Of a DNA stretch of 64,000 nt, positions 1-64,000 are shown one piece after another (the stretch's first letter is position 1; each line of letters opens with the position of its first letter). Location of the stretch: positions 1-64,000 of IMG/VR virus record IMGVR_UViG_3300044611_000703; one strand, 5' to 3'. The position numbers and the translations under genes are program-made. Source of the stretch: a virus. The notes under the pieces are model-generated. The model saw only the letters and a list, made by a program, of their open reading frames with translations, was not told where the DNA came from and did no database searches.

Positions 1-1972
1 AATATCTTGCGTTGTATCCACCTTCTAAATTTGAACGTAGTCCAACTTCGGTATCAACCCAACTTTTATTATTATCAATAGTTTGAGTTAGATTATACCC
101 TAAAGTCATAAAAGGAAAATCTCTAAACCTATTAAAATATTCTTGACCATAACTATATGGTGTTAGAACTGTTTGATAATTAGGATTTGCACCTGTAAAT
201 ACACTATTAGTAAAACTTACTTCTTCAGGAGCTCTATGTTTTGGTGTTTGTTCAAACCAACCACTACCTTTTTCAAAGAAAAAATCCTCAGTATTTGGTG
301 GTGCTTTAGGAAATCCTAAATCATCCATTGGATACTCGTCTTTAGTTATATTAACATCTTTAATTACTGTGGTTGTTGTAAAACCAGTATATTCAATATC
401 TCTTAATCTATATGTATTACCCGCCTCAAGTGTTGGTAGTTCTTGAGTATACGTACCACCTGATATTTGAGCAAACTGTGTGTTGAATTGATTAACATTA
501 ATTCTTTGGTCAGCTAAATAAATGTATTCGTTAAATTCAACTAAAGCGTCAGGGGCACCAATTAAAGCCATTAACGTTTCAATTGATTTTCTTGTACCTT
601 TTGATTTAAACAAATATGCCGAGTTTAATATTAAGTTTCTATAATATTGATAATTTAACTCATCAGGTGTTGTAGCATCTGAAATACCCGGATATTGAGA
701 CCTATCAGTATTTGTTTGACCAAAAACTGAACTTAAAAAATCATCTGTAGATACAGGTGACATATTTGTTTGCCAACCTAATGTTTGCGCTAAGTTTTTA
801 AGTAACTGAGATGGGATATCATCACCAGGGTTATAATGAACTGAGTTCATAAACGCTAACGCACTTATGAATTTATTTGTTTCGTCAAAACTTCTACCGT
901 AAATTTGTAATACCTTTTCCATTTTTTGACCTATTGTGTCAAACTCTTGGAACGCACCGGTAGTTAAAAATCTTGCAACAATGTTGGTTTTATACTCATC
1001 CATTGATACACCAATATCATTTAATTGAACTAAATAATTGGTGAACGCATTTGTTACAATATCTAAATTCCAAGAACCATTTAATGGGAATGTTATAAAT
1101 TCCTGTGAAGAAAAATATGTTCCATCTTCAGCGTCTCTTGGCACATTAAAACTCGCAGTGTATTTTGGTGTAACATTTCTATTTAAAAGAAAATTTTCAA
1201 CCTCATCTAAATGTTCATTGAAAATTCTATTAACCTCATAATCATTTGGTCTAATAACTAAATCATCAAAAGTAACTGTTTGAAATGGAAATGGATGACC
1301 ACTAACACTTATGTTTAAAGTCCCCGATGTCATCGATGTTGTTGGAATAATCGCAGTTACATTATATCCATTACCATTATAATATAAACTATAATTAGCG
1401 TATTGAACCGTCATATCTCTAAGCGAAGATACCTGAATCTCTTTTAATTCAAGGTTTCTAGTTGAGTTAATAGTAAAATCAATCGCAAAAGGATTCCTTA
1501 AACGAGCGACATCTAAATCAAAACTAGTAATATTGTCAATCTCATTATAACTTATATTTGTTGCCGTTTCTCCTTTAATATAGTTCTCACCCATAAGGGT
1601 TGCTTCAAGCGCCGCAGGGAATTTTGCGATGATTGTTTCAACTGCTGTGGATAATCTTTTCACTAAAGACCCGTATTGAGTAAAATTAGTAATTTGACTT
1701 AAATCAAAATTTGGATAAACTTTAAAGTTATTTTCAAATATAGTTCTTGACTGAAGTGTACTCTCTAATCCTAACCCTTCTAAACTGATTGGGTCGGAGA
1801 ATGTACCTGTGTTAAACTTTCTATTTGTCTTTTCGTTAAAAGAAGTCGCAAATTCAAAATTACCCTGTGTCAAACCACCCCCCGTAACTAGTTGGAAACC
1901 AACTAAATCATCAGAGAATGAACTTGCACCGGATGGACCTTGTGGAGGACATGTAAATTTTTGTAATGCCAT
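1..1972 (-). CDS. Large virion/tail structural protein, C-terminus cut by window edge
   Basis: The reading frame opens with ATG at 1972 (protein begins MALQKFTCPPQGPSGASSF) and stays open to position 1, so about 657 codons are visible and the stop lies outside. The ATG overlaps the stop of the upstream gene by one base (TAATG), a sign of translational coupling in one operon. The sequence is rich in Asn, Thr, Tyr and Phe, without enzymatic motifs, signal peptide or membrane segment, as expected for a phage baseplate or fibre-network protein. It lies last in a run of structural genes that starts with gp25- and gp6-like wedge genes. I do not recognise a specific family; the structural role is inferred from context. 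Confidence 0.75.
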   Translation of the reverse strand, partial: MALQKFTCPPQGPSGASSFSDDLVGFQLVTGGGLTQGNFEFATSFNEKTNRKFNTGTFSDPISLEGLGLESTLQSRTIFENNFKVYPNFDLSQITNFTQYGSLVKRLSTAVETIIAKFPAALEATLMGENYIKGETATNISYNEIDNITSFDLDVARLRNPFAIDFTINSTRNLELKEIQVSSLRDMTVQYANYSLYYNGNGYNVTAIIPTTSMTSGTLNISVSGHPFPFQTVTFDDLVIRPNDYEVNRIFNEHLDEVENFLLNRNVTPKYTASFNVPRDAEDGTYFSSQEFITFPLNGSWNLDIVTNAFTNYLVQLNDIGVSMDEYKTNIVARFLTTGAFQEFDTIGQKMEKVLQIYGRSFDETNKFISALAFMNSVHYNPGDDIPSQLLKNLAQTLGWQTNMSPVSTDDFLSSVFGQTNTDRSQYPGISDATTPDELNYQYYRNLILNSAYLFKSKGTRKSIETLMALIGAPDALVEFNEYIYLADQRINVNQFNTQFAQISGGTYTQELPTLEAGNTYRLRDIEYTGFTTTTVIKDVNITKDEYPMDDLGFPKAPPNTEDFFFEKGSGWFEQTPKHRAPEEVSFTNSVFTGANPNYQTVLTPYSYGQEYFNRFRDFPFMTLGYNLTQTIDNNKSWVDTEVGLRSNLEGGYNARY

Positions 1973-2889
1973 TATTCAGTTATGTTTGTAAAGTTTTTAC
2001 TAAAATCAATATTATCACCTCTATTTTGTCTAACTTCATATAATAACGTATTAAATTGGTCTCTAATTTCGTATAGATTATATTGTTGGTAAATGTTGTT
2101 ATTCGCGTCGTAAATAGTGTAAATACCATCATCCATAGATTTAGTTTGATTACCATAAAGAGCAATTGCCAATGTTGAGAAATCTTGGTCTGCAATCTCA
2201 ATATCAAGTGTTATCGGATTAAAGAAGGTATTAGACATTATAATAGTTTGATTTGGCTGCCCAATATATGGGGTCGCATTTGGTTTGTTTGTCGGAGATG
2301 ACGACGGAGAAACAGTACAAAAGATTAAATTTGTATTGTTATCAGTATATCTATATCTAATTGCTTTTTGTGAAGTATTTGTTAAATTTTGTACAACCGG
2401 TTCACAAAAGAATGATGATGTTACAATTCTAAAAAAATTAGGTATTTTTGTTCCATCAGAGTTTAAATACTCAATTCTAAAACCAACTAAACCTTGATTA
2501 ACAAATTTATTTCTAAATTGACTTGGAACATTATTTAAATCAATAACAAGTCCTTTTACGTTAGGTAATGATGATAACACACCACAATCTAATATACTCG
2601 TTCTAATCTCCGCAGGTCTTATGTATAAGGTGTAGATACCTAATTGGTTAAATTGTTCCGCAGGCAATCTTAAATTGTATAACCCACCTAATATTTCTAC
2701 ATTAGGGTTAGGACTTGAAGGATTTGTCTGTGAATTATTAAAATAAGGTCTCAATATAGATACCGCATCTAACTTTGTTAATACAAAATTATCTGTTTCA
2801 TCTCTTGATGGTGTATAATTAAGAATGATGTCCACATCTTCGGGTGATACATCTGCGGGTCTTATAGTTCCATAGGTGCCAGTCGCCAT
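1972..2889 (-). CDS. Putative virion structural protein (305 aa)
   Basis: A 305-aa protein starting MATGTYGTIRPADVSPEDVD. It is mostly beta-prone and polar, with many Asn/Thr/Ile residues and no catalytic motif, signal peptide or transmembrane helix. It is co-directional with the gp6-like wedge operon and its stop overlaps the start of the next gene by one base. The upstream gap of 75 nt is A/T-rich and carries a gene-sense TATTTATC element (see the motif finding). Function unknown; a tail-fibre or baseplate-attached role is the most likely reading of the context. Confidence 0.7.
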   Translation of the reverse strand: MATGTYGTIRPADVSPEDVDIILNYTPSRDETDNFVLTKLDAVSILRPYFNNSQTNPSSPNPNVEILGGLYNLRLPAEQFNQLGIYTLYIRPAEIRTSILDCGVLSSLPNVKGLVIDLNNVPSQFRNKFVNQGLVGFRIEYLNSDGTKIPNFFRIVTSSFFCEPVVQNLTNTSQKAIRYRYTDNNTNLIFCTVSPSSSPTNKPNATPYIGQPNQTIIMSNTFFNPITLDIEIADQDFSTLAIALYGNQTKSMDDGIYTIYDANNNIYQQYNLYEIRDQFNTLLYEVRQNRGDNIDFSKNFTNITE

Positions 2890-2964
2890 TATATTTCTTT
2901 TTTAATTAATTTATTATTTTTAGTGTTTTTTTGTTTCATATTGATAAATATCAAATTTATGTTT

Positions 2965-4191
2965 TTAATCAATTTTAATTATATTAAAAAACTTATACCC
3001 ATATTTTTCAAGGTCACCCAAATTATCTACTTCACCTAATCGTTCCATTGATTCAAATCCAGAAACTTTTCCCCGTTCAATGAACACATTGGATTGAACT
3101 TCCGGCTCATCAATTACATTTAATAATGCCTCATTTTTTACAATTGGTTCACATACCGTGTCTATCGGTGTTACACCACTAACCACAAAGAGTGTTGTTC
3201 CATCACTATAATCATAGTAATCAACTCCATTTATTGTATACCCGGTGTATAATTGATTACCGTTTGCACTTCCCCCCCAATATGTTCCAACAACACCTGT
3301 TGTGCCTGTTATTTGAACACCAATCTTATAATATCCATCAACTAAAGTAGATTTGTTACCATAAACTCTTAAATCCGATACAGTTGATTGAGTGTATCCA
3401 CTAACAACTAATGGTACGGTTAAATAAGGATTAATACCACTTTGATAAGTTTCACAACTCGTATCACCACTATAAATAAAGTCATAACAAATTGGTGTTG
3501 CCGACCAACTACCACCCATTGGAGTAAAACAAGTCGTACCTTTTGGGTCTAATATAGTCGTATTAGTAAATGGTACTGTAACCGTTTTCTTTACCACATT
3601 AGAACCCCACGGACTCATACCTGACATACTAATCGTAAATTCACCGGATTGTGAGTATGGATGCGAATAAAAATTAGGACTGACATTTGTAACCGTTTGT
3701 TTTGGTGTTCCATCACCCCAATCTATTTCATAAGATGAAAACTCTAAATATTTTTTAAATTCAACATCTGAAGTATTATAAAAATTGTACGTATAGGGGA
3801 ATGCGGTATTAGCCGAAAATAAAAAGTTAGTCATAACTTCTTGTTGAACAATCATACCATCAAATACAGAATAATATCCAACGTCCACAGTATTTTCAGT
3901 TATTAATATTGGAATAGTCATTCCTGTTAATAATGATGTACCTCGTTTGAGTGTTGCTTTTGAAATATTAGAAGTCGCGGTTGTTCCTGTCGCACCTGTT
4001 AATATTTGAGTCATTGACGAATATACATAAGCATTCCCATCAATATACTTGGTCACCTCACGAGTATAGATATCACAACAAAATGGTATTTTTTGTTGTT
4101 CAAGATACGGGTCTCCGATATAACTAATTTTAAAAACATCACCATTAATTACTTCAGGAGATATTCTTATACGATAAGTATTTGCACTCAT
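2965..4191 (-). CDS. Putative structural protein with PKD-like domain
   Basis: A 408-aa protein. Around residues 150-208 it contains a PKD-type beta-sandwich signature: an IDWGDGTP strand-turn, followed by a HPYSQSGEFTISM segment that matches the usual pattern of a tyrosine/His-Pro-Tyr strand and a closing TVTV strand. PKD domains commonly act as extracellular spacer or adhesion modules, so a surface-exposed tail appendage is plausible. The C-terminal 60 residues form a separate acidic tail. Its start overlaps the stop of the upstream gene by one base. Two Cys residues near residue 38 and others suggest local disulphide or metal sites, but this is not certain. Confidence 0.7.
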   Translation of the reverse strand: MSANTYRIRISPEVINGDVFKISYIGDPYLEQQKIPFCCDIYTREVTKYIDGNAYVYSSMTQILTGATGTTATSNISKATLKRGTSLLTGMTIPILITENTVDVGYYSVFDGMIVQQEVMTNFLFSANTAFPYTYNFYNTSDVEFKKYLEFSSYEIDWGDGTPKQTVTNVSPNFYSHPYSQSGEFTISMSGMSPWGSNVVKKTVTVPFTNTTILDPKGTTCFTPMGGSWSATPICYDFIYSGDTSCETYQSGINPYLTVPLVVSGYTQSTVSDLRVYGNKSTLVDGYYKIGVQITGTTGVVGTYWGGSANGNQLYTGYTINGVDYYDYSDGTTLFVVSGVTPIDTVCEPIVKNEALLNVIDEPEVQSNVFIERGKVSGFESMERLGEVDNLGDLEKYGYKFFNIIKID

Positions 4192-4991
4192 TATGGATTT
4201 ATATATTCATACCATTTTATGGAACTAGTTGTTCCTACTCTAACATTTAACTCATCTAAAATCTCATATGTTTTATTAACATAATCTAAATTAACTTTAT
4301 AATAAAAATACTTTGATTCAAACTCGAAAGCACTTGGAATCAATGGTGATGATTGAGGTACTTTCATCATTTTAACAAACACACCTAACTTACCATCAAA
4401 AAATTTAGCACTCATATAAAAAGTAGTTAAATTATAAAACTTAATATTCTTTAACCAATAAATGAAAAAACCTTCCTTATCACCAACAAAATCTAATTTG
4501 TAAGATGGACGTTTAATTAAAACATCCGGAATGTAAGGAGATAATGTAACCAATTCCGTAAACCCCTGTTGAACAGGGATAATTATTGTGAAATAATTAG
4601 TTTGTGATTTACCATCCATTGTATCATAGAAATCCAATTTAAAGAATGACTTGGTAAAAGGTTTTTCATAATAATATATTTCACTCTTATCAAATCCTTC
4701 AGGTAAATAACTATTCACCCAATCATTACTTGTTGCGGTCGTAACATTATTAACATTACCACTATAGAAATGAAAATCATATTTAACATCTGTTTTTGTA
4801 TCATTATCATATGGTTTATGTGAAAATCTCAATAACTCAAAATCTTCAGCAACACCAATGATATCCTTGATAACATCTTCCTCATAAAGTTCAATACTAT
4901 CTTCTTGTCCATACATATCCCACTTCAGTTCAATCGGTAAAAGAATGTACTGTTCATCATTTGGGATTACAAATCTAAATTTATTACTCAC
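4191..4991 (-). CDS. Putative virion structural protein (266 aa)
   Basis: A 266-aa protein beginning MSNKFRFVIPNDEQYILLPI. It is rich in aromatic residues and acidic/basic pairs with no enzyme motif. The start MSNKFRF resembles the start of the 1786-aa protein (MSNSFRIRT) and of the 408-aa protein (MSANTYRIRI), suggesting a shared N-terminal strand for docking into the same baseplate assembly. It overlaps the upstream gene by 8 nt and the downstream gene by 1 nt, so it is part of a tightly coupled operon. No family recognised. Confidence 0.65.
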   Translation of the reverse strand: MSNKFRFVIPNDEQYILLPIELKWDMYGQEDSIELYEEDVIKDIIGVAEDFELLRFSHKPYDNDTKTDVKYDFHFYSGNVNNVTTATSNDWVNSYLPEGFDKSEIYYYEKPFTKSFFKLDFYDTMDGKSQTNYFTIIIPVQQGFTELVTLSPYIPDVLIKRPSYKLDFVGDKEGFFIYWLKNIKFYNLTTFYMSAKFFDGKLGVFVKMMKVPQSSPLIPSAFEFESKYFYYKVNLDYVNKTYEILDELNVRVGTTSSIKWYEYINP

Positions 4992-6846
4992 AATCGTCTA
5001 TTATTGGTTCTGCGGTTATTGTCTGTTCATTATAATTAGTACCTTCAGGTATTATTCTAAAAATAATATTAGTATAAGGGTAATGAGCCCCATTTAAAAA
5101 TGGATAATTAACCCCAATATTATTAGAATCAATAAATCCGTAACTATATAAATCCTTCCATAAAAAAGTATCTTTACTTGGAGAGTAATACGCATAATTA
5201 GGAACATCCACCACATTTTTCTTATCTCCCTCCTCAATGTAATCTGAGAATTGTCTAATAGTTAAACTATTATGTGGTTGATAATAATACCCGTAAGGAT
5301 TGTCCAAAGACATACGATAACCTGTTGAACTAGTTGGTCTTCCAATATTAAATACTTTTGCGTTATACGTTATCTTATGATATAAATTAGATATAACTCT
5401 TTCTGTTTGTTCAAAATTATTCCACTCACAATAATCCCCATCTAAAGTATCACCTTCCTTTAAAGACCTATTATATGTGAAAACTATTGGTACTCCATTA
5501 TATTGAGCCAATGGTAAACCATTTGGTCCTAACGTTGTATTCACATAGGTATCTATTGGAATGTTTGTATCCGAATTATTATTTAGTTCACTCCACCAAT
5601 ATGAAGGTAATTTAGTTTGGGGATTTAAAGGTAAATTAAAATCATAACCAAACTTCATACCCTGATAACCCAATCCCGGTCCAATTAACCTACCAAACGT
5701 ATAACCAAAATAACCTTTCCAAATTGTTGTAAAAAATAATTCAGTTAAAGGTCTTTTTTGATTATCAATTAAATCATTAATTTTAACGTCTTTATCAAAT
5801 GATAATGTGTAAGATTGAGCACCTTCCTTTATTGAAACTCTAGCAATTCTGTTAGGTGTAAAACCACTACTTTCATATTTTTTCTTAACGCCAAAAATAT
5901 TTTGGTCAAATCCCGCATTTACTAAAATCGCATTATCAGGGTTTGTTAAAATTTTATGTCTTCTAACATAATATGTTGAGATAGTATCACTTGGGTTATC
6001 ACTGTTTATAATTCGTTTAAACGTCCCTTCTGTTCCTGTAGTAAATGTTGTTCCTGTAAACCCAACATTAAAAATGTTAAAAACATATAAATCACTTTCG
6101 TATTTTCCATCACCTAAACTATATACTTCAAAAGTATCAACCCCATTATAATTAAAATTTAATTTAACAAATTCTCCCGGTATTAATCCGTGTTTCATCG
6201 GACATATACATTTAATAATCCCTCTTCCGTTGTATACTGTTGTATCATCATTTTCAACCACAAAAGGAATACCATCTGAAGCAACCCAATCTAATGTAAC
6301 AGCGTTTGAAATTGAAGGTATTTTTATAATTGCGTTTAATTGTTTTTGATAATCATTTTCAAATGGATAACTAACATAATGTGTCCAATTATATGTTGAA
6401 GCACTTTTGCTTACAAACGTCAAATGATTATATGGTGGTTGAGTATAACCCGGAACATTGTAATCAGTTCTAATGAAATCAAATTCATTATATTGTGGAA
6501 ATCCTGACCAAATAACACTTGGATTTATACCAGTTGGGGTACAATTATCCGCAGCCGCTTGAGCTTCATTAACATAATACAGATTATTTTCAAATGGCAT
6601 GTAATCCGTACTACCTGTATATGAATTATTAAATAATAATGAAAATTTACAGGTAGGTCTAAATATGTCAGATTTTTGTCTTTCATCATCAAACACTTGT
6701 TCCAAACTAACATCAATATTCCTATCAAATTCAACATTTATTTGAGCGGTTTGAACTAATGGAACATTGAACATCAGATTGGTGTCCGGTGCCGATTTAT
6801 ATCGTAAAGAACCTAAAATTACTCTAGTATCAATTCTATTTCCCAT
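4984..6846 (-). CDS. Putative baseplate/tail structural protein (620 aa)
   Basis: A 620-aa protein with many Tyr, Asn and Gly residues and no recognisable catalytic motif. It lies directly downstream of the giant 1786-aa gene, with 1 nt between them, in the position where T4-like genomes carry further wedge subunits (gp7/gp8 region), but I see no sequence motif that proves such an assignment. No signal peptide or membrane helix. Role inferred from operon position. Confidence 0.7.
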   Translation of the reverse strand: MGNRIDTRVILGSLRYKSAPDTNLMFNVPLVQTAQINVEFDRNIDVSLEQVFDDERQKSDIFRPTCKFSLLFNNSYTGSTDYMPFENNLYYVNEAQAAADNCTPTGINPSVIWSGFPQYNEFDFIRTDYNVPGYTQPPYNHLTFVSKSASTYNWTHYVSYPFENDYQKQLNAIIKIPSISNAVTLDWVASDGIPFVVENDDTTVYNGRGIIKCICPMKHGLIPGEFVKLNFNYNGVDTFEVYSLGDGKYESDLYVFNIFNVGFTGTTFTTGTEGTFKRIINSDNPSDTISTYYVRRHKILTNPDNAILVNAGFDQNIFGVKKKYESSGFTPNRIARVSIKEGAQSYTLSFDKDVKINDLIDNQKRPLTELFFTTIWKGYFGYTFGRLIGPGLGYQGMKFGYDFNLPLNPQTKLPSYWWSELNNNSDTNIPIDTYVNTTLGPNGLPLAQYNGVPIVFTYNRSLKEGDTLDGDYCEWNNFEQTERVISNLYHKITYNAKVFNIGRPTSSTGYRMSLDNPYGYYYQPHNSLTIRQFSDYIEEGDKKNVVDVPNYAYYSPSKDTFLWKDLYSYGFIDSNNIGVNYPFLNGAHYPYTNIIFRIIPEGTNYNEQTITAEPIIDDCE

Positions 6847-6847
6847 A

Positions 6848-9800
6848 TTATAATGTTGTTGTTGTATCTAACCATTTAGTTGTGAATCTATCAAATGCCG
6901 ATTTACCTTTTTTCAATCCAAAATAAAAATAAAACGGAGCTCCGGTATTAAACAATCTGTCATCGTATGAATTTGATTCAATAGAGTTAAACTCCGGATT
7001 TAATGTTCCATCAGGATAAACAGAATAAATATAACCTTTAAAGTATTTGTTTTCAGGACTTTGAGATGTTCTCATATATCTTGATGAAGGTTCAATTCTG
7101 TCTAACAATTGATAAGGATAATTAAAAAATGCCGGATTGTTTATTGGATTAGTATACCACCCATTTTTTTGAGACCCAAAAATACTATTGGTGTCATCTG
7201 GTTTTATATTCCATTGATAAAATGGAACCGTTTGAGTGAATACCGAAAAATAACTAAAAGTACACGGTTGATTCGCAATCCCATCAGGGTCAATAATCGT
7301 TCTTTTTGGTGATATAAAATCTCGCGTTTGAGTATCTGAAGAAAAGAAAACACCAAACACCACCTTATTAATATCACTTGACGGGTTATAATATATTGGG
7401 TTTTGCTGTCCAGCAGGATTGTCAGGATAATTTAACGATTGGAACGGCGCCACCGATAATTCAGAATTAATTGCAATCATTTGAGCGTAATCACCATCAA
7501 TCATAAGTTTAGTTCTACTGAAAAATGATAGGATACCGACATTAGTTACCCCAATTCTTTCCAAAAATCCGGGACTAGCTAATCTTGTAATAATTAAAAG
7601 ATTTAATAATTCAGAAACATCACCATAACTTGACGTATTTAATCGATTAGCAACATACCCATCAAAATCATCAGACATGACCAATTCTTGTATATATAAG
7701 TTTCTTGGACCTAAATCCATGATAGTTGTTGGATATTTTAAATTTTTTAAATTACCTCCATAACCACCAAATATACCACTTATAATAGGATTCGGTTCTG
7801 GTCTATCCATACCAACAAATTCAGAAGTACTATCATTCCAAGGACTACTTCTATAATAAAAATTATTGGTATCTTGGTCAAAATAAATATTTTCACTACA
7901 AATTCTACTCACAGGTCGATTTTGACTATTGAAAACAATATCATTAGAAAATGAAAAAGGATAAAGAACCCCATTAATCCAATTGTTCGTAAATAAATGT
8001 GAAAATACGTTTCTACACGCACCAAACATTACTTGAATCCTATTTGTCCATTCAAACACTACTTGAAAATCTTGACCCGATAATAAAGAAAGTATTGGTT
8101 GAGTAATCAATATATAGCAACCACCGTCAAACTTAACTTTACCGGAACCAAAACTCCAACAAGGATTTCCTTTATCGTATATTTTTAAATTATATTTACC
8201 CGGAGAAGGTTCATCACTATAATAACAACCTAACGGTGCCATATCGCCACAATTAAATGACTTTAAAATTTGATTAACAAGCTCTGGTTCAGCATCCGGG
8301 CCAACAATTGGTTCAGGAGCAAAAGCACCTGCTTCTCCCACAAATACACTTGATGACCCCGTCCCACCAACACTTTGATTAATAGTCGCACCATCATCAG
8401 TCACAACAAAGATTACAAAATTACTATTTGTATGTAACGGAAAACTATTACCTAAATTATTCTGAACTAATGTTGAAGTCGGTAATCTATCCGACCTCAT
8501 CACTATTTTAGTTTGATTCGTACTATTTAAATTAAAAATTAAAGACGCTGCCGTAATTTCTGCAGGTGTTGTTCCCGAGCTTGGATATTTTGGTGCGTAG
8601 TAAACATTATCAAGTAAAAGTGGGTCTGGCGATATGGCTTGGTTTATATTTAATCTTTGATAAAACATTGAACCACCCTCAACAATCTCACCAGGATAGT
8701 AACCTCTATTATCAGTTGGTGACACATTTTCAGTACCGGCCCTTCTATTATAAAGTTTAGTAAAAGGCCCAACACAATTAACAAGACGAGTATACTGAAT
8801 ATCCCACTCAACAATAAACCCATTCCAACCTTGTGTTCCATCCGAAAATGAAAATGGTGGTGGAGAATTATTTATGTAATCATTAACCACTTTAATTGGG
8901 GAAGATGATGGTAATGTGACTGACGACAATGGTAGAGCCCCTTGTCCGGGAGTAAAACTACCATTTGTCGAATCTAGATTAGAATAAAATGTATGTAGAT
9001 TACTCGTGAACGAACTAAAACCAAACGTTTCAGGTAATGGTGGTAGTGGTGGTAGAACTGTTGGTGGAGGTGGTGTTATAGATGGTTCAAAACGAAACGA
9101 ATTAAAATAAAAATTAGATGTTAAATTACTTGTGGTAATATGATTAACACAATTTAAAGTACCTTGAATTGGGTAATTTAATTTATAATTATTACCTGTT
9201 ATTATTGTTGATGAATTACCAAAATTATAACCAAATAATCGACTTAAATCATATTGAACTTTAGTTCTAGATGAATTAGGGTCAACACCTCTAACTAAAA
9301 ATATGACTCTTTGTTTCTCAATTGATTTATAATACTCGACAGGAGAAAAAAACCTTTCAGTAGTATCCCAAGATAATGGTCTACCACAAGGAAACCCACT
9401 TACTGTATCATCAGTTTGAAATTGAGTTATACGATAAAATCTCATATCGTTACTTAAAAACCTATTATTAAATGAATTATTACTATTCCAATCATTAGGT
9501 GATGAAGCCGTGTTACTATTACACATTCCGCTATATTCAGAATAAGTCATACCTGTAATAACTTGAAAATATTCAACATCCATAGGGAATCTAGCATATT
9601 TAGGGTCACCTGAAAAAGTAACAATTTGATATTCTACCTCTGTAGGCATATTACCCGAACCATTCGGATTCGCATAGTTAATTTTTATTGTTCCGGGATT
9701 AGTTGTTGACCCACTATTTATTGTCGTACCTGTAATGGTATTTGTACCATACTCATTTAATGTTGTTCCGGTATTAATAACATTTTTATCTTTTGATAGT

Positions 9801-12208
9801 GCAAAATCTTGGAAAGACAACATGGTACCAGGTTCTAAATTAGTAGCATTTGGTGTACAAACAATCGCGATTACATTATCATAGTGAAATTTAGTTAATG
9901 GATTATTCAAATTCGGTTGAAATGTTACTTTAATTCTATTAACACCACCTCCCGGATTACTAGGACTTTCATTAAAATATTTTGCCTTGGTGTTAAATAA
10001 ATTTAATCTTTCAGGTATAGTTAAACTTGATGTGAAATATGCAAACTCTGGTGAATCAGGTTCTGATGTACCACTAGCCGCGGTATTCTCATCATTATTT
10101 GTAGATATCACCATTTCAGGTACTCTAGTAGAAACCGTTAAAGTTTCCTGTTCAGTAAACCCTAAAGATTGCCCCGCAAACATAAACTGATAGTTAGAAT
10201 CTGAGCTATAAATACCAGGGTTACCTGATGTTCCTGAATAGCTAGGTTTATTACCATATTGTGAAGAAATTTGAAATGGTGTTAGTAACGACGTACCAAC
10301 CCCTTCATATTGTGTAACATCTTCAGTATCTACCGCTAACTGTTCCACACCCGGTTCATCTTTAGGTAAATTACTGTTATCCCCACAATCACAAAATGAA
10401 CATTCAGGATATGATAAATTAGGTATTTTAATGTTTTTTAATTTATCAGGAAATTCATTAATATCCTTTATCATTTTATTTAAATCCGCAAAAGTAGGAC
10501 AATCCAATTTATCTTTCCATTTTTTAAATGTTTTACCACCTAACCAATTAGGTAAATTAGCCAAAACACTTACAATACCATATAAAATATTACAAATTAA
10601 AATAACAACTGTCATAATAATAGCGATAATCACTGTTAAAAGTAATGCTAAAATTTTAAGAACAAACCAAAGAATATGAATAACAGGTATTAATGATATA
10701 AAAACCGGTCTGAATAAAAATAACATAATCCAAAATAAAAAATAAATTAAGTCAAACCTAAAAACACCATCATTTGTTGGGAACTTGTTATTTTCACTTT
10801 CACAAGATTCATCTAAAATATTTTTAATACCTATAAATTGTGTATTTAAATAACCTTTTCTATATTGGTCAACTAATTGAGAGACAGTATAAACTTTATT
10901 ATATTGCATTAAATAAAACGTATCTGTACAATCTATTGCCGATTGAAAATCAACATAATCATCCCAATCTAAACTAAACGCGTATGACTTTTTTTTAAGT
11001 GTTGCGTTTGGGTTTGAACCACTATTAGTCCAACCATGTTCTTTAACATTTGGTACTAAAAAATACCCTCTTCTAACAGGTTCTGATATTGATGGTGATT
11101 GATTCCATTTAACTTTGAAACGATATTTACCTTTAGTTGGAATACCTTTTTTAGGGTCATCAGATATAACTTGTTCACCAAACTCATTAGTTATTAAATA
11201 ATCCAAATTCATTGGGACATCTACTAACCACGCACCATTATCATCAATAACTTGACCACCCTCTTCTAAATCCACTGTCTCTAAAATTGGTTTACCTTGA
11301 GCGTCTAAAAAAATAGTTTGTCTTATAGCCAATATTTCTCCCGGACCGGTCACTAAAGTACATTGTGAACCGGATTTAAGTCGGGGTTTACAATTTCTCG
11401 GAAGGGCTTCGTCATCGTTACTTGAAACAATCGAACCCATAAAGATGGATGTTGGTCTAATATCAATACCGGATTCTTTAGATAAATCAAAATCAGTTCT
11501 TGTTATACCCAAATTACATATTTCAGGTTGACCCCATAACGGCTCAACCTCAATAGTTCTATTAAAATTAATAATTTGAGGTAACGAATTTAAATTTGTA
11601 GAAGATTTAAAATTTATACCCGCAACTTGAGCTGGCGTTGCAAGACCCATTCTTATCAAATCTTGGGGTGATAATGAGAATTCCCCAATATCTGATAAGT
11701 CAATATCAACAACAACTGTTTGACTTCCGGTTGGTACACCAAAAATCATATAGTCACCGCTAGAGTTTGTTACTGTAGAGTATTTGAAGTATTTGTCATA
11801 TACCTGTATTAAAGTTGGGTCGGTTAAAACATCCTCCCGATTAAAAAAAGTTCCTGTTGGATTATGTCCACTATGAGATTTAACATATGGTAGTAGATTA
11901 TATCTATAACCATCTTCATTCAAATCTGTTAATGTTTTATACGGATATAAATCAGAAGTAACCGGATTAAGTTCGTCATTTGTGTCTAAAGGTATAAACA
12001 CAGAAACTTTAGCATTTGGAATACCAAAACCATTGTTCACACTTACCCTACCAACAATAACCCCGTAATCAGAGCATTGTCTAGTGTATATTTGACTTTG
12101 TAATAATTTTAGAGATAATATTTCTAAATACTCAAATTCTTGGTCTATCAAGACGTTAAGTGATTTGTCAACACCCGGCTCTGTACGTATTCTAAATGAA
12201 TTGGACAT
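6848..12208 (-). CDS. Giant baseplate-wedge-associated protein with hydrophobic helical segment
   Basis: A 1786-aa protein, the first gene after the gp6-like wedge gene, so it occupies the place of T4 gp7 (about 1030 aa) but is much larger. Residues about 60-190 look like a carboxypeptidase-regulatory/transthyretin-like beta-sandwich: GRVSVNNGFGIPNAKVSVF followed later by SSGDYMIFGVPTGSQTVVVD. Residues about 486-552 are almost continuously hydrophobic (FDLIYFLFWIMLFLF onwards, ending near LANLPNWLGG), enough for two to three membrane-spanning helices, which is very unusual for a baseplate protein. This is followed by a Cys cluster (CSFCDCGD) and later by a Pro-rich linker near residue 1045-1060. 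Structural role is inferred; the hydrophobic segment could insert into the host envelope or be buried in a hub. Confidence 0.75.
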   Translation of the reverse strand: MSNSFRIRTEPGVDKSLNVLIDQEFEYLEILSLKLLQSQIYTRQCSDYGVIVGRVSVNNGFGIPNAKVSVFIPLDTNDELNPVTSDLYPYKTLTDLNEDGYRYNLLPYVKSHSGHNPTGTFFNREDVLTDPTLIQVYDKYFKYSTVTNSSGDYMIFGVPTGSQTVVVDIDLSDIGEFSLSPQDLIRMGLATPAQVAGINFKSSTNLNSLPQIINFNRTIEVEPLWGQPEICNLGITRTDFDLSKESGIDIRPTSIFMGSIVSSNDDEALPRNCKPRLKSGSQCTLVTGPGEILAIRQTIFLDAQGKPILETVDLEEGGQVIDDNGAWLVDVPMNLDYLITNEFGEQVISDDPKKGIPTKGKYRFKVKWNQSPSISEPVRRGYFLVPNVKEHGWTNSGSNPNATLKKKSYAFSLDWDDYVDFQSAIDCTDTFYLMQYNKVYTVSQLVDQYRKGYLNTQFIGIKNILDESCESENNKFPTNDGVFRFDLIYFLFWIMLFLFRPVFISLIPVIHILWFVLKILALLLTVIIAIIMTVVILICNILYGIVSVLANLPNWLGGKTFKKWKDKLDCPTFADLNKMIKDINEFPDKLKNIKIPNLSYPECSFCDCGDNSNLPKDEPGVEQLAVDTEDVTQYEGVGTSLLTPFQISSQYGNKPSYSGTSGNPGIYSSDSNYQFMFAGQSLGFTEQETLTVSTRVPEMVISTNNDENTAASGTSEPDSPEFAYFTSSLTIPERLNLFNTKAKYFNESPSNPGGGVNRIKVTFQPNLNNPLTKFHYDNVIAIVCTPNATNLEPGTMLSFQDFALSKDKNVINTGTTLNEYGTNTITGTTINSGSTTNPGTIKINYANPNGSGNMPTEVEYQIVTFSGDPKYARFPMDVEYFQVITGMTYSEYSGMCNSNTASSPNDWNSNNSFNNRFLSNDMRFYRITQFQTDDTVSGFPCGRPLSWDTTERFFSPVEYYKSIEKQRVIFLVRGVDPNSSRTKVQYDLSRLFGYNFGNSSTIITGNNYKLNYPIQGTLNCVNHITTSNLTSNFYFNSFRFEPSITPPPPTVLPPLPPLPETFGFSSFTSNLHTFYSNLDSTNGSFTPGQGALPLSSVTLPSSSPIKVVNDYINNSPPPFSFSDGTQGWNGFIVEWDIQYTRLVNCVGPFTKLYNRRAGTENVSPTDNRGYYPGEIVEGGSMFYQRLNINQAISPDPLLLDNVYYAPKYPSSGTTPAEITAASLIFNLNSTNQTKIVMRSDRLPTSTLVQNNLGNSFPLHTNSNFVIFVVTDDGATINQSVGGTGSSSVFVGEAGAFAPEPIVGPDAEPELVNQILKSFNCGDMAPLGCYYSDEPSPGKYNLKIYDKGNPCWSFGSGKVKFDGGCYILITQPILSLLSGQDFQVVFEWTNRIQVMFGACRNVFSHLFTNNWINGVLYPFSFSNDIVFNSQNRPVSRICSENIYFDQDTNNFYYRSSPWNDSTSEFVGMDRPEPNPIISGIFGGYGGNLKNLKYPTTIMDLGPRNLYIQELVMSDDFDGYVANRLNTSSYGDVSELLNLLIITRLASPGFLERIGVTNVGILSFFSRTKLMIDGDYAQMIAINSELSVAPFQSLNYPDNPAGQQNPIYYNPSSDINKVVFGVFFSSDTQTRDFISPKRTIIDPDGIANQPCTFSYFSVFTQTVPFYQWNIKPDDTNSIFGSQKNGWYTNPINNPAFFNYPYQLLDRIEPSSRYMRTSQSPENKYFKGYIYSVYPDGTLNPEFNSIESNSYDDRLFNTGAPFYFYFGLKKGKSAFDRFTTKWLDTTTTL

Positions 12209-12279
12209 AATAATCTTTTTTAATAAATAGTTTATATACTATTTTCAAAAGATAATTCAATAAATTTTAAAATAAATTG

Positions 12280-14118
12280 CTAAGAGAAATTAACCGTTTT
12301 AATATTTTTAACTCTCACATTGATATCTTTGTTTGGATATCTAACTTGATACACTTGTCTTGGTTCGGCAAAAATTGTATCATCAACTAATTCAATTTGT
12401 TTTGTTTCCGAATCGATATATCTTTGAGATGTTTGAGATGAAGAATATTGACCACCAACTTTATTAAAAAATGTCATATCAGAAACGGAAATAATACCAT
12501 TTTCACTTTGAACTAATCTTCTTAATTCCGATACATTAACATTTTCACCCATTTCTTGGTTTGTCGGGTCAAAATAATCTGTGATTATATTAATTACTTG
12601 AGAAATAATTGAACCTTGATTTTGTGAATTATCTAACACAACATCAACATTTATAGCTAAGTCAATAACATTTGCACTTTCAATTGATACATAATCATTA
12701 ATCATACGGTAATTTGATAGATAATTCGCCACATTATTTTTTAATGTGTTTGAAACTATCTCGGTTAATCTACCGGTCTCATCATATGATAACATTTGAA
12801 CTTTAATTTTATTGTTTTCTTCAGTTATTGCAACTTTAGCCGGTGCACCAAATTGTGATGGCATTGTTCTAATAATTGATTCATAATCATTTACAGTAAC
12901 TGCTCTGTTTTGAGCCGTAAAGTTATACGATACTAAATTCCTAACTTCTTCTGTTGTTGGATAATTTGCCCCACCTATAGCCGCTGTTACGTTGTTACAT
13001 CTTAATGAATTAACAACTGTAGTATTAACAGATTCAGACGGACCATTTACAAAGAATGAAACTGTTCCAATTTGTGTAATAACTCCAACACCTAAATTAC
13101 TTCCTGTACCACCACCAATCCTATATTGAACGAATAGGGTTGAATTAGGTTTTAAAGTGCTACCTAACGCAAAGTTATTAGAATATTTGTATAAATTTAA
13201 TGGTTTACCATCTCGAGCAAATTCTCTTAATTGTTCGTCAGCAGATTGACTACCTCCACCAAAGGTCATTTTAAAGAACCCTTCAGGTGTAAATTCCGTA
13301 ATAAATTTAGTGGCAGTATTTACATATCTACCTACTTTAATCCCGGGGTTGTCAGAAACTTTTGTTGGGTCTTCAATAAAAACTCTATCTTGAGCTAAAG
13401 CTTGAACTTCAAACCATCTATTATCAACACCTAAAAATTCTTGATTTGAAGGTACATTGGCATATTGAGTACCATCTTTCAATAACACACTTGTTACACC
13501 TAATACGGTCTTTTCAGGTAAAAATATTTCAAAAAATGGTCTTACGTCATTAGCAGTAATAACTCTCTTGAAAACTTTAGTAATACCGTTAACAATGGTC
13601 TCACGTTTTACAATAGTATAATTTAATAACTTATTGTTTGAATCAAAATTTGGAATTTTTAATCTATTAGGAAACCCATCCGCATTTGATGGTGATGAAA
13701 AATCAATATCATAAACAGTTTCAAATACTTGACCAGCACCACTTACTTGAGAACCTCTACGTAAAATACCACAATATCTTAAATCCTCTTTATCACCAAA
13801 AGCCGGTACAGTAATTGAAAAATCAACTAAAGCTACTGACGGTCTTTGACCCGGAACTTTTAACCCATAAGTTTTGGCAATGTTAAATACTGATGACCTT
13901 TGTTGAGCATACTGTAATACCGTCTCTTGAATACTTCTATCTATGTTGAATTGAAGGTTGTCGGTAACCGCAGCGTTTAGGTCTAATAATACAGAGAACA
14001 CACTTGCATCATTAAAATTGTCAACTAAATCCGGATAATAAGTTCTTGTAAAGTTTATTAACTCAGTTCTAATTGATTGAAAATCTCTCGTAGTATACGA
14101 TATTTTTTTATTTGCCAT
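12280..14118 (-). CDS. Baseplate wedge protein, T4 gp6-like (baseplate J family)
   Basis: A 612-aa protein, close to the 660 aa of T4 gp6. The N-terminus (TTRDFQSIRTELINFTRTYYPD, then NDASVFSVLLDLNAAVTDNL) is the typical start of the gp6/baseplate-J family, in which the wedge subunit binds gp25 and forms the ring around the hub. The mid-region YRIGGGTGSNLGVGVIT and the NDYESIIRTMPSQFGAPAKV segment are also characteristic. It lies 5 nt downstream of the gp25-like gene, the expected partner. In T4 gp6 dimers form the iris of the baseplate that opens on sheath contraction. The assignment is confident from sequence pattern plus context. Confidence 0.88.
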   Translation of the reverse strand: MANKKISYTTRDFQSIRTELINFTRTYYPDLVDNFNDASVFSVLLDLNAAVTDNLQFNIDRSIQETVLQYAQQRSSVFNIAKTYGLKVPGQRPSVALVDFSITVPAFGDKEDLRYCGILRRGSQVSGAGQVFETVYDIDFSSPSNADGFPNRLKIPNFDSNNKLLNYTIVKRETIVNGITKVFKRVITANDVRPFFEIFLPEKTVLGVTSVLLKDGTQYANVPSNQEFLGVDNRWFEVQALAQDRVFIEDPTKVSDNPGIKVGRYVNTATKFITEFTPEGFFKMTFGGGSQSADEQLREFARDGKPLNLYKYSNNFALGSTLKPNSTLFVQYRIGGGTGSNLGVGVITQIGTVSFFVNGPSESVNTTVVNSLRCNNVTAAIGGANYPTTEEVRNLVSYNFTAQNRAVTVNDYESIIRTMPSQFGAPAKVAITEENNKIKVQMLSYDETGRLTEIVSNTLKNNVANYLSNYRMINDYVSIESANVIDLAINVDVVLDNSQNQGSIISQVINIITDYFDPTNQEMGENVNVSELRRLVQSENGIISVSDMTFFNKVGGQYSSSQTSQRYIDSETKQIELVDDTIFAEPRQVYQVRYPNKDINVRVKNIKTVNFS

Positions 14119-14123
14119 ATTCT

Positions 14124-14582
14124 TTAAATATTTAGGATTACAAAATCACTAGCGTTAAACACGTCATTATTTATTTGATAATCTATTTTTACTTTCGCAG
14201 TGTGTTCTTTAGTTCCAATACCCGGTACTCTAAAAACACGTGTATCATATTGGTCAACATAAGTACCTTTATCTTCCTCACCATCTGATGCCGCAGTAAT
14301 ACTTATATTTTTAATTGTTATTCCCGGTATGTATTCTTCAACAGCATCTCTAATTTCAGCATCAATATCTGAAAATGTAGGACCATCTAATGGTTCAAAA
14401 ATAAATTCATACAATCTTGTACCAAAATCGGGTAAAAAATATCTACTTCCTTTTCTAGTTAATAATAAATGTATTAAGTCCGTTCTTGTTTCTTCAGTAC
14501 TATCTGTGGAAAGGTCTAAATACTTTCCATCATAAGAATCCCTAAAAGGGAAATTAATACCATATGTTTTTCCATCTGCCAT
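14124..14582 (-). CDS. Baseplate wedge protein, T4 gp25-like
   Basis: A 152-aa protein (T4 gp25 is 132 aa) of the GPW/gp25 family. The start at 14582 gives MADGKTYGINFPFRDS. A longer frame begins at 14645, but it would add a hydrophobic 21-residue leader translated from the terminator stem and A/T-rich leader, so 14582 is preferred. Family hallmarks are the RTDLIHLLLTRKGSRYFLPDFG segment, in which Arg/Gly/Pro-Asp-Phe-Gly is the conserved core, and the downstream FEPLDGPTFSDIDAEIRDAVEEY helix. In contractile injection systems this subunit nucleates sheath assembly with gp53 and gp6. It is immediately upstream of the gp6-like gene. Confidence 0.88.
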   Translation of the reverse strand: MADGKTYGINFPFRDSYDGKYLDLSTDSTEETRTDLIHLLLTRKGSRYFLPDFGTRLYEFIFEPLDGPTFSDIDAEIRDAVEEYIPGITIKNISITAASDGEEDKGTYVDQYDTRVFRVPGIGTKEHTAKVKIDYQINNDVFNASDFVILNI

Positions 14583-14612
14583 ATCTATAAATATAGTGTC
14601 GTAATTATTTCT

Positions 14613-14620
14613 TATAAATA
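14613..14620 (-). promoter_or_regulatory. Gene-sense TATTTATA element upstream of the gp25-like gene
   Basis: On the minus strand this reads CTATTTATAAG and lies about 30 nt upstream of the gp25-like ATG, just after the nrd terminator. A second copy, CTATATTTATAG, at 14585-14596 ends almost at the start codon. The same octamer recurs upstream of many genes on both strands and may be a phage promoter; this is inference only. Confidence 0.35.
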
Positions 14621-14633
14621 GAGTAAAATAAAA

Positions 14634-14655
14634 AATCACGACCAAAGTCGTGATT
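14634..14655 (-). terminator. Intrinsic terminator of the nrd/replication operon
   Basis: A perfect 9-bp inverted repeat (AATCACGAC / GTCGTGATT) with a 4-nt loop lies 15 nt after the nrdA stop. On the minus strand it is followed by a T-rich tract (TTTTTTATTTT), giving a standard rho-independent terminator. It separates the replication operon from the baseplate wedge operon. Confidence 0.8.
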
Positions 14656-14669
14656 AATATTTATTTCTA

Positions 14670-17084
14670 TTAAGAACCACACCCAAAACACTCAAATTCA
14701 CTGTCTTTTGGTTTTTGATTTATTTCAACGGTTGGTTTTTCAATAGGTTTTGGTTGACCCACTTTTGAAATATCCACAGCCAAATGTTTTGCTCCGGTTG
14801 ATATTGCTTTAGTTCTAACATAATAACAAAGAGTTTTTAATCCTTTACCCCAAGAATGGAAGTGTGATGATGAAATCTTTGATAATGTTGGGTTAGACAT
14901 ATAGATATTCATTGATTGTGATTGGTCAATGAATGGTGCTCTGTCAGCAGCCATATCAATAAGTTCTCTTTGAGATATTTCCCAAATTGTTTTGTATTTT
15001 GGAATTAAATGTTCAATTCTCTTAACTTTCTTGTTGTAGTTTTTATCTTCAACATCAAGATAATGATTAAAGTTAATGTTTTGAATTGAACCCTCATTCA
15101 TTATAATCTCATTTTTCAAATCTTCAGACCAAATACCAATTTTTTCAAAATCATTAATTAAGTATTTATTAACAATTAAGATTTCACCCCCAACTACACG
15201 ACGATTAAATAATGCCGAGTGAGCCGGTTCTGTCATTTCAAATGAACCTGTAATCTTAGCAGAAGATGCAACCGGCATCTGAGCCGTGAATAACGAGTTA
15301 CAAACCCCGTGGTTGGATACTTCTAACTTAAGTGAGTCCCAATCCCACATTCTACCTAATCCTTCGTAATCTAACCCCCACATATCAAATTGGAATATAC
15401 CTTTTGACATTGGTGACCCTTTAAAGAATTTGTATGGTTTATATTCACCTGATTTACATAATTCCATACTCTCGGTGATTGCCGCAAAGTATATGGTTTC
15501 AAAAATCTCTTTATTTAATTGTCGAGCTTCTTCAGATGTGAAGATGTAATCCATTAAATAGAATACGTCAGCAAGTCCTTGAGTTCCGATAGCTATCGCT
15601 CTTTGTTCTAAACCACCTTTTCTACCTTGTTCAGTTGAGTAACTATTAATGTCAACAACTTTGTTAAGTGCTCTAACAACCTTTCTAACCTCATTATAAA
15701 GTAATTTGAAGTCGAACTCACCTTTAATAATAAAGTTTTTCAATACCATAGATGATAAAGTACAGATTGCAGTAGTGTTCTCATCAGTATATTGGTAAAT
15801 CTCATTACATAGGTTAGATTGTTTAATCACCCCAATGTTTTGATGGTTTGTTTTTCTGTTCGCACTATCTTTTGAACATAAGTAAGGAACTCCGGTTTCA
15901 ACTTGAGATTCTATAATTTTATTCCAAATTGTTTGTGCCTTTACTTTTTTACCAAGACCTAGTTCAACTGCTCTGTTATAACTATGTTCGTATTCTTCAC
16001 CATAAGTTTCCTGTAATGGTTTGATACCCGCCTTTTTAATGTCGTTAGGACAGAATAAGTACCAATCAGAATTATTCTTAACCGCCTCCATAAAGTTGTC
16101 CGGTAACCATATTGATGTAAACAAATCTCTCGCTCTCATCTCTTCAGCACCCGTGTTCTTTTTAATCTCAAGTAAATCAATGATGTCCTTATGCCAAGGT
16201 TCAATGTAGATAGCTGCACTTCCCGGTCTTCTTCCTTGTTGATTAAAGAAACGTAATGATTCGTTAACTATTTTAAGGTATTTCAATAAACCACCCGCAA
16301 ATCCTCCTGATGAGTTAATACGACTTTCTTTACTACGAATGTTAGACATACATAAACCAATTCCCGCAGCATCCGAAGAGTACGTTGAAATATCATTTAA
16401 TGTTTGTAATAAACCTTCTCTTGAGTCCCCGTGATTGTATTTCAATACACAAGACGCTAGTTGAGGTGTTTTAGTCCCCGCATTAATCATAATTGGTGTT
16501 GCCGGGGAAATAAGTTGGTTTGACAATGATTGGTAATACTCAACCGCTTGTTCAAATGATTTAGTAACCCATAAAGCCACCCTCATATACATATGTTGTG
16601 GTCTTTCAATTACTCTACCTTCCGGAGTTTTTAACAAATACATTTCTTGTAATGATTTCCATGCAAAATAATCAAAATTGTAATCATTCTCGTGATTAAT
16701 TACAGAATCAATATTTTCAGGACCATATTTTTCAATAGTTTCCATTAACTTATCATTAATAATACCATCAACGTGTAATGTGTGCATTGTGTTACAAAAA
16801 CTATCATCAGTTTCTTTGTGGTACGCAGAAATTGCTACTGAAGACGCTAATCTTGAGTAGTCATGATGACTTCCGGTGTATGCCGCCGCAATCTCGTAAA
16901 CTAACTTATCCAACTCTTTGGTTGTAATAACACCCTCTGTTGGAACTGAAGTTATCACCTTAATGAATACCTCATCAGCATTTACGTTTAATCCTCTTGC
17001 TGCTCGTTTAACTCTATTATAAATTTTTTGGGGGTTGAACGAAACTTCGTCCCCCCCTCTTTTTTTTATCTTTAATGACATCAT
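14670..17084 (-). CDS. nrdA: Ribonucleoside-diphosphate reductase large subunit (class I)
   Basis: An 804-aa protein that reduces ribonucleotides to deoxyribonucleotides together with NrdB. Residues 1-90 form an ATP-cone allosteric domain (IKKRGGDEVSFNPQKIYNRV). The catalytic barrel carries the active-site Cys contexts TPQLASCVLKYNHGDS and the later NLCNEI segment, and the C-terminus ends with a redox-active pair in CFGCGS that is re-reduced by a thioredoxin or glutaredoxin. Two adjacent ATG codons (17084 and 17081) could start it. It follows nrdB with 1 nt between, and a terminator hairpin lies just downstream. Length and all motifs look intact, so it is probably active and supplies dNTPs for phage replication. 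Confidence 0.95.
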   Translation of the reverse strand: MMSLKIKKRGGDEVSFNPQKIYNRVKRAARGLNVNADEVFIKVITSVPTEGVITTKELDKLVYEIAAAYTGSHHDYSRLASSVAISAYHKETDDSFCNTMHTLHVDGIINDKLMETIEKYGPENIDSVINHENDYNFDYFAWKSLQEMYLLKTPEGRVIERPQHMYMRVALWVTKSFEQAVEYYQSLSNQLISPATPIMINAGTKTPQLASCVLKYNHGDSREGLLQTLNDISTYSSDAAGIGLCMSNIRSKESRINSSGGFAGGLLKYLKIVNESLRFFNQQGRRPGSAAIYIEPWHKDIIDLLEIKKNTGAEEMRARDLFTSIWLPDNFMEAVKNNSDWYLFCPNDIKKAGIKPLQETYGEEYEHSYNRAVELGLGKKVKAQTIWNKIIESQVETGVPYLCSKDSANRKTNHQNIGVIKQSNLCNEIYQYTDENTTAICTLSSMVLKNFIIKGEFDFKLLYNEVRKVVRALNKVVDINSYSTEQGRKGGLEQRAIAIGTQGLADVFYLMDYIFTSEEARQLNKEIFETIYFAAITESMELCKSGEYKPYKFFKGSPMSKGIFQFDMWGLDYEGLGRMWDWDSLKLEVSNHGVCNSLFTAQMPVASSAKITGSFEMTEPAHSALFNRRVVGGEILIVNKYLINDFEKIGIWSEDLKNEIIMNEGSIQNINFNHYLDVEDKNYNKKVKRIEHLIPKYKTIWEISQRELIDMAADRAPFIDQSQSMNIYMSNPTLSKISSSHFHSWGKGLKTLCYYVRTKAISTGAKHLAVDISKVGQPKPIEKPTVEINQKPKDSEFECFGCGS

Positions 17085-17085
17085 A

Positions 17086-18036
17086 TTAAAAATCTTCAGT
17101 AAATGTTAATGACTCACCCAATTTAGCTTTTTGGTACTCCATAGTTCTTGATTCAAAGAAGTTACCCTTTGTTTCAACAGCAATTTGTTCCATAAACTTA
17201 AATGGTTGTTCTACGTTAAATTGTTTTTTACATCCAAATTTAACTAATAAACCATCAGTCACAAATTCAAGATATTGTTTCATCAAGTTTGAGTTCATAC
17301 CAATTAAAGATACTGGTATAGATTCAGTAATAAATTCTTTTTCAATCTCTAACGCTGATAATAAAATTTCTTTAATTCTTTTCTCACTTGGTTTATTCTC
17401 AACGTGATTATTAATCAAATGAATTGCAAAATCACAATGTAAGTTCTCATCTTTAAAGATAAGTGAATTAGCGTTACATAAACCTTGCATTATTCCTCTT
17501 GATTTTAACCAAAAAATTGAACAGAATGAACCTGAAAAGAAGATACCTTCAACCGCCGCAAACGCAACCAATCTTTCTTGGAAAGTAGAATTTTCAATCC
17601 AATCTAAAGCCCATTTCGCTTTCTTTTGAACCGCAGGTAATTTATCAATCGCGTGGAAACATTCATCTTTTTCATCCGCATCTGAAATATAAGTGTCAAT
17701 CAATAATGAATACATTAATGAGTGAATATTTTCAGCCATAAGTTGGAATCCGTAGAAGAACTTAGCTTCAGGATATTGTACTTCTTTTAAGAAATTTTCC
17801 GCTAGGTTTTCGTTAACGATTCCGTCAGATGCTGCGAAAAATGATAATACATTCTTAACAAAGAATCTTTCATTGTCTGTTAAATTTTCCCAATCTCTAA
17901 TGTCATTGGATAAATCAACTTCTTCAGCCGTCCAAAACGCTGCTTGATGTTGTTGGTAAAATTCCCATATATCATTATGTTCAATAGGGAAAATAACGAA
18001 TCTGTTCGGATTTTCTTTTAATATTTTTTCTTCCAT
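17086..18036 (-). CDS. nrdB: Ribonucleoside-diphosphate reductase small subunit (class Ia-like)
   Basis: A 316-aa protein that generates the tyrosyl radical used by NrdA. The full diiron ligand set is visible: D71 (in [13 protein letters not shown]), E102 and H105 (in [10 protein letters not shown]), E163 (in [10 protein letters not shown]), E197 and H200 (in [10 protein letters not shown]). Y109, at the radical-tyrosine position, is present, so a class Ia rather than a tyrosine-free form is expected. The [13 protein letters not shown] signature is the type shared by eukaryotic and Bacteroidota enzymes. The C-terminus SLTFTEDF fits the tail that docks into NrdA. The gene sits between the helicase gene and nrdA with gaps of 5 and 1 nt. 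Confidence 0.95.
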
Positions 18037-18041
18037 TTTTT

Positions 18042-19424
18042 TTAATTTTGTGTTTGTTGTTTTTCTTTTCTTTTTTCTAACAAATCTTTGATTCGTTGTC
18101 TATTTCTTTCTTCAGTTTGTTCTTCAAGACCTAAAAAGGTCACCGAACTTTCTGTATCAATTTCTAACATACCATTGTCAAATTTACAATTTTCAAAGAC
18201 AATACCATCATCACCAATACGTGATTTAGTAATTGCAATCGTTGCTAGTTTCATTTCTTTTTGTTGTAGAGATTTTGCCACGGAAATAATTACGTGCCCA
18301 ACCTGTGCTTTTTTGATTGAACCACCCATTTGGTCAGTAGTTACAACATCTGATGATATTGAACTTCTGTTACCTTGTGTTGCTGTCCAACCAACTAAAT
18401 CAAGTTCATGACACATCGCCTCAAATCCTCTCATAACAGACCCTTCAGATTTCCATTCGTCACCCAAGTTTTTATCAGGAACAACACAATCAATGTAGTC
18501 CAATAATACCATATCAATTTTGTTTCCTTCAGAAATCATTTTTCTAATTTGATTCTTAATTTGCATCATTGTTACAGTATCTGATGGAAGTTTTTTAAGT
18601 ATCAATTGATTAGTCATACTCTCCTTAATTTCTTGAACTTTAATCATAACCTCATCCTTTTTTAAAGACAATTCATCCGGATGGATTTTTGTCCATAACG
18701 TAATGTGTTTACGTTGAATAATCTTTGGGTTATCCTCAAAGAATATTTGTAAAACATTGTATCCCAAATTAAATGCGTGATTTGAGATTTTTGTCAGTAA
18801 AGTTGATTTACCAACACCTGTTGGTGCTAATACAACACCGATTTCACCTTTAGCTAAACCACCTTTTAATAACCTATCTATCCCCGGAATACCCATTGGT
18901 ATCGGATGGCGATAATCTTCGTTTAAAACGTCATCTAAATTGCTGAAAACACTTTCTGTTCCCTTATCGTGTTCCCCAACTTGAAGAGCTTTACTTACCA
19001 TCTCCTCTAATGTGTCGTAACTTTCAAATTCACCCGTGTCGATGATTTTTTGAGCTTTAACCATAACTTTCTGTAACTCCTGTTGCTTACAGAACTTCAT
19101 TGATTTTTCTTGTACAAACTCCGCTCCCTCAAGTGTGGATTCCTTAACTTTATTAAGGGTATCAATAATGATTTTCGCAGCTAGAGGTTGTTGTATCTCA
19201 GATTTTGTGATTTGTTCTAATGTGTCAAAGGTTGGTGTATGTTCGTATTTTGTATAATACTCTTTAATCATTTGAATAATTAATTTGAAGTATTTATTCT
19301 CAAAATAACTTGTTTCAATCACATCGATGATAGACCTTGAAAAATCTTTATCAATAATGATTTGGTTTAATAATTGTATCTGAAAGGTACTACCTAGATA
19401 CTCGAAATTTTTGTTTGACGCCAT
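18042..19424 (-). CDS. Replicative DNA helicase, DnaB/T4 gp41-like
   Basis: A 460-aa RecA-fold hexameric helicase. The N-terminal 150 residues resemble the DnaB/gp41 N-terminal collar, a linker follows, and the ATPase begins near residue 175. Walker A is APTGVGKS at residues 200-207, Walker B is [10 protein letters not shown], and the DnaB-type motif with Gln/Gly ([17 protein letters not shown]) is present downstream. Expected to unwind DNA 5'-3' at the phage fork. It is encoded in the same operon as exonuclease, recombinase and ssb genes, matching the T4-like replisome. The C-terminal 30 residues are a charged tail ([20 protein letters not shown]). Confidence 0.92.
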
Positions 19425-19454
19425 ATATTTTTTCTTTTAGTGTATTAATAAATA

Positions 19455-19907
19455 CTACACACTTAAGGTAACATCCATATATTTTTTTGTTAAATTTTTA
19501 GATGAAAAAATGTCAGTCAAGTTCATCAACAAGTTTTTTAGGTGTGGGCGTACATCCACAGTGTATCTTATCTTTGGAGGGTATACTTTAGCGTCCACTT
19601 GTCTATGACAAATTGTCACATCATTTTGTTTGATGAAGATGTTAAAGTACTCCGGACCATCAGTATATGACGTTTCCAAAATAGCCGGATTGTTAATAAT
19701 TTCGTACATATTATCAGACATATACGTTACTGTTTTCAATGATAATTGAGTTTGAATGTCTTCTTTAAATTCACGAAGTAATTCATAAAGTTCTAATGAG
19801 TTCTTTGCCTCATTGTTAAACTCTCTCACGTTAAAAAATCTTTGTACAATGATGTTATCATTTACCATCATTAAGAATTCTAATTTTACCGATTCTTGGT
19901 CTTTCAT
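19455..19907 (-). CDS. Unknown protein in replication operon (150 aa)
   Basis: A 150-aa protein starting MKDQESVKLEFLMMVNDNII. It is alpha/beta by appearance, without Cys clusters or nucleotide-binding motifs. It lies between the exonuclease gene (8 nt upstream) and the helicase gene (30 nt downstream), which suggests a replication-related job such as a helicase loader or accessory factor, but no family is recognised and the sequence gives no direct support for loader function. Confidence 0.7.
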   Translation of the reverse strand: MKDQESVKLEFLMMVNDNIIVQRFFNVREFNNEAKNSLELYELLREFKEDIQTQLSLKTVTYMSDNMYEIINNPAILETSYTDGPEYFNIFIKQNDVTICHRQVDAKVYPPKIRYTVDVRPHLKNLLMNLTDIFSSKNLTKKYMDVTLSV

Positions 19908-19915
19908 AGTTTTAA

Positions 19916-20920
19916 TTAATTGTTGTTATAATTTCTTTTTTCTTTTCTTGTTAGTTTCATAAAGGGTCTAACAAAATTTACCCATGCGTCATCCCCCTTT
20001 GGTAGATATTTAAAAAAACCGTCTTCCATCATCATCTTTATAAGATTCCTATGTCCCCGACCATCCGGGTCTAACGTTTCTCTATAATATAACTCTACAA
20101 GTTCTTTAGCATCATCAGTAATTAACGGATTTGATAGATTTATTATTTTCTCATTAATAGTAAAAAATTCCTCTCCATGAACACCACTTTTAGTTTTACC
20201 CGATATTAAATTTTGTAATGTTTTATTATTCTTGTTTTCTTTAAGTAGGTTCTCAGCTTTTTCTAAAATATCGGTAATTGAAACCGGTTTTTCAAGTAGC
20301 TCAGGGAAAAACTTAATAAGAGTTTTCTCTCCTAAACCTGAAATACCATCAATGTTATCAGATTTATCACCCGATAAAATTTTATAAGTTTTAATATTTT
20401 GATGAGGGAATTCGTAAATATCACATTTGATTTTACTACCTAATTGATAAGTTTCTTTGGTTCTTGGATAATATACCGACACCTTATCTGAAATAAGTTG
20501 GGTAAGGTCTTTGTCCCCCGAATAAATAGTTTTTTGTTCGTTATCCGAGATTTGGCAATAGTAAGCTATCAAATCATCCGCTTCGTTATTATCTACGTTG
20601 ATTTGTCTCACATAACAATCCTCCAAGTATTGTTTGATTCTTTCTTTCTGCTCAGTGAAAGAATCTAACTTATACTCGTTGTCTCTGTCTCTACGTTGTT
20701 CTTTGTATTGGGGATAAATAAGTTTTCGAGTTGAAGAGTTATCATCACCATCCCACATAACAACAACTTTATCAAAGTTTTGTTCATCTATGAATCGTCT
20801 AATGGTATTCACAAAGTGCCATAAGGCACCTATGTGTTTTCCATTATGATAATAATCTTTTACTCCGTGAAAGCCAATCTTTACTAAATTATTGCCGTCC
20901 ACTAATAGGGTTTTAACCAC
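19916..20920 (-). CDS. 5'-3' exonuclease / RNase H of FEN (PIN plus H3TH) family
   Basis: A 334-aa FEN-like nuclease, similar in size to T4 RNase H (305 aa). The start codon is GTG at 20920. Metal-binding acidic positions are visible: D8 in LLVDGNN, MWDGDD, NEADDLIAYY and SGDKDLTQLI. The ILSGDKSDNIDGISGLGEKT segment is the helix-3-turn-helix DNA-binding motif. It would remove RNA primers and 5' flaps during lagging-strand synthesis. It is placed between the recombinase gene and the 150-aa gene in the replication operon. Confidence 0.9.
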   Translation of the reverse strand: MVKTLLVDGNNLVKIGFHGVKDYYHNGKHIGALWHFVNTIRRFIDEQNFDKVVVMWDGDDNSSTRKLIYPQYKEQRRDRDNEYKLDSFTEQKERIKQYLEDCYVRQINVDNNEADDLIAYYCQISDNEQKTIYSGDKDLTQLISDKVSVYYPRTKETYQLGSKIKCDIYEFPHQNIKTYKILSGDKSDNIDGISGLGEKTLIKFFPELLEKPVSITDILEKAENLLKENKNNKTLQNLISGKTKSGVHGEEFFTINEKIINLSNPLITDDAKELVELYYRETLDPDGRGHRNLIKMMMEDGFFKYLPKGDDAWVNFVRPFMKLTRKEKRNYNNN

Positions 20921-20941
20921 TTGTTTTGTTTGTATTCGTTA

Positions 20942-21946
20942 CTAATCTTTTTCTTCTACTTCTTTCAAGTCAAAATCACCATCTGTTCCGATAATGTTTT
21001 TCCAATATTCAGAATATTCTTTTTTGTACTTCTCAATTGAAGCTTTTTCTTCTGAAGTTTCTTTTCCCGCCAAAAATCCATGAGGGGTTACAATAATCTT
21101 ACCATCCTCATAACCAAGTCCATTGATATGATTTTTCATTACGGAGATTTTAGTTCTTACCGCAAATTTGATAGTTCTCTTATCTTTAGTTGCCGTAATC
21201 TTTGTTGTTCCTGCACCTTTTTCATTTCCAAAACGGAAAACTAATGAAGAGTTCAACCAAATTGCTTCACCACCTTTAGCTTTAATTTTAGGTTGTCCAA
21301 ATGGATTATCCGGAAGTTCAACCCACGGTTGGTTAACAATAACCAAAGTATTCTCATATTTAGAATCCGCTTTACGACTTCCTGATATTCTTTGATTAAT
21401 ACCCATACCTATTTTGTCAGCTAAAGCCGCTGCGTTATGTTGTTTACCTCCTTTACCTTCGTAAGTCATTTTACAAGGAACTGAACCAACAGAATCCCAT
21501 AAAAATAATAAACTATAATCTAATTCACCTTTCTCTTGAGCATCTAATAAAGAGTTAATGTAGTCAGTAATTTGTTCAATATAATCAAAGTTATTATTGA
21601 AGATATAAAACCCATCCCACTCTAATTCACCTGTTTCTTCATCAACCATTTCTTCACATTCAAAACCCATAAGTTTTGCGTGTTCAAATGACCATTTTTG
21701 TTCGGTGATAATGAATACCGGTAATATTTGTTTTTTCTGAGCATCAACCGCACATTTTACTAAAGCAGTCGTCTTACCAGTGTCTGAGTGACCTAAGAAC
21801 ATATTTAAATGCCCTATTGCTGGTCCCGGAATACCAACCGCATCCAAAAAGTCAGGACCTAAGTCAAAAAACCTTTGTGGTTTGTATTTTGCAGATGTAG
21901 AAAATTTATCCTTAATGGACTTAAAATCGTGTTTTTTAATTGCCAT
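20942..21946 (-). CDS. RecA/UvsX-like recombinase
   Basis: A 334-aa RecA-fold ATPase. Walker A is GHSDTGKT at residues 52-59 and Walker B is SLLFLWDSVGSVP. The IKAKGGEAIWLNSSLVFRFG region matches the loop-2 DNA-binding area of UvsX-type proteins. Expected to form filaments on ssDNA for recombination-dependent replication, together with the ssb-like protein encoded immediately upstream. A strong 15-bp hairpin lies between the two genes (21983-22017). The C-terminus is acidic (DLKEVEEKD). Confidence 0.9.
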   Translation of the reverse strand: MAIKKHDFKSIKDKFSTSAKYKPQRFFDLGPDFLDAVGIPGPAIGHLNMFLGHSDTGKTTALVKCAVDAQKKQILPVFIITEQKWSFEHAKLMGFECEEMVDEETGELEWDGFYIFNNNFDYIEQITDYINSLLDAQEKGELDYSLLFLWDSVGSVPCKMTYEGKGGKQHNAAALADKIGMGINQRISGSRKADSKYENTLVIVNQPWVELPDNPFGQPKIKAKGGEAIWLNSSLVFRFGNEKGAGTTKITATKDKRTIKFAVRTKISVMKNHINGLGYEDGKIIVTPHGFLAGKETSEEKASIEKYKKEYSEYWKNIIGTDGDFDLKEVEEKD

Positions 21947-21982
21947 ATATCTAATTAATTTAATTTTTTTAGTTTTTTAGAC

Positions 21983-22017
21983 AACTTGGACACCGAGTAT
22001 GTCTCAGTGTCCAAGTT
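21983..22017 (-). terminator. 15-bp hairpin between ssb-like and uvsX-like genes
   Basis: Two 15-nt arms (21983-21997 and 22003-22017) pair with one C/T difference that allows a wobble pair, around a 5-nt loop. On the minus strand the stem lies just downstream of the ssb-like stop and is followed by AAAAAACTAAAAAAA, not by a T-run. It is therefore either a partial terminator/attenuator or an RNA 3'-end stabiliser that lets ssb mRNA outnumber the downstream replication mRNA. A partial extra copy of an arm (TGTCCAAGTG) follows at 22021 on the plus strand. Confidence 0.6.
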
Positions 22018-22037
22018 ATATGTCCAAGTGTTTTTGA

Positions 22038-22892
22038 TTAGAATGGCATATCCTCATCCCCTTCGGCATCCGCTTGTGGGTCAATAGGTGCCGATGGTTT
22101 AGAACCACCAAATGAAGTTTCATCTTCGTCTGAATTACCATAATCGTAACCACCTTTATCAGAATTCCATTTTGGAGTTTCACCTCTTGCGATAGCTTCT
22201 AAATACTCAACCGGTTTTTTAGAGTAAACATCTTCCCAAGTTAACTCATCGTTAACCCATCCGTCAGCAGTTGCTTTATCCTCATGAACAGGAGCTGCAT
22301 CGTCATACATAACCGTTTGAATTACTGTGTAAAAAGCACCTTTTGGAGTTTTTGCTTTAGTCAATTCTAAAATGATATCTCTACCTGTTAAAGGGTCTGT
22401 GATATCACCTTTATTTCTCCAAATTGGGATAATTTTGTCTAAAATACCCTCGTTTTTGTAGTTATGTTTAAATCTCCAAAATTTAACACCATCCGCCTCG
22501 TTATCTCTATCAATAACTTTCACAATGTAAAATTTACGTGATAAGTACTGTTTAGCTAACTCTTTGTCAGATTCTTTTCCGGTTGAACGAAGTTCTTCGT
22601 AAACCTCATTTAAAGGTGAACGTTCGTTGTCGTTTTTTCCCGGGTCATAAAATTTTTGGAATTTTCCATCTACTTGAATCTCGTGATACCAAACTTCTTT
22701 AAATGGTGTAGAACCATCTTTAGTTGGTAAGATTCTTAATCTTCGTTGCCCTTGAGTTTCCTTGTCTTGAAGGATTGCCGCGAAGTATTTTTTCATTCTT
22801 TCTTCTTGTGTGAATTTTGAGGTGTTAGAAGAACCACCTTGTTTTGATTGCTCGTATTGAGCCAAAACTGCGTCTAATGAATTTGTCGCCAT
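22038..22892 (-). CDS. Single-stranded DNA-binding protein, T4 gp32-like
   Basis: A 284-aa protein with the hallmarks of gp32-like SSBs: a basic/Gln-rich N-terminal region for cooperative binding, a core with aromatic residues (VKFWRFKHNYKNEG), and a long acidic C-terminal tail ending EGDEDMPF that typically recruits replication partners. The gp32 zinc-finger Cys residues are not evident. T4 gp32 is 301 aa. It is the first gene of the replication operon, just downstream of a strong terminator, which suggests its own promoter in the gap 22893-22960 and high expression. Confidence 0.85.
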   Translation of the reverse strand: MATNSLDAVLAQYEQSKQGGSSNTSKFTQEERMKKYFAAILQDKETQGQRRLRILPTKDGSTPFKEVWYHEIQVDGKFQKFYDPGKNDNERSPLNEVYEELRSTGKESDKELAKQYLSRKFYIVKVIDRDNEADGVKFWRFKHNYKNEGILDKIIPIWRNKGDITDPLTGRDIILELTKAKTPKGAFYTVIQTVMYDDAAPVHEDKATADGWVNDELTWEDVYSKKPVEYLEAIARGETPKWNSDKGGYDYGNSDEDETSFGGSKPSAPIDPQADAEGDEDMPF

Positions 22893-22960
22893 AGTGTTTA
22901 AAATATTTAAAGGTTTATAAAAGTATAAGTGTCAGCCGTGTGTTTGTCAAATTGTTTTGT

Positions 22961-22984
22961 AAAAAAAACGGTCCGAAGACCGTT
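22961..22984 (-). terminator. Strong intrinsic terminator with UUCG tetraloop
   Basis: Read on the minus strand, the stem AACGGTC / GACCGTT closes a TTCG tetraloop and is followed by TTTTTTTT. It sits 4 nt after the stop of the 225-aa gene and ends the tail-hub transcription unit before the ssb-like gene. UUCG loops are exceptionally stable. Confidence 0.9.
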
Positions 22985-22988
22985 AAAA

Positions 22989-23666
22989 TTATCTTACTTG
23001 TCTAAATGGATTTACTTCGTCTTCAAAATTTCTGAAGGTTTTTTTAATCTCATTTGGGGAATAATCTTCAACTTCGTCTTGAGTTAAAATATATTCATTT
23101 TTTCCTGTTTTTTCCATATCCTCCTCTTTATCATCAAAAAATTGACTTAATTTTTGATTGAAAGGTCCTGAATCTAGTGTTCTTAATTCTAATCTTTCTT
23201 GAGGTGTTTTTTCTCTGTATTTTTCAACTTTAGATTCTAAATCATTTAATTTAGTCATAATACCATCCATTTCACCTAATTTAGTTTCTAAATTATCTAA
23301 ATGTTGGAATAGGTTACTAAAGTATTCTTCTTGTTTTTCTTCAACTTTTTTCTGCGATTTTACTAAATCAGTAATATCCATTTCCTCAGTTTTTGATTCT
23401 GATTTTGTATCATCAATTTTTTCTACATCCGGGTCAGTCGCAACATCAACCGGTTGAGGTCCTGCCGGAGCCGGTGGTACTGTCGCAGCATTTGGGTCTG
23501 CCGGTGGAGCCGTTTCAGGGGCTAATCCTGCATCAGGAGCCGGAGCGGCATTTGGGTCAACTTCACCTGGTGGTGGAGGTAACGTAGCATCTTGTTCAAC
23601 AATATATTGATTGATAGAATTATATCTAGCAATTTCTTCTAAAATTTGATTGTCTATTTTTTTCAT
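22989..23666 (-). CDS. Pro/Ala-rich and coiled-coil protein (225 aa), probable virion or scaffold protein
   Basis: A 225-aa protein with three parts: an N-terminal MKKIDNQILEEIARYNSI helix; a low-complexity Pro/Ala/Asp-rich segment at about residues 29-80; and a coiled coil at about residues 95-155 (heptads around NLFQHLDNLETKLGEMDGIM). The tail is acidic and ends NPFRQVR. No enzyme motif. The composition fits a flexible linker protein in the virion or an assembly scaffold. It is the last gene before a strong terminator. The N-terminal helix resembles those of other small proteins in the window (see findings). Confidence 0.7.
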   Translation of the reverse strand: MKKIDNQILEEIARYNSINQYIVEQDATLPPPPGEVDPNAAPAPDAGLAPETAPPADPNAATVPPAPAGPQPVDVATDPDVEKIDDTKSESKTEEMDITDLVKSQKKVEEKQEEYFSNLFQHLDNLETKLGEMDGIMTKLNDLESKVEKYREKTPQERLELRTLDSGPFNQKLSQFFDDKEEDMEKTGKNEYILTQDEVEDYSPNEIKKTFRNFEDEVNPFRQVR

Positions 23667-23670
23667 GTTA

Positions 23671-23895
23671 TTAACCGTTTAATAGTTGTTTTACACCTGT
23701 TAAAGTTTCAACTTGAATTCTCTTATTTTTGTTTAATGTGTTATCCACTCTTTCAATTAAACCATCTTTCATTCTGATAGTATAACAATCACCTGTGTCT
23801 AAATCACATACTTGTTTAGAACCATCTCCCAAATCTTTTTCGGTACTTCTGGTATTTTTACCTAAATAGTTGTCTAATATTAATTTTGTGTCCAT
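23671..23895 (-). CDS. Small conserved-looking protein (74 aa)
   Basis: A 74-aa protein beginning MDTKLILDNYLGKNTRST with a short Cys pair (VCDLDTGDCYTIRMKDGLIE). It is placed 4 nt upstream of the 225-aa gene and 43 nt downstream of the giant hub-like gene. A gene-sense TATTTATA element lies 12-19 nt upstream of the ATG. No family recognised; probably a minor tail protein or regulator. Confidence 0.6.
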   Translation of the reverse strand: MDTKLILDNYLGKNTRSTEKDLGDGSKQVCDLDTGDCYTIRMKDGLIERVDNTLNKNKRIQVETLTGVKQLLNG

Positions 23896-23938
23896 AATCT
23901 TTTATTTATAAATATCTTTTATTTTGAAAAAACTTAAT

Positions 23939-26900
23939 TTAACATGTTGTCCCGTTTTTTGAACACGGTTTTCCGTCCCAAATAATTTGTGTCCCAGTAT
24001 AAGGTTCACTATAACAATTACAACAAATATCATTTTTAATAGAATCCCACGTACCTACATCAATTATTTGACGATATTTAAAATCCTCATCAGGACAATC
24101 TATTGGTGAAAGAACTCTCGTGAATGCGTAACTAATATTTGGAAAAGCGTTCGCTTTAACTATAAAAGTAATTCTATACGTCTCATCATTTCTAGCCGCC
24201 TCTAAAAGTTCAATAACTTTAGGTGATGAAACAAATGAACCCACATTTTTATTTGTTGTTGGTTTTATTGTAAAACTACAAATTTCAATTTTATCCATAC
24301 CACCCAAAATATATAATTTAGCAGGATAATCTTGGGTTAATAATTCACCTTCATAGTAAAGAACAAAATTACCTGTAAGAAGACCATTACTATACTGAAG
24401 ATTTTGCATACTAGCCGTACTAAACGCTTTAGCATTTTCAAAAATCCCAGCATCCGTATTAGCCTTTGGAGGTGTACTAGGTGGTAAACTACCACTTTGA
24501 TTTCCACTACCAGTTTTAAATAGGTCAATTGATTGTTGAACACTAGTTTCCATCTGACTTACTTGACTCGGATTATCTTGGACCAATTTGTTATATACAT
24601 CAATATTTTTTTGATTTGCTGAGAAATATAATGTATAAAATTTAACAATCTCTTTTGCGGTTATATCAGGTAATAAACTAATTTTACCACTAAATCTTGC
24701 AATTAAAAACTCAACATGCTTAGACAAATCTGAAAAAATTGCGTATGGTACATCAGTTGAACTACAATAAAATTGTTGATTAAAATAAGAGAGACCTGTT
24801 TGACCCCAATTTTGTAATAAATTAACACCTGAATAATTGCTTTCTTTTGTCTCCAATTCAGTTCCATTTGATGACCCTAAATAAATTGTTGCAAACACTA
24901 AATATCTTAATTTTTGGTCAGAGGTTTGAGTAATAATTGTACTAATAGCGTCTTTATATTTAGATTTAGTTGTTGTTGAGTCAACTTTACTATATTTTTC
25001 ATAATTACTTACTGGTTTACATTCTGAAGAATTTTTTGAAGTAGTCGCGTCTTTCTTTGTTGCTTCTTTAACAGCATCATTAGTTTCACTAATAACATTG
25101 TCCCCTTTTGTAGCACTTTCTTTTATCACCTCTTGTTTGTCTTGTTTATTTTTTTCAATAATTGAAGTCAATAAATTAGTTTTTAACGTTTGAATGTAAC
25201 TATCTATTTCAGGTAAGTTTGATACCGCTTGTCTTATTCCTTTGAAAACCGTTTCAAATGTTCCCGGCCCAATACTATGATTCACTTCTTGTATCATATA
25301 AGCACCACTGAACATAGGAACGTGTCTTAAATTGAAGTACATAGTTGGTTGAATCATCGCATTACCCATCATAGAAACAGTACAAGCATAACTTCTATTT
25401 TTATATAAATTATATAATGAAATATTTTGTGTACCAGCAACTTTACCTGAAGATTGTTTAACTAACTCATCAGTTTGTTGTAAAGATTCTGCGGTAGCTT
25501 GTCCCGCACTTTGGTCTATTTGGAATCCATGGAAAATTGATTGACTTTGTGGTCCAACATCAACATTAAACCCAACAACTTTATTTGATTTATCCCAATC
25601 GGTTTTACCGATTTGGTCTTCAATTAATGGATTATCACTTGCTCGTCTTAAATCAAAAGAGTCACCTTTAAATCTTACATTAGCATTGTTTTGAAAATCA
25701 GGTTGTTCACTTGGTTTACCCGCATAAAAACACACCATTTTTGCTGAAGAATTTCTATAATCAACATTTAAAAACGTACCAAACATCGTGTTCGCAAAAT
25801 CAAGAGACCCCTCTGGTTTTGGAACAGGATTTTTAACAGCATCTTGTACATTATAAAAGTTAACATATGAAGGTATGTTCATAACAACAAAATTATTTTC
25901 AACTAAAATTGTTTGAACAAAAGTCAACATACTTGTTTTAGGGTTTATATCTTTTAATCTAAATTTTAATTTATTAACATCAACTAATACTTTATCCCCA
26001 ATGTTTCTGTTCGCTCTATCCATTAATAAAACATCTTCAAAAAGTGTTTTAGTTTTAAAGTCATTACCTGATATCCATTTATCGTTTAACGCTTTAAACG
26101 CCTCCCAATATTCTAATTTTGTTTGAGGACCTTCTAATGCCGTCGCAAGTGCAGTATCTGGTGTACTACCAACATCCGGTAATTGTTTTTGTAATTTAGG
26201 CATTAATTTATTAATAATAATACTTTGGAATTTATCCGTACTTGCAATATAATCATTCATTAAATTAACAAACTTATTATAATTCAGAGTATCATCATTT
26301 AATTTTTGAGTCGCATAAATTTTAATAATAGGTGCGAATGTTTTTATATTTTCAACACTAAAATCTATATTACAATCAACAAAAAAATCTGTAATGTATG
26401 AACCATCATTTGTATATTGTAATTGAGGTATCTCCGAAAAACCAACATATAATTGTAACGCTCTCCATTCATTTGGGTAATTTGTAATTGATTGTGATAA
26501 TGTTACCGTACCCCCTGATGTTGGTAATGGAATTGGTGTTTGGAACGAATATTTACTCCAAGTATATGGGTCAGCAATTAACGCATTTGAAAAAGTATAA
26601 AATAATCTTTTATCAAAGTTTGCCGGATTACCATATTTGAACACAACGTCATAATTTAAAAATGACTGTAAAATATTAGTTAAAACGTTCAACTGCGAAT
26701 CCGAAACCGCAGAAACTAATTCTGTATTAATGTTTGTCCCCCCCACTTTTGGAATCCTCATCAAACTTCTCATTAACATTTGAAAGTTTTTAAACGATTT
26801 AGTTGTTTCGCTATCACTATTTGAAATAAACTCATCATCAAAATCATATATTGATTTTGAAAAATTTAAAAATTCTGTTTCAAAACTATCTAAAACCTCT

Positions 26901-29900
26901 GTTTCAAATACTGAGAATATTTCACTTATTTCAGTGTATTGGTCTTGTTTACCGTTAATTGAGAAATTCTCTTGTTTGGTATCACCTGTAATGTTGAATA
27001 CTTGTTTTAAGTATTTTATTGGTGTTGGTTTAACAACTTTATCTATATCAAAATACCCATAGTTAGGTGCTGACCAAAACATTCTAACCGAACCATTATA
27101 CATTGCGGTATTACCGGTAATCTCATATTTTAGTTGATTAGTTTCTTCAGTAATACATTCATTACTTGTTTGATTTATTAACGCACCTTGAGATGGGACA
27201 ATAAATGAAGAAGTTTGGTCCAATGTTGTAATATAAACTGACCAAGGAATAACTCTTAAATCTCTTTTTGGATTATTTGGGTCAAACCCTTCAGGCATAT
27301 TAATAATTGCTTCAGGTACGTAATTTAATGTAACCCCTGAAGTAAATCCATTTTGAATATCTGTATCGGTGTAACCTGAATATATTTGGAAACCTTGATA
27401 AAATACATTAAAGTCATTAATTAATAATGGGTAAAAACCTGTATTAATTAATGAAGATGTTTCAACACCTAATGTTGTGTTTTTTTCTAACACAATATCC
27501 ATCTGAGCCCCATTAATTATTAAATTATAATTTTTACTTGGTGAATTGGTTACCGGGTCATAATTATGAACATAACTAAAACCTGACCATGACGTGTCTA
27601 AAATATCTTTACCTGTTTCAACAAAATTTTTATATCTATTCCAAACAGAACCAATTTTTAATATCCAAGCATATGGTAACTTATGAACCGCACCAAATTT
27701 CTTAAGTGTTGCAAAAATATAATCTAAATCAGTTGCCGAATTAGACGAATAAGTTTTATATTTTTCTCTAAGTGTAGATAAAGGCAAACTATTTAAAAAC
27801 AAATATGCTGAAGCAACAAATGGATATTCATCGTTATTTCTAAAATTTTTAACACCTTGTTGGATTGAATTAACAAAATATGGTGTGTTAAACATTGAAA
27901 CGGTTTGATTACTCGTAACTAACCCTGAATAGTCATTATATCTTAAATTACCTTCTGTTGGTAATTGTTTATCAAAACTTCTATTTTCATAAAATAATTT
28001 TAAATCAAAGAAATAAATTGGTGATTTAATTTCATTAAATAAAAAATTAGTAAACGGTCTTCTATCATTATTATTAGTTATATCTAAAAAATTAGATATA
28101 ATTTTTTTATTAGTATTATACGTTAATACTTTTGTTGTGTTATATGATGATTTGATATCCGAAATCGAATTCCCATTTGCCAATTCATTTTTAACCCAAG
28201 GAAAATTTGTAAATGGGTATGTATCAGTTAAATTAAAAATATTACTTGAGGTTGAATTTGAGATAAAATTAACAACATTATTTTCACCCGGTAGGGAAAC
28301 TAATGGTTGGGATTTATTTTCGTTCAACAAGTTTTGACTTAAAAATTCATAACTAGAATTATTAACTTTATTTTTAATGTAAGAAGTATTAAAAATACCT
28401 CTTATAAAATTTTGCCAACTTTCACCCGTACCGTCATTAGATATGTGTCTCATTAATACCTCAAAATTACCCGCATTAATCCCAAACTCTTTTAATTTTT
28501 TAATAATAAAAGGGTTATCGTTAGATAAACTTTGAATAATATTAATACTTTCCGCCTCAGCAATAACATCCGTAACTTTATCTTGGTCTTGGGTATTACC
28601 ATTACTTCTTAATAAACCTGAATAATTTGATGTTAAAAATATTCTTTCAAATATTTCATAAAAATATTTTATTTCTTCCTTATTGTCATAAACAGCATTA
28701 CTAATTGGAAATTCAATAGCGTCCAATGATACTCGTTGAATATCCGTTAAGGGATTTTCAGTTGTTAACGGGTCTGCAGGTGGTTTTACCGTTTGAGTTG
28801 TTGCCCTAATAAATTCTTCCACAAATTCTACTTCAGGCCATAAATCTGTTTGATACGCCTTCGTTTGATTTATTACGTTTTTATCACCAGGATAAGTTAA
28901 TTCAAACATTTCACGCCCATCCTTACCTGATGTTGCAACTAACATTTGTGGCCACGGGTATATTGGTAATGTTTCATTATCTCCTGAAGATACGTTATCC
29001 ACACAAGCAGTTGCAGTTTCAGGATTTAAAATAGAATTCCTTCTAGCTTTAATTTGTGTGTCATTTAAATTCCAAGCTTGAACGTGAACATCGTCCATCA
29101 ATCTTAAAAACGCCTCTCCATTTGCAAAAATAACCGCAAGTACATTTCGGATATTTGGAACAAACCCAATACCATTATCTTTCTTTTGTAATAAATTAGT
29201 TAAAGCTTCTGTTAAAGCTTCTTGAATATTTTCTTTAGCTTTTTTTACATTAGTACCCATTTGATTGATTAAATCTTCAAATCGACCAACCCCTTCAAAT
29301 ATATAATATTGAAATTTTTTTTCTTCCGAACCTTTTTTATTTACTATTACTAAAGAATTAAAAACCCCTTGTTCCGCCAATTCATTATCAAATTGTTTAA
29401 GTTGTTCAGCATTTGGTGTTGTTGATAATTTTTTTCGTTGTCGATATGTTTCTAAAACATTTACATCCCCATATTTTGGTTCAACAGGAAAAATATCTGT
29501 TGTAATTTTAAATGTTGATTTTGAACTAGTATTTGTTTTACCATCAATTGTGTATTTACCATCCACACCACAAACAGGATTCTCATCCATTTTTTCTTTT
29601 GCCTTACTAATAATACCTTGTAGTTCACTTAATGCCGCAGTTCGTTTTGTTTGAGTGTCTATTTCACGTTTAAATGTATAAACTTTACTACCCTCAGTAA
29701 GACCATTAACCCCTTTCATAACCAAATAATTCTCAGTATCCATATATTTGGAAAACCAAGAAGTTCCCGCCCCAACATAAACATCTTTATCCAAATTACC
29801 TAATAATCGTTGATACTCCTCAACGTAAGTTAATGGGTCTAAATTTTGTTGAGAAAAAGATGTTAGAATGTTTTTAATAAAATTTTCAATTCTATCTCTC

Positions 29901-30826
29901 ATTTGAACAACGGTTATTTCCGGAAAATCATCAGGTATCATTCCTTTTGATTTATATTCACTATATAACTCTCTAACTTTTTGATAACCTCTTGATACTA
30001 TTGAGTCCTGAACATTTGAAAAGTTGGTAGCCCCACCTTTAGTAGTTTGTATATTAACTCTAGATTGGTACATATGTGGAACAGCCGTCAACGCCGCCAT
30101 AGGTACTTCACTCAATAATGTATATTTGTATGTGTAAAAATGTAGTTTGATTTTAAAATTACCATTAGACGTATCATATCTTGATGAAAACGTTTGTAAC
30201 ATTAATTGTAATTTAACAGCCTTACCATAAAATCCTTTTATAGTTAATTGGAACATTGGATAAGGTAAATTAAAAAATGCCGCATATGGTGAATTATCAC
30301 CCGCCTCAAACATCGCTCTACCTTTAACATCTTCTAATTCAATGGTGATTGAAGGTAAAAAATCTAAACCTTGTCTAATATTAATAGAAGTAATACCTAA
30401 TAAACCATTATCAACAGATGCTTGTTTACCACCCGAATTAATTGTTTGTCTAATATAAAAATCACTACTCTTATTTGGATTTGAAATAGAGGTTAGTTTT
30501 GGCTGATTCACACCATTACCGGTAATCGTATCTTTACCTGTTATTTCATCAGTATATGAATTGTCTAAAAATGTTTTATCACCCGGTTTTAAAAAATTAA
30601 TACTGGCAATTGAAACTGTTTGTACTTGGTCGTTATTTGCAACACCAAGGGCTAATTTAGTACGTGGTAATACTTTACACTCTAAATTAGCGTACATCAC
30701 TAAATTTTCTTGTTTAACATATCTTTCTTGTACTTTTCCGTCACTATCTATGACTTTATTTGGGTCAATGATTGATATGTTATTATAATCAAACTCAACT
30801 AATATATTTTCCGATTTATCTACCAT
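23939..30826 (-). CDS. Giant baseplate hub-like protein (2295 aa)
   Basis: A 2295-aa protein, the largest in the window. Residues about 150-260 (FFNLPYPMFQLTIKGFYGKA and following) and about 1780-1880 (YACTVSMMGNAMIQPTMYF, then GAYMIQEVNHSIGPG) resemble the beta-barrel halves of T4 gp27/gpD-type hub proteins, in which the last segment normally forms the tube-continuing domain. The roughly 1500 residues in between are unique and look like inserted structural domains. The C-terminal 400 residues include an alpha-helical region that might be a peptidoglycan-active or chaperone domain, but no catalytic motif is convincing. It follows a LysM-type baseplate gene, overlapping it by 11 nt. Hub assignment is inferred from segment pattern and position. 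Confidence 0.7.
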   Translation of the reverse strand: MVDKSENILVEFDYNNISIIDPNKVIDSDGKVQERYVKQENLVMYANLECKVLPRTKLALGVANNDQVQTVSIASINFLKPGDKTFLDNSYTDEITGKDTITGNGVNQPKLTSISNPNKSSDFYIRQTINSGGKQASVDNGLLGITSINIRQGLDFLPSITIELEDVKGRAMFEAGDNSPYAAFFNLPYPMFQLTIKGFYGKAVKLQLMLQTFSSRYDTSNGNFKIKLHFYTYKYTLLSEVPMAALTAVPHMYQSRVNIQTTKGGATNFSNVQDSIVSRGYQKVRELYSEYKSKGMIPDDFPEITVVQMRDRIENFIKNILTSFSQQNLDPLTYVEEYQRLLGNLDKDVYVGAGTSWFSKYMDTENYLVMKGVNGLTEGSKVYTFKREIDTQTKRTAALSELQGIISKAKEKMDENPVCGVDGKYTIDGKTNTSSKSTFKITTDIFPVEPKYGDVNVLETYRQRKKLSTTPNAEQLKQFDNELAEQGVFNSLVIVNKKGSEEKKFQYYIFEGVGRFEDLINQMGTNVKKAKENIQEALTEALTNLLQKKDNGIGFVPNIRNVLAVIFANGEAFLRLMDDVHVQAWNLNDTQIKARRNSILNPETATACVDNVSSGDNETLPIYPWPQMLVATSGKDGREMFELTYPGDKNVINQTKAYQTDLWPEVEFVEEFIRATTQTVKPPADPLTTENPLTDIQRVSLDAIEFPISNAVYDNKEEIKYFYEIFERIFLTSNYSGLLRSNGNTQDQDKVTDVIAEAESINIIQSLSNDNPFIIKKLKEFGINAGNFEVLMRHISNDGTGESWQNFIRGIFNTSYIKNKVNNSSYEFLSQNLLNENKSQPLVSLPGENNVVNFISNSTSSNIFNLTDTYPFTNFPWVKNELANGNSISDIKSSYNTTKVLTYNTNKKIISNFLDITNNNDRRPFTNFLFNEIKSPIYFFDLKLFYENRSFDKQLPTEGNLRYNDYSGLVTSNQTVSMFNTPYFVNSIQQGVKNFRNNDEYPFVASAYLFLNSLPLSTLREKYKTYSSNSATDLDYIFATLKKFGAVHKLPYAWILKIGSVWNRYKNFVETGKDILDTSWSGFSYVHNYDPVTNSPSKNYNLIINGAQMDIVLEKNTTLGVETSSLINTGFYPLLINDFNVFYQGFQIYSGYTDTDIQNGFTSGVTLNYVPEAIINMPEGFDPNNPKRDLRVIPWSVYITTLDQTSSFIVPSQGALINQTSNECITEETNQLKYEITGNTAMYNGSVRMFWSAPNYGYFDIDKVVKPTPIKYLKQVFNITGDTKQENFSINGKQDQYTEISEIFSVFETEVLDSFETEFLNFSKSIYDFDDEFISNSDSETTKSFKNFQMLMRSLMRIPKVGGTNINTELVSAVSDSQLNVLTNILQSFLNYDVVFKYGNPANFDKRLFYTFSNALIADPYTWSKYSFQTPIPLPTSGGTVTLSQSITNYPNEWRALQLYVGFSEIPQLQYTNDGSYITDFFVDCNIDFSVENIKTFAPIIKIYATQKLNDDTLNYNKFVNLMNDYIASTDKFQSIIINKLMPKLQKQLPDVGSTPDTALATALEGPQTKLEYWEAFKALNDKWISGNDFKTKTLFEDVLLMDRANRNIGDKVLVDVNKLKFRLKDINPKTSMLTFVQTILVENNFVVMNIPSYVNFYNVQDAVKNPVPKPEGSLDFANTMFGTFLNVDYRNSSAKMVCFYAGKPSEQPDFQNNANVRFKGDSFDLRRASDNPLIEDQIGKTDWDKSNKVVGFNVDVGPQSQSIFHGFQIDQSAGQATAESLQQTDELVKQSSGKVAGTQNISLYNLYKNRSYACTVSMMGNAMIQPTMYFNLRHVPMFSGAYMIQEVNHSIGPGTFETVFKGIRQAVSNLPEIDSYIQTLKTNLLTSIIEKNKQDKQEVIKESATKGDNVISETNDAVKEATKKDATTSKNSSECKPVSNYEKYSKVDSTTTKSKYKDAISTIITQTSDQKLRYLVFATIYLGSSNGTELETKESNYSGVNLLQNWGQTGLSYFNQQFYCSSTDVPYAIFSDLSKHVEFLIARFSGKISLLPDITAKEIVKFYTLYFSANQKNIDVYNKLVQDNPSQVSQMETSVQQSIDLFKTGSGNQSGSLPPSTPPKANTDAGIFENAKAFSTASMQNLQYSNGLLTGNFVLYYEGELLTQDYPAKLYILGGMDKIEICSFTIKPTTNKNVGSFVSSPKVIELLEAARNDETYRITFIVKANAFPNISYAFTRVLSPIDCPDEDFKYRQIIDVGTWDSIKNDICCNCYSEPYTGTQIIWDGKPCSKNGTTC

Positions 30827-31142
30827 AATAAAAGAAGTAATTTTCTAGGTCATTGTTGTAATCCTGTAATGAAGCAATTAAAGGATAAGGGATTGTCAAG
30901 ATTGCCCCATCAGGGATATTCCACTCTTGACCTGCGTATATTGGATTTGCTTGTAATATTAACCAACCAAAAAAAGGTGTCCCATAATATTGTTGTGAAA
31001 CTTTGTCTAATCTAGATTGAGCAACTTTAAAAATATATCTTTTATCTGTGGATTTACTTGGCAGAGTAACATATGGAACAACTGTTTGTCGTCCATTAAC
31101 AATAAAATTATTGTATCTATTATAATAATCTTTAGTACCCAT
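30816..31142 (-). CDS. LysM-type small baseplate protein (gp53 / tail protein X-like)
   Basis: A 108-aa protein with a single LysM-like domain at residues about 34-90: YIFKVAQSRLDKVSQQYYG, then FFGWLILQANPI and IPDGAILTIPYP. This is the pattern of phage tail protein X and of the LysM-like part of T4 gp53, a wedge component that contacts the hub. It sits between the 1669-aa baseplate gene (2 nt) and the hub-like gene (11-nt overlap), which fits a baseplate role rather than a cell-wall hydrolase. Confidence 0.75.
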   Translation of the reverse strand: MGTKDYYNRYNNFIVNGRQTVVPYVTLPSKSTDKRYIFKVAQSRLDKVSQQYYGTPFFGWLILQANPIYAGQEWNIPDGAILTIPYPLIASLQDYNNDLENYFFYYGR

Positions 31143-31144
31143 AA

Positions 31145-34100
31145 TTAATCAAATTTTATTTTACCATCAAAAGTTAAAGGGTCGTTATTCACATTAACAG
31201 TTTTATATAAATTAGCAATATCCGTTTTTTGTTGTGTCTCGGTAGCAGGGTCAGGAACTGTTGTGTATGTAAACTTTCTTAACTTACCTTTAGGATAAGC
31301 GGTTTGGTTTACAAATTTTGAATACGATTCTTTATCCCTAATTGTTTTAATAAATTTTTGTTCAGCAACTAACTCTTTTTTAGTTAAATCCGCAAAATCA
31401 TCACAAATATTATTAAATTTTCTAACTAATTTATTATCATTCTTTAATTCTCCACTAATAATAGCGTTTTTAAATTCAGTTAATTTATTGTTATCATTGA
31501 ATATTTGCGCCATTACCATGAATTGTCGTTTATCCTCAACAGATGCCGTAGCAAATTGTTTAGATATTGGTTCAAATTCTCCCGGACCTTCATACGGTAC
31601 GGTAACAGTTGTAATTATTTTTTCAGCTTCCATTAAAACATTAAACTCATCTAATCTAACACCAACTAAACGATAATCATCACATAATTCTATATACGTA
31701 TCCAATGGAGACCCAAGACTAGCACTATTAACTTCAGTAGTTCCTGAAATAGTATAAACACGAGGAACACCCGTATCTAAAATTTTACCATCAGTTTTTG
31801 TTGTTACTAAATTTATCTTTCTAATTATTTGAACCATATTTTGTTCTAAAACCACAATCTCTTGAATTTTAGTAAACAAACCACTACTATAATCACCTTT
31901 TAACGTGTTAATATATTGATTCATATTTGTCTTAACTCTTTGAATTGTTGCATCTGTAAATTTAAAACCAACTAATCTTGATATGATATAATTTTTATTA
32001 GTAGGGTTGTCAGCATTTATATCTGAGATAAACGTACTAAATAACGAATCAACTTTAGTTTCAACACCTTCAGGTTTACCGTAAATTGGTGCCAATACAC
32101 TACTAGAATTTAAACTTATTTCTCCGGAAGTATATAATCTATCTTGTGTTATTAATTGCCAAACACCATAATTATAAGATTTGACAATACTATCACTTTG
32201 ATTTAAGATATTTGTATAATATTCTTGTGTTGAATCTAATATTTTATCCATAATAGTCATATAGGTAATTTCCCCTGTTTGACCACTAGTAACCGGAATA
32301 TTTGTTAATATGTCTCCAATAGTATTTCCACCATCGTTAACAATATCATTTTGAACATTATTAACTGTAACCGGTGGTTGTGCATCTAATATTGACTGAA
32401 CTAATTTAGCGTCCAAAGCTGAAGTATCTTCAGTCCAAGTCGCTCTTTCATCATAAATTTCAGTATTAGCATAGAAATTAAATGATAACGCATTTTGTAG
32501 TTGTTCCACAGGTCTAGCTAATCCCATACCACCAATCATATCAAAACTTAAATTAACATTTGCAATCATTGGTTGAATACCAATACCTTCAGGATTCATA
32601 TCTAATATTAATGGTTCATATGTAAATGAAATTGTTTTTGGAATTATTTTACCATTATAAAAATCCCCAATCCTTAATACTAAAACCGGTGGTGCCCCAA
32701 AGGCAGTATTTACAGCGTCGTTATATTTTGGTTTACCATCAACACCAATAACAGGTATCGTTTCACCAGGTCTAACACATTGATTTAAGAAAGTTAATCG
32801 AGCATTTAATCCTTCAGGAGTCATAGAGTGAAATGCAGGATTAAAAAATCTAATTTTATCCGCAATAGAACCATATAGAATAGGATTACTTTCTTTAATA
32901 ACATCAAAATAATCACATTCTGTCAATAACTGTCTAATAATACGTTTTCCAATACCTTCTTTTAATTTTTGTTGTATTTCAATTGTTTGAACAGGTTTAA
33001 TAGTATTAATTGTTGTTGCACTAACTTCAGGTGTTACTATTTCAACTTTTTGGGTTGTTGTGGTTGTTGTTACTGTTGGAGTTACTAAAATACTACTAAT
33101 CTTAACTCTTCTACACGCCATAGCATCTGTAGAATACACTTCAGCCTCTTTATTTGAAGTTGTTGTATTTGTGTTTGATTTAATATTTTTACTACAATCA
33201 ACTTGAGAACCACTACCTGACTCACCTTGAGGAATTACAATTTGTTCACCTTGACCACTTTGTAATGTAATTTGAAATGTTTTATCTTCAAAAAATGGAG
33301 CTAAATTAGCGTCACCAATTTTATATGTTTTTAAAAATTGAATTACTGAGTCATTTCTTCGTTTAGATAAATTAGTATTATACGGTACACTAGCGGTCGC
33401 AGATGCCGACCCAACCATTTGTATACTAATAGTCCCCTTTTTTTCTTTTAATATGTTATAAGCATCAACAATAAAATTACTACTATTATTAGCAATTTTA
33501 TTAAAATTTGATATTACAATATTATCGAAAAATTCTCTTACATTTCTATTAACACTACCAGCGTTAAATATTCCACTTGCGGTATCCACATATTTTGTAA
33601 TGTTTGTTGGTGCGGTATAAGCCGAATATGTGACATCATAAGGTACTGATGATACAACCCCCTGTGATTTAGGGTCAGGAATATCATTATCAAAATAAAA
33701 CGCCAATTGAGAATAATTCTTTTTAAAGTCATCAATTGAAGTGTCCGGATTAGCAGTTTGAACCGCAGCATCTGCAGGTGTTCCCGCACCTCCTTGAGGT
33801 ACAGAATTTTCTCTCGGAATGTTAGCGCTAACATTCTTTAACTCTTCATCCGTTAATCTTGGATTACTTAAAATCTCTTGATATGTATATAAATCTTTTG
33901 TAGGTATAGTATTAAATTTTAACGCTAATTCATAAATGTCATACTTAACACATCCTGCAAAGAATGAATCGATTATAGAATTAATTCTTTCTTTACTCTG
34001 TCCTTTTAATTGTTTTTCAACAATAGTATTCATAACTGAAGGACTATCCACAATAATCTTCCAACTTAATTGTCCACTTCTACTTGTATTTTTATACGTA

Positions 34101-36154
34101 TAGATTGGCTCAGGTCTACCTAAAAATGAAGTATCATTCCAATTAGCAGTACTACTATCTGAAAATTTTAAATCATAAGGTGGAAACCACATAACTCTAC
34201 CCCCATTTGGACCTTTCTCACAAACAGGTAATTCATCATAAGTAAACCCAGGTCTACTTGATGTTCTCCAAGCTAAGTTCTCAATTGAGAACATATATTT
34301 TTTAGCATATCCCCCCGTTCCATTAACATTATTTGCTATAATGTTTGTTGACCCCGGATTTCTTAATGGAACAATATTTAAATTGTATGTATTATCTAAA
34401 ACAGAATGTGTAAATCTTCTACCTGATGTAGTTATACCATCTGTTTTTTGTAAATCATTGTAAGTATAATACGGATTATCTTTAGTAAAAACCCTACAAT
34501 ATTCTATACCGGCATCACCTCCTGTTGTATTATCAGTATATGATAAAACTTGAGAACCTTTAGTAATTTCTTTATACCCATCGTGGAATACCTTACTAAT
34601 TTGATTCATCGCATTACCAACGTGTTTTAAACGGGCTTCACCCGTAACACCATCAGCCGAGTCAATTAATCTTTGAGTTTGGTCTAATATGGAAGTTTCT
34701 TTGAACTCAATATTTGTCGATTCATCTCTTGTAATGTTTCCACTAACCAATTGATAATCCTCATCGATTGTTCCTGAACCACCACCCGGTATCGCACGGA
34801 ATCCGGCATTGGCTTTATATTTTGGAGATACCCAAACAAATCCACCGTCAATACCTCCACCGTCACTGTAAGACCTTCCTCCTAAACCAAAATTACTAAG
34901 AGCTGATTCATTACCTTCATATAATATACCCATCTCTGATGGACCATATACTGGTGAAGGGTCTTGTTGACCAAATGCGTTAACAGGTATTTGATTTGGG
35001 GGTGAGGTAATATAAGACGGCTCTGATGTTCTATTACCAACATAATAACCACCAACTAACGTACCATTACCCGGATTAATATTTGGAACTAATAAGTTAA
35101 CTAAACCTTGAGCAACACCAAACAATAAACCATAATCTTTATCATATGATGGTTGATATCTGTTATAATTAATATTTGCAAATAAAACTGACCTTTGTCC
35201 GTTACCGGTGTTTGCCAAGAATATTTGTGAACCACTTCTATTAAGGTTTAATATTGGACCTAATAAACCACCTGTTAATTGATTTACGGTGTTTAATGCG
35301 TTTGATGTTTGTTGTGTTTGACTATTTTCGTTGTTATCGTTAAAATAATCACCAGGTATTAATGAAACAGGCCAATATGCCCCCGCTAATCTTGTTAAGA
35401 AGTCGGCTGCCGCAACAACAGGGTTTTCAGGTACGGTAATCTTCCAATTTTTATAAACTAAAGGTTGTTGACCCGACAACATCATACTAATCTCAAACGG
35501 GTCTTGTAGAGATTCTAAATTAATTAATCCTAATGTATTTTGAAATAACTCAGCATCAATTCTTTTTTTCAATAAAGAATTTAACTCTGACGCTCCGAAT
35601 CTTGCAATAAATGAATCTTGAGATAATAATCCATTACTACCAATAGGATTTGGTGATAATAAAATATTATATGGTGAATACGATGACGGAGCAAAACTTG
35701 GTGGCTCCCAATAAGGTTGATAAATTTTATTATTATTCTCAACGTCAGTAATAATTACTAAATCATTAAAACTTCCTTGAGGTCCATATCTGTTTTGAAT
35801 ATAAGCGGCGTCAATGAAAAACTCATTTACTAAATCTAAAACAGTGTCATTTGGGTTGTATTCCCCTTGATTTGAAGCGACAGGTAAAGGAGGTCCGTTG
35901 AAATTTATTTGAGTACTATAACCCCCATCAGGACCATATTCATTTAACGGATATAATAGATTTGAATAAGAACCATTAGTAATTAACTCACCCGGAGAAT
36001 CAATGACGTTACTAACACTTAAAATTGTTTCATAATTAACTTGACTCACAGGTGGGGTATATACTCCCTGAACACTGTAAGGTGCCAAGTTTTTAACCAT
36101 TAGTGAATTTCTAAAGGAAGACGTGGATGCAAATGATAATGAACTCTCTGCCAT
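31145..36154 (-). CDS. Giant baseplate / tube-initiator-like protein with OmpA-like domain
   Basis: A 1669-aa protein encoded directly after the tape measure gene, where T4-like phages encode tube-cap and initiator proteins. Around residues 870-960 it holds an OmpA-C-like fold signature: SIQMVGSASATASVPYN followed by LSKRRNDSVIQFLKTYKIG, similar to the N..LS..RA..V..yL pattern that binds peptidoglycan. The usual GHTD Asp is replaced by Ser/Ala. Later, near residue 1190-1240, a segment with PMIANVNLSFDMIGG and NALSFNFYANTEIYDERA resembles tube-like baseplate proteins. A short Thr-rich stretch (TPTVTTTTTTQK) connects them. Role inferred: part of the tube-baseplate junction, possibly with cell-wall contact. 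Confidence 0.65.
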   Translation of the reverse strand: MAESSLSFASTSSFRNSLMVKNLAPYSVQGVYTPPVSQVNYETILSVSNVIDSPGELITNGSYSNLLYPLNEYGPDGGYSTQINFNGPPLPVASNQGEYNPNDTVLDLVNEFFIDAAYIQNRYGPQGSFNDLVIITDVENNNKIYQPYWEPPSFAPSSYSPYNILLSPNPIGSNGLLSQDSFIARFGASELNSLLKKRIDAELFQNTLGLINLESLQDPFEISMMLSGQQPLVYKNWKITVPENPVVAAADFLTRLAGAYWPVSLIPGDYFNDNNENSQTQQTSNALNTVNQLTGGLLGPILNLNRSGSQIFLANTGNGQRSVLFANINYNRYQPSYDKDYGLLFGVAQGLVNLLVPNINPGNGTLVGGYYVGNRTSEPSYITSPPNQIPVNAFGQQDPSPVYGPSEMGILYEGNESALSNFGLGGRSYSDGGGIDGGFVWVSPKYKANAGFRAIPGGGSGTIDEDYQLVSGNITRDESTNIEFKETSILDQTQRLIDSADGVTGEARLKHVGNAMNQISKVFHDGYKEITKGSQVLSYTDNTTGGDAGIEYCRVFTKDNPYYTYNDLQKTDGITTSGRRFTHSVLDNTYNLNIVPLRNPGSTNIIANNVNGTGGYAKKYMFSIENLAWRTSSRPGFTYDELPVCEKGPNGGRVMWFPPYDLKFSDSSTANWNDTSFLGRPEPIYTYKNTSRSGQLSWKIIVDSPSVMNTIVEKQLKGQSKERINSIIDSFFAGCVKYDIYELALKFNTIPTKDLYTYQEILSNPRLTDEELKNVSANIPRENSVPQGGAGTPADAAVQTANPDTSIDDFKKNYSQLAFYFDNDIPDPKSQGVVSSVPYDVTYSAYTAPTNITKYVDTASGIFNAGSVNRNVREFFDNIVISNFNKIANNSSNFIVDAYNILKEKKGTISIQMVGSASATASVPYNTNLSKRRNDSVIQFLKTYKIGDANLAPFFEDKTFQITLQSGQGEQIVIPQGESGSGSQVDCSKNIKSNTNTTTSNKEAEVYSTDAMACRRVKISSILVTPTVTTTTTTQKVEIVTPEVSATTINTIKPVQTIEIQQKLKEGIGKRIIRQLLTECDYFDVIKESNPILYGSIADKIRFFNPAFHSMTPEGLNARLTFLNQCVRPGETIPVIGVDGKPKYNDAVNTAFGAPPVLVLRIGDFYNGKIIPKTISFTYEPLILDMNPEGIGIQPMIANVNLSFDMIGGMGLARPVEQLQNALSFNFYANTEIYDERATWTEDTSALDAKLVQSILDAQPPVTVNNVQNDIVNDGGNTIGDILTNIPVTSGQTGEITYMTIMDKILDSTQEYYTNILNQSDSIVKSYNYGVWQLITQDRLYTSGEISLNSSSVLAPIYGKPEGVETKVDSLFSTFISDINADNPTNKNYIISRLVGFKFTDATIQRVKTNMNQYINTLKGDYSSGLFTKIQEIVVLEQNMVQIIRKINLVTTKTDGKILDTGVPRVYTISGTTEVNSASLGSPLDTYIELCDDYRLVGVRLDEFNVLMEAEKIITTVTVPYEGPGEFEPISKQFATASVEDKRQFMVMAQIFNDNNKLTEFKNAIISGELKNDNKLVRKFNNICDDFADLTKKELVAEQKFIKTIRDKESYSKFVNQTAYPKGKLRKFTYTTVPDPATETQQKTDIANLYKTVNVNNDPLTFDGKIKFD

Positions 36155-36169
36155 ATATTCTGATTTACC

Positions 36170-36177
36170 TATAAATA
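36170..36177 (-). promoter_or_regulatory. Gene-sense TATTTATA element upstream of the 1669-aa gene
   Basis: Minus strand CTATTTATAGG, 15-23 nt upstream of the ATG at 36154 in the 37-nt gap after the tape measure gene. Same recurrent motif as elsewhere in the window; function inferred only. Confidence 0.3.
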
Positions 36178-36191
36178 GATTGTACTTTATT

Positions 36192-38072
36192 TTATGCTAA
36201 TGAACTCGCACTAATATTACTATTCATTAATTGTGTTTTGTTTGCGGTTGGAGCCATTAAACCATTACTATACATCGCCTCTTTTAACGCTCCGACCATA
36301 CCTTGTTGAACGTCAGTATTTTTAAGAGCCATTACTATTTGGTTAGTGTCAACATTACCTGTTGTTTTTAAATCTATATTGTGATTTAATGTTATTTCAA
36401 TTGGTCTATCAGTAGATGGATTAGTTGCTGTTTGTGATGTATTAGTAGGAATTGTTGAGGCATTTCTAACATTACTAATTTCTGTTTGAGTAATATTTGT
36501 TTCCTGTTTCTTATTACTTTCTATCTTACTTATATCACCCGATAAAAGTTTTTTAAGTTGGTCAATCACAGGGTAATCATTTTTTATTTTTTCAGATTCG
36601 ATTTGGGCGTTTTTCATTCCGGTTTCATAAGCAGAATTAAGTAATGACCCTAATTTTTTTAAATTTTCCCCAACTTCTTTTCTTGCCTCACCAGCACTTA
36701 TCTCACCATCTGTTAATCTTTTAAGAACATCTAAATTTTTATCTATACCTGAGTCAATTGATGACGCAAGATTTTTTGTACTCATCTCTTTTGGTGAAAG
36801 TGTTTTTCTAACTGCGGTTGAAGTATCTCTAAGAAAATTTATACCAGTACCCATCGCTTTAGTTCTTGCAGCCCCTAAACCTGTTTGGTCTGCCAATGAT
36901 TTAATATCCGCAGCCATTTTTTCTGTAACACTTAATTGACTAACAGCTAATTCCTCCATTGTTTTTGGAGCGGTATTAGCCATTTTTTCAAGATTTGCAA
37001 CATCTTTTTCATTTAATTGGTCAAGGGCTTTGGTAATAGTTTCACCTGTTTGTTCATCTTTGACTTGAACTTCATATTTACCTCCAGCACCCATTTCAGC
37101 CATATTGGCTATCATTTTTTGCTTATCTTCATCTAAGCCCGGTAAATCAGGAAAACGAATTTTACTCATTTTATCCTCTAATTCAGCACTACCTAACGCC
37201 ATTTTAGTCAATTGTTCATAAGGTATACCCATCGCTTTGGATATTTCTCTCATTTGACGTTTCGCCCCCGGCATAATTTCAAAATTACCGTCTTTACCTA
37301 ATTGAACAAATTGTTTACTCATTTGAGCAATTTGGTTTTGTAATTCAGCCGGGTCATTTTGAGCTAAATCCATCATTTTAAGTGGGTCAAGTAAACTACT
37401 TTGAGAAACACCTAATCTTTGCATTGCCGCAGCCATTTCAATAGCCCCTTCCGGGTCAAATACTTTTTCCGCAAACGCCAATGTTTGACTCATATCAATT
37501 CTTAATAAACTCGCTTGAGCAGCCATTTTAGCCAAACCGGATACTCCTCCTTCAAAATTATATTTGTTTAGGGCATCCATATTTTGTAAAACTTTTGCCG
37601 AAACATCTGCGGCGTTTACACCTGACTGAGTAGCAATATCAACAACTTTTTTCATTTCACCCGCAACTCGTCCCGCACCAATTCCAACATCTTTAAATCC
37701 TGATACTAACGTACCAACTTCTTGACCTGTTACTTTCACTGTTGCATAAAGGTCTTTATTTACTTCCGCAGATAATATTACGTTTCGTTGTAAAGCTTTT
37801 GAAGCCTCCATTTGTGTTTTAATAACCGCATCAATATCCCCACCTAAAGTTCTAACACCAGTAACCGCATCAGCCATAGTGGCTCTTAATGTTTGAGCCA
37901 TTTCTTGACCAACACCAAATTGTTTTAAAAGGGTACTAGCCCCTTTATCAAGTTCGGCAACGACTTTACCAACTGCTTCGGTTTGAAAATTACTTAATAA
38001 AGCTTTACCGAACGAATCAAGAATATCTTTACCTTTTTGACCACTAGCGTCTAAACTACTTGCATCTTGCAT
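36192..38072 (-). CDS. Tail tape measure protein
   Basis: A 626-aa, Ala/Lys/Gln/Met-rich, mainly alpha-helical protein, very different in composition from its beta-rich neighbours. Length is close to T4 gp29 (590 aa), which would set a tail of similar length. It follows the tail tube and tail chaperone genes, the conserved order in long-tailed phages. Long amphipathic helices are visible, for example FGKALLSNFQTEAVGKVVAEL and AQASLLRIDMSQTLAFAEKV, and the C-terminal 100 residues are Thr/Asn-rich. Its start codon is preceded by AAAACAAATT, shared with the chaperone and tube genes. No transmembrane segment is obvious. Confidence 0.85.
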   Translation of the reverse strand: MQDASSLDASGQKGKDILDSFGKALLSNFQTEAVGKVVAELDKGASTLLKQFGVGQEMAQTLRATMADAVTGVRTLGGDIDAVIKTQMEASKALQRNVILSAEVNKDLYATVKVTGQEVGTLVSGFKDVGIGAGRVAGEMKKVVDIATQSGVNAADVSAKVLQNMDALNKYNFEGGVSGLAKMAAQASLLRIDMSQTLAFAEKVFDPEGAIEMAAAMQRLGVSQSSLLDPLKMMDLAQNDPAELQNQIAQMSKQFVQLGKDGNFEIMPGAKRQMREISKAMGIPYEQLTKMALGSAELEDKMSKIRFPDLPGLDEDKQKMIANMAEMGAGGKYEVQVKDEQTGETITKALDQLNEKDVANLEKMANTAPKTMEELAVSQLSVTEKMAADIKSLADQTGLGAARTKAMGTGINFLRDTSTAVRKTLSPKEMSTKNLASSIDSGIDKNLDVLKRLTDGEISAGEARKEVGENLKKLGSLLNSAYETGMKNAQIESEKIKNDYPVIDQLKKLLSGDISKIESNKKQETNITQTEISNVRNASTIPTNTSQTATNPSTDRPIEITLNHNIDLKTTGNVDTNQIVMALKNTDVQQGMVGALKEAMYSNGLMAPTANKTQLMNSNISASSLA

Positions 38073-38085
38073 ATTAAATTTGTTT

Positions 38086-38093
38086 TATAAATA
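38086..38093 (-). promoter_or_regulatory. Gene-sense TATTTATA element upstream of the tape measure gene
   Basis: Minus strand TATTTATAAAAC, 14-21 nt before the ATG and directly abutting the terminator stem at 38094. It shares the recurrent octamer described in the findings. Confidence 0.3.
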
Positions 38094-38135
38094 AATACAC
38101 CAAAGACATATTTTAATTTAGGTCTTTGGTGTATT
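38094..38135 (-). terminator. Hairpin at the end of the chaperone gene
   Basis: Two 14-nt arms (38094-38107 and 38122-38135) form a perfect inverted repeat around a 14-nt loop. In minus-strand RNA the first arm lies inside the last codons of the frameshift-extended chaperone frame and the stop codon falls in the loop. After the second arm the RNA reads TATTTATAAAAC, so the U-run is weak. It may terminate, attenuate, or protect the chaperone mRNA. Confidence 0.6.
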
Positions 38136-38261
38136 ATCTTCTAGAATTCTGTTTATTAAAAATTTCCTAACATAAGTAGGCATCTCGTTGAAGTCACTAT
38201 ATGATGTTCTTATAAATTTAGCCATCAAATAATATTCCTCAATTAGTAGTTGTCGATAGTT
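38118..38261 (-). CDS. Second tail-assembly-chaperone reading frame (T part), probably reached by +1 frameshift
   Basis: This frame runs without a stop from the codon AAC at 38261, which overlaps the stop codon of the 251-aa chaperone, to TAA at 38118-38120. Entered by frameshift it adds 47 residues (NYRQLLIEEYYLMAKFIRTS and on to NRILEDNTPKT), giving a fused protein of 298 aa. An internal ATG at 38225 would allow a free 35-aa protein instead. The peptide has the helical, acidic/aromatic look of G-T type chaperone extensions (YSDFNEMPTYVRKFLINRIL). It lies directly before the tape measure gene, where such products act. No other gene explains this 188-nt gap. Confidence 0.65.
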   Translation of the reverse strand, partial: NYRQLLIEEYYLMAKFIRTSYSDFNEMPTYVRKFLINRILEDNTPKT

Positions 38262-38268
38262 AAAAGAA
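38259..38268 (-). promoter_or_regulatory. Candidate +1 ribosomal frameshift site (TTC TTT TAA C)
   Basis: The zero frame ends TTC TTT TAA, followed by C. A phenylalanyl-tRNA on TTT can re-pair perfectly one base forward because the next base is T, and the slow stop codon in the A site favours slippage. The next +1 codon is AAC, the first codon of the open T frame. The -1 frame runs only a few codons before a stop, so +1 (or -2) is the productive shift. Confidence 0.55.
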
Positions 38269-39015
38269 AGGCCGAAAAAACTCAACCCCAAAGGTTATCT
38301 CGTAAGATACCAATTCTCCTGATGGGGCGGTTGCAGTTCTTTTAAGGTCTAATGACGGTTCATTTTCTCTTAAAAAAGTTCTTATGTATTTAGAGTCCAT
38401 AATAGGTAAAGTATCAACAAACATCGCTATTTTACCTCTATCGTTATCACCATCAATCTCAACAATTTGTTTTTGTAATTTCCAAGTTATTCTTGGCGCT
38501 TGTCTTCCCACGGGATATTGTTCAACCATTTTATCCAACTCAATAGTGTCATGAAAAGTGGTAGGTCTTAATTTAATTGTTACACCTGTTTTAGGTAATG
38601 TTGTAGTAAAAAAACCATTTTCATCAGGTTGATGTTTACATTGTTTAATATTTAATTCATCCAAGACAACAGTGTGTGAAAAAGTTTTACTAGTACTTGG
38701 GTCAATTAAATTAATTGTATATTCCGGACCAAAAGAAGTATTTCTTAAAAAGATTAAAATTGCTTCAACATCACCATCCATTAATTCTTCAGGACGTAAA
38801 TCATGTTCATATAATTTATTTCTTAATAAAGTAAATACAATATTTTCTTTACCAGCCATTGCACCAATCAAATAATTTTCATCAGATGCCGTTAAATAAC
38901 CTACTTTAACCGATTTTTTCTTAGATTTATAAAAAATTCCACCACTCGGTAATGATACCACGTCATGTGGTAATGTGAAATTTTCTGTTGCTGCATTAAT
39001 TAAACTTTCGTCCAT
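38260..39015 (-). CDS. Tail assembly chaperone / T4 gp26-like protein (G part)
   Basis: A 251-aa protein of the T4 gp26-type baseplate/chaperone family (Pfam T4_baseplate style): the N-terminal LPSGGIFYKSKKKSVKVGYL followed by LTASDENYLIGAM is the family signature, and CKHQPDENGFFTTTLPKTGV further supports it. T4 gp26 is 208 aa. It lies between the tail tube and tape measure genes, which is the classical place of the frameshifted G/GT chaperones of long-tailed phages. Its stop codon TAA at 38260-38262 sits in a slippery context that would allow a 47-residue extension. Confidence 0.8.
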   Translation of the reverse strand: MDESLINAATENFTLPHDVVSLPSGGIFYKSKKKSVKVGYLTASDENYLIGAMAGKENIVFTLLRNKLYEHDLRPEELMDGDVEAILIFLRNTSFGPEYTINLIDPSTSKTFSHTVVLDELNIKQCKHQPDENGFFTTTLPKTGVTIKLRPTTFHDTIELDKMVEQYPVGRQAPRITWKLQKQIVEIDGDNDRGKIAMFVDTLPIMDSKYIRTFLRENEPSLDLKRTATAPSGELVSYEITFGVEFFRPFF

Positions 39016-39072
39016 ATAAATTTGTTTTTATTATAAAATATAATCGTATATGTTTTTTTATCAATAGTTAAT

Positions 39073-39103
39073 AAAAAATCCACATATTTTTGATATGTGG
39101 ATT
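39073..39103 (-). terminator. Intrinsic terminator of the tail tube gene
   Basis: An 11-bp perfect stem (AATCCACATAT / ATATGTGGATT) with a 5-nt loop lies 26 nt after the tube stop codon. On the minus strand it is followed by TTTTTT. It fits a strong stop for the abundant tube mRNA. Confidence 0.85.
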
Positions 39104-39128
39104 CTTAATTTTAAATATAAAGTATTTT

Positions 39129-39617
39129 TTAGTAAACTAATATACATCTATCCATACGTAATACCGCTGATATTGTCGCTAAAGCGTCTGTACTATACGC
39201 CAACGAATCAAAGTTAACATCAGATAAGAAAGTTCCTTCTAATATCCATTTCTCAACAACTACACCCGTTGGGTCTAACATCTCAAGGTCAACATTCTTT
39301 TTATAACCCGCAGCATACCCCATACGTCCGGTAACTGATTCTGCACATAAACGTACCCATTCCATAAGTGCCTGAGACGCAGAAGGTCCAATTGGGTCAC
39401 GGAATTTAACATTTATTGTACCCCAAGTAAAACGACCGGCAACATATGTTTCAGTGTTTAAAAATGGAATCGCAACAGGATTAATTGTTATTTTTGGTCT
39501 TGCTGCCGATTCTACGAACCATTCATTAATCCCTAATGTTGAAGGAAAACGTAATATAAACCTATTTTGTCTTTTAGGTTCGTAAGGTATGGGCATTTTC
39601 ATTAATAAATCAGCCAT
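39129..39617 (-). CDS. Tail tube protein, T4 gp19-like
   Basis: A 162-aa protein, almost exactly the 163 aa of T4 gp19. It has the compact beta-barrel pattern of Hcp/gp19 tube proteins: RQNRFILRFPSTLGINEWFV, then the FTWGTINVKFRDPIGPSASQ strand, and a closing YSTDALATISAVLRMDRCIL strand typical of myovirus tube proteins. Many copies stack into the rigid inner tube. It lies between the HAD-family gene and the chaperone genes, with a dedicated terminator and a 172-nt leader, which suggests a strong own promoter. Confidence 0.9.
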   Translation of the reverse strand: MADLLMKMPIPYEPKRQNRFILRFPSTLGINEWFVESAARPKITINPVAIPFLNTETYVAGRFTWGTINVKFRDPIGPSASQALMEWVRLCAESVTGRMGYAAGYKKNVDLEMLDPTGVVVEKWILEGTFLSDVNFDSLAYSTDALATISAVLRMDRCILVY

Positions 39618-39727
39618 TTCAATTTGTTTTTAATTTTATTTATTTTATCTTTATTTAATAAATATCACTATTTAAAAAATATTTTAGTTGACTTTTAGAA
39701 TTTAATTTATTATCATTCTCTTCCAGT

Positions 39728-39769
39728 CTAGTTTATTTAATACTAGTTTTAATTTACTAGTTTTTCTAG
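39728..39769. repeat. Cluster of four CTAG sites in the tail tube leader
   Basis: Four CTAG tetranucleotides at 39728, 39743, 39757 and 39766 (spacings 15, 14 and 9 nt) lie inside TAGTTT-like repeats in the 172-nt gap upstream of the tube gene. The rest of the gap is simple A/T-rich sequence with a TATTTATT element at 39655-39662. The cluster may be operator-like or chance. Confidence 0.3.
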
Positions 39770-39789
39770 TTCTTATTTATTATAACTAT

Positions 39790-40611
39790 TTAATATTCTT
39801 TTTTTATTCCTCCTGCTGTTGAATAAGTTTTAATAATATTTTCTGGGTCTTGCTCAAAATGTTTTTTAACTACATCCACATTTCTTACATCATCATCTGA
39901 AAATCCTACTTTAGGTACAAAATAATTACTAATTTTGTTTTTTAAGAAAGCTTTTTTCTGAATTCTTTTTGAAACATCTTTAACATATTGAACAAATTCT
40001 TTTAAAGCTTTAATTTTACCTTCTTCCGGATTTGTTGCTGAACCCTCACCAAAAGACACCGGATAAAAACGACACATATCTAAATATTCTTTTATCATTT
40101 CTGATTTAGATATTTCTTCTTCATCCGCCAAATCACGATATTTTTCTAAATTCTTAATTAGTTCATTAGAATTTATACCGTTTGTGTTTGAAACAATATA
40201 ATTGTAAACACCTTGTTTAAGTACGTTAGGGTTGTGACCTCTTGCGGTAACAATCGAAAAAATTGACCCATTATTAATTGCTTCAACGAAATCAGGCCAA
40301 GCAGGACCTGGTTTTGCTAACATAGCGTCAACAATAAATTGTTTATCACCTTTATCCCGGAAATATCTGAAAGGTTCATCCGCAAAACCAACAATAGTAT
40401 GGTCATTATACTCGAATGGTTGATTACCAATCTCCGTTCTATAATCCGCAAAATCTTCAGTAGACATACCTACTTCACGACCTTCATCATCTTTTAAAAT
40501 AATTTTAGTTGGCATTGTAACAATGTTATCATCCCAATCAAATGCGTAGTATTTTTCATCAGGAGCTCCTGCGTCGTCAATACCTTCTTTTAAAATTTTT
40601 TTATTAAACAT
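39790..40611 (-). CDS. HAD-superfamily phosphatase-like protein
   Basis: A 273-aa protein with HAD-fold motifs: motif I YYAFDWDDN with D25 and D27, motif II-like SIVTARGHNPN near residue 120, and motif IV-like VGFSDDDVRNVD near residue 240. The spacing contains a cap-like insertion (residues 30-110). HAD enzymes dephosphorylate nucleotides or nucleic acid ends, so a polynucleotide or nucleotide phosphatase is possible, but the substrate cannot be told from the sequence. Its place between sheath and tube genes is odd for an enzyme. The N-terminus MFNKKILKEGI resembles a short docking helix. Confidence 0.7.
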   Translation of the reverse strand: MFNKKILKEGIDDAGAPDEKYYAFDWDDNIVTMPTKIILKDDEGREVGMSTEDFADYRTEIGNQPFEYNDHTIVGFADEPFRYFRDKGDKQFIVDAMLAKPGPAWPDFVEAINNGSIFSIVTARGHNPNVLKQGVYNYIVSNTNGINSNELIKNLEKYRDLADEEEISKSEMIKEYLDMCRFYPVSFGEGSATNPEEGKIKALKEFVQYVKDVSKRIQKKAFLKNKISNYFVPKVGFSDDDVRNVDVVKKHFEQDPENIIKTYSTAGGIKKEY

Positions 40612-40627
40612 AATTGTTATTTGGCTT

Positions 40628-40660
40628 AATTATGACCCACTATTACAATGGGTCATAATT
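40628..40660 (-). terminator. Hairpin downstream of the tail sheath gene
   Basis: A perfect 12-bp inverted repeat (AATTATGACCCA / TGGGTCATAATT) with a 9-nt loop begins 7 nt after the sheath stop. In minus-strand sense it is followed by AAGCC rather than T, so it is a weak terminator or a 3'-end stabiliser; in the plus sense a T-rich tract follows. Confidence 0.6.
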
Positions 40661-40667
40661 TTATTTA

Positions 40668-43600
40668 TTATATATTCTCGAAAGATGCACCTGTTGGAGT
40701 GATATAGAACGTAATGTCTATAAATTCTAACGATTTGGTTGGTTTGATGTAAATCTTACCTGTCATTTGATTTCTGTCTATATCAGCTGCGTCAGACGAA
40801 ACAGTTACACGGAAATCGTAAAGACCTCTATCTCTTCTAATCGAATCTAATATTGGGTTAACAGAATCCAAGAAATCTTGTCTTACTTTAGCATCGTTTT
40901 GTTCGAATAATAATCTAACAGAAACAGCAGATATTAATTTACGAGCTTGAAGTAATAATCTTCTTACGTTGATTCTATCAAGTGCCGATTGTCTAATTTG
41001 AAGAGTTTTGTTACCCCAAATAACTGTTCCAACATCAGAGAAGGTAGCAATTGGATTTAAACGACCTTGATATAGAGTATCTCTATTTTCTTGAGTCAGT
41101 TTAATTCTCGCTTTAACAGCATTTACAATACCTCTCGTGTAACCCGCAGCTGCGAACCAAGGATAAGCGATGTTGTCTGTTAACGCTAAGTTTCTCGTTA
41201 CCTCAGCAGTTGCTGGTAAGTAAATTTGTGTATTGTTAACTGTATCTCTCATTAATACCCAAGGGTAGTAAGTCGCCGTGTAGTTAGAATCAATACCTGA
41301 ATTTGCTAAATTATCTACAGCCTCTTGTGGGTAAATAAAGTCAAATTGATTACCTGTTGAAGGAACATACATATTGTAGTCAGGTGTTGTACAAACGTAC
41401 AATGAATCTGCTCTACTAAATTCAATCATATCGATTGCGTTTTCAACTAAATTAGAGTTATTAACATAATCAATACCCGGTGTAACAAACACGTTAATGT
41501 TTACTGCTTCAGGATTTGCAAATGTTTCTTGACCTAATAAATAAGCGTAATAATCGGTGTTCGCAAAATCTTGAGTATTACCCGCTACACTAATTTGTTT
41601 GAATGCCCCCCAACCTGTTGCGGTAGGGTATCTTGGTGTTGGACAAGCTCCTCTTAAATAACCTGCTCTACCTAATACAAATCTATCAGTATTTGTTCTA
41701 AATTCTCTGTAGATATCCCATCCATCAAAACCTCCTTTAACAAGTAAAGTAAATTTACGTGCAAAAATTCTATAGTAAGGATTTTCAGGGTTATCAGGGT
41801 CTGATGTAAATGGTGCGTCACCACAGAAGAACGCCGGTGTACCACTAGTTACAAATACATTAGGTATTGTAATACCTGTTGCATTTTCATCCATGTGGAA
41901 TCCTCTAGTTCTAAAGTTCCAAGGATTACCTTCAGTATCGTTACATATATCTAAAGGAAGTTGATTACCTTTATATTGGAAGAAGTCAACATCAATACCT
42001 TCAGTATCAGAGATACCTAAATAAGTTCTTCTTACATTATCACCCGCACTTGTAGTAGTATCGTCCGCACCTGATGCTAAACCAAATGGTGGATTATAAA
42101 CTACCTCACCAGGATAATAGTATTTAGCTTTAATTAATGGGAATGGTGGTCTAACACCAGCATATTCTCTATAATCATAACCCAAGAATCCACAAGGAAG
42201 TGCGTCTATCGGAGCATCCTCATTCATCTCAACCATAACATAACTTGATAATAATGGATATTCACCATCTAAACTACCAATTTTCTTACCTACGAATGAA
42301 TTATCTTGAGGGTTCATTGTACAGTTAGTATATTTTTCAAGAACCACCGGAGCAGAATCAGTATCAAAGAAATCTCTAATCAATACATCAAAAGTACCGT
42401 TGTTAAATGACATATTAGCTAACGATATTTTAATATCAACGTTAGCAGAATCACCATCAGCAATAGTTGTAAATTTAAATAAGTTATAAACTTTATTACC
42501 TCTTAATTCAGAAACAACCCAAGGTGATACCGGAGATTGATATTTCTCTAAATAAAATGCTATTGATGTTGGGTCAATTGCTTGACGTGCGTCAGGTAAA
42601 GCGGTTAATTCACAATTTAAACCTCTAATATAACCCATTCTCCAAGCATTTGTTAATAAAGCTTGGAATCTTTCTTCAACAAATAATGGAACTACTGTTC
42701 TTGGTTTAGAGAAGTTAGACGCTCCAAATACTTTACTTATATATTTAGGGTCAGAGTTTGAGAAGGATGTTTCAAAGAAATATTGGTCACCATCTTTACT
42801 TGTGATGTTAACACCAAAAGTTGAAAATGGGTTTTTAGTTACACCTGAATATGTTCCTGTACAATCTAAACTAACATCAGTTAAACCTGATACTTCATAA
42901 ACCGGACCATCATCTAAACCATATGTTGAAAGACCTCTTGAACGTAATGTAGCAATTACTAAATCATCATAATCAGTATATGCGGTTCCCGAATAGACAT
43001 AAATAACACCTATCAATGTACCTGTATAACAATGTGTAGGTCTAGCCGTTGTTGTTGAAGTGGTTGATGTTGATGTTGTAGTTGTACATGGGTCAGTTGT
43101 AGTAGTTGTTGTTGACGTAGACGTTGTAGTTGTAATAATAGGTGTCAATGTTAATCCTGTCACAACTGACCAAAATGAAAATCCTGTGTAAGCGGCATTA
43201 CCAACATTATCAAATAATGAGTAATACCAAGGGTCATTTTGTGGTGCTGAGTAATTACATAAATTAGCACTTACATTATCAACTTCGTAAACATTTGTTT
43301 CACCTGTATACACCTCACTTAATCCTGAATAAACACTTGTTGGTATTGCTCCGTAGTAATAAATTGAAGTATCCTCTTTTGCCGGTGTTGAAACTACGTC
43401 AAAAATTTGTCTAGAGAAATCAGTATACAACGTACTTATACTACCATCGAATTGTTCGTAAGGTTCGTTTAATATTGAAGAAATCTCAGGTGCTAAATTA
43501 GATGTGTTTGTAAACACTATACTATCAATACTGTTAGTACACGCCGAGAATTCAATAGAATAATTAATTGTTTTAAAGTCAATACACTCAGTTATACAAT

Positions 43601-43994
43601 TCTCAGTTGTAGCACTTTCACAAAAGAAATCAACCGTTGTCGGGTTAACATTCGCTTTTGTTGTTATAGACCAAGATGGTCCTGCATCATAACCGGATAA
43701 TCCTAAAACTCTCGTTACGAATAATTGGTTAGATTGTTGTAAGTATGATTTAGCAATATAAGCCGCTTCGTACTTTGGAATTTGTGTATTTATAAATTTT
43801 TCTGGAGAAGTTCCACCGAAGAAATTTGTGAATTCATCAAAATTTCGTATAAAAATAGGTTCGAAAGCAGGACCTTTTAAGGTCTCACCCACAATACCCA
43901 ACGTGGTAACTCCCACACTTTGTGCTACGAAACTTAAATCAACTTCAGAAGTATATACTCCGGGAGATACGAATACTTTTTGATTTGATGCCAT
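40668..43994 (-). CDS. Tail sheath protein, T4 gp18-like, with Thr-rich insertion
   Basis: An 1108-aa protein, much longer than T4 gp18 (659 aa). The N-terminal VFVSPGVYTSEVDLSFVAQS and the C-terminal QSALDRINVRRLLLQARKLI, with ITFYITPTGASFENI at the end, are the conserved contractile-sheath signatures. Extra domains are inserted in the middle. Residues about 286-318 form an almost pure Thr/Ser linker (TTTTSTSTTTTTTDPCTTTT and on), which resembles mucin-type or O-glycosylated stalks. The sheath surrounds the gp19-like tube and contracts to drive it into the cell. The start is preceded by a long A/T-rich leader with a TATTTATC element at 44031-44038. Confidence 0.92.
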   Translation of the reverse strand: MASNQKVFVSPGVYTSEVDLSFVAQSVGVTTLGIVGETLKGPAFEPIFIRNFDEFTNFFGGTSPEKFINTQIPKYEAAYIAKSYLQQSNQLFVTRVLGLSGYDAGPSWSITTKANVNPTTVDFFCESATTENCITECIDFKTINYSIEFSACTNSIDSIVFTNTSNLAPEISSILNEPYEQFDGSISTLYTDFSRQIFDVVSTPAKEDTSIYYYGAIPTSVYSGLSEVYTGETNVYEVDNVSANLCNYSAPQNDPWYYSLFDNVGNAAYTGFSFWSVVTGLTLTPIITTTTSTSTTTTTTDPCTTTTSTSTTSTTTARPTHCYTGTLIGVIYVYSGTAYTDYDDLVIATLRSRGLSTYGLDDGPVYEVSGLTDVSLDCTGTYSGVTKNPFSTFGVNITSKDGDQYFFETSFSNSDPKYISKVFGASNFSKPRTVVPLFVEERFQALLTNAWRMGYIRGLNCELTALPDARQAIDPTSIAFYLEKYQSPVSPWVVSELRGNKVYNLFKFTTIADGDSANVDIKISLANMSFNNGTFDVLIRDFFDTDSAPVVLEKYTNCTMNPQDNSFVGKKIGSLDGEYPLLSSYVMVEMNEDAPIDALPCGFLGYDYREYAGVRPPFPLIKAKYYYPGEVVYNPPFGLASGADDTTTSAGDNVRRTYLGISDTEGIDVDFFQYKGNQLPLDICNDTEGNPWNFRTRGFHMDENATGITIPNVFVTSGTPAFFCGDAPFTSDPDNPENPYYRIFARKFTLLVKGGFDGWDIYREFRTNTDRFVLGRAGYLRGACPTPRYPTATGWGAFKQISVAGNTQDFANTDYYAYLLGQETFANPEAVNINVFVTPGIDYVNNSNLVENAIDMIEFSRADSLYVCTTPDYNMYVPSTGNQFDFIYPQEAVDNLANSGIDSNYTATYYPWVLMRDTVNNTQIYLPATAEVTRNLALTDNIAYPWFAAAGYTRGIVNAVKARIKLTQENRDTLYQGRLNPIATFSDVGTVIWGNKTLQIRQSALDRINVRRLLLQARKLISAVSVRLLFEQNDAKVRQDFLDSVNPILDSIRRDRGLYDFRVTVSSDAADIDRNQMTGKIYIKPTKSLEFIDITFYITPTGASFENI

Positions 43995-44075
43995 TAGTTT
44001 GTCTTTTTAATTTGTAAATTTATTTTTATTGATAAATATTATCAAAAAAACCAAAATACTTTACTTCTTAAGAAG

Positions 44076-44083
44076 TATTTATA
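44076..44083 (+). promoter_or_regulatory. TATTTATA element upstream of the RHH regulator gene
   Basis: Plus-strand GTATTTATAAAT lies 35-42 nt upstream of the ATG at 44118 and follows an inverted repeat (ACTTCTTAAGAAGT). Because the core is near-palindromic it also reads TATAAATA, the T4 late promoter sequence, on the minus strand toward the sheath gene. It could serve either or both directions. Confidence 0.35.
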
Positions 44084-44088
44084 AATTA

Positions 44089-44117
44089 GGTAGAATAAAT
44101 TCTGCCTTTATTCTACC
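44089..44117 (+). promoter_or_regulatory. 11-bp hairpin abutting the RHH start codon
   Basis: GGTAGAATAAA and TTTATTCTACC form a perfect 11-bp stem around a 7-nt loop, and the second arm ends at the base before ATG. It could block ribosome access, bind the repressor, or act as a terminator for leftward transcription. No T-run follows on either strand. Confidence 0.5.
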
Positions 44118-44282
44118 ATGGCAGATAACGAAAAAAAAATTAAGAACCTAAAGATATCAATCGAGGTTCATAGTATCCTAAAGACCTATTGTGAAAAGAG
44201 GGGAATAAAAATGTATCGTTTTTTAGAAAGAATGATTATAGACCAATGTAAGGAAAAGAAGGATATTTATGGTGAAAACTAA
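44118..44282 (+). CDS. Small ribbon-helix-helix (Arc/MetJ-type) regulator
   Basis: A 54-aa protein (MADNEKKIKNLKISIEVHSI and on to DIYGEN). The pattern KNLKISIEVHSILKTYCEKR followed by YRFLERMIIDQC matches an RHH fold: an N-terminal beta-strand (LKISI), helix A (EVHSILKTYCEKRG), a short turn (IK) and helix B (MYRFLERMIIDQ). RHH dimers bind DNA through the paired strands. It is the only plus-strand gene between 1 and 47 kb and its stop overlaps the stop of the convergent minus-strand gene by 4 nt. Likely an autoregulator or a switch of tail gene transcription (inference). Confidence 0.7.
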   Translation: MADNEKKIKNLKISIEVHSILKTYCEKRGIKMYRFLERMIIDQCKEKKDIYGEN

Positions 44283-45316
44283 ACTATTTCATTATTTAAC
44301 TCAATAATACCTTCTTTTGAGTCATCATTTTTAACCACTATGATTTTTAAAACATCATTTGTGTTTATCTGAATTTGAAATAAATCAGTACCATAATATT
44401 GATTATTTAGATACACGTCAAATGAATCAATATTAGTTGTTTCACCTAAATTTAAATCAACTGTGTAATCAAAAATTTGTGATAAAATATTGTTCCCTGC
44501 AACAAATAAAAAATTACTAACAGTAGATTCGTCAGTAATATTTTTTCTTCGTCCACGAGTGAACGATTCTTTTTCAAATTCAACAACCGTTAAAACTCTT
44601 GAAACTGCGGGAGCAACCTCAAATTCATTTTCATCAATTAAGAAACCTAACATTGTAAAATCATAACTTTGAATATAATATTTTCTTTTATCAATATTCA
44701 TAACTGACTCATCAGTAATATTATTCATAATGATTGGAATATAATGACCTTTGATAGTTGTGTAGGCTTGACGAGATGCGAACATTTCAAGAATATTTTT
44801 ATTGAAAGCATTTAATTCTCTCATTCTATTACAAATTATTTTAACACTATATGTAATATCAACAGGAACAGGTTGAGGTATTTTGTATATATCCATACCG
44901 TTTCTATTTCCATCCCAAGTTGGAACTTGAGCATAAAAATATTGTTTTCTGTTTGGTATGTTATATAGTAACGCAGGATTTGTTCCGAATTTAACTTCCG
45001 GGTTTCTTACAACTGTAATAAACGGAGGGGAAACGTTTGAGTCCAAATCTTGAAAATTCCAAGTTTCTGTAAATTGTGACCAGTTTTGTGAAGTAATAAT
45101 GATATCAACCATTGGGATAACTTTACCTTCCACAATTGTTTCTAATTCATTTTGAACAAAATTTAACATACCCCCATCCAAATCGGCGTGTAAAATTGAT
45201 TTTGGTAAATAAGTTCCGTCTTTATTAATTTTTTCCAATAGTTGTTCTCTTCTTGGGTAAAGAGTTTTTGGAAATGTTAACGGAATTGTTTTCTTTATTT
45301 TATTTGGTAATGGCAT
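44279..45316 (-). CDS. Putative tail completion / sheath-stabiliser protein (gp15-like candidate)
   Basis: A 345-aa protein encoded just upstream of the tail sheath gene, where T4-like phages keep gp15. The middle part (FITVVRNPEVKFGTNPALLY, then YSVKIICNRMRELNAFNKNI and YDFTMLGFLIDENEFEVAPA) has the appearance of a neck/tail-completion fold that contacts the last sheath ring. The C-terminal 80 residues form a separate beta-domain. No catalytic residues. The call rests on position and general pattern, so it is tentative. A gene-sense TATTTATA lies at 45330-45337. Confidence 0.45.
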   Translation of the reverse strand: MPLPNKIKKTIPLTFPKTLYPRREQLLEKINKDGTYLPKSILHADLDGGMLNFVQNELETIVEGKVIPMVDIIITSQNWSQFTETWNFQDLDSNVSPPFITVVRNPEVKFGTNPALLYNIPNRKQYFYAQVPTWDGNRNGMDIYKIPQPVPVDITYSVKIICNRMRELNAFNKNILEMFASRQAYTTIKGHYIPIIMNNITDESVMNIDKRKYYIQSYDFTMLGFLIDENEFEVAPAVSRVLTVVEFEKESFTRGRRKNITDESTVSNFLFVAGNNILSQIFDYTVDLNLGETTNIDSFDVYLNNQYYGTDLFQIQINTNDVLKIIVVKNDDSKEGIIELNNEIV

Positions 45317-45320
45317 GTTA

Positions 45321-45854
45321 TTATTTTGTTATAAATATTTTGTCTCTTAAATTTATCATTTCAACTTCACCGGCACTATATATTGGTTCTTCGGTATCTT
45401 TTACAACATAAGAGTTATATTTGTAAGGGTTATAGGTTACTATATTACTATTTGGTTCACTTGGTAAATTCTCACAAGGAAATTTACAATAATCCATTAA
45501 AGTTCCAATTACAAATGAATGAACATTCTTTCTTTTATCTTTTAATACTTTTTCTCTACCCCCTTGTCTAACTCTGAATTCAACATCTGATAATTTAACA
45601 TAATCGGCATGAGTAATAACTCTTCCATTATAGGTTACTGAAAAGGTGTGTTTGTGTAAGTTATAATAAACCATAACTTTATCACCAATATTTTTTTTCT
45701 CCTCATTATCGTGACCACACTTGTGACAGATATAAGGGTCGTTTCCACCATCGGCTAAAGCCCAAGACCAACCACACTCATCACAAATAACTTTATCATT
45801 TGTAACAATTTCTAATAATCTTCTATACTGTCTTTCGTTAATTATAATTTTCAT
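45321..45854 (-). CDS. Zinc-ribbon-containing unknown protein (177 aa)
   Basis: The start at 45854 (MKIIINERQYRRLLEIV) is preferred. A longer frame from 45905 overlaps the upstream gene by 68 nt, whereas this start overlaps by 17 nt. Residues about 22-50 carry a zinc ribbon, CDECGWSWA and YICHKCGHD, with four Cys in two CxxC pairs. The rest is unassigned. The N-terminal helix resembles those of other proteins in this window and may be a docking or packaging signal. Two further Cys (CKFPC) occur near residue 138. Function unknown. Confidence 0.65.
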   Translation of the reverse strand: MKIIINERQYRRLLEIVTNDKVICDECGWSWALADGGNDPYICHKCGHDNEEKKNIGDKVMVYYNLHKHTFSVTYNGRVITHADYVKLSDVEFRVRQGGREKVLKDKRKNVHSFVIGTLMDYCKFPCENLPSEPNSNIVTYNPYKYNSYVVKDTEEPIYSAGEVEMINLRDKIFITK

Positions 45855-46257
45855 AATCGTAATATGTGGATACTGATTTAACAGGTAAATTAAAATTATC
45901 TTCAAACCATTTTTTCATAGGTTCTTCCCAATGTCCTTCAAACATGTCATCTAAATGTTCCGCGTGCTTACCAATAACTTCTAAAATTGGTGCTTTATCT
46001 CTAAAAGGTTTATGTGATGGTTCAGTATTATAATAATCAACATCAAAATAATAAAAAATAATATCAGTATCATAAATACCTTGATAATCACCTTCAAAGA
46101 ACATTAAAAAGTATTCGTTTTCTCTATCAACATCAGGATATCCATCTTCATCTTCATCCATACCATAAACCCAATCCATTTTACTTGAATTAAATGTTTT
46201 ATCAATATAATTGTATATTGAATTGAATAGTTTATTTTTTGTTATTTTTACTTTCAT
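45838..46257 (-). CDS. Acidic unknown protein (139 aa)
   Basis: A 139-aa, strongly acidic protein (many Asp/Glu/Tyr) starting MKVKITKNKLFNSIYNYIDK. No motif recognised. Its start overlaps the upstream neck-like gene by one base and its end overlaps the zinc-ribbon gene by 17 nt, indicating translational coupling. High acidity could mean an internal head protein or a DNA-mimic protein, but there is no direct evidence. Confidence 0.6.
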   Translation of the reverse strand: MKVKITKNKLFNSIYNYIDKTFNSSKMDWVYGMDEDEDGYPDVDRENEYFLMFFEGDYQGIYDTDIIFYYFDVDYYNTEPSHKPFRDKAPILEVIGKHAEHLDDMFEGHWEEPMKKWFEDNFNLPVKSVSTYYDYENYN

Positions 46258-46772
46258 TATAATCCTCTAAATTCATTTTCCGTTACCGGAGTTGCTACAT
46301 ATGATTTATAAAATGGTTTATAACCGGCATATGTATGTTTATTATCTGAATTAATTCTTCCGTCATCGCTAACAACGTAATATCTAACTTTTGTTTCTGT
46401 TTCATAATAACCAATATAATCCCCATAATTAATTTGAATTCCTAAATCGTTAAGTTGAGCTGCGTAAATTGCAAATTTCATATTACCAGGTTCTGATTGT
46501 ACAATTTTAGAATTACCCAAGTATTTGTTTTCAGGTGGAAGTATTTGAACATAAGCTTTAAACTCAATTGGTGGTAAATATTTTATACCGTCAGTCATTA
46601 CCTCACCATAAACATCGTCTGTTTTGGTTTTTAATCTATCTACTTTATATAGAACTAATGTAAAGTTCATATCACCATATAACCATTCTTCCCCCATAGA
46701 GATGTCTAAATCGTAATCCTCCGCTCCGAAGAACTTACCTATTCTGGTAATTGGTACTAAATTTCTACTCAT
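46257..46772 (-). CDS. Putative neck protein (gp14-like candidate)
   Basis: A 171-aa protein. The segment LKTKTDDVYGEVMTDGIKYL followed by PPIEFKAYVQI resembles the YGE...PxxLxAxV pattern of T4-type neck protein gp14. It lies upstream of the sheath gene with a small upstream gene overlapping by 8 nt. Position near sheath and completion genes supports a connector role, but the match is by eye only. Confidence 0.45.
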   Translation of the reverse strand: MSRNLVPITRIGKFFGAEDYDLDISMGEEWLYGDMNFTLVLYKVDRLKTKTDDVYGEVMTDGIKYLPPIEFKAYVQILPPENKYLGNSKIVQSEPGNMKFAIYAAQLNDLGIQINYGDYIGYYETETKVRYYVVSDDGRINSDNKHTYAGYKPFYKSYVATPVTENEFRGL

Positions 46773-47097
46773 ATTTTTTTTGTCTTTTGTATTCTGATTC
46801 CGAGCGAGTACCTGAATTATTGATTATAACATTGATACCAAAATAATCTTTTATGGTCTTTTGTATTTCATAATTCCATTTACTTCTGTAATCTATAGGA
46901 ATTTCACGACCCTGATATGACACTTTATAAAGATATTTACTATCATCAGGGACAATATATGTTACCTTCATATAATATTCTTCATTAGTATCGTCAGTAG
47001 GTTTTAATGTATAAATAAGTTCAGACACACCATTAGGTTTAACGTGTTTTATCATTTTATCTATTAATTTTTCTAATGTCTCTTGTTTCATTCCCAT
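46765..47097 (-). CDS. Unknown protein (110 aa), first gene of leftward tail operon
   Basis: A 110-aa protein starting MGMKQETLEKLIDKMIKHVK; translation could also begin at the second Met (47091). It is alpha/beta with a basic C-terminus (RQKKYE). It is the first gene of the long minus-strand unit and is divergent from the SNF2-type helicase gene. TATTTATC lies about 10 nt upstream of the start. No family recognised. Confidence 0.6.
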   Translation of the reverse strand: MGMKQETLEKLIDKMIKHVKPNGVSELIYTLKPTDDTNEEYYMKVTYIVPDDSKYLYKVSYQGREIPIDYRSKWNYEIQKTIKDYFGINVIINNSGTRSESEYKRQKKYE

Positions 47098-47147
47098 ATC
47101 TTGATAAATATTATAAAATATGTTATATTTCTACTAAAAGAATAAAA

Positions 47148-48923
47148 TTGGAAAACAATACATCTGAAAATTCTAATTTAACAGTAGAACAACGAGCAAT
47201 ATCTCTTCTTGACACTTACGAGGGGGCAAATAACTATATCCTTAAATTAAAACTACAAAAGGACACCAATAAAAGATTTTACCCTACTCGAGCACAATCT
47301 GATTATATAATTAATTATTACGGAGTAACACCAAAGGTAGCCAAAAGATGGGTTGATTTAGACCCTTACTTTGCTAAAAAGATTGCCGATGAAAAATTAC
47401 TAACCACGATTCCGGAACAAATATGGGTTGAAAAGCTATTAGTTGAGAAAGACAAATCATATCATGTTTGGGGGAAAGTATTGGAGAATGACACTATCCA
47501 TGATTTTTGGCTACCAAAAGGTGCTTTAATTAAAACACATACAATTAAAGATGTTAAAATAGATTATACAAAATATAGTCATAGACCTCCTTTAGAACAC
47601 CAACCAATAGCCATTGAAAAATTAGTAGGTTCAAAACGATTTATATTAGCTGATGATATGGGTCTTGGTAAAACAACGATTACCGTTATCGCTGCGTTAG
47701 AGAGTGGTGCTAAAAAAATATTAATTGTTTGTCCAGCATCTCTGAAGATTAATTGGCAAAGAGAAATCGCAAACTACACAGATAGAAGTGTTTATATTGC
47801 TGAAGGTAAAAACTTTTCAACAGAACACGACTTTGTAATTGTTAATTACGATATTCTTAAAAACTTTTACGATTTAAAAGACAAAGAAAATTCATTAATC
47901 ACTCAAGGAAACTTTGACCTTATTATTTTAGATGAGGCACATTATGTGAGTAATGGTCAGGCGGCAAGAACTAAATTGGTTAATAGTTTTTGTAAAAAAG
48001 TTGATAAACTTTGGTTATTAACCGGAACACCTATGACCAATAGACCGATGAACTACTTTAATCTATTGTCGTTAATTGAAAGTCCTGTTGCACAGAATTG
48101 GATGGCTTATGCTATTAGATATTGTCAAGGTTATCAATTCACCGCAGGAACTCGTAAAATATGGAACGTCACCGGAGCATCAAATTTGGAAGAATTAAGA
48201 GACCGAACTTCAAGACAAGTTTTAAGAAGATTAAAAACGGATGTGTTAGATTTACCTGAAAAAATCATTACCCCAATTTATTTGAGATTAAAATCTAAAA
48301 TGTACGAAGGGTTAATGGGTGAGTATTATGATTGGTATGATAAGAATCCGGATGAAAGCACATCATTAACGGTTCAGTTCAGTAAACTAATGAAAGTTCG
48401 TCAAGTAATTGCCGAAGAAAAAATTAAAGACACAATTGAACTTGCTGAAAATATTATAGAACAAGGTAAGAAAGTTATTATTTTTACTAACTTTACCGAC
48501 ACTCTAAATAAAATCTCAGAGCACTTTGGTAAATCGGCGGTTAAATTAGATGGTTCAACAGCAAAACCTCAACGACAATACGCTGTTGACCAATTCCAAG
48601 AAAACGAAAAAATTAAAGTGTTTATTGGAAACGTGAAAGCTGCCGGTGTTGGAATCACATTGACCGCAGCTGAAGCAGTTATTATGAATGACCTATCATT
48701 TGTTCCGGGAGATTTATCTCAAGCTGAAGATAGAGCATATAGATATGGTCAAAAAAATTCGGTATCAGTTTATTACCCAATCTTTGATAATACCATAGAG
48801 GGAATCATTTATGATATGGTTAATATGAAGAAACAAAACATCGGAACAGTTATGGGAGACAACATTGGTGAGAGTGGTGACTTCATTGAAGAACTTATGA
48901 ATAAAATCAACACCCGAAGATAA
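47148..48923 (+). CDS. SNF2-family DNA helicase/translocase
   Basis: The preferred start is TTG at 47148, giving 591 aa. An ATG exists at 47076, but it lies inside the divergent gene (starting 47097) and would add a hydrophobic leader; there is no ATG between. Superfamily 2 SNF2 motifs: motif I DDMGLGKTT, motif II LIILDEAHYVSN, motif III WLLTGTPMTNR, and C-lobe motifs GVGITLTAAEAVIMNDLSF and AEDRAYRYGQKNSVSVY. The DEAH box and the AYRYGQ motif VI are typical of SNF2/SMARCAL1-like remodelling enzymes. T4-like phages use UvsW for similar branch-migration tasks. It has no nuclease or methylase domain. Confidence 0.88.
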   Translation: MENNTSENSNLTVEQRAISLLDTYEGANNYILKLKLQKDTNKRFYPTRAQSDYIINYYGVTPKVAKRWVDLDPYFAKKIADEKLLTTIPEQIWVEKLLVEKDKSYHVWGKVLENDTIHDFWLPKGALIKTHTIKDVKIDYTKYSHRPPLEHQPIAIEKLVGSKRFILADDMGLGKTTITVIAALESGAKKILIVCPASLKINWQREIANYTDRSVYIAEGKNFSTEHDFVIVNYDILKNFYDLKDKENSLITQGNFDLIILDEAHYVSNGQAARTKLVNSFCKKVDKLWLLTGTPMTNRPMNYFNLLSLIESPVAQNWMAYAIRYCQGYQFTAGTRKIWNVTGASNLEELRDRTSRQVLRRLKTDVLDLPEKIITPIYLRLKSKMYEGLMGEYYDWYDKNPDESTSLTVQFSKLMKVRQVIAEEKIKDTIELAENIIEQGKKVIIFTNFTDTLNKISEHFGKSAVKLDGSTAKPQRQYAVDQFQENEKIKVFIGNVKAAGVGITLTAAEAVIMNDLSFVPGDLSQAEDRAYRYGQKNSVSVYYPIFDNTIEGIIYDMVNMKKQNIGTVMGDNIGESGDFIEELMNKINTRR

Positions 48924-48937
48924 TCTATTTGTTGAGA

Positions 48938-48945
48938 TATTTATA
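48938..48945 (+). promoter_or_regulatory. TATTTATA element upstream of the SOD/nuclease fusion gene
   Basis: Plus-strand GATATTTATAAGAAATAAC lies 17-24 nt before the ATG at 48962. The context TATTTATAAGAAATAA is shared with the minus-strand gp25 leader. Promoter function is inferred. Confidence 0.35.
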
Positions 48946-48961
48946 AGAAATAACAAGCCGA

Positions 48962-50500
48962 ATGAAACATATTGAAAATAAAATCAAACTCATTACGGAA
49001 GAGATTCAAAATGTTGAAAAACAAGAAAATGAAACACTCTTTCTTAATGAGATGAAAAAGATAGGAATCGACAAATTACCGTATTCCTATTCAGCACTAA
49101 AGCAATTTATTGATGCTGAAACAATGAACTACCATTATAATAAACATTATAAAGGTTACGTAGATAAACTAAACGCCGCTCTTAAAAACAAAGATTATGG
49201 TGATTTAGAACTTGAAGAAATTGTTAAATCTATCAGTAGATTTAATAAAACAATCAAAGATAATGCCGGAGGTGCTTTTAACCACGCATTGTTTTGGAAA
49301 ATGTTATCACCTAAAACTCAAACCCCAAATGGTGAAGTAATCAAACAAATAAAAAAAGATTTTAATACCTTTGCCAACTTTAAAAAAGAATTTGAAACTG
49401 TTGCAAAAGAAAGATTTGGTTCAGGATGGGTTTGGTTAGTCATAACAAAAAGAAATACCTTAAAAATTGTATCGACAGCAAACCAAGAAAATCCATTAAT
49501 GAATACTATTGAGGATGGTGGATATCCTGTGTTAGGTTTAGATTTATGGGAACACGCTTACTACCTAAAATACAGAAACAAAAAAGATGACTATATTAAA
49601 AACTTTTGGAAATGTGTAAATTGGGAATTTGTTAACAAATTATATACAATGAGAGTGGATAATAAATTAAATGAAAGTGCCGAATTAAAATCTGTTATTT
49701 CTGAAGGTAAATCTGAAAGATGTAGTAGAGAAATGAATGAGGCGATTCGTATGGTGTTTAATATCAACCCAAAAGTTAAAACAATCTTCAAAGACGGTAT
49801 TAACAGAATGTTAAAAGATGTTTTTCCTGACAACTATTATGGGAATAATGAATATGCCGAAGGAGAAGTTTCCGGAGTATACGATTTAGAAACTCAAGGT
49901 CGTTCAGTTTTAAATAAACTAAACACAAACTATAGTTGTTTTTGTGTTTTACTCAATGATGTTAATCAAGTTTTAAAAGCCAAACAATTACCTGAAATAA
50001 AAATGATTGGCTTAAAACCATTTGAACAAATAAGTGAAGTTAAAAAACTTGTTGATATTTTAGATGAATACAAATTTAGAATATTCTCACAAAAATCATC
50101 CACATTCCAAAATCTTATGAAAGTGTTAACTCAAACTAATAGTTGGGGTCAATCAAGAGAAGATAAAACTATTGAAATATTAAAAAAACAATTTGGTAAT
50201 GATAACGTTAATGCAATCGGTAAACTTGGAAGTAAAGAAGATATGATTGGTGGGGTTGATTGTGAAGTAATTGTTGATGGTGTTAAAAAAACGGTACAAA
50301 TAAAACCATATACCGGAGAAAAAGAAATAAAAGATTCAATAATGATTTTAGGAACAGGAAATGTTAAACGATATTCAACTGATTGGTTGATTTTTACTCG
50401 TAATAATAAAGAAGTTTTGGTCTTTGACAATAAACATTCAAAAATAATGGACGGTCAGTTTATTTTCCCTAAAGAAGACCTGATTTATACATTAAGTTGA
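48962..50500 (+). CDS. Fe/Mn superoxide dismutase domain fused to PD-(D/E)XK-like C-terminal domain
   Basis: A 512-aa protein. Residues about 35-235 are a complete Fe/Mn SOD: PYSYSALKQFIDAETMNYHY, FNHALFW, FGSGWVWLV and LDLWEHAYYLKY. All four metal ligands are present (H58, H108, D194, H198) along with the active-site Tyr (Y66); the GG in NAGGAFNH resembles the Mn type. Residues about 236-390 are unassigned. Residues about 395-450 look like a PD-(D/E)XK nuclease core: helix SREDKTIEILKKQF, then D433 in GGVDCEVIVDGV and QIKP with K448, the acidic residue replaced by Gln. The neighbouring genes encode an SNF2-type helicase and virion proteins. Possible roles are protection from oxidative defence with DNA processing, or a virion component. 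Confidence 0.75.
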   Translation: MKHIENKIKLITEEIQNVEKQENETLFLNEMKKIGIDKLPYSYSALKQFIDAETMNYHYNKHYKGYVDKLNAALKNKDYGDLELEEIVKSISRFNKTIKDNAGGAFNHALFWKMLSPKTQTPNGEVIKQIKKDFNTFANFKKEFETVAKERFGSGWVWLVITKRNTLKIVSTANQENPLMNTIEDGGYPVLGLDLWEHAYYLKYRNKKDDYIKNFWKCVNWEFVNKLYTMRVDNKLNESAELKSVISEGKSERCSREMNEAIRMVFNINPKVKTIFKDGINRMLKDVFPDNYYGNNEYAEGEVSGVYDLETQGRSVLNKLNTNYSCFCVLLNDVNQVLKAKQLPEIKMIGLKPFEQISEVKKLVDILDEYKFRIFSQKSSTFQNLMKVLTQTNSWGQSREDKTIEILKKQFGNDNVNAIGKLGSKEDMIGGVDCEVIVDGVKKTVQIKPYTGEKEIKDSIMILGTGNVKRYSTDWLIFTRNNKEVLVFDNKHSKIMDGQFIFPKEDLIYTLS

Positions 50501-50508
50501 TATTTATA
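50501..50508 (+). promoter_or_regulatory. TATTTATA element upstream of the neck-like gene
   Basis: Plus-strand GATATTTATAAAATAAAAACG begins right after the stop of the SOD/nuclease gene (at 50500) and lies 14-21 nt before the ATG at 50522. Confidence 0.3.
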
Positions 50509-50521
50509 AAATAAAAACGTT

Positions 50522-51658
50522 ATGGCGATATTAACTGGTACAACATACCAAACTGCAATTATACCGGAACCGGAAAGAACTAAATTATATACAAGAATTA
50601 AACACTTACTTGGTGCCCCATTAAGAAGTATTGAATTAGAAGACGAACAGATGGATAGTTTATTAGAATTATCTATTGGTGACTATTCACAATATATTCA
50701 AGATTGGTTAATTGAATCTCAATGGACTTCTTTATACAACTTAAATTTAGATACTCAATCATTATCAAGGGCTTTTGTAACTAAAAGTTTAGATTGGGAA
50801 ACACGATACACCTACGCTTATTCAAAAATTGTTGGACTACAAGCCGGTGGTGATTCAGTATTGAAAAAAGATTTTATACAATTAGTACCTAATCAACAAA
50901 TTTACGAAATTCCAGCAAATAGAGAAATTAACGAATTATTATGGTTTAGCCCATCTCCAACGAATGGGGTCTTTTTTGATAATTTTAGTTTTGGTGGTTT
51001 AGGTAGTATGGGTGGAGCCGGTGGTTTCGCTCAAATGGGTGCAACAGGTTCTTATTTTATGATGCCAGCATTTGATATGTTATTGAGAATGCAAGAAATT
51101 AATATTCAAAGACGTATTATAGCGGGTGATTTAACATATACTATAACCGCATTACCTGAAGGTAAAAAAGCTATTCACTTAATGAATACTCCGGGTGGTA
51201 AATTTGACTTTGGTGACAGAAATTTAGCTAAAGGTCAAGTATGGTATTGGTATTACGATGTTGGCCCTGCGGATAGAGATAATTGTTTAAAAAACAATCC
51301 GGATATTATTAAATTACCGTCTGACGTTCCAATTGACTCTATGTCTTGGATTGACTTAAATAATCCTTCTCAACAATTTGTTAGAAGATGGTTTACTGCT
51401 TATTGTAAAGAAACATTATCAAGAGTTAGAGGTAAATTTAGTGGTAACATTAAAACACCTGATAGTGAGTTAACAATGGATTACGCCACTTTAGCTACTG
51501 AAGGTAAAGATGAAAAATCCAAACTTGAAGAAGAATTAAAATTAAGATTAGAAAGATTACGTCCTGAAAAAATGATGGAACGTGAAGCGTTACTCGCAGA
51601 AAATTTAAACAAACAACTTAAATTTAGAGCAATGCCAAGACAAATTTATGTAATATAA
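50522..51658 (+). CDS. Putative neck / head-tail connector protein (gp13-like candidate)
   Basis: A 378-aa protein. The N-terminal LLGAPLRSIELEDEQMDSLL, followed by LSIGDYSQYIQDWLIESQW, matches the start of connector/neck proteins of T4-like marine phages. The middle has a Gly/Met/Phe-rich loop (residues about 150-180) and the C-terminus is a long charged helix. It precedes a small structural gene by 3 nt. The gp13-like call is by pattern; role in head-tail joining is inferred. Confidence 0.5.
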   Translation: MAILTGTTYQTAIIPEPERTKLYTRIKHLLGAPLRSIELEDEQMDSLLELSIGDYSQYIQDWLIESQWTSLYNLNLDTQSLSRAFVTKSLDWETRYTYAYSKIVGLQAGGDSVLKKDFIQLVPNQQIYEIPANREINELLWFSPSPTNGVFFDNFSFGGLGSMGGAGGFAQMGATGSYFMMPAFDMLLRMQEINIQRRIIAGDLTYTITALPEGKKAIHLMNTPGGKFDFGDRNLAKGQVWYWYYDVGPADRDNCLKNNPDIIKLPSDVPIDSMSWIDLNNPSQQFVRRWFTAYCKETLSRVRGKFSGNIKTPDSELTMDYATLATEGKDEKSKLEEELKLRLERLRPEKMMEREALLAENLNKQLKFRAMPRQIYVI

Positions 51659-51661
51659 TTT

Positions 51662-52051
51662 ATGAACACAATAACCCAAAGATTTACAAGAAAAACAATT
51701 AACGACCCAAGATTTTTAGGTAATACTTTAATCGAGGTAGAAAATACTGAAGAAACTGAAAATACTGAACTAATACCAATGAAAAAAATTATTACCGAAT
51801 CCAATTACAGAACAAATGGGGAAATTCTACTTGTAATTAAAGATGTTGAATCTTGTAATATAACATTAGATTCTAATACAACAGAACATATTATTATTAA
51901 AGCGTTAACCAAAGTATTCATTAGACCTAGTTCAGGTAAAATTGATGAGTACTATGATGAAATATTTATTGATTGGGGTGCTTGTGTTGAATTTTATATG
52001 TTAGAAAATAATTGGTACATCGTTTCATCAGATGGTTTAAAATTAGAATAA
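51662..52051 (+). CDS. Putative small virion protein (129 aa)
   Basis: A 129-aa protein with a beta-rich C-terminal half, NITLDSNTTEHIIIKALTKV and CVEFYMLENNWYIVSSDGLK, typical of the trimeric or beta-helical surface strands of phage head and tail decoration proteins. It directly follows the neck-like gene and is closed by a bidirectional terminator. No enzyme motif. Confidence 0.6.
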   Translation: MNTITQRFTRKTINDPRFLGNTLIEVENTEETENTELIPMKKIITESNYRTNGEILLVIKDVESCNITLDSNTTEHIIIKALTKVFIRPSSGKIDEYYDEIFIDWGACVEFYMLENNWYIVSSDGLKLE

Positions 52052-52052
52052 A

Positions 52053-52076
52053 AAAAGGTGTCGTTAGACACCTTTT
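52053..52076. terminator. Bidirectional terminator between convergent genes
   Basis: AAAAGGTGTC and GACACCTTTT form a perfect 10-bp stem with a GTTA loop between the plus-strand 129-aa gene and the minus-strand DNA polymerase gene. T-runs or A-runs flank both sides, so it can end transcription from both directions. Confidence 0.88.
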
Positions 52077-52081
52077 ATGTT

Positions 52082-55015
52082 TTAATTAATATATTCTTCC
52101 CAACCTTCGGATGCTAAGTCATAAATGTAATCAGGACTCATTCCTCGTTTTTCCCAATACTTAATCTCACCCTCACTAATATCTAACACATCCTCTTTTA
52201 ATCTATCTTGGTCACCTTCTTTAAATGGAACACCATTTATAAGTTCAGATTGTTCTTTAGTGAAAAACCCTCTATCTTCAGGATTAACAACAATTAATTG
52301 TTCTCTAACTTCTTCTTTAAACACAACCAATAACGGACCAATTCGTTTATTAAATGTTGAGATGGCTCTCTCCACATTATAATCACCTCTCATATCCGGA
52401 TTGTTTTCAATTTCAGTTTGGTCTAACATATAACAATTTAATTGTATCGCCGAATCAGTATTATCAGCATTTGCAAGTCTATATGCAACATCCGTTGGAA
52501 CACCATTCATCGCTTCTTTCATTGGCTCGTCAGAACGAACCCAATTATCGTCAGACCAAGATTTTTCCCAACCATTTTTTAATAAAAACTTTTCTTTTTC
52601 TTTATAATGTGTGGAATCATATGATGAAAAATATAATTCTATTTGTTTTTCAGACCAACCTTTTTTAGGTTTATTCACTTTTTGAACATCTCCGTGAGAC
52701 GCTTTAATACCATTATTAACATAACTAATAACATCACCTAACGAAACTTTTAAATCGTGTTTAATTGCCAATTCCATATGAGCCATTCTACTCATTAAGG
52801 AACCCGCCTTAGTTTTCATACCACATCTTTTTTTATAGTCATCAATAGATAACTTAACCTTAGCTCTCTGAGCAATCTTCATAAGAGGAATATCTTTATC
52901 ATAAATTTTTTGTAGGTATTCATAATACCACTCAATAAATTCTTGACCTTTACCCTCCAATAATAATTTTACACCTTTATCTAAAAAGTCCTCAATATAT
53001 AATGGAAGTTTTTTAGATTTAATAGTATTACCAGTCAGTTTAATTTTACCACTCGCCTCCATAACCGCATAATTCTTACGAGCCAAATTAATACAAGATG
53101 GCCAAGTACCATCAGTGTCCAACGCCATTTCACCTCTCATAAAAAGGTCATTAAATTCTGCAACGTCGGCATCATCTCCGGTATATTCTTTACCCTCTTT
53201 AACTTTCCAATTCAATCCTTTACCAATGTAACGTCTATTCTCCCATCCTTCAGGTTTAGAGAAGTTGACACCATCGGTATCCATTACTAGTGGGGTATAT
53301 CCTTTCTTCATAAAGAACTTAATCATCTGACGAAGATATTGTCTTCCGGTACAAGTAATCTGTTCACCCATAAACATATCTCCCCATTCATAAACGTGTG
53401 GTGCGGATAATGCCCCAAACATCGAGTTAATGAATATCTTAATAGGTAATTGTTTTCGGTCATATGATAAGGACTTTTTACGGTCAGTTTCATAGAACTC
53501 ACCCGCCAAGTTTTTATACATAATACGAGCGTTACGGAAGTAAGCTAACATACCTTTCATTCCACCCATCACATCACACTCGGGAAACACATCGTGAACC
53601 AACTGAATAGATGGGTATAGAGACGAGTAGTCAAGTTTAAGTACATTGGTAGAGTAACCAACTTTAAGTAGTCGTGAAAGTCCTCCTACGAAGTCGGTCT
53701 TATCTTCTTTTTGAGGTATTGCAAGGTTATTCTTATATGACCAAGCTAACATAATCATTCTCCATAATGTGGCAGTTCCCATCGTGGAAACTCTTTCATA
53801 TGTTGTTGGTACCATTGACGCTAATAGAAACGTTCCTTGGTTGAATTCATCATCCACTGTCAACGTTTCCTCCAAGTCATCGTCAAGATATCTCTCAACA
53901 ATGTTATCACCCGTCACCTTTAAGTATTTACCCGGGAATCTTGTATCTAAATTATCAAACGCAGGATTATCCGCTTTCTTATATTTTCCATTCTCAACAT
54001 TTAACCAATACTCCTCTTTTTTAGCATACATCGGTCCAATATCTAAATGGTCAATATAAACTCGGTCAGGGGCTTCAGCTTTAATGTATTGTGTAATATA
54101 CTTTAACCCTGCTGATTTAATACTTGAGTTGATTGCTTGTGCTCTACGAACAGAGTGAATAATATCAATGATGTTATAACCCCATAATTGAGTTTGAGAA
54201 TATCTTTCAACCTCGTTAGCAAGTTTTAACATCCCATCTTTTTGTCCGATAGGTCTTGCCGGGTTTAAAGATTTTGCAATCTTTTTGATGTCCAAGTTAA
54301 GTGCTTTACATCTTTCAAATATCCAAAACCAGTCGAAGTTTGCTGAGTTATACCCACCAATGATTGAAGGTTTAAGTTCATCAATAATATTGAAGAATTC
54401 TACCAACCCTCTACGTTCTTGGTCTTCATCAGCGCACTCAATAACTTTTTGGTATCCTTTATTGGTTTTGATTCCAATCATAAATATACGACCATCTTTA
54501 GGTTCTAAAGAGGTCGTCTCCAAGTCAAATCCGAGTCGGGTGATGTCGTTGTACTCTTCATATCCTTTGAATAATCTCTTCTCTCTTGAAATAAGGAATT
54601 GTTCTACCGGTGGAAGTACCGTTAATTTACCTTTTGTTTTTTCACCCCATGGGTCTACACCACCATCCCTAAAGAATTGTATAAGTGAACGATACCCTTT
54701 CATTGATTTTACCATAAACTTAAGACCTTTTTCTAATCTCTCATTACCTTTGGTTTCTAATTTCTCAATGATGATACCGTGTTTCTTCATTGCTTCTTTT
54801 TGTTGGTCTTTTGATTTTGAATAAAAATTCAAATCTCTTAAATCACCAACCCAAGCAAATGCTGTAAATGTGTCTTTTTTGATTATTTTTCCCTGACCAG
54901 GGATTTCTTTGATTTTGTAGATAGCGTCCGATGCGTAATCATACTCGATTGCAACGATATGCTCTTCAGGGTCATTCCCCTCAAGGAATGCTTTAATCTC
55001 TTCTTGTGTTACCAT
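52082..55015 (-). CDS. DNA polymerase, family B, T4 gp43-like
   Basis: A 977-aa replicative polymerase (T4 gp43 is 898 aa). The exonuclease motifs are present: Exo I FDLETTS (D164, E166) and Exo II GYNSANFDWF (N223, D228). Polymerase motif A is LKLDYSSLYPSI with D462, motif B is RKQLPIKIFINSMFG, and motif C is VMDTDGVNF with D579 and D581. Motif C usually reads DTDS; here Ser is Gly. Proofreading and catalytic acids are intact, so it should be active. The gene is transcribed alone, away from the replication operon. A TATTTATA element lies at 55074-55081. Confidence 0.93.
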   Translation of the reverse strand: MVTQEEIKAFLEGNDPEEHIVAIEYDYASDAIYKIKEIPGQGKIIKKDTFTAFAWVGDLRDLNFYSKSKDQQKEAMKKHGIIIEKLETKGNERLEKGLKFMVKSMKGYRSLIQFFRDGGVDPWGEKTKGKLTVLPPVEQFLISREKRLFKGYEEYNDITRLGFDLETTSLEPKDGRIFMIGIKTNKGYQKVIECADEDQERRGLVEFFNIIDELKPSIIGGYNSANFDWFWIFERCKALNLDIKKIAKSLNPARPIGQKDGMLKLANEVERYSQTQLWGYNIIDIIHSVRRAQAINSSIKSAGLKYITQYIKAEAPDRVYIDHLDIGPMYAKKEEYWLNVENGKYKKADNPAFDNLDTRFPGKYLKVTGDNIVERYLDDDLEETLTVDDEFNQGTFLLASMVPTTYERVSTMGTATLWRMIMLAWSYKNNLAIPQKEDKTDFVGGLSRLLKVGYSTNVLKLDYSSLYPSIQLVHDVFPECDVMGGMKGMLAYFRNARIMYKNLAGEFYETDRKKSLSYDRKQLPIKIFINSMFGALSAPHVYEWGDMFMGEQITCTGRQYLRQMIKFFMKKGYTPLVMDTDGVNFSKPEGWENRRYIGKGLNWKVKEGKEYTGDDADVAEFNDLFMRGEMALDTDGTWPSCINLARKNYAVMEASGKIKLTGNTIKSKKLPLYIEDFLDKGVKLLLEGKGQEFIEWYYEYLQKIYDKDIPLMKIAQRAKVKLSIDDYKKRCGMKTKAGSLMSRMAHMELAIKHDLKVSLGDVISYVNNGIKASHGDVQKVNKPKKGWSEKQIELYFSSYDSTHYKEKEKFLLKNGWEKSWSDDNWVRSDEPMKEAMNGVPTDVAYRLANADNTDSAIQLNCYMLDQTEIENNPDMRGDYNVERAISTFNKRIGPLLVVFKEEVREQLIVVNPEDRGFFTKEQSELINGVPFKEGDQDRLKEDVLDISEGEIKYWEKRGMSPDYIYDLASEGWEEYIN

Positions 55016-55073
55016 AATATATTTTTTAGAATGACATATTTGCTCCGATTTTAAATCAGGTTTGTCTTGTTTC

Positions 55074-55081
55074 TATAAATA
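55074..55081 (-). promoter_or_regulatory. TATTTATA element upstream of the DNA polymerase
   Basis: Minus-strand ATATTTATAGAAACAAG, about 60 nt before the ATG at 55015, in the 98-nt gap behind the 281-aa gene. Confidence 0.3.
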
Positions 55082-55113
55082 TAATTGATAATAATTAATA
55101 AATCAATTTTAGA

Positions 55114-55959
55114 TTAATGACATGGAAGTAAATTGTTAAAATTAACAATTCCGGTAATTACAGAATTAAAAACGGTGATTACTTGATATCCGTTTACTTG
55201 AGTGACATAACTACCATCATTAATCAATGATATTGTTTGTCCATTAGGGTCACTATAAATTGTTCCACCTATTTGTAATGGGGTATACATATAATAGTTC
55301 TCACCACCAATTATATAAAACGGAGGTGCCAATACATAATCTTCAACAATACATTTAATTAGTTGAGGACTATCGGCAATAAAATCAATAAATAAATGAC
55401 CAATATCGTCATAAATACCTGAACCCATATTAACTTCGGATAATACAGGAACTGTTGTTGTCGTGGTTGTAGTATGATTAATTGTAGTAGTAGTTGTAGT
55501 ACAAGGACAACATTCTGTAGTTGTTGTTGTAGTATATGGTCCATTGATACAACAAGGGAATTCTGACACGTAACAACTATCATAAACTAAATCATCAGCA
55601 ATAAATGAATCTTGAACATTTATAAATAATTCTTCACGTATTGGTAATATAAGGACACCATCGGAATTTCTTAACATAAATTGACCGGCGTATCGACCAA
55701 CTCTATTAGTATCTCTTGGTGTAAACTGATAATATATGTAATATTCAGGACCAGCATTCAAGTCAACAAAAGTTTTTTCAACAAACCCTGCAGGTCTTGA
55801 ACTTATTTTTGGAATACCGGTTTCTACGTCAACCATTGAGAAGAAAATGGCCGATTCTTCAATCATATCCATAAACTTATTATAGTCACTTCTTCCGTCT
55901 TTAACCACTTGTAACTTTAGTACCGGTAAGGTTGCGTTTTTCTTTATAAAAAAATCCAT
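55114..55959 (-). CDS. Putative virion protein with Thr-rich linker (281 aa)
   Basis: A 281-aa protein. Residues 1-140 form one beta-rich domain, residues 143-169 are a Thr-rich linker with Cys (TTTTTTECCPCTTTTTT), and residues about 172-281 form a second small domain. The start MDFFIKKNATLPVLKLQV is typical of phage beta-sandwich structural proteins. The linker resembles that of the tail sheath and of the 296-aa protein nearby, so it may be a surface-exposed spike or decoration subunit. A gene-sense TATTTATA element lies at 55974-55981. It stands next to the glycosyltransferase genes. Confidence 0.65.
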   Translation of the reverse strand: MDFFIKKNATLPVLKLQVVKDGRSDYNKFMDMIEESAIFFSMVDVETGIPKISSRPAGFVEKTFVDLNAGPEYYIYYQFTPRDTNRVGRYAGQFMLRNSDGVLILPIREELFINVQDSFIADDLVYDSCYVSEFPCCINGPYTTTTTTECCPCTTTTTTINHTTTTTTTVPVLSEVNMGSGIYDDIGHLFIDFIADSPQLIKCIVEDYVLAPPFYIIGGENYYMYTPLQIGGTIYSDPNGQTISLINDGSYVTQVNGYQVITVFNSVITGIVNFNNLLPCH

Positions 55960-56005
55960 CTATTGTTTTTATTTATAAATACTTTGCTTTCCAAAAATAA
56001 ACAAA

Positions 56006-57682
56006 TTAACTTTCTTTTCTTAACGAACCATCATAATGGTCAAATCTATTGTGTTCAGTTGGTGTTAATAACAATAACCCGGGATTAATATTACCCATTA
56101 CAGTTTCTTGATAACAATGAGACATTAAAGTTTGTTCAAAAGGGTGAGCCCATTTAGTTTCTAAATAACATTTATAGTTACCTTCTCTACTTAAAAGTAT
56201 TGGCCAATTACATAAATAAATTTCACCTGTGACATATGGTAAACCATTATGTGATTTAATATTTTTAAAAACTGTCTTTGGAGAATTCGGATTTAATCCT
56301 TGTTCAGGTAATCTTGGATTATCAGGCCAATGTCTTTGTCTAAAATCTTGGGGAACATTATACCAACTCCATTGAGTACTATTATCACCAAAAAATTCAG
56401 TGTAGTTAAGTTTTAAAAAATCAAAATTTTCTTTTTTAAGAATCTCTAATGATTTTTGATATAAATTTTCAGTCCATCTATTAAAACCATTTTTACACAT
56501 TTTATTTTTTCTTGGATAAAATGCCATATCATCTTCAAACCAAAAATAACAATCGTGATTTGTTTTATCAAAATGTTCCGCAACAAAAACTCTACCTCCA
56601 ACAATACCAATATTGTCTTTTTTGATATGTTCAAAACCATATTGTAAACATAATTCAACATAACGTTCAGTTGTTGATAAATCAGTTGAATTGTTCAATA
56701 AGTATTTTGCCGGTTTATCTATAAAATCTTTATCATATTCTAACATAGTTTGGATTAAATCCTCAAATTGTTTTGGGGAATTAAATGTTATTACATAAAG
56801 AGCAACGTTAGTGATATCCATATTATTATTTATTATTACATTTTTAGAACTTTCAGATTTAACAATAACATTATCATTTTTTAAATCCTCAAAAAATTTA
56901 CCCATCAAACCATTACCATCTATTTCTGAATAAGTTATTAAATTTGGGTATTGATAAGTCATTATGGTAAATAATGATTCTTCCGTACCCATAAAACCTT
57001 TAGATAAAGTATCATTCATCAATCCATAATATATTGAATTTATTTCTGATATTACATTTTTTTTACCACCAAAAAAACCGGCTCGAGCAACTTTATTAAC
57101 TTTGTTTCCCGCAATATTACATAAAACATCATATTTGAATCCGTGTATTTCACTATTTGTTTCATAAGGGAAACATACAAAATGAAAATTATTTACTAAT
57201 TTAGGTATTTTGTTTAAAACTTTGTCGTGAGTAAAATATCCCGGATGAATTGTGTTTGTTATTCCGGCATCAACCCAAAACATATATTCGGAATTAAACT
57301 TATCTAATAGTTTGGCGTCGTGAAGTAAAAACACTTTAGACATCACTAAAGGATTATACATTTCTAATTTGGCTTGAGTTGAATCAGATAACCACCCAAC
57401 CTGATTAAACCATTCGGGGTTAGTTCTAATTGATTGTATTTTAGTGTAAAATTCATTATCTTTAAACCAAGATAACTCTCTATGAATAAATTGAGTGTTT
57501 TCAACACGTCTATATTTAAAAACAAATTTTTCTAATTCTTTATCACCAAAAATAATCATATTCTCATTAACATGTAACAATTGTTCAAATTTTTCTAAAT
57601 AATATTGGAATGAACGAGACCACCCTTCTTGAAGGTCACCTCTCCCTATATTCCATAAACCGGTCACTAATGTTACACTCAT
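56006..57682 (-). CDS. Two-domain glycosyltransferase (HtrL/YibB-like plus GT-A-like)
   Basis: A 558-aa protein. Residues 1-275 look like the HtrL/YibB-type domain: VTLVTGLWNIGRGDLQEGWS, with FWVDAGITNTIHPG and GFMGTEESLFTIM later. Residues about 290-558 are a second, GT-A-like domain with an acidic DD motif (CYFWFEDDMAFYPRK) near residue 390, typical of nucleotide-sugar metal binding. Such proteins usually act on surface polysaccharide or glycoproteins. It is followed by two more glycosyltransferase genes on the same strand with 1-3 nt gaps, suggesting one operon. Acceptor unknown. Confidence 0.7.
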   Translation of the reverse strand: MSVTLVTGLWNIGRGDLQEGWSRSFQYYLEKFEQLLHVNENMIIFGDKELEKFVFKYRRVENTQFIHRELSWFKDNEFYTKIQSIRTNPEWFNQVGWLSDSTQAKLEMYNPLVMSKVFLLHDAKLLDKFNSEYMFWVDAGITNTIHPGYFTHDKVLNKIPKLVNNFHFVCFPYETNSEIHGFKYDVLCNIAGNKVNKVARAGFFGGKKNVISEINSIYYGLMNDTLSKGFMGTEESLFTIMTYQYPNLITYSEIDGNGLMGKFFEDLKNDNVIVKSESSKNVIINNNMDITNVALYVITFNSPKQFEDLIQTMLEYDKDFIDKPAKYLLNNSTDLSTTERYVELCLQYGFEHIKKDNIGIVGGRVFVAEHFDKTNHDCYFWFEDDMAFYPRKNKMCKNGFNRWTENLYQKSLEILKKENFDFLKLNYTEFFGDNSTQWSWYNVPQDFRQRHWPDNPRLPEQGLNPNSPKTVFKNIKSHNGLPYVTGEIYLCNWPILLSREGNYKCYLETKWAHPFEQTLMSHCYQETVMGNINPGLLLLTPTEHNRFDHYDGSLRKES

Positions 57683-57683
57683 A

Positions 57684-58673
57684 TTATAATAAATTTAAAT
57701 CAATTTTATTTAAAAATAATTCTATATTATTTTCAGGTTGACAGTTTTTAACAAACCATTCTCGGGCATTTTTAGATATAAAATCTAAATACTCTTGGTT
57801 ATTTTTAACTTTCTCCCAAGTGTATATTAAATTTTTTTGAAAATCTTCGTATGACAAATATTTTGGGTTTCCGTTATCCGTATAATCACAATAGTGATAA
57901 CAATTAATGTAATGGTAGTTTGGTATTAATGGTTCAGGATAATTTATTTGTAAATAAGGTCTAATAACAGGAACACCAATACCAAAACATTCTATGTCTC
58001 TATTACAAGATTCTGTTCCACCCGGTAAACTTAAACTAACCGAATAATTCGCCATGTCTTTTAAGTAATCAACATAATTTAAATTTTGATTGTTTTGGTT
58101 TTTATCAATAATTAAAATATCGTCTCGATTAATATTTTCGGTCATTTGTTTTCTAAAATCCCACATCCACCCCCTAAAATAAAGTTTTTGTTCTCTATTA
58201 TTTTTAGTGTTATAGATTGATTCCATTTCATCGTAACAACAATCAAAATAAGGGTTATAAAAAAAAGTGTTAAAAACACTTTGTATATCATCCGGGAATT
58301 CTAAATCAGGATTTAACGATGATATTTTTTTATAGTTAAAATAATCTAAAAAATTAAATCCACCAGCATAAAAAAATTGTTTCATTTTTTTTGGTTCCCA
58401 ACCAAGATGCCTCATAAAATGATATTTCCAATTATCGAATAATGATATTAAAATATAATTATTATTTTCAGGATTAATAATCGATAAACTCATACAACTA
58501 AAAATACTCCCTTGACCATATTTCTCATAAGATTGGTCGACTTCCACATCAAAAGTGTGTTCCGGATATTTTAATTTTATTGAATTTATAAATTTTTTAA
58601 ATAAACTAGTCACATAAAACTCGTGACCCCCCATTTTAAGGTCTCTTAACTGATGCCTAATAATAAATCTCAT
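57684..58673 (-). CDS. Putative glycosyltransferase (exostosin/CAP10-like)
   Basis: A 329-aa protein. The segments LYFRGWMWDFRKQMTENINR and YSVSLSLPGGTESCNRDIEC, then FGIGVPVIRP, resemble exostosin/CAP10-like glycosyltransferases, in which the latter segment binds the nucleotide-sugar. No signal peptide. It lies 1 nt before the two-domain glycosyltransferase gene and 3 nt after the GT60-like gene. Donor and acceptor cannot be assigned from sequence. Confidence 0.6.
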   Translation of the reverse strand: MRFIIRHQLRDLKMGGHEFYVTSLFKKFINSIKLKYPEHTFDVEVDQSYEKYGQGSIFSCMSLSIINPENNNYILISLFDNWKYHFMRHLGWEPKKMKQFFYAGGFNFLDYFNYKKISSLNPDLEFPDDIQSVFNTFFYNPYFDCCYDEMESIYNTKNNREQKLYFRGWMWDFRKQMTENINRDDILIIDKNQNNQNLNYVDYLKDMANYSVSLSLPGGTESCNRDIECFGIGVPVIRPYLQINYPEPLIPNYHYINCYHYCDYTDNGNPKYLSYEDFQKNLIYTWEKVKNNQEYLDFISKNAREWFVKNCQPENNIELFLNKIDLNLL

Positions 58674-58676
58674 ATA

Positions 58677-59924
58677 TTACAAGTTACCGGTTAATCTATC
58701 ACACCAACCTTTTGATTTACTATAAGGCCACACCACCCAATATTTTGGTTTAGAGGTTGTTTGAAAATCTCTCCAAATTTTACAGTATCCGTCAGGGTCT
58801 TTCATCATATTATTTATTTCATTAATATCCGCATCTTTACGATAAAGAGTTTCATCTTTCTCATCGTGGAAAGCAACAACCCAAAAATCATAATCTTTTT
58901 CCGGAACTTGTTTAAATGAGATATCTATACAATGTTTAAATACTCTTGCAAAACTTGCCAACCATTCTTCTTCAGTTTCATAAACGGTAGGATTTGGTGG
59001 ATACTTTTTATCTAATGTATATTGTTGGACAGCTCTATTTGAAAATTTAAGACCAGAATAAATCTCATAATCTTTTAAAGTTCTTTCAGTTCCAAATCCG
59101 TACTTACTAAAATCCAAAGTAACTTCCTCACCATCCATTCCAAAAAGTTGTCTATTCTTTTTGTGAGACAATTCATTCTTTTTACCCCACTCTTTGTCAT
59201 CATCCCATTGTTTGGTTCTACCCTTACGAGTATACTCATGCCAAATAACAGTTTTGTGTGGGTGGAATAAATCATATCCGTGAGTAAATGCTCTAACGGC
59301 AATAGATATTTCTTCCCCGTGAAAATAAAATTCAGGGTCGTGTTGAACCTCAACACTGAACTCTCCAAGAGTGAAAGCCATATGTGCAGAATAAAAACGA
59401 GAAGTAATTGGTTGTTTAAGTTTTTCCCAACCAGGAATTGTTTCAGGTAAGAAGAATACCGCACCTTCAGGGATAAACCTATCGAAAGACATTCTCCACG
59501 GTTCTTTAACTCTACCTGCCGGGTCATTATCCGGGTCGAATGAAGAAACATACCCCGTCAATAAAGGTTTCTTAAATCCTTTCTTCTGAAGTTGTTTAAC
59601 CATTTTGATTAAGGTATCATCCCAATCCTTTTCAAATCTCATATGAGAATCTATTTGAAGAGTATATTCCTCACCATCATATAATTGTTGTACTTGATTT
59701 CTTGCCCAACAAACACCTTTAGCGTCAGAATATAAAACATCCTTAACTCTAAATCTTTTATCTCCACTAAATTTTTCTAAATTATCAAACCCGTCTTCAG
59801 GGTGATATTGACGACATATACCTATTCTTAAGTTTTTAGGTCTTTTAGCATTTTCCAACATACTATCTAATGTTGGGATAAGTTGGGGGTCACGATAGGA
59901 AGCTATCTGTACAAATATTTTCAT
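58677..59924 (-). CDS. GlcNAc-transferase-like protein (GT60/PF11397 type)
   Basis: A 415-aa protein with strong similarity in pattern to the Skp1 GlcNAc-transferase family: IASYRDPQLIPTLDSMLENA at residues 8-27, then GVCWARNQVQQLYDGEEYTL and the metal-binding DSH motif at residues 92-94 (LQIDSHMRFEKDWDD). Family members transfer GlcNAc to a hydroxyl on a polypeptide, which fits the nearby Thr/Pro-rich virion proteins as acceptors. It is the first gene of the three-gene glycosyltransferase operon, with TATTTATC upstream near 59970. Confidence 0.8.
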   Translation of the reverse strand: MKIFVQIASYRDPQLIPTLDSMLENAKRPKNLRIGICRQYHPEDGFDNLEKFSGDKRFRVKDVLYSDAKGVCWARNQVQQLYDGEEYTLQIDSHMRFEKDWDDTLIKMVKQLQKKGFKKPLLTGYVSSFDPDNDPAGRVKEPWRMSFDRFIPEGAVFFLPETIPGWEKLKQPITSRFYSAHMAFTLGEFSVEVQHDPEFYFHGEEISIAVRAFTHGYDLFHPHKTVIWHEYTRKGRTKQWDDDKEWGKKNELSHKKNRQLFGMDGEEVTLDFSKYGFGTERTLKDYEIYSGLKFSNRAVQQYTLDKKYPPNPTVYETEEEWLASFARVFKHCIDISFKQVPEKDYDFWVVAFHDEKDETLYRKDADINEINNMMKDPDGYCKIWRDFQTTSKPKYWVVWPYSKSKGWCDRLTGNL

Positions 59925-59989
59925 TTATCTCTTGTTTTTACACAAAAGATAATAGTTCAAAATAAAAGATAAATATTAATGGTTAATTA

Positions 59990-60880
59990 TTACGGACAAC
60001 TACCAAAAACTGTCACCCAATTAGTACAATTACTATAATTTGTTATATCAACAATGGTAACCGTAGGAGCTCCACTAATCGCAACACCTGTTACCACTTC
60101 ATAAGGTTCACCATTTGTTGCGGTATATACCCCTGGTAATGATGCGAATATTGGATTATATGCAACGTATTGTGTTGTCAAATCACAACAACCGTATAAC
60201 TCTAAAACTAATCCCGCAGATGTAGGTGTTGGAGTTGGGGTTGTTGTTGATGTTGCCGTTGGAGTATGTGTTGGTGTTGGTGTCGGTGTTGTTGTCGATG
60301 TTGCTGTTGGAGTGTGAGTTGGGGTCGGTGTTGGGGTTGGCGTAGATGTCGATGTCAGGTTTGGTGTTGTTGTTGGTGTTGTTGTAGGGGTAGGGGTTAA
60401 TGCCGAATCAGGACACGTATTGTTAACACACAAATTACCTATATTCACATTAATACCAACATCCGCTGATGGTAATCTACCACAATAATATAATGTAGTT
60501 CCCGATTGTATTTCACCTTTTAATATTGTGTCATCACATTGAGTAAAATAAAAATATAATGTATTCGATGTTGTATTTTCAAATGTAAGACAATTACAAA
60601 CCACAATTTTTGTAGGTGTTGGAGTTGGGGTTATTGTAGGTGTTGGAGTTGGGGTTGTTGGACAACTTTGTAAAATTAATTCTTGACAACCAATTGAATC
60701 CACAACTTTAACTATAACTTGTTGAGCACCTTCTAATTGAGTAGGTATTTGTAATTCTAATGTTGGGGGGACAACAACAACACCGGTTGCAACCACATAA
60801 CAATAAGTTAAGGTAATATCACATATTGAGATATTAAATGGTGAATGTCCTGATAAACTTGTTATTTCAACTACTTGCAT
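59990..60880 (-). CDS. Thr/Pro-rich, mucin-like virion protein (296 aa)
   Basis: A 296-aa protein with three Cys-containing beta domains joined by Thr/Pro linkers: residues 74-90 (TTPTPTPTITPTPTPTK) and residues 161-220 (TPTPTTTPTTTPNLTSTSTP and on). The second linker holds two exact 16-residue repeats of HTPTATSTTTPTPTPT. Paired Cys (CNC, CC) suggest disulphides. Such linkers are typical of O-glycosylated stalks. The gene lies 65 nt upstream of the glycosyltransferase operon on the same strand and is divergent from the methyltransferase gene. TATTTATA ends 4 nt before the ATG. The function as fibre, spike or decoration protein is inferred. Confidence 0.65.
   Translation of the reverse strand: MQVVEITSLSGHSPFNISICDITLTYCYVVATGVVVVPPTLELQIPTQLEGAQQVIVKVVDSIGCQELILQSCPTTPTPTPTITPTPTPTKIVVCNCLTFENTTSNTLYFYFTQCDDTILKGEIQSGTTLYYCGRLPSADVGINVNIGNLCVNNTCPDSALTPTPTTTPTTTPNLTSTSTPTPTPTPTHTPTATSTTTPTPTPTHTPTATSTTTPTPTPTSAGLVLELYGCCDLTTQYVAYNPIFASLPGVYTATNGEPYEVVTGVAISGAPTVTIVDITNYSNCTNWVTVFGSCP
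60221..60316 (-). repeat. Tandem repeat, two 48-bp units inside the Thr/Pro linker
   Basis: Two tandem units each encode HTPTATSTTTPTPTPT (residues 189-204 and 205-220 of the 296-aa protein). The translated units are identical, so linker length can change by slippage or recombination. Confidence 0.8.
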
Positions 60881-60883
60881 TAC

Positions 60884-60891
60884 TATAAATA
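60884..60891 (-). promoter_or_regulatory. TATTTATA element directly upstream of the Thr/Pro protein
   Basis: Minus-strand CTATATTTATAG is 4 nt before ATG, the same close spacing as one copy before gp25 (14585-14596). If it is a promoter, the mRNA would be nearly leaderless; alternatively it acts in translation initiation. Confidence 0.3.
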
Positions 60892-60988
60892 TAGTTAGAA
60901 TTATTTTACGATAAATAATTAAATTATCTAAAATTATATGGAAATTTATACATATTTTATTATCTTTAGGGTAAAAAAATAAAACAAT

Positions 60989-61549
60989 ATGAATATTGAT
61001 AATAGACGAGAATATTTAAAAACGGCCTATAGAATGTTTGGTTTAAAAGATGATGAAGGTGGTGTTAATAGGACTCAAGGTTTGTTCATGATGTGTGAAG
61101 ATATTATGAAAGATAATTTTGTTGTTGCTGAAATTGGTTCGTATGCCGGTGTTAGTAGTGAAGTTTTAGCATTACATTGTGAAAAAATATACTGCATCGA
61201 TACTTGGGAAGATTGGAATAATGATGGTATTATTTTCCAAGCTATGGAATTGTTTGATAATATGAAATCATTTTATTCTCACATTAATAAAATACATATG
61301 AGGGGTGATGAGGCCTCTAAAATGTTTCCTGATGAACATTTTGACCTTGTTTATATTGATGCGTCTCATTGGTATGATGATGTAATAAACGATATTAATA
61401 CGTGGTTACCAAAAATTAAAAAAGGTGGTTATTTATCCGGTCATGATTATTTAGAGAATATTGATGTTTTATATGCAGTAAATGACTATTTTGGTAAAAC
61501 ACATTCAATTACGAGATACCCTGATTCAAGTTGGGTAATTAAAAAATAA
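60989..61549 (+). CDS. SAM-dependent methyltransferase (class I)
   Basis: A 186-aa protein with a Rossmann-fold methyltransferase pattern: motif I VVAEIGSYAGVSSEVLAL, an acidic residue after strand 2 (IYCIDTWEDW), and FDLVYIDASHWYDDVINDIN for strands 4-5. It resembles the Methyltransf_24 type often linked to sugar or glycan biosynthesis. It lies 4 nt before the multidomain glycosyltransferase, so sugar or glycan methylation is likely, though the substrate is unknown. Confidence 0.75.
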   Translation: MNIDNRREYLKTAYRMFGLKDDEGGVNRTQGLFMMCEDIMKDNFVVAEIGSYAGVSSEVLALHCEKIYCIDTWEDWNNDGIIFQAMELFDNMKSFYSHINKIHMRGDEASKMFPDEHFDLVYIDASHWYDDVINDINTWLPKIKKGGYLSGHDYLENIDVLYAVNDYFGKTHSITRYPDSSWVIKK

Positions 61550-61553
61550 TTTT

Positions 61554-62291
61554 ATGAATATATTAATTCACGGCTCAATGATGGGACCTGGTGGTATTGC
61601 ACATCATATTAAAGAATTTAGTAAAAATCTAAACAAATACCATAATGTTAAGATAAGAAACTTCAATTTAGATACTAATACTTGGAATGGTTTTTATAGT
61701 GGTCCTGATATGTATAAAAACACTAAAGGTTTAGAGGATATTCACCATCAATTATTACATCAACAAAGTTTATGGGTAGATGGTGAGTTAAAAGAATTTC
61801 CACTATTAGGATATGACGAATCATTTGTTCCCGATTTTCACCTTATAATGGCCGAAGCGTATCATCATTATTATTATCAAGATTACGATAAACCAGTTAT
61901 TGCTTACTTCCCTTGGGAAACTACAGAAATGTTAGAAGGTTTTATTGAAAAACTTAAAAAAGTTGATTATATATGGGTTCCAAGTAAATGGCAATTAGAG
62001 GTTTTTGTTAATAATGGAATAGATAGAAATAAAATAACTGTTGTTAATGAGGGTGTTGACCCATCCAAATTTTTTCCCGTTAAAAATAAAAAAAATAAAA
62101 AACTAACAATACTACATATTGGTACTTGGGAATATCGTAAATCATCTTACGAATTAATAAAGTCAATTACTAATGTAATTGGTGATGACCCCTCAGTTGA
62201 ATTTAAATTAGCAATACATGACAAATATCGAGAACAGGAATCACAAGATGAATTGTTTACAAAATATCACATTTTTGGATACATTAAGTGA
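61554..62291 (+). CDS. GT4-type glycosyltransferase, 5' part of a frameshifted gene
   Basis: A 245-aa frame starting MNILIHGSMMGPGGIAHHIK. It has the GT-B N-terminal domain and the middle linker (YIWVPSKWQLEVFVNNGIDR, then VVNEGVDPSKFFPV), and the C-terminal domain begins (LTILHIGTWEYRKSSYELIK) but the frame ends abruptly after DELFTKYHIFGYIK at a TGA. The downstream +1 frame continues the same domain (see next feature). The break lies at a run of five T (62272-62276), which suggests a one-base indel, sequencing error, or a frameshift. Confidence 0.75.
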   Translation: MNILIHGSMMGPGGIAHHIKEFSKNLNKYHNVKIRNFNLDTNTWNGFYSGPDMYKNTKGLEDIHHQLLHQQSLWVDGELKEFPLLGYDESFVPDFHLIMAEAYHHYYYQDYDKPVIAYFPWETTEMLEGFIEKLKKVDYIWVPSKWQLEVFVNNGIDRNKITVVNEGVDPSKFFPVKNKKNKKLTILHIGTWEYRKSSYELIKSITNVIGDDPSVEFKLAIHDKYREQESQDELFTKYHIFGYIK

Positions 62292-64000
62292 AGAGGATTA
62301 TATTAATGAAATTAGAAATGCAAATTTATATGTTTCTTGTTCACGCGGTGAGGGTTGGAATCTTCCGTTAATTCAATCATTATCTTCAGGTGTGCCATCC
62401 ATTTACAGTAAATCAACAGGTCAATTAGAATATACTGAAAACTCAATAGGTATTGGTATTGAGATTGTAGGAGAAGAAGACGCTCAAAGAAAATTAATAA
62501 TAAACAACCAAGAATATTTTTGGGAGTTACTACATGACTATTACCCTGGTAAATTATCAGAACCAAATTATACTCAATTTGAGTATGAAGTTATGAAATT
62601 TTATACACAATATAAATTAAATAAACTCTCAGAATATAACAATAAATCATTATTAGATTCACAATATATTCAGAAAAATTTTAATTGGGACTATGTTACT
62701 GAGAAAGCAAATAAAATTTTAGAAAGTTATAATACTAAAAAAAAATCAATTACAATGTCAAACATATATTATTTAATTCACAGTAGTAGTTTTGGAGATA
62801 CGTTAGCGTCAACACCAACTTTACGATATCTTTCTCAATCACATAATGAAAAAATCAATGTTGTGACACATAGTAAAGTTGTATTTAGAGGAAACCCTTA
62901 TGTTGATAATTTACTTTCATTTGACGAATACAATTTAATTGATACATCAAACTCAAGAATATATGAAAGTTTTACGTTTCCCGGAACTTTTGATAAGAAT
63001 GGTATTGAGAAAAAATTCTCACATATTGATACTCGTCAATTACACGCTAATGATTTAGGATTCCAACTTTTACCAGAACAATTGAGTTATGATTTTTATC
63101 CAACATCATTAGAATTAGATATTGACTTACCTAAAGAGTATGTTGTATTACACGTAACAACAAATTGGGCGAACAGAACTTGGAATGATAAAAATTGGAC
63201 AGAATTAATTGATTGGCTTCGTGAAAACAAAATTTATACTGTTTTAATAGGGTCAGGTTATAGAGAAAAATTACATCATTCGTTAGGTGATACATTAGAA
63301 AAATACTGTCCTGTTTTTGAAAATCTTTATGGTTTAGATTTAACCAATCAAGGGACGATGAGTGATATGTGGTGGGTAATTAATAACTCTAAATGTATTG
63401 TAACAATGGATTCCGGGCCTTTACATTTAGCAGGATGTACGAATACCCATATATTACAATTAGGTAGCGCGATACATCCATCATTTAGAGCACCATATAG
63501 ATATGGGACTCAAGAATATAACTACACATATGTTGGAGGAACTTGTAATATATTTTGTAATTCAAATTTATCGTATAATGTTAAAGAGTGGGGACACATT
63601 AATGCCGTTCCACCAATGCCAGGGTGTTTAGAGAAGAAATCAACTTTTGAGTGTCATCCATCTGTTGACCGGGTTAAAGAAAACATTAGTAAAGTTTTGA
63701 ACTCGGAAAATGTTAATAAATTTGACACCATTGTTGAATTGTTTAAAAAAGACGATTTAAATAAAATACACTTTAATTATAAAGTTGACACGGAACTCCC
63801 AATAAAAATGGAGGTGATTGATGTTAACACAGGTTTAAAAAGAGACAACTTTTTTGATGTTGCGAAAAGAAACTATAACGGAATAAATTGGTGGGCACCA
63901 AGTCCGGGTCGTTTAAACGGTTTAGGTAATATTATTATAAACCTATATTTAGATGGTGAATTTTTTGGTTATAAGAAAATGATTATCAATGGGGATAACA
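62275..64000 (+). CDS. Continuation: GT4 C-terminal part fused to GT9-like glycosyltransferase, cut by window edge
   Basis: The frame (TTG GAT ACA at 62275) stays open to 64000. It gives LDTLSEEDYINEIRNANLYV and CSRGEGWNLPLIQSLSSGVP, the nucleotide-binding end of a GT4 enzyme, joining smoothly to the upstream part. From about 62754 a second domain follows (SNIYYLIHSSSFGDTLASTP), with VVLHVTTNWANRTWNDKNW and MDSGPLHLAGCTN typical of GT9 heptosyltransferase-like proteins. Together the product would be a GT4-GT9 fusion of more than 800 aa. An in-frame ATG at 62218 could start it separately. Confidence 0.7.
   Translation, partial: MDTLSEEDYINEIRNANLYVSCSRGEGWNLPLIQSLSSGVPSIYSKSTGQLEYTENSIGIGIEIVGEEDAQRKLIINNQEYFWELLHDYYPGKLSEPNYTQFEYEVMKFYTQYKLNKLSEYNNKSLLDSQYIQKNFNWDYVTEKANKILESYNTKKKSITMSNIYYLIHSSSFGDTLASTPTLRYLSQSHNEKINVVTHSKVVFRGNPYVDNLLSFDEYNLIDTSNSRIYESFTFPGTFDKNGIEKKFSHIDTRQLHANDLGFQLLPEQLSYDFYPTSLELDIDLPKEYVVLHVTTNWANRTWNDKNWTELIDWLRENKIYTVLIGSGYREKLHHSLGDTLEKYCPVFENLYGLDLTNQGTMSDMWWVINNSKCIVTMDSGPLHLAGCTNTHILQLGSAIHPSFRAPYRYGTQEYNYTYVGGTCNIFCNSNLSYNVKEWGHINAVPPMPGCLEKKSTFECHPSVDRVKENISKVLNSENVNKFDTIVELFKKDDLNKIHFNYKVDTELPIKMEVIDVNTGLKRDNFFDVAKRNYNGINWWAPSPGRLNGLGNIIINLYLDGEFFGYKKMIINGDN

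Follow-up and report, generated by a model that had tools for sequence, protein, structure and literature searches.

Background

In phage λ, a short G protein and a rare G-T fusion are made from overlapping frames that lie between the genes for the tail tube and the tape measure (PMC5009743, in the portion of its text available). The same portion calls G-T frameshifting widespread "except T4" and gives HSTV-2 as a likely +1 case. For some T4-like phages, separate genes for a short and a fused long chaperone have been described (Vladimirov 2022, as cited in the available parts of PMC10885494 and PMC12846349); poly-T -1 signals in T4-like genes are cited as well (PMC12846349, same part), and among the chaperones of hub assembly, PMC3004832 (in part) names T4 gp26 and gp51.

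Bacteria have few programmed +1 shifts, with the well-known ones lying at stop codons. The +1 site of influenza PA-X is UUU_CGU. That of prfB is CUU_UGA (PMC10885494, in part), and the +1 tail site of the Listeria phage PSA is CCC_UGA (PMC5009743, in part). In each of these genes, all of them unrelated to G, the P-site tRNA moves forward by one base at a slow A-site codon, and the same is proposed below for a phage gene of the gp26 family. However, the prfB and PSA sites are at stop codons, whereas the site considered here apparently lies away from the stop.

The gene belongs to a 64,000-nucleotide stretch, referred to here as the window, which is part of a 77.2-kb virus record. Judging from comparison with its relatives, it probably yields two proteins, a 251-aa G and a 298-aa G-T fusion, the latter by a +1 slip at UUU_CGG. 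As with λ G/GT, the two products would come from overlapping frames, with a tail tube gene upstream; however, λ and most others shift -1, while the window site would shift +1, with no -1 heptamer in use. In the literature searched, as far as its text was available, no +1 gp26-family chaperone is described (PMC5009743, PMC9024508, PMC3004832, PMC10885494, PMC12846349, PMC5349666, PMC12671138, and PMC9603447 included; Vladimirov 2022 through citing papers only). Within the same limits, a +1 clade, a site away from the stop, and a switch of shift direction at a single point within one gene family appear to be new.

The gp26-like gene and its surroundings

The features discussed are collected in Table 1. 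In profile searches, G matches PF12322 with 33 bits (cut-off 24.5) and phrog_150 with an E of 9.1e-12, which places it in the T4 gp26/gp51 family; it is the only gp26-family match in the 77.2-kb record, which may itself be a fragment. An AlphaFold model of G (mean pLDDT 86.0) matches gp26-like hub proteins, that of SP-15 included, in a viral structure library, and a PDB fold search with this model gave no match at E <= 0.001. On the minus strand, the 3' end of the gene reads GAG TTT TTT CGG CCT TTC TTT TAA C. The original prediction was thus accurate in its coordinates and letters for a 251-aa gp26-like gene ending TTC TTT TAA C, and also in describing a +1 frame that stays open for 47 codons past the stop, up to a TAA at 38118-38120 (minus strand), and a -1 frame that soon closes, in fact after 6 codons.

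The 626-aa ORF next downstream gave no match to any tape-measure family in profile searches. In LIS04 and immuto, the gene after G is annotated as tape measure, and the full tube-G-tape order is present there by annotation. Thus, of the hairpin that had been placed just before the tape measure gene, the inverted repeat itself was found, by eye, and the identity of the gene behind it follows from gene order only. The repeat is a possible terminator and is too far downstream to count as a stimulator of the shift. A further short inverted repeat between tail genes, also seen by eye and possibly a terminator, lies at 39077-39103.

Two other observations concern the same region. The tail sheath protein, at 1108 aa, is long and contains stretches rich in threonine and serine; the sheath profiles cover it from about residue 818 on only. 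At 45321-46257, two ORFs are listed with a 68-nt overlap; an ATG at 45854 in the second, which matches phrog_586 (function unknown), would shorten the overlap to 17 nt, and this is therefore likely an ordinary gene pair.

Table 1. Features at and around the gp26-like gene (positions in the window)
Feature	Position	Strand	Basis or remark
Tail sheath gene, upstream of G	40668..43994	-	PF17482, phrog_23
Tail tube gene, upstream neighbour of G	39129..39617	-	phrog_4542, E 3.1e-25
G, 251-aa T4 gp26-family protein	38260..39015	-	PF12322, phrog_150
Proposed slip site TTT TTT CGG (second TTT 38275-38277, CGG 38272-38274)	38272..38280	-	motif and codon constraint
G stop codon TAA, shift site of the original prediction	38260..38262	-	re-pairing at stop not conserved
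T frame, +1; 51 codons with entry at UUU_CGG, 47 past the G stop	38118..38273, stop included	-	open frame, conserved peptide
Inverted repeat around the T stop, 14-nt arms 38094-38107 and 38122-38135	38094..38135		by eye, not folded
626-aa ORF, next downstream (start 38072)	36192..38072	-	tape measure by position only

Conservation of the T frame

Considered in the window alone, the length of the open +1 frame is no great surprise: among 20,000 dinucleotide shuffles, 182 were open for 47 codons, which is unlikely but not extreme. It is conservation across the family that carries weight. Relatives were sorted into group A, the window and its nearest IMG/VR loci (the first scan gave the best 80 of 410 relatives); group B, the +1 loci around immuto; group D, the +1 loci around SP-15, LIS04, and GXN1; and group C, in which T lies in the -1 frame. 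Since the IMG/VR loci are the best 80 per query (of 410, 280, and at least 600 relatives), the counts cover each query's nearest relatives.

A tblastn search against named phages gave ten records, and six different phages were then compared. The +1 frame is open past the G stop in Streptococcus phage GXN1, Listeria phage LIS04, Bacillus phage SP-15, Flavobacterium phage immuto, and an uncultured 484-kb phage, while in the sixth, an uncultured 595-kb phage, T is in -1. Elsewhere, Microcystis phage Mel-JY01 and Rhodothermus phage RM378 are +1, and Xanthomonas phage XacN1 and Methylophilales phage Melnitz are -1. The single relative found in bacterial genomes (L253) is likewise +1.

Among the 80 nearest loci (best 80 of 410), the +1 frame is kept in all, in L078 just to its contig end. 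At least 45 open +1 codons are present in every one of the 80 usable rows of group A (79 loci and the window, L078 left out), or in 24/24 without near-copies (best 80 of 410 relatives), and none of the 80 has as many in -1. For the other groups, the counts hold among the matches listed. T is kept in +1 in 78/78 usable rows of group B, of which 4 have at least 45 open -1 codons as well; at least 43 open +1 codons follow in 29/29 usable +1 loci of group D, one further match of that scan (L295) being -1; and the -1 T frame is kept in 76/77 rows of group C, the exception (L180) being a contig end after 42 open codons, with 1/77 having at least 45 open codons in +1 too. Among the matches listed, at least 123 nonredundant lineages, 24 in group A, 75 in B, and 24 in D, keep the +1 T frame. 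Conservation of this frame in homologous phages had been suggested as a check by the original prediction, and it was found throughout (80/80, 78/78, and 29/29 usable rows of A, B, and D). Excluded before the frame counts were L078, L169, L185, and L249, with too little sequence past the stop, and L120, with no stop ahead of its contig end; L190, L269, and L291 never entered the counts, and L284, from the group D scan, is without a stop.

The T peptide of group A has a mean column identity of 78% over 14 aligned rows, in all of which residues Q4, I7, E8, and E9, soon past the junction, are invariant. Changes in the group A T frame by codon position are 2615/1546/4507, highest at the third (totals over all pairs from 24 rows, so that the pairs are not independent). 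The frame overlaps or abuts the end of G and has no conserved start of its own. By these comparisons of sequence, the extra +1 frame after the gp26-like G is under selection. Chance or sequencing error as its source was considered and is ruled out by conservation across relatives.

Position of the shift

All +1 groups carry a short motif 3-15 codons ahead of the G stop; in the window, the proposed slip at UUU_CGG (38272-38277) is four codons from it. Group A reads TTT-TTT-CGN-CCT in 24/24 lineages. Group B reads TTT-YTT-TGG-CCT, with TAC or TTC replacing TGG in 6/74 and GAC next in 70/74 (L168 fell outside this pattern, though its end reads FFWP). The commonest form in group D is TTY-TTT-CGT-CC, and the UUU_CGU of PA-X is present there literally. 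From the motif's second codon to the G stop, no +1-frame stop occurs in 600 codons (96 in A, 389 in B, 115 in D), whereas in the 20 codons upstream of the motif there are 157 in 2,460, the nearest lying 3-7 codons from the motif in the tightest rows. (For L277 of group D, the anchor in this count was probably HFAT, a looser motif than the one used in the codon count.) Being free of stops from the motif on, with stops upstream, the +1 frame is apparently translated from the motif onward.

Furthermore, codon choice within the motif departs from that elsewhere in the same genes. Arginine at the site is CGN in 24/24 group A lineages, compared to 16% elsewhere, and CGG in 12/24 (CGA, CGC, and CGT also occur); elsewhere in these genes, CGG is found in 0/238 and AGA makes up 81%. 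In group D, the site arginine is CGN in 17/17 (17% elsewhere), mostly CGT. In group B, leucine is CTT in 18/18 (19% elsewhere), proline CCT in 74/74 (37% elsewhere), and aspartate GAC in 70/71 (22% elsewhere). Double coding in two frames, rather than slippage, could explain the fixation of CCT and GAC. AGA would break re-pairing, while CGN lets the tRNA on UUU move to UUC; the choice of arginine codon fits a +1 slip. Perfect P-site re-pairing one base on is available in the window, in 24/24 lineages of A, 74/74 of B, and 20/24 of D; in the other 4/24 of D (next codon AAT) and in LIS04 (AGT), re-pairing is imperfect. Thus, the family has a conserved slippery site with codon constraint, as G/GT genes do, of the +1 type instead of the usual -1. 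In the window, CGG accounts for 5 of 655 arginine codons, and TTT-CGG is found at the slip site alone (40 ORFs). Given this rarity, CGG may be slow in the A site in the host, although other CGN codons take its place in part of group A and in most of group D.

Downstream RNA structure was considered as a stimulator and rejected, as no strong fold was found in A, B, or D: the mean z of 80-nt folds is -0.81 (A, 24 rows), -0.83 (B, first 30), -0.26 (D, 24), and -0.97 (C, first 30), with z < -2 in 0, 6, 2, and 8 rows, respectively. Shine-Dalgarno-like motifs upstream are scattered, none of them consistent, in a search region that partly overlapped the group A T run. No tRNA genes were found in the window.

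Alternative explanations

The original prediction of a +1 shift that gives a 298-aa G-T fusion is supported, to the extent that the conserved frame speaks for it; its site and trigger are not. There, the last sense codon was taken to slip because of the stop that follows it (TTT_TAA), in the manner of prfB, and in the window, as in 44 of 81 group A rows, TTT_TAA does let the tRNA re-pair on UUU. However, the other 37 of these rows end TTC, the stop also varies (TAA in 78, TAG in 2, TGA in 1), and re-pairing at the stop is not conserved. In the other +1 groups, where the motif stands 3-15 codons ahead of the stop, hardly any restriction is seen on the last codon, and one able to move onto UUU is present in just 1/75 lineages of B and 0/24 of D. 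In addition, a stop-triggered slip needs no open +1 frame upstream of the stop, yet that stretch is free of stops in all 600 codons, and such a slip would not fix CGN or CTT codons. A slip of this kind is therefore unlikely, and the junction ...FFRPFF-NYR that goes with it is not supported; a slip at UUU_CGG is expected to give ...GVEFF-GLSFNYR.

It might also be argued that T is simply translated on its own as a small protein, through re-initiation or an internal start past the G stop, since it is annotated as its own ORF in SP-15 and immuto and an ATG stands at the 13th codon of the window's T frame. Yet relatives do not keep this ATG (in 8/24 group A lineages, codon 27 is the first ATG). 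Conserved residues come ahead of it, and in most rows ahead of any ATG; in group B, the first ATG falls mostly within the conserved block (55/75 have it at codon 27 or 33). Moreover, the +1 frame is open before the G stop too, back to the motif, and T4 has its T-like tail joined to a G domain. A free-standing T is thus highly improbable. The six-T run at the window site would suit slippage of RNA polymerase (transcriptional slippage) or a ribosomal -2 slip, but there is no long run where the site is TTT CTT (18/74 in B) or starts TTC TTT (6/24 in D), -2 re-pairing fails in these same lineages, and CGN would offer no advantage over AGA. The chance that either process underlies the T frame appears extremely small.

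Proposed mechanism

In the model preferred here, a +1 slip at UUU_CGG, most ribosomes would terminate at the TAA at 38260-38262 and release the 251-aa G. A minority would pause with tRNA-Phe on the UUU at 38275-38277 while the rare arginine codon CGG awaits in the A site. The tRNA-Phe would then slip one base forward and re-pair on UUC, and the shifted ribosomes would continue with GGC CUU UCU UUU AAC to give the 298-aa G-T fusion. We infer that such slippage takes place in the cell, after a pause at the rare codon, and that its efficiency is low enough for G to be the major product. For the window protein, the predicted tryptic junction peptide would be TATAPSGELVSYEITFGVEFFGLSFNYR if the slip is at UUU_CGG and TATAPSGELVSYEITFGVEFFRPFFNYR if it is at the stop. 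By analogy with λ G/GT, G would act as a chaperone that forms a coat on the tape measure protein, tail tube subunits would be brought in by the T domain of the rarer G-T, and neither G nor G-T would remain in the finished tail.

Relation to -1 phages and to T4

G is homologous between the +1 and -1 groups (97.7%, E 2.5e-12), in an alignment that spans the C-terminal FF motifs, and T is as well (97.0%, E 9.1e-11). Taken alone, the group A T peptide matches the -1 T domains weakly (53%, and 0.05% against a smaller set), and against T4 gp51 it gave no match in the gp51 tail. T of the -1 group matches this tail (83.5%, E 8.3e-6), but the combined +1 T set does so poorly when compared directly (7%), and consequently the link of the +1 T to gp51 runs via the -1 group. 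T4 gp26 and gp51 both belong to PF12322, and the window G is in the same family; however, T4 has two genes (gp26 corresponding to G, and gp51 to G plus T), whereas the window has one gene with a proposed shift.

The heptamer T_TTT_TTN is present in 47/47 nonredundant lineages of the -1 group, among the matches listed, and the same -1 arrangement is found in cyanophage Syn1, Sinorhizobium phage phiN3, Stenotrophomonas phage Yut2, Vibrio phage PG216, and Aeromonas phage Aeh1. These five have homologous G and T, with the shift at the same FF-coding place as in the +1 groups, but they use T_TTT_TTN and -1 where the +1 groups have UUU_C or YUU_U. The small T ORFs of Syn1, phiN3, Melnitz, PG216, and, weakly, AG3 match phrog_634, "baseplate hub assembly catalyst"; that of Yut2 gave no match to it. 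Three separately annotated ORFs, SP15_046 (L086:3740-3859), immuto35A_232 (L085:3833-3943), and Syn1 "gp51" (L254:2268-2399), are in-frame tails of the T frame and are probably fragments of the fusion. In the Ackermannviridae phages SE14 and AG3 and in Vibrio phage D531 (L257, L258, L260), T is in -1 with no clear heptamer, and in two of them the stop and start overlap as TAATG; coupling or re-initiation may be used there.

A tree of 80 rows, with a midpoint root that serves for drawing only, splits into a side of 57 rows (53 +1 and 4 -1) and a side of 23 (20 -1 and 3 of the T4 type), with 4 changes for the three labels +1, -1, and T4 type. RM378 and XacN1, the latter without a clear heptamer, are on long branches, and their placement is unsure. 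The 595-kb phage (L087) and the IMG/VR loci L296-L298 have T in -1 though they fall on the +1 side; L296, L298, and the 595-kb phage cluster together (support 100/100). T_TTT_TTC stands at the FF position in L296 and L297, in L296 upstream of the G stop. A reversal of shift direction is possible in L087 and L296-L298.

Implications

Taken together, these results have led to a broader hypothesis, which we consider probable: in a whole clade of contractile-tail phages, among them jumbo phages and phages that infect Bacteroidota and Firmicutes, the gp26-family chaperone is made through a +1 shift for which UUU_C or YUU_U ahead of a rare or slow codon is enough, with no need of a stop or an RNA structure. 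At one and the same FF-coding position, the direction would have changed between -1 and +1, and in the T4 lineage a gene duplication would have taken the place of the shift. Some of the small ORFs annotated in public records after gp26-like genes would then be pieces of a fusion protein. Because the site is short and fixed, at least 123 nonredundant natural variants of it are at hand, and -1 homologues exist, one can ask which features decide whether slippage goes forward or backward. If the hypothesis is true, T4 with its two genes, the cyanophages with their -1 shift, and the +1 phages would lie on one evolutionary path.
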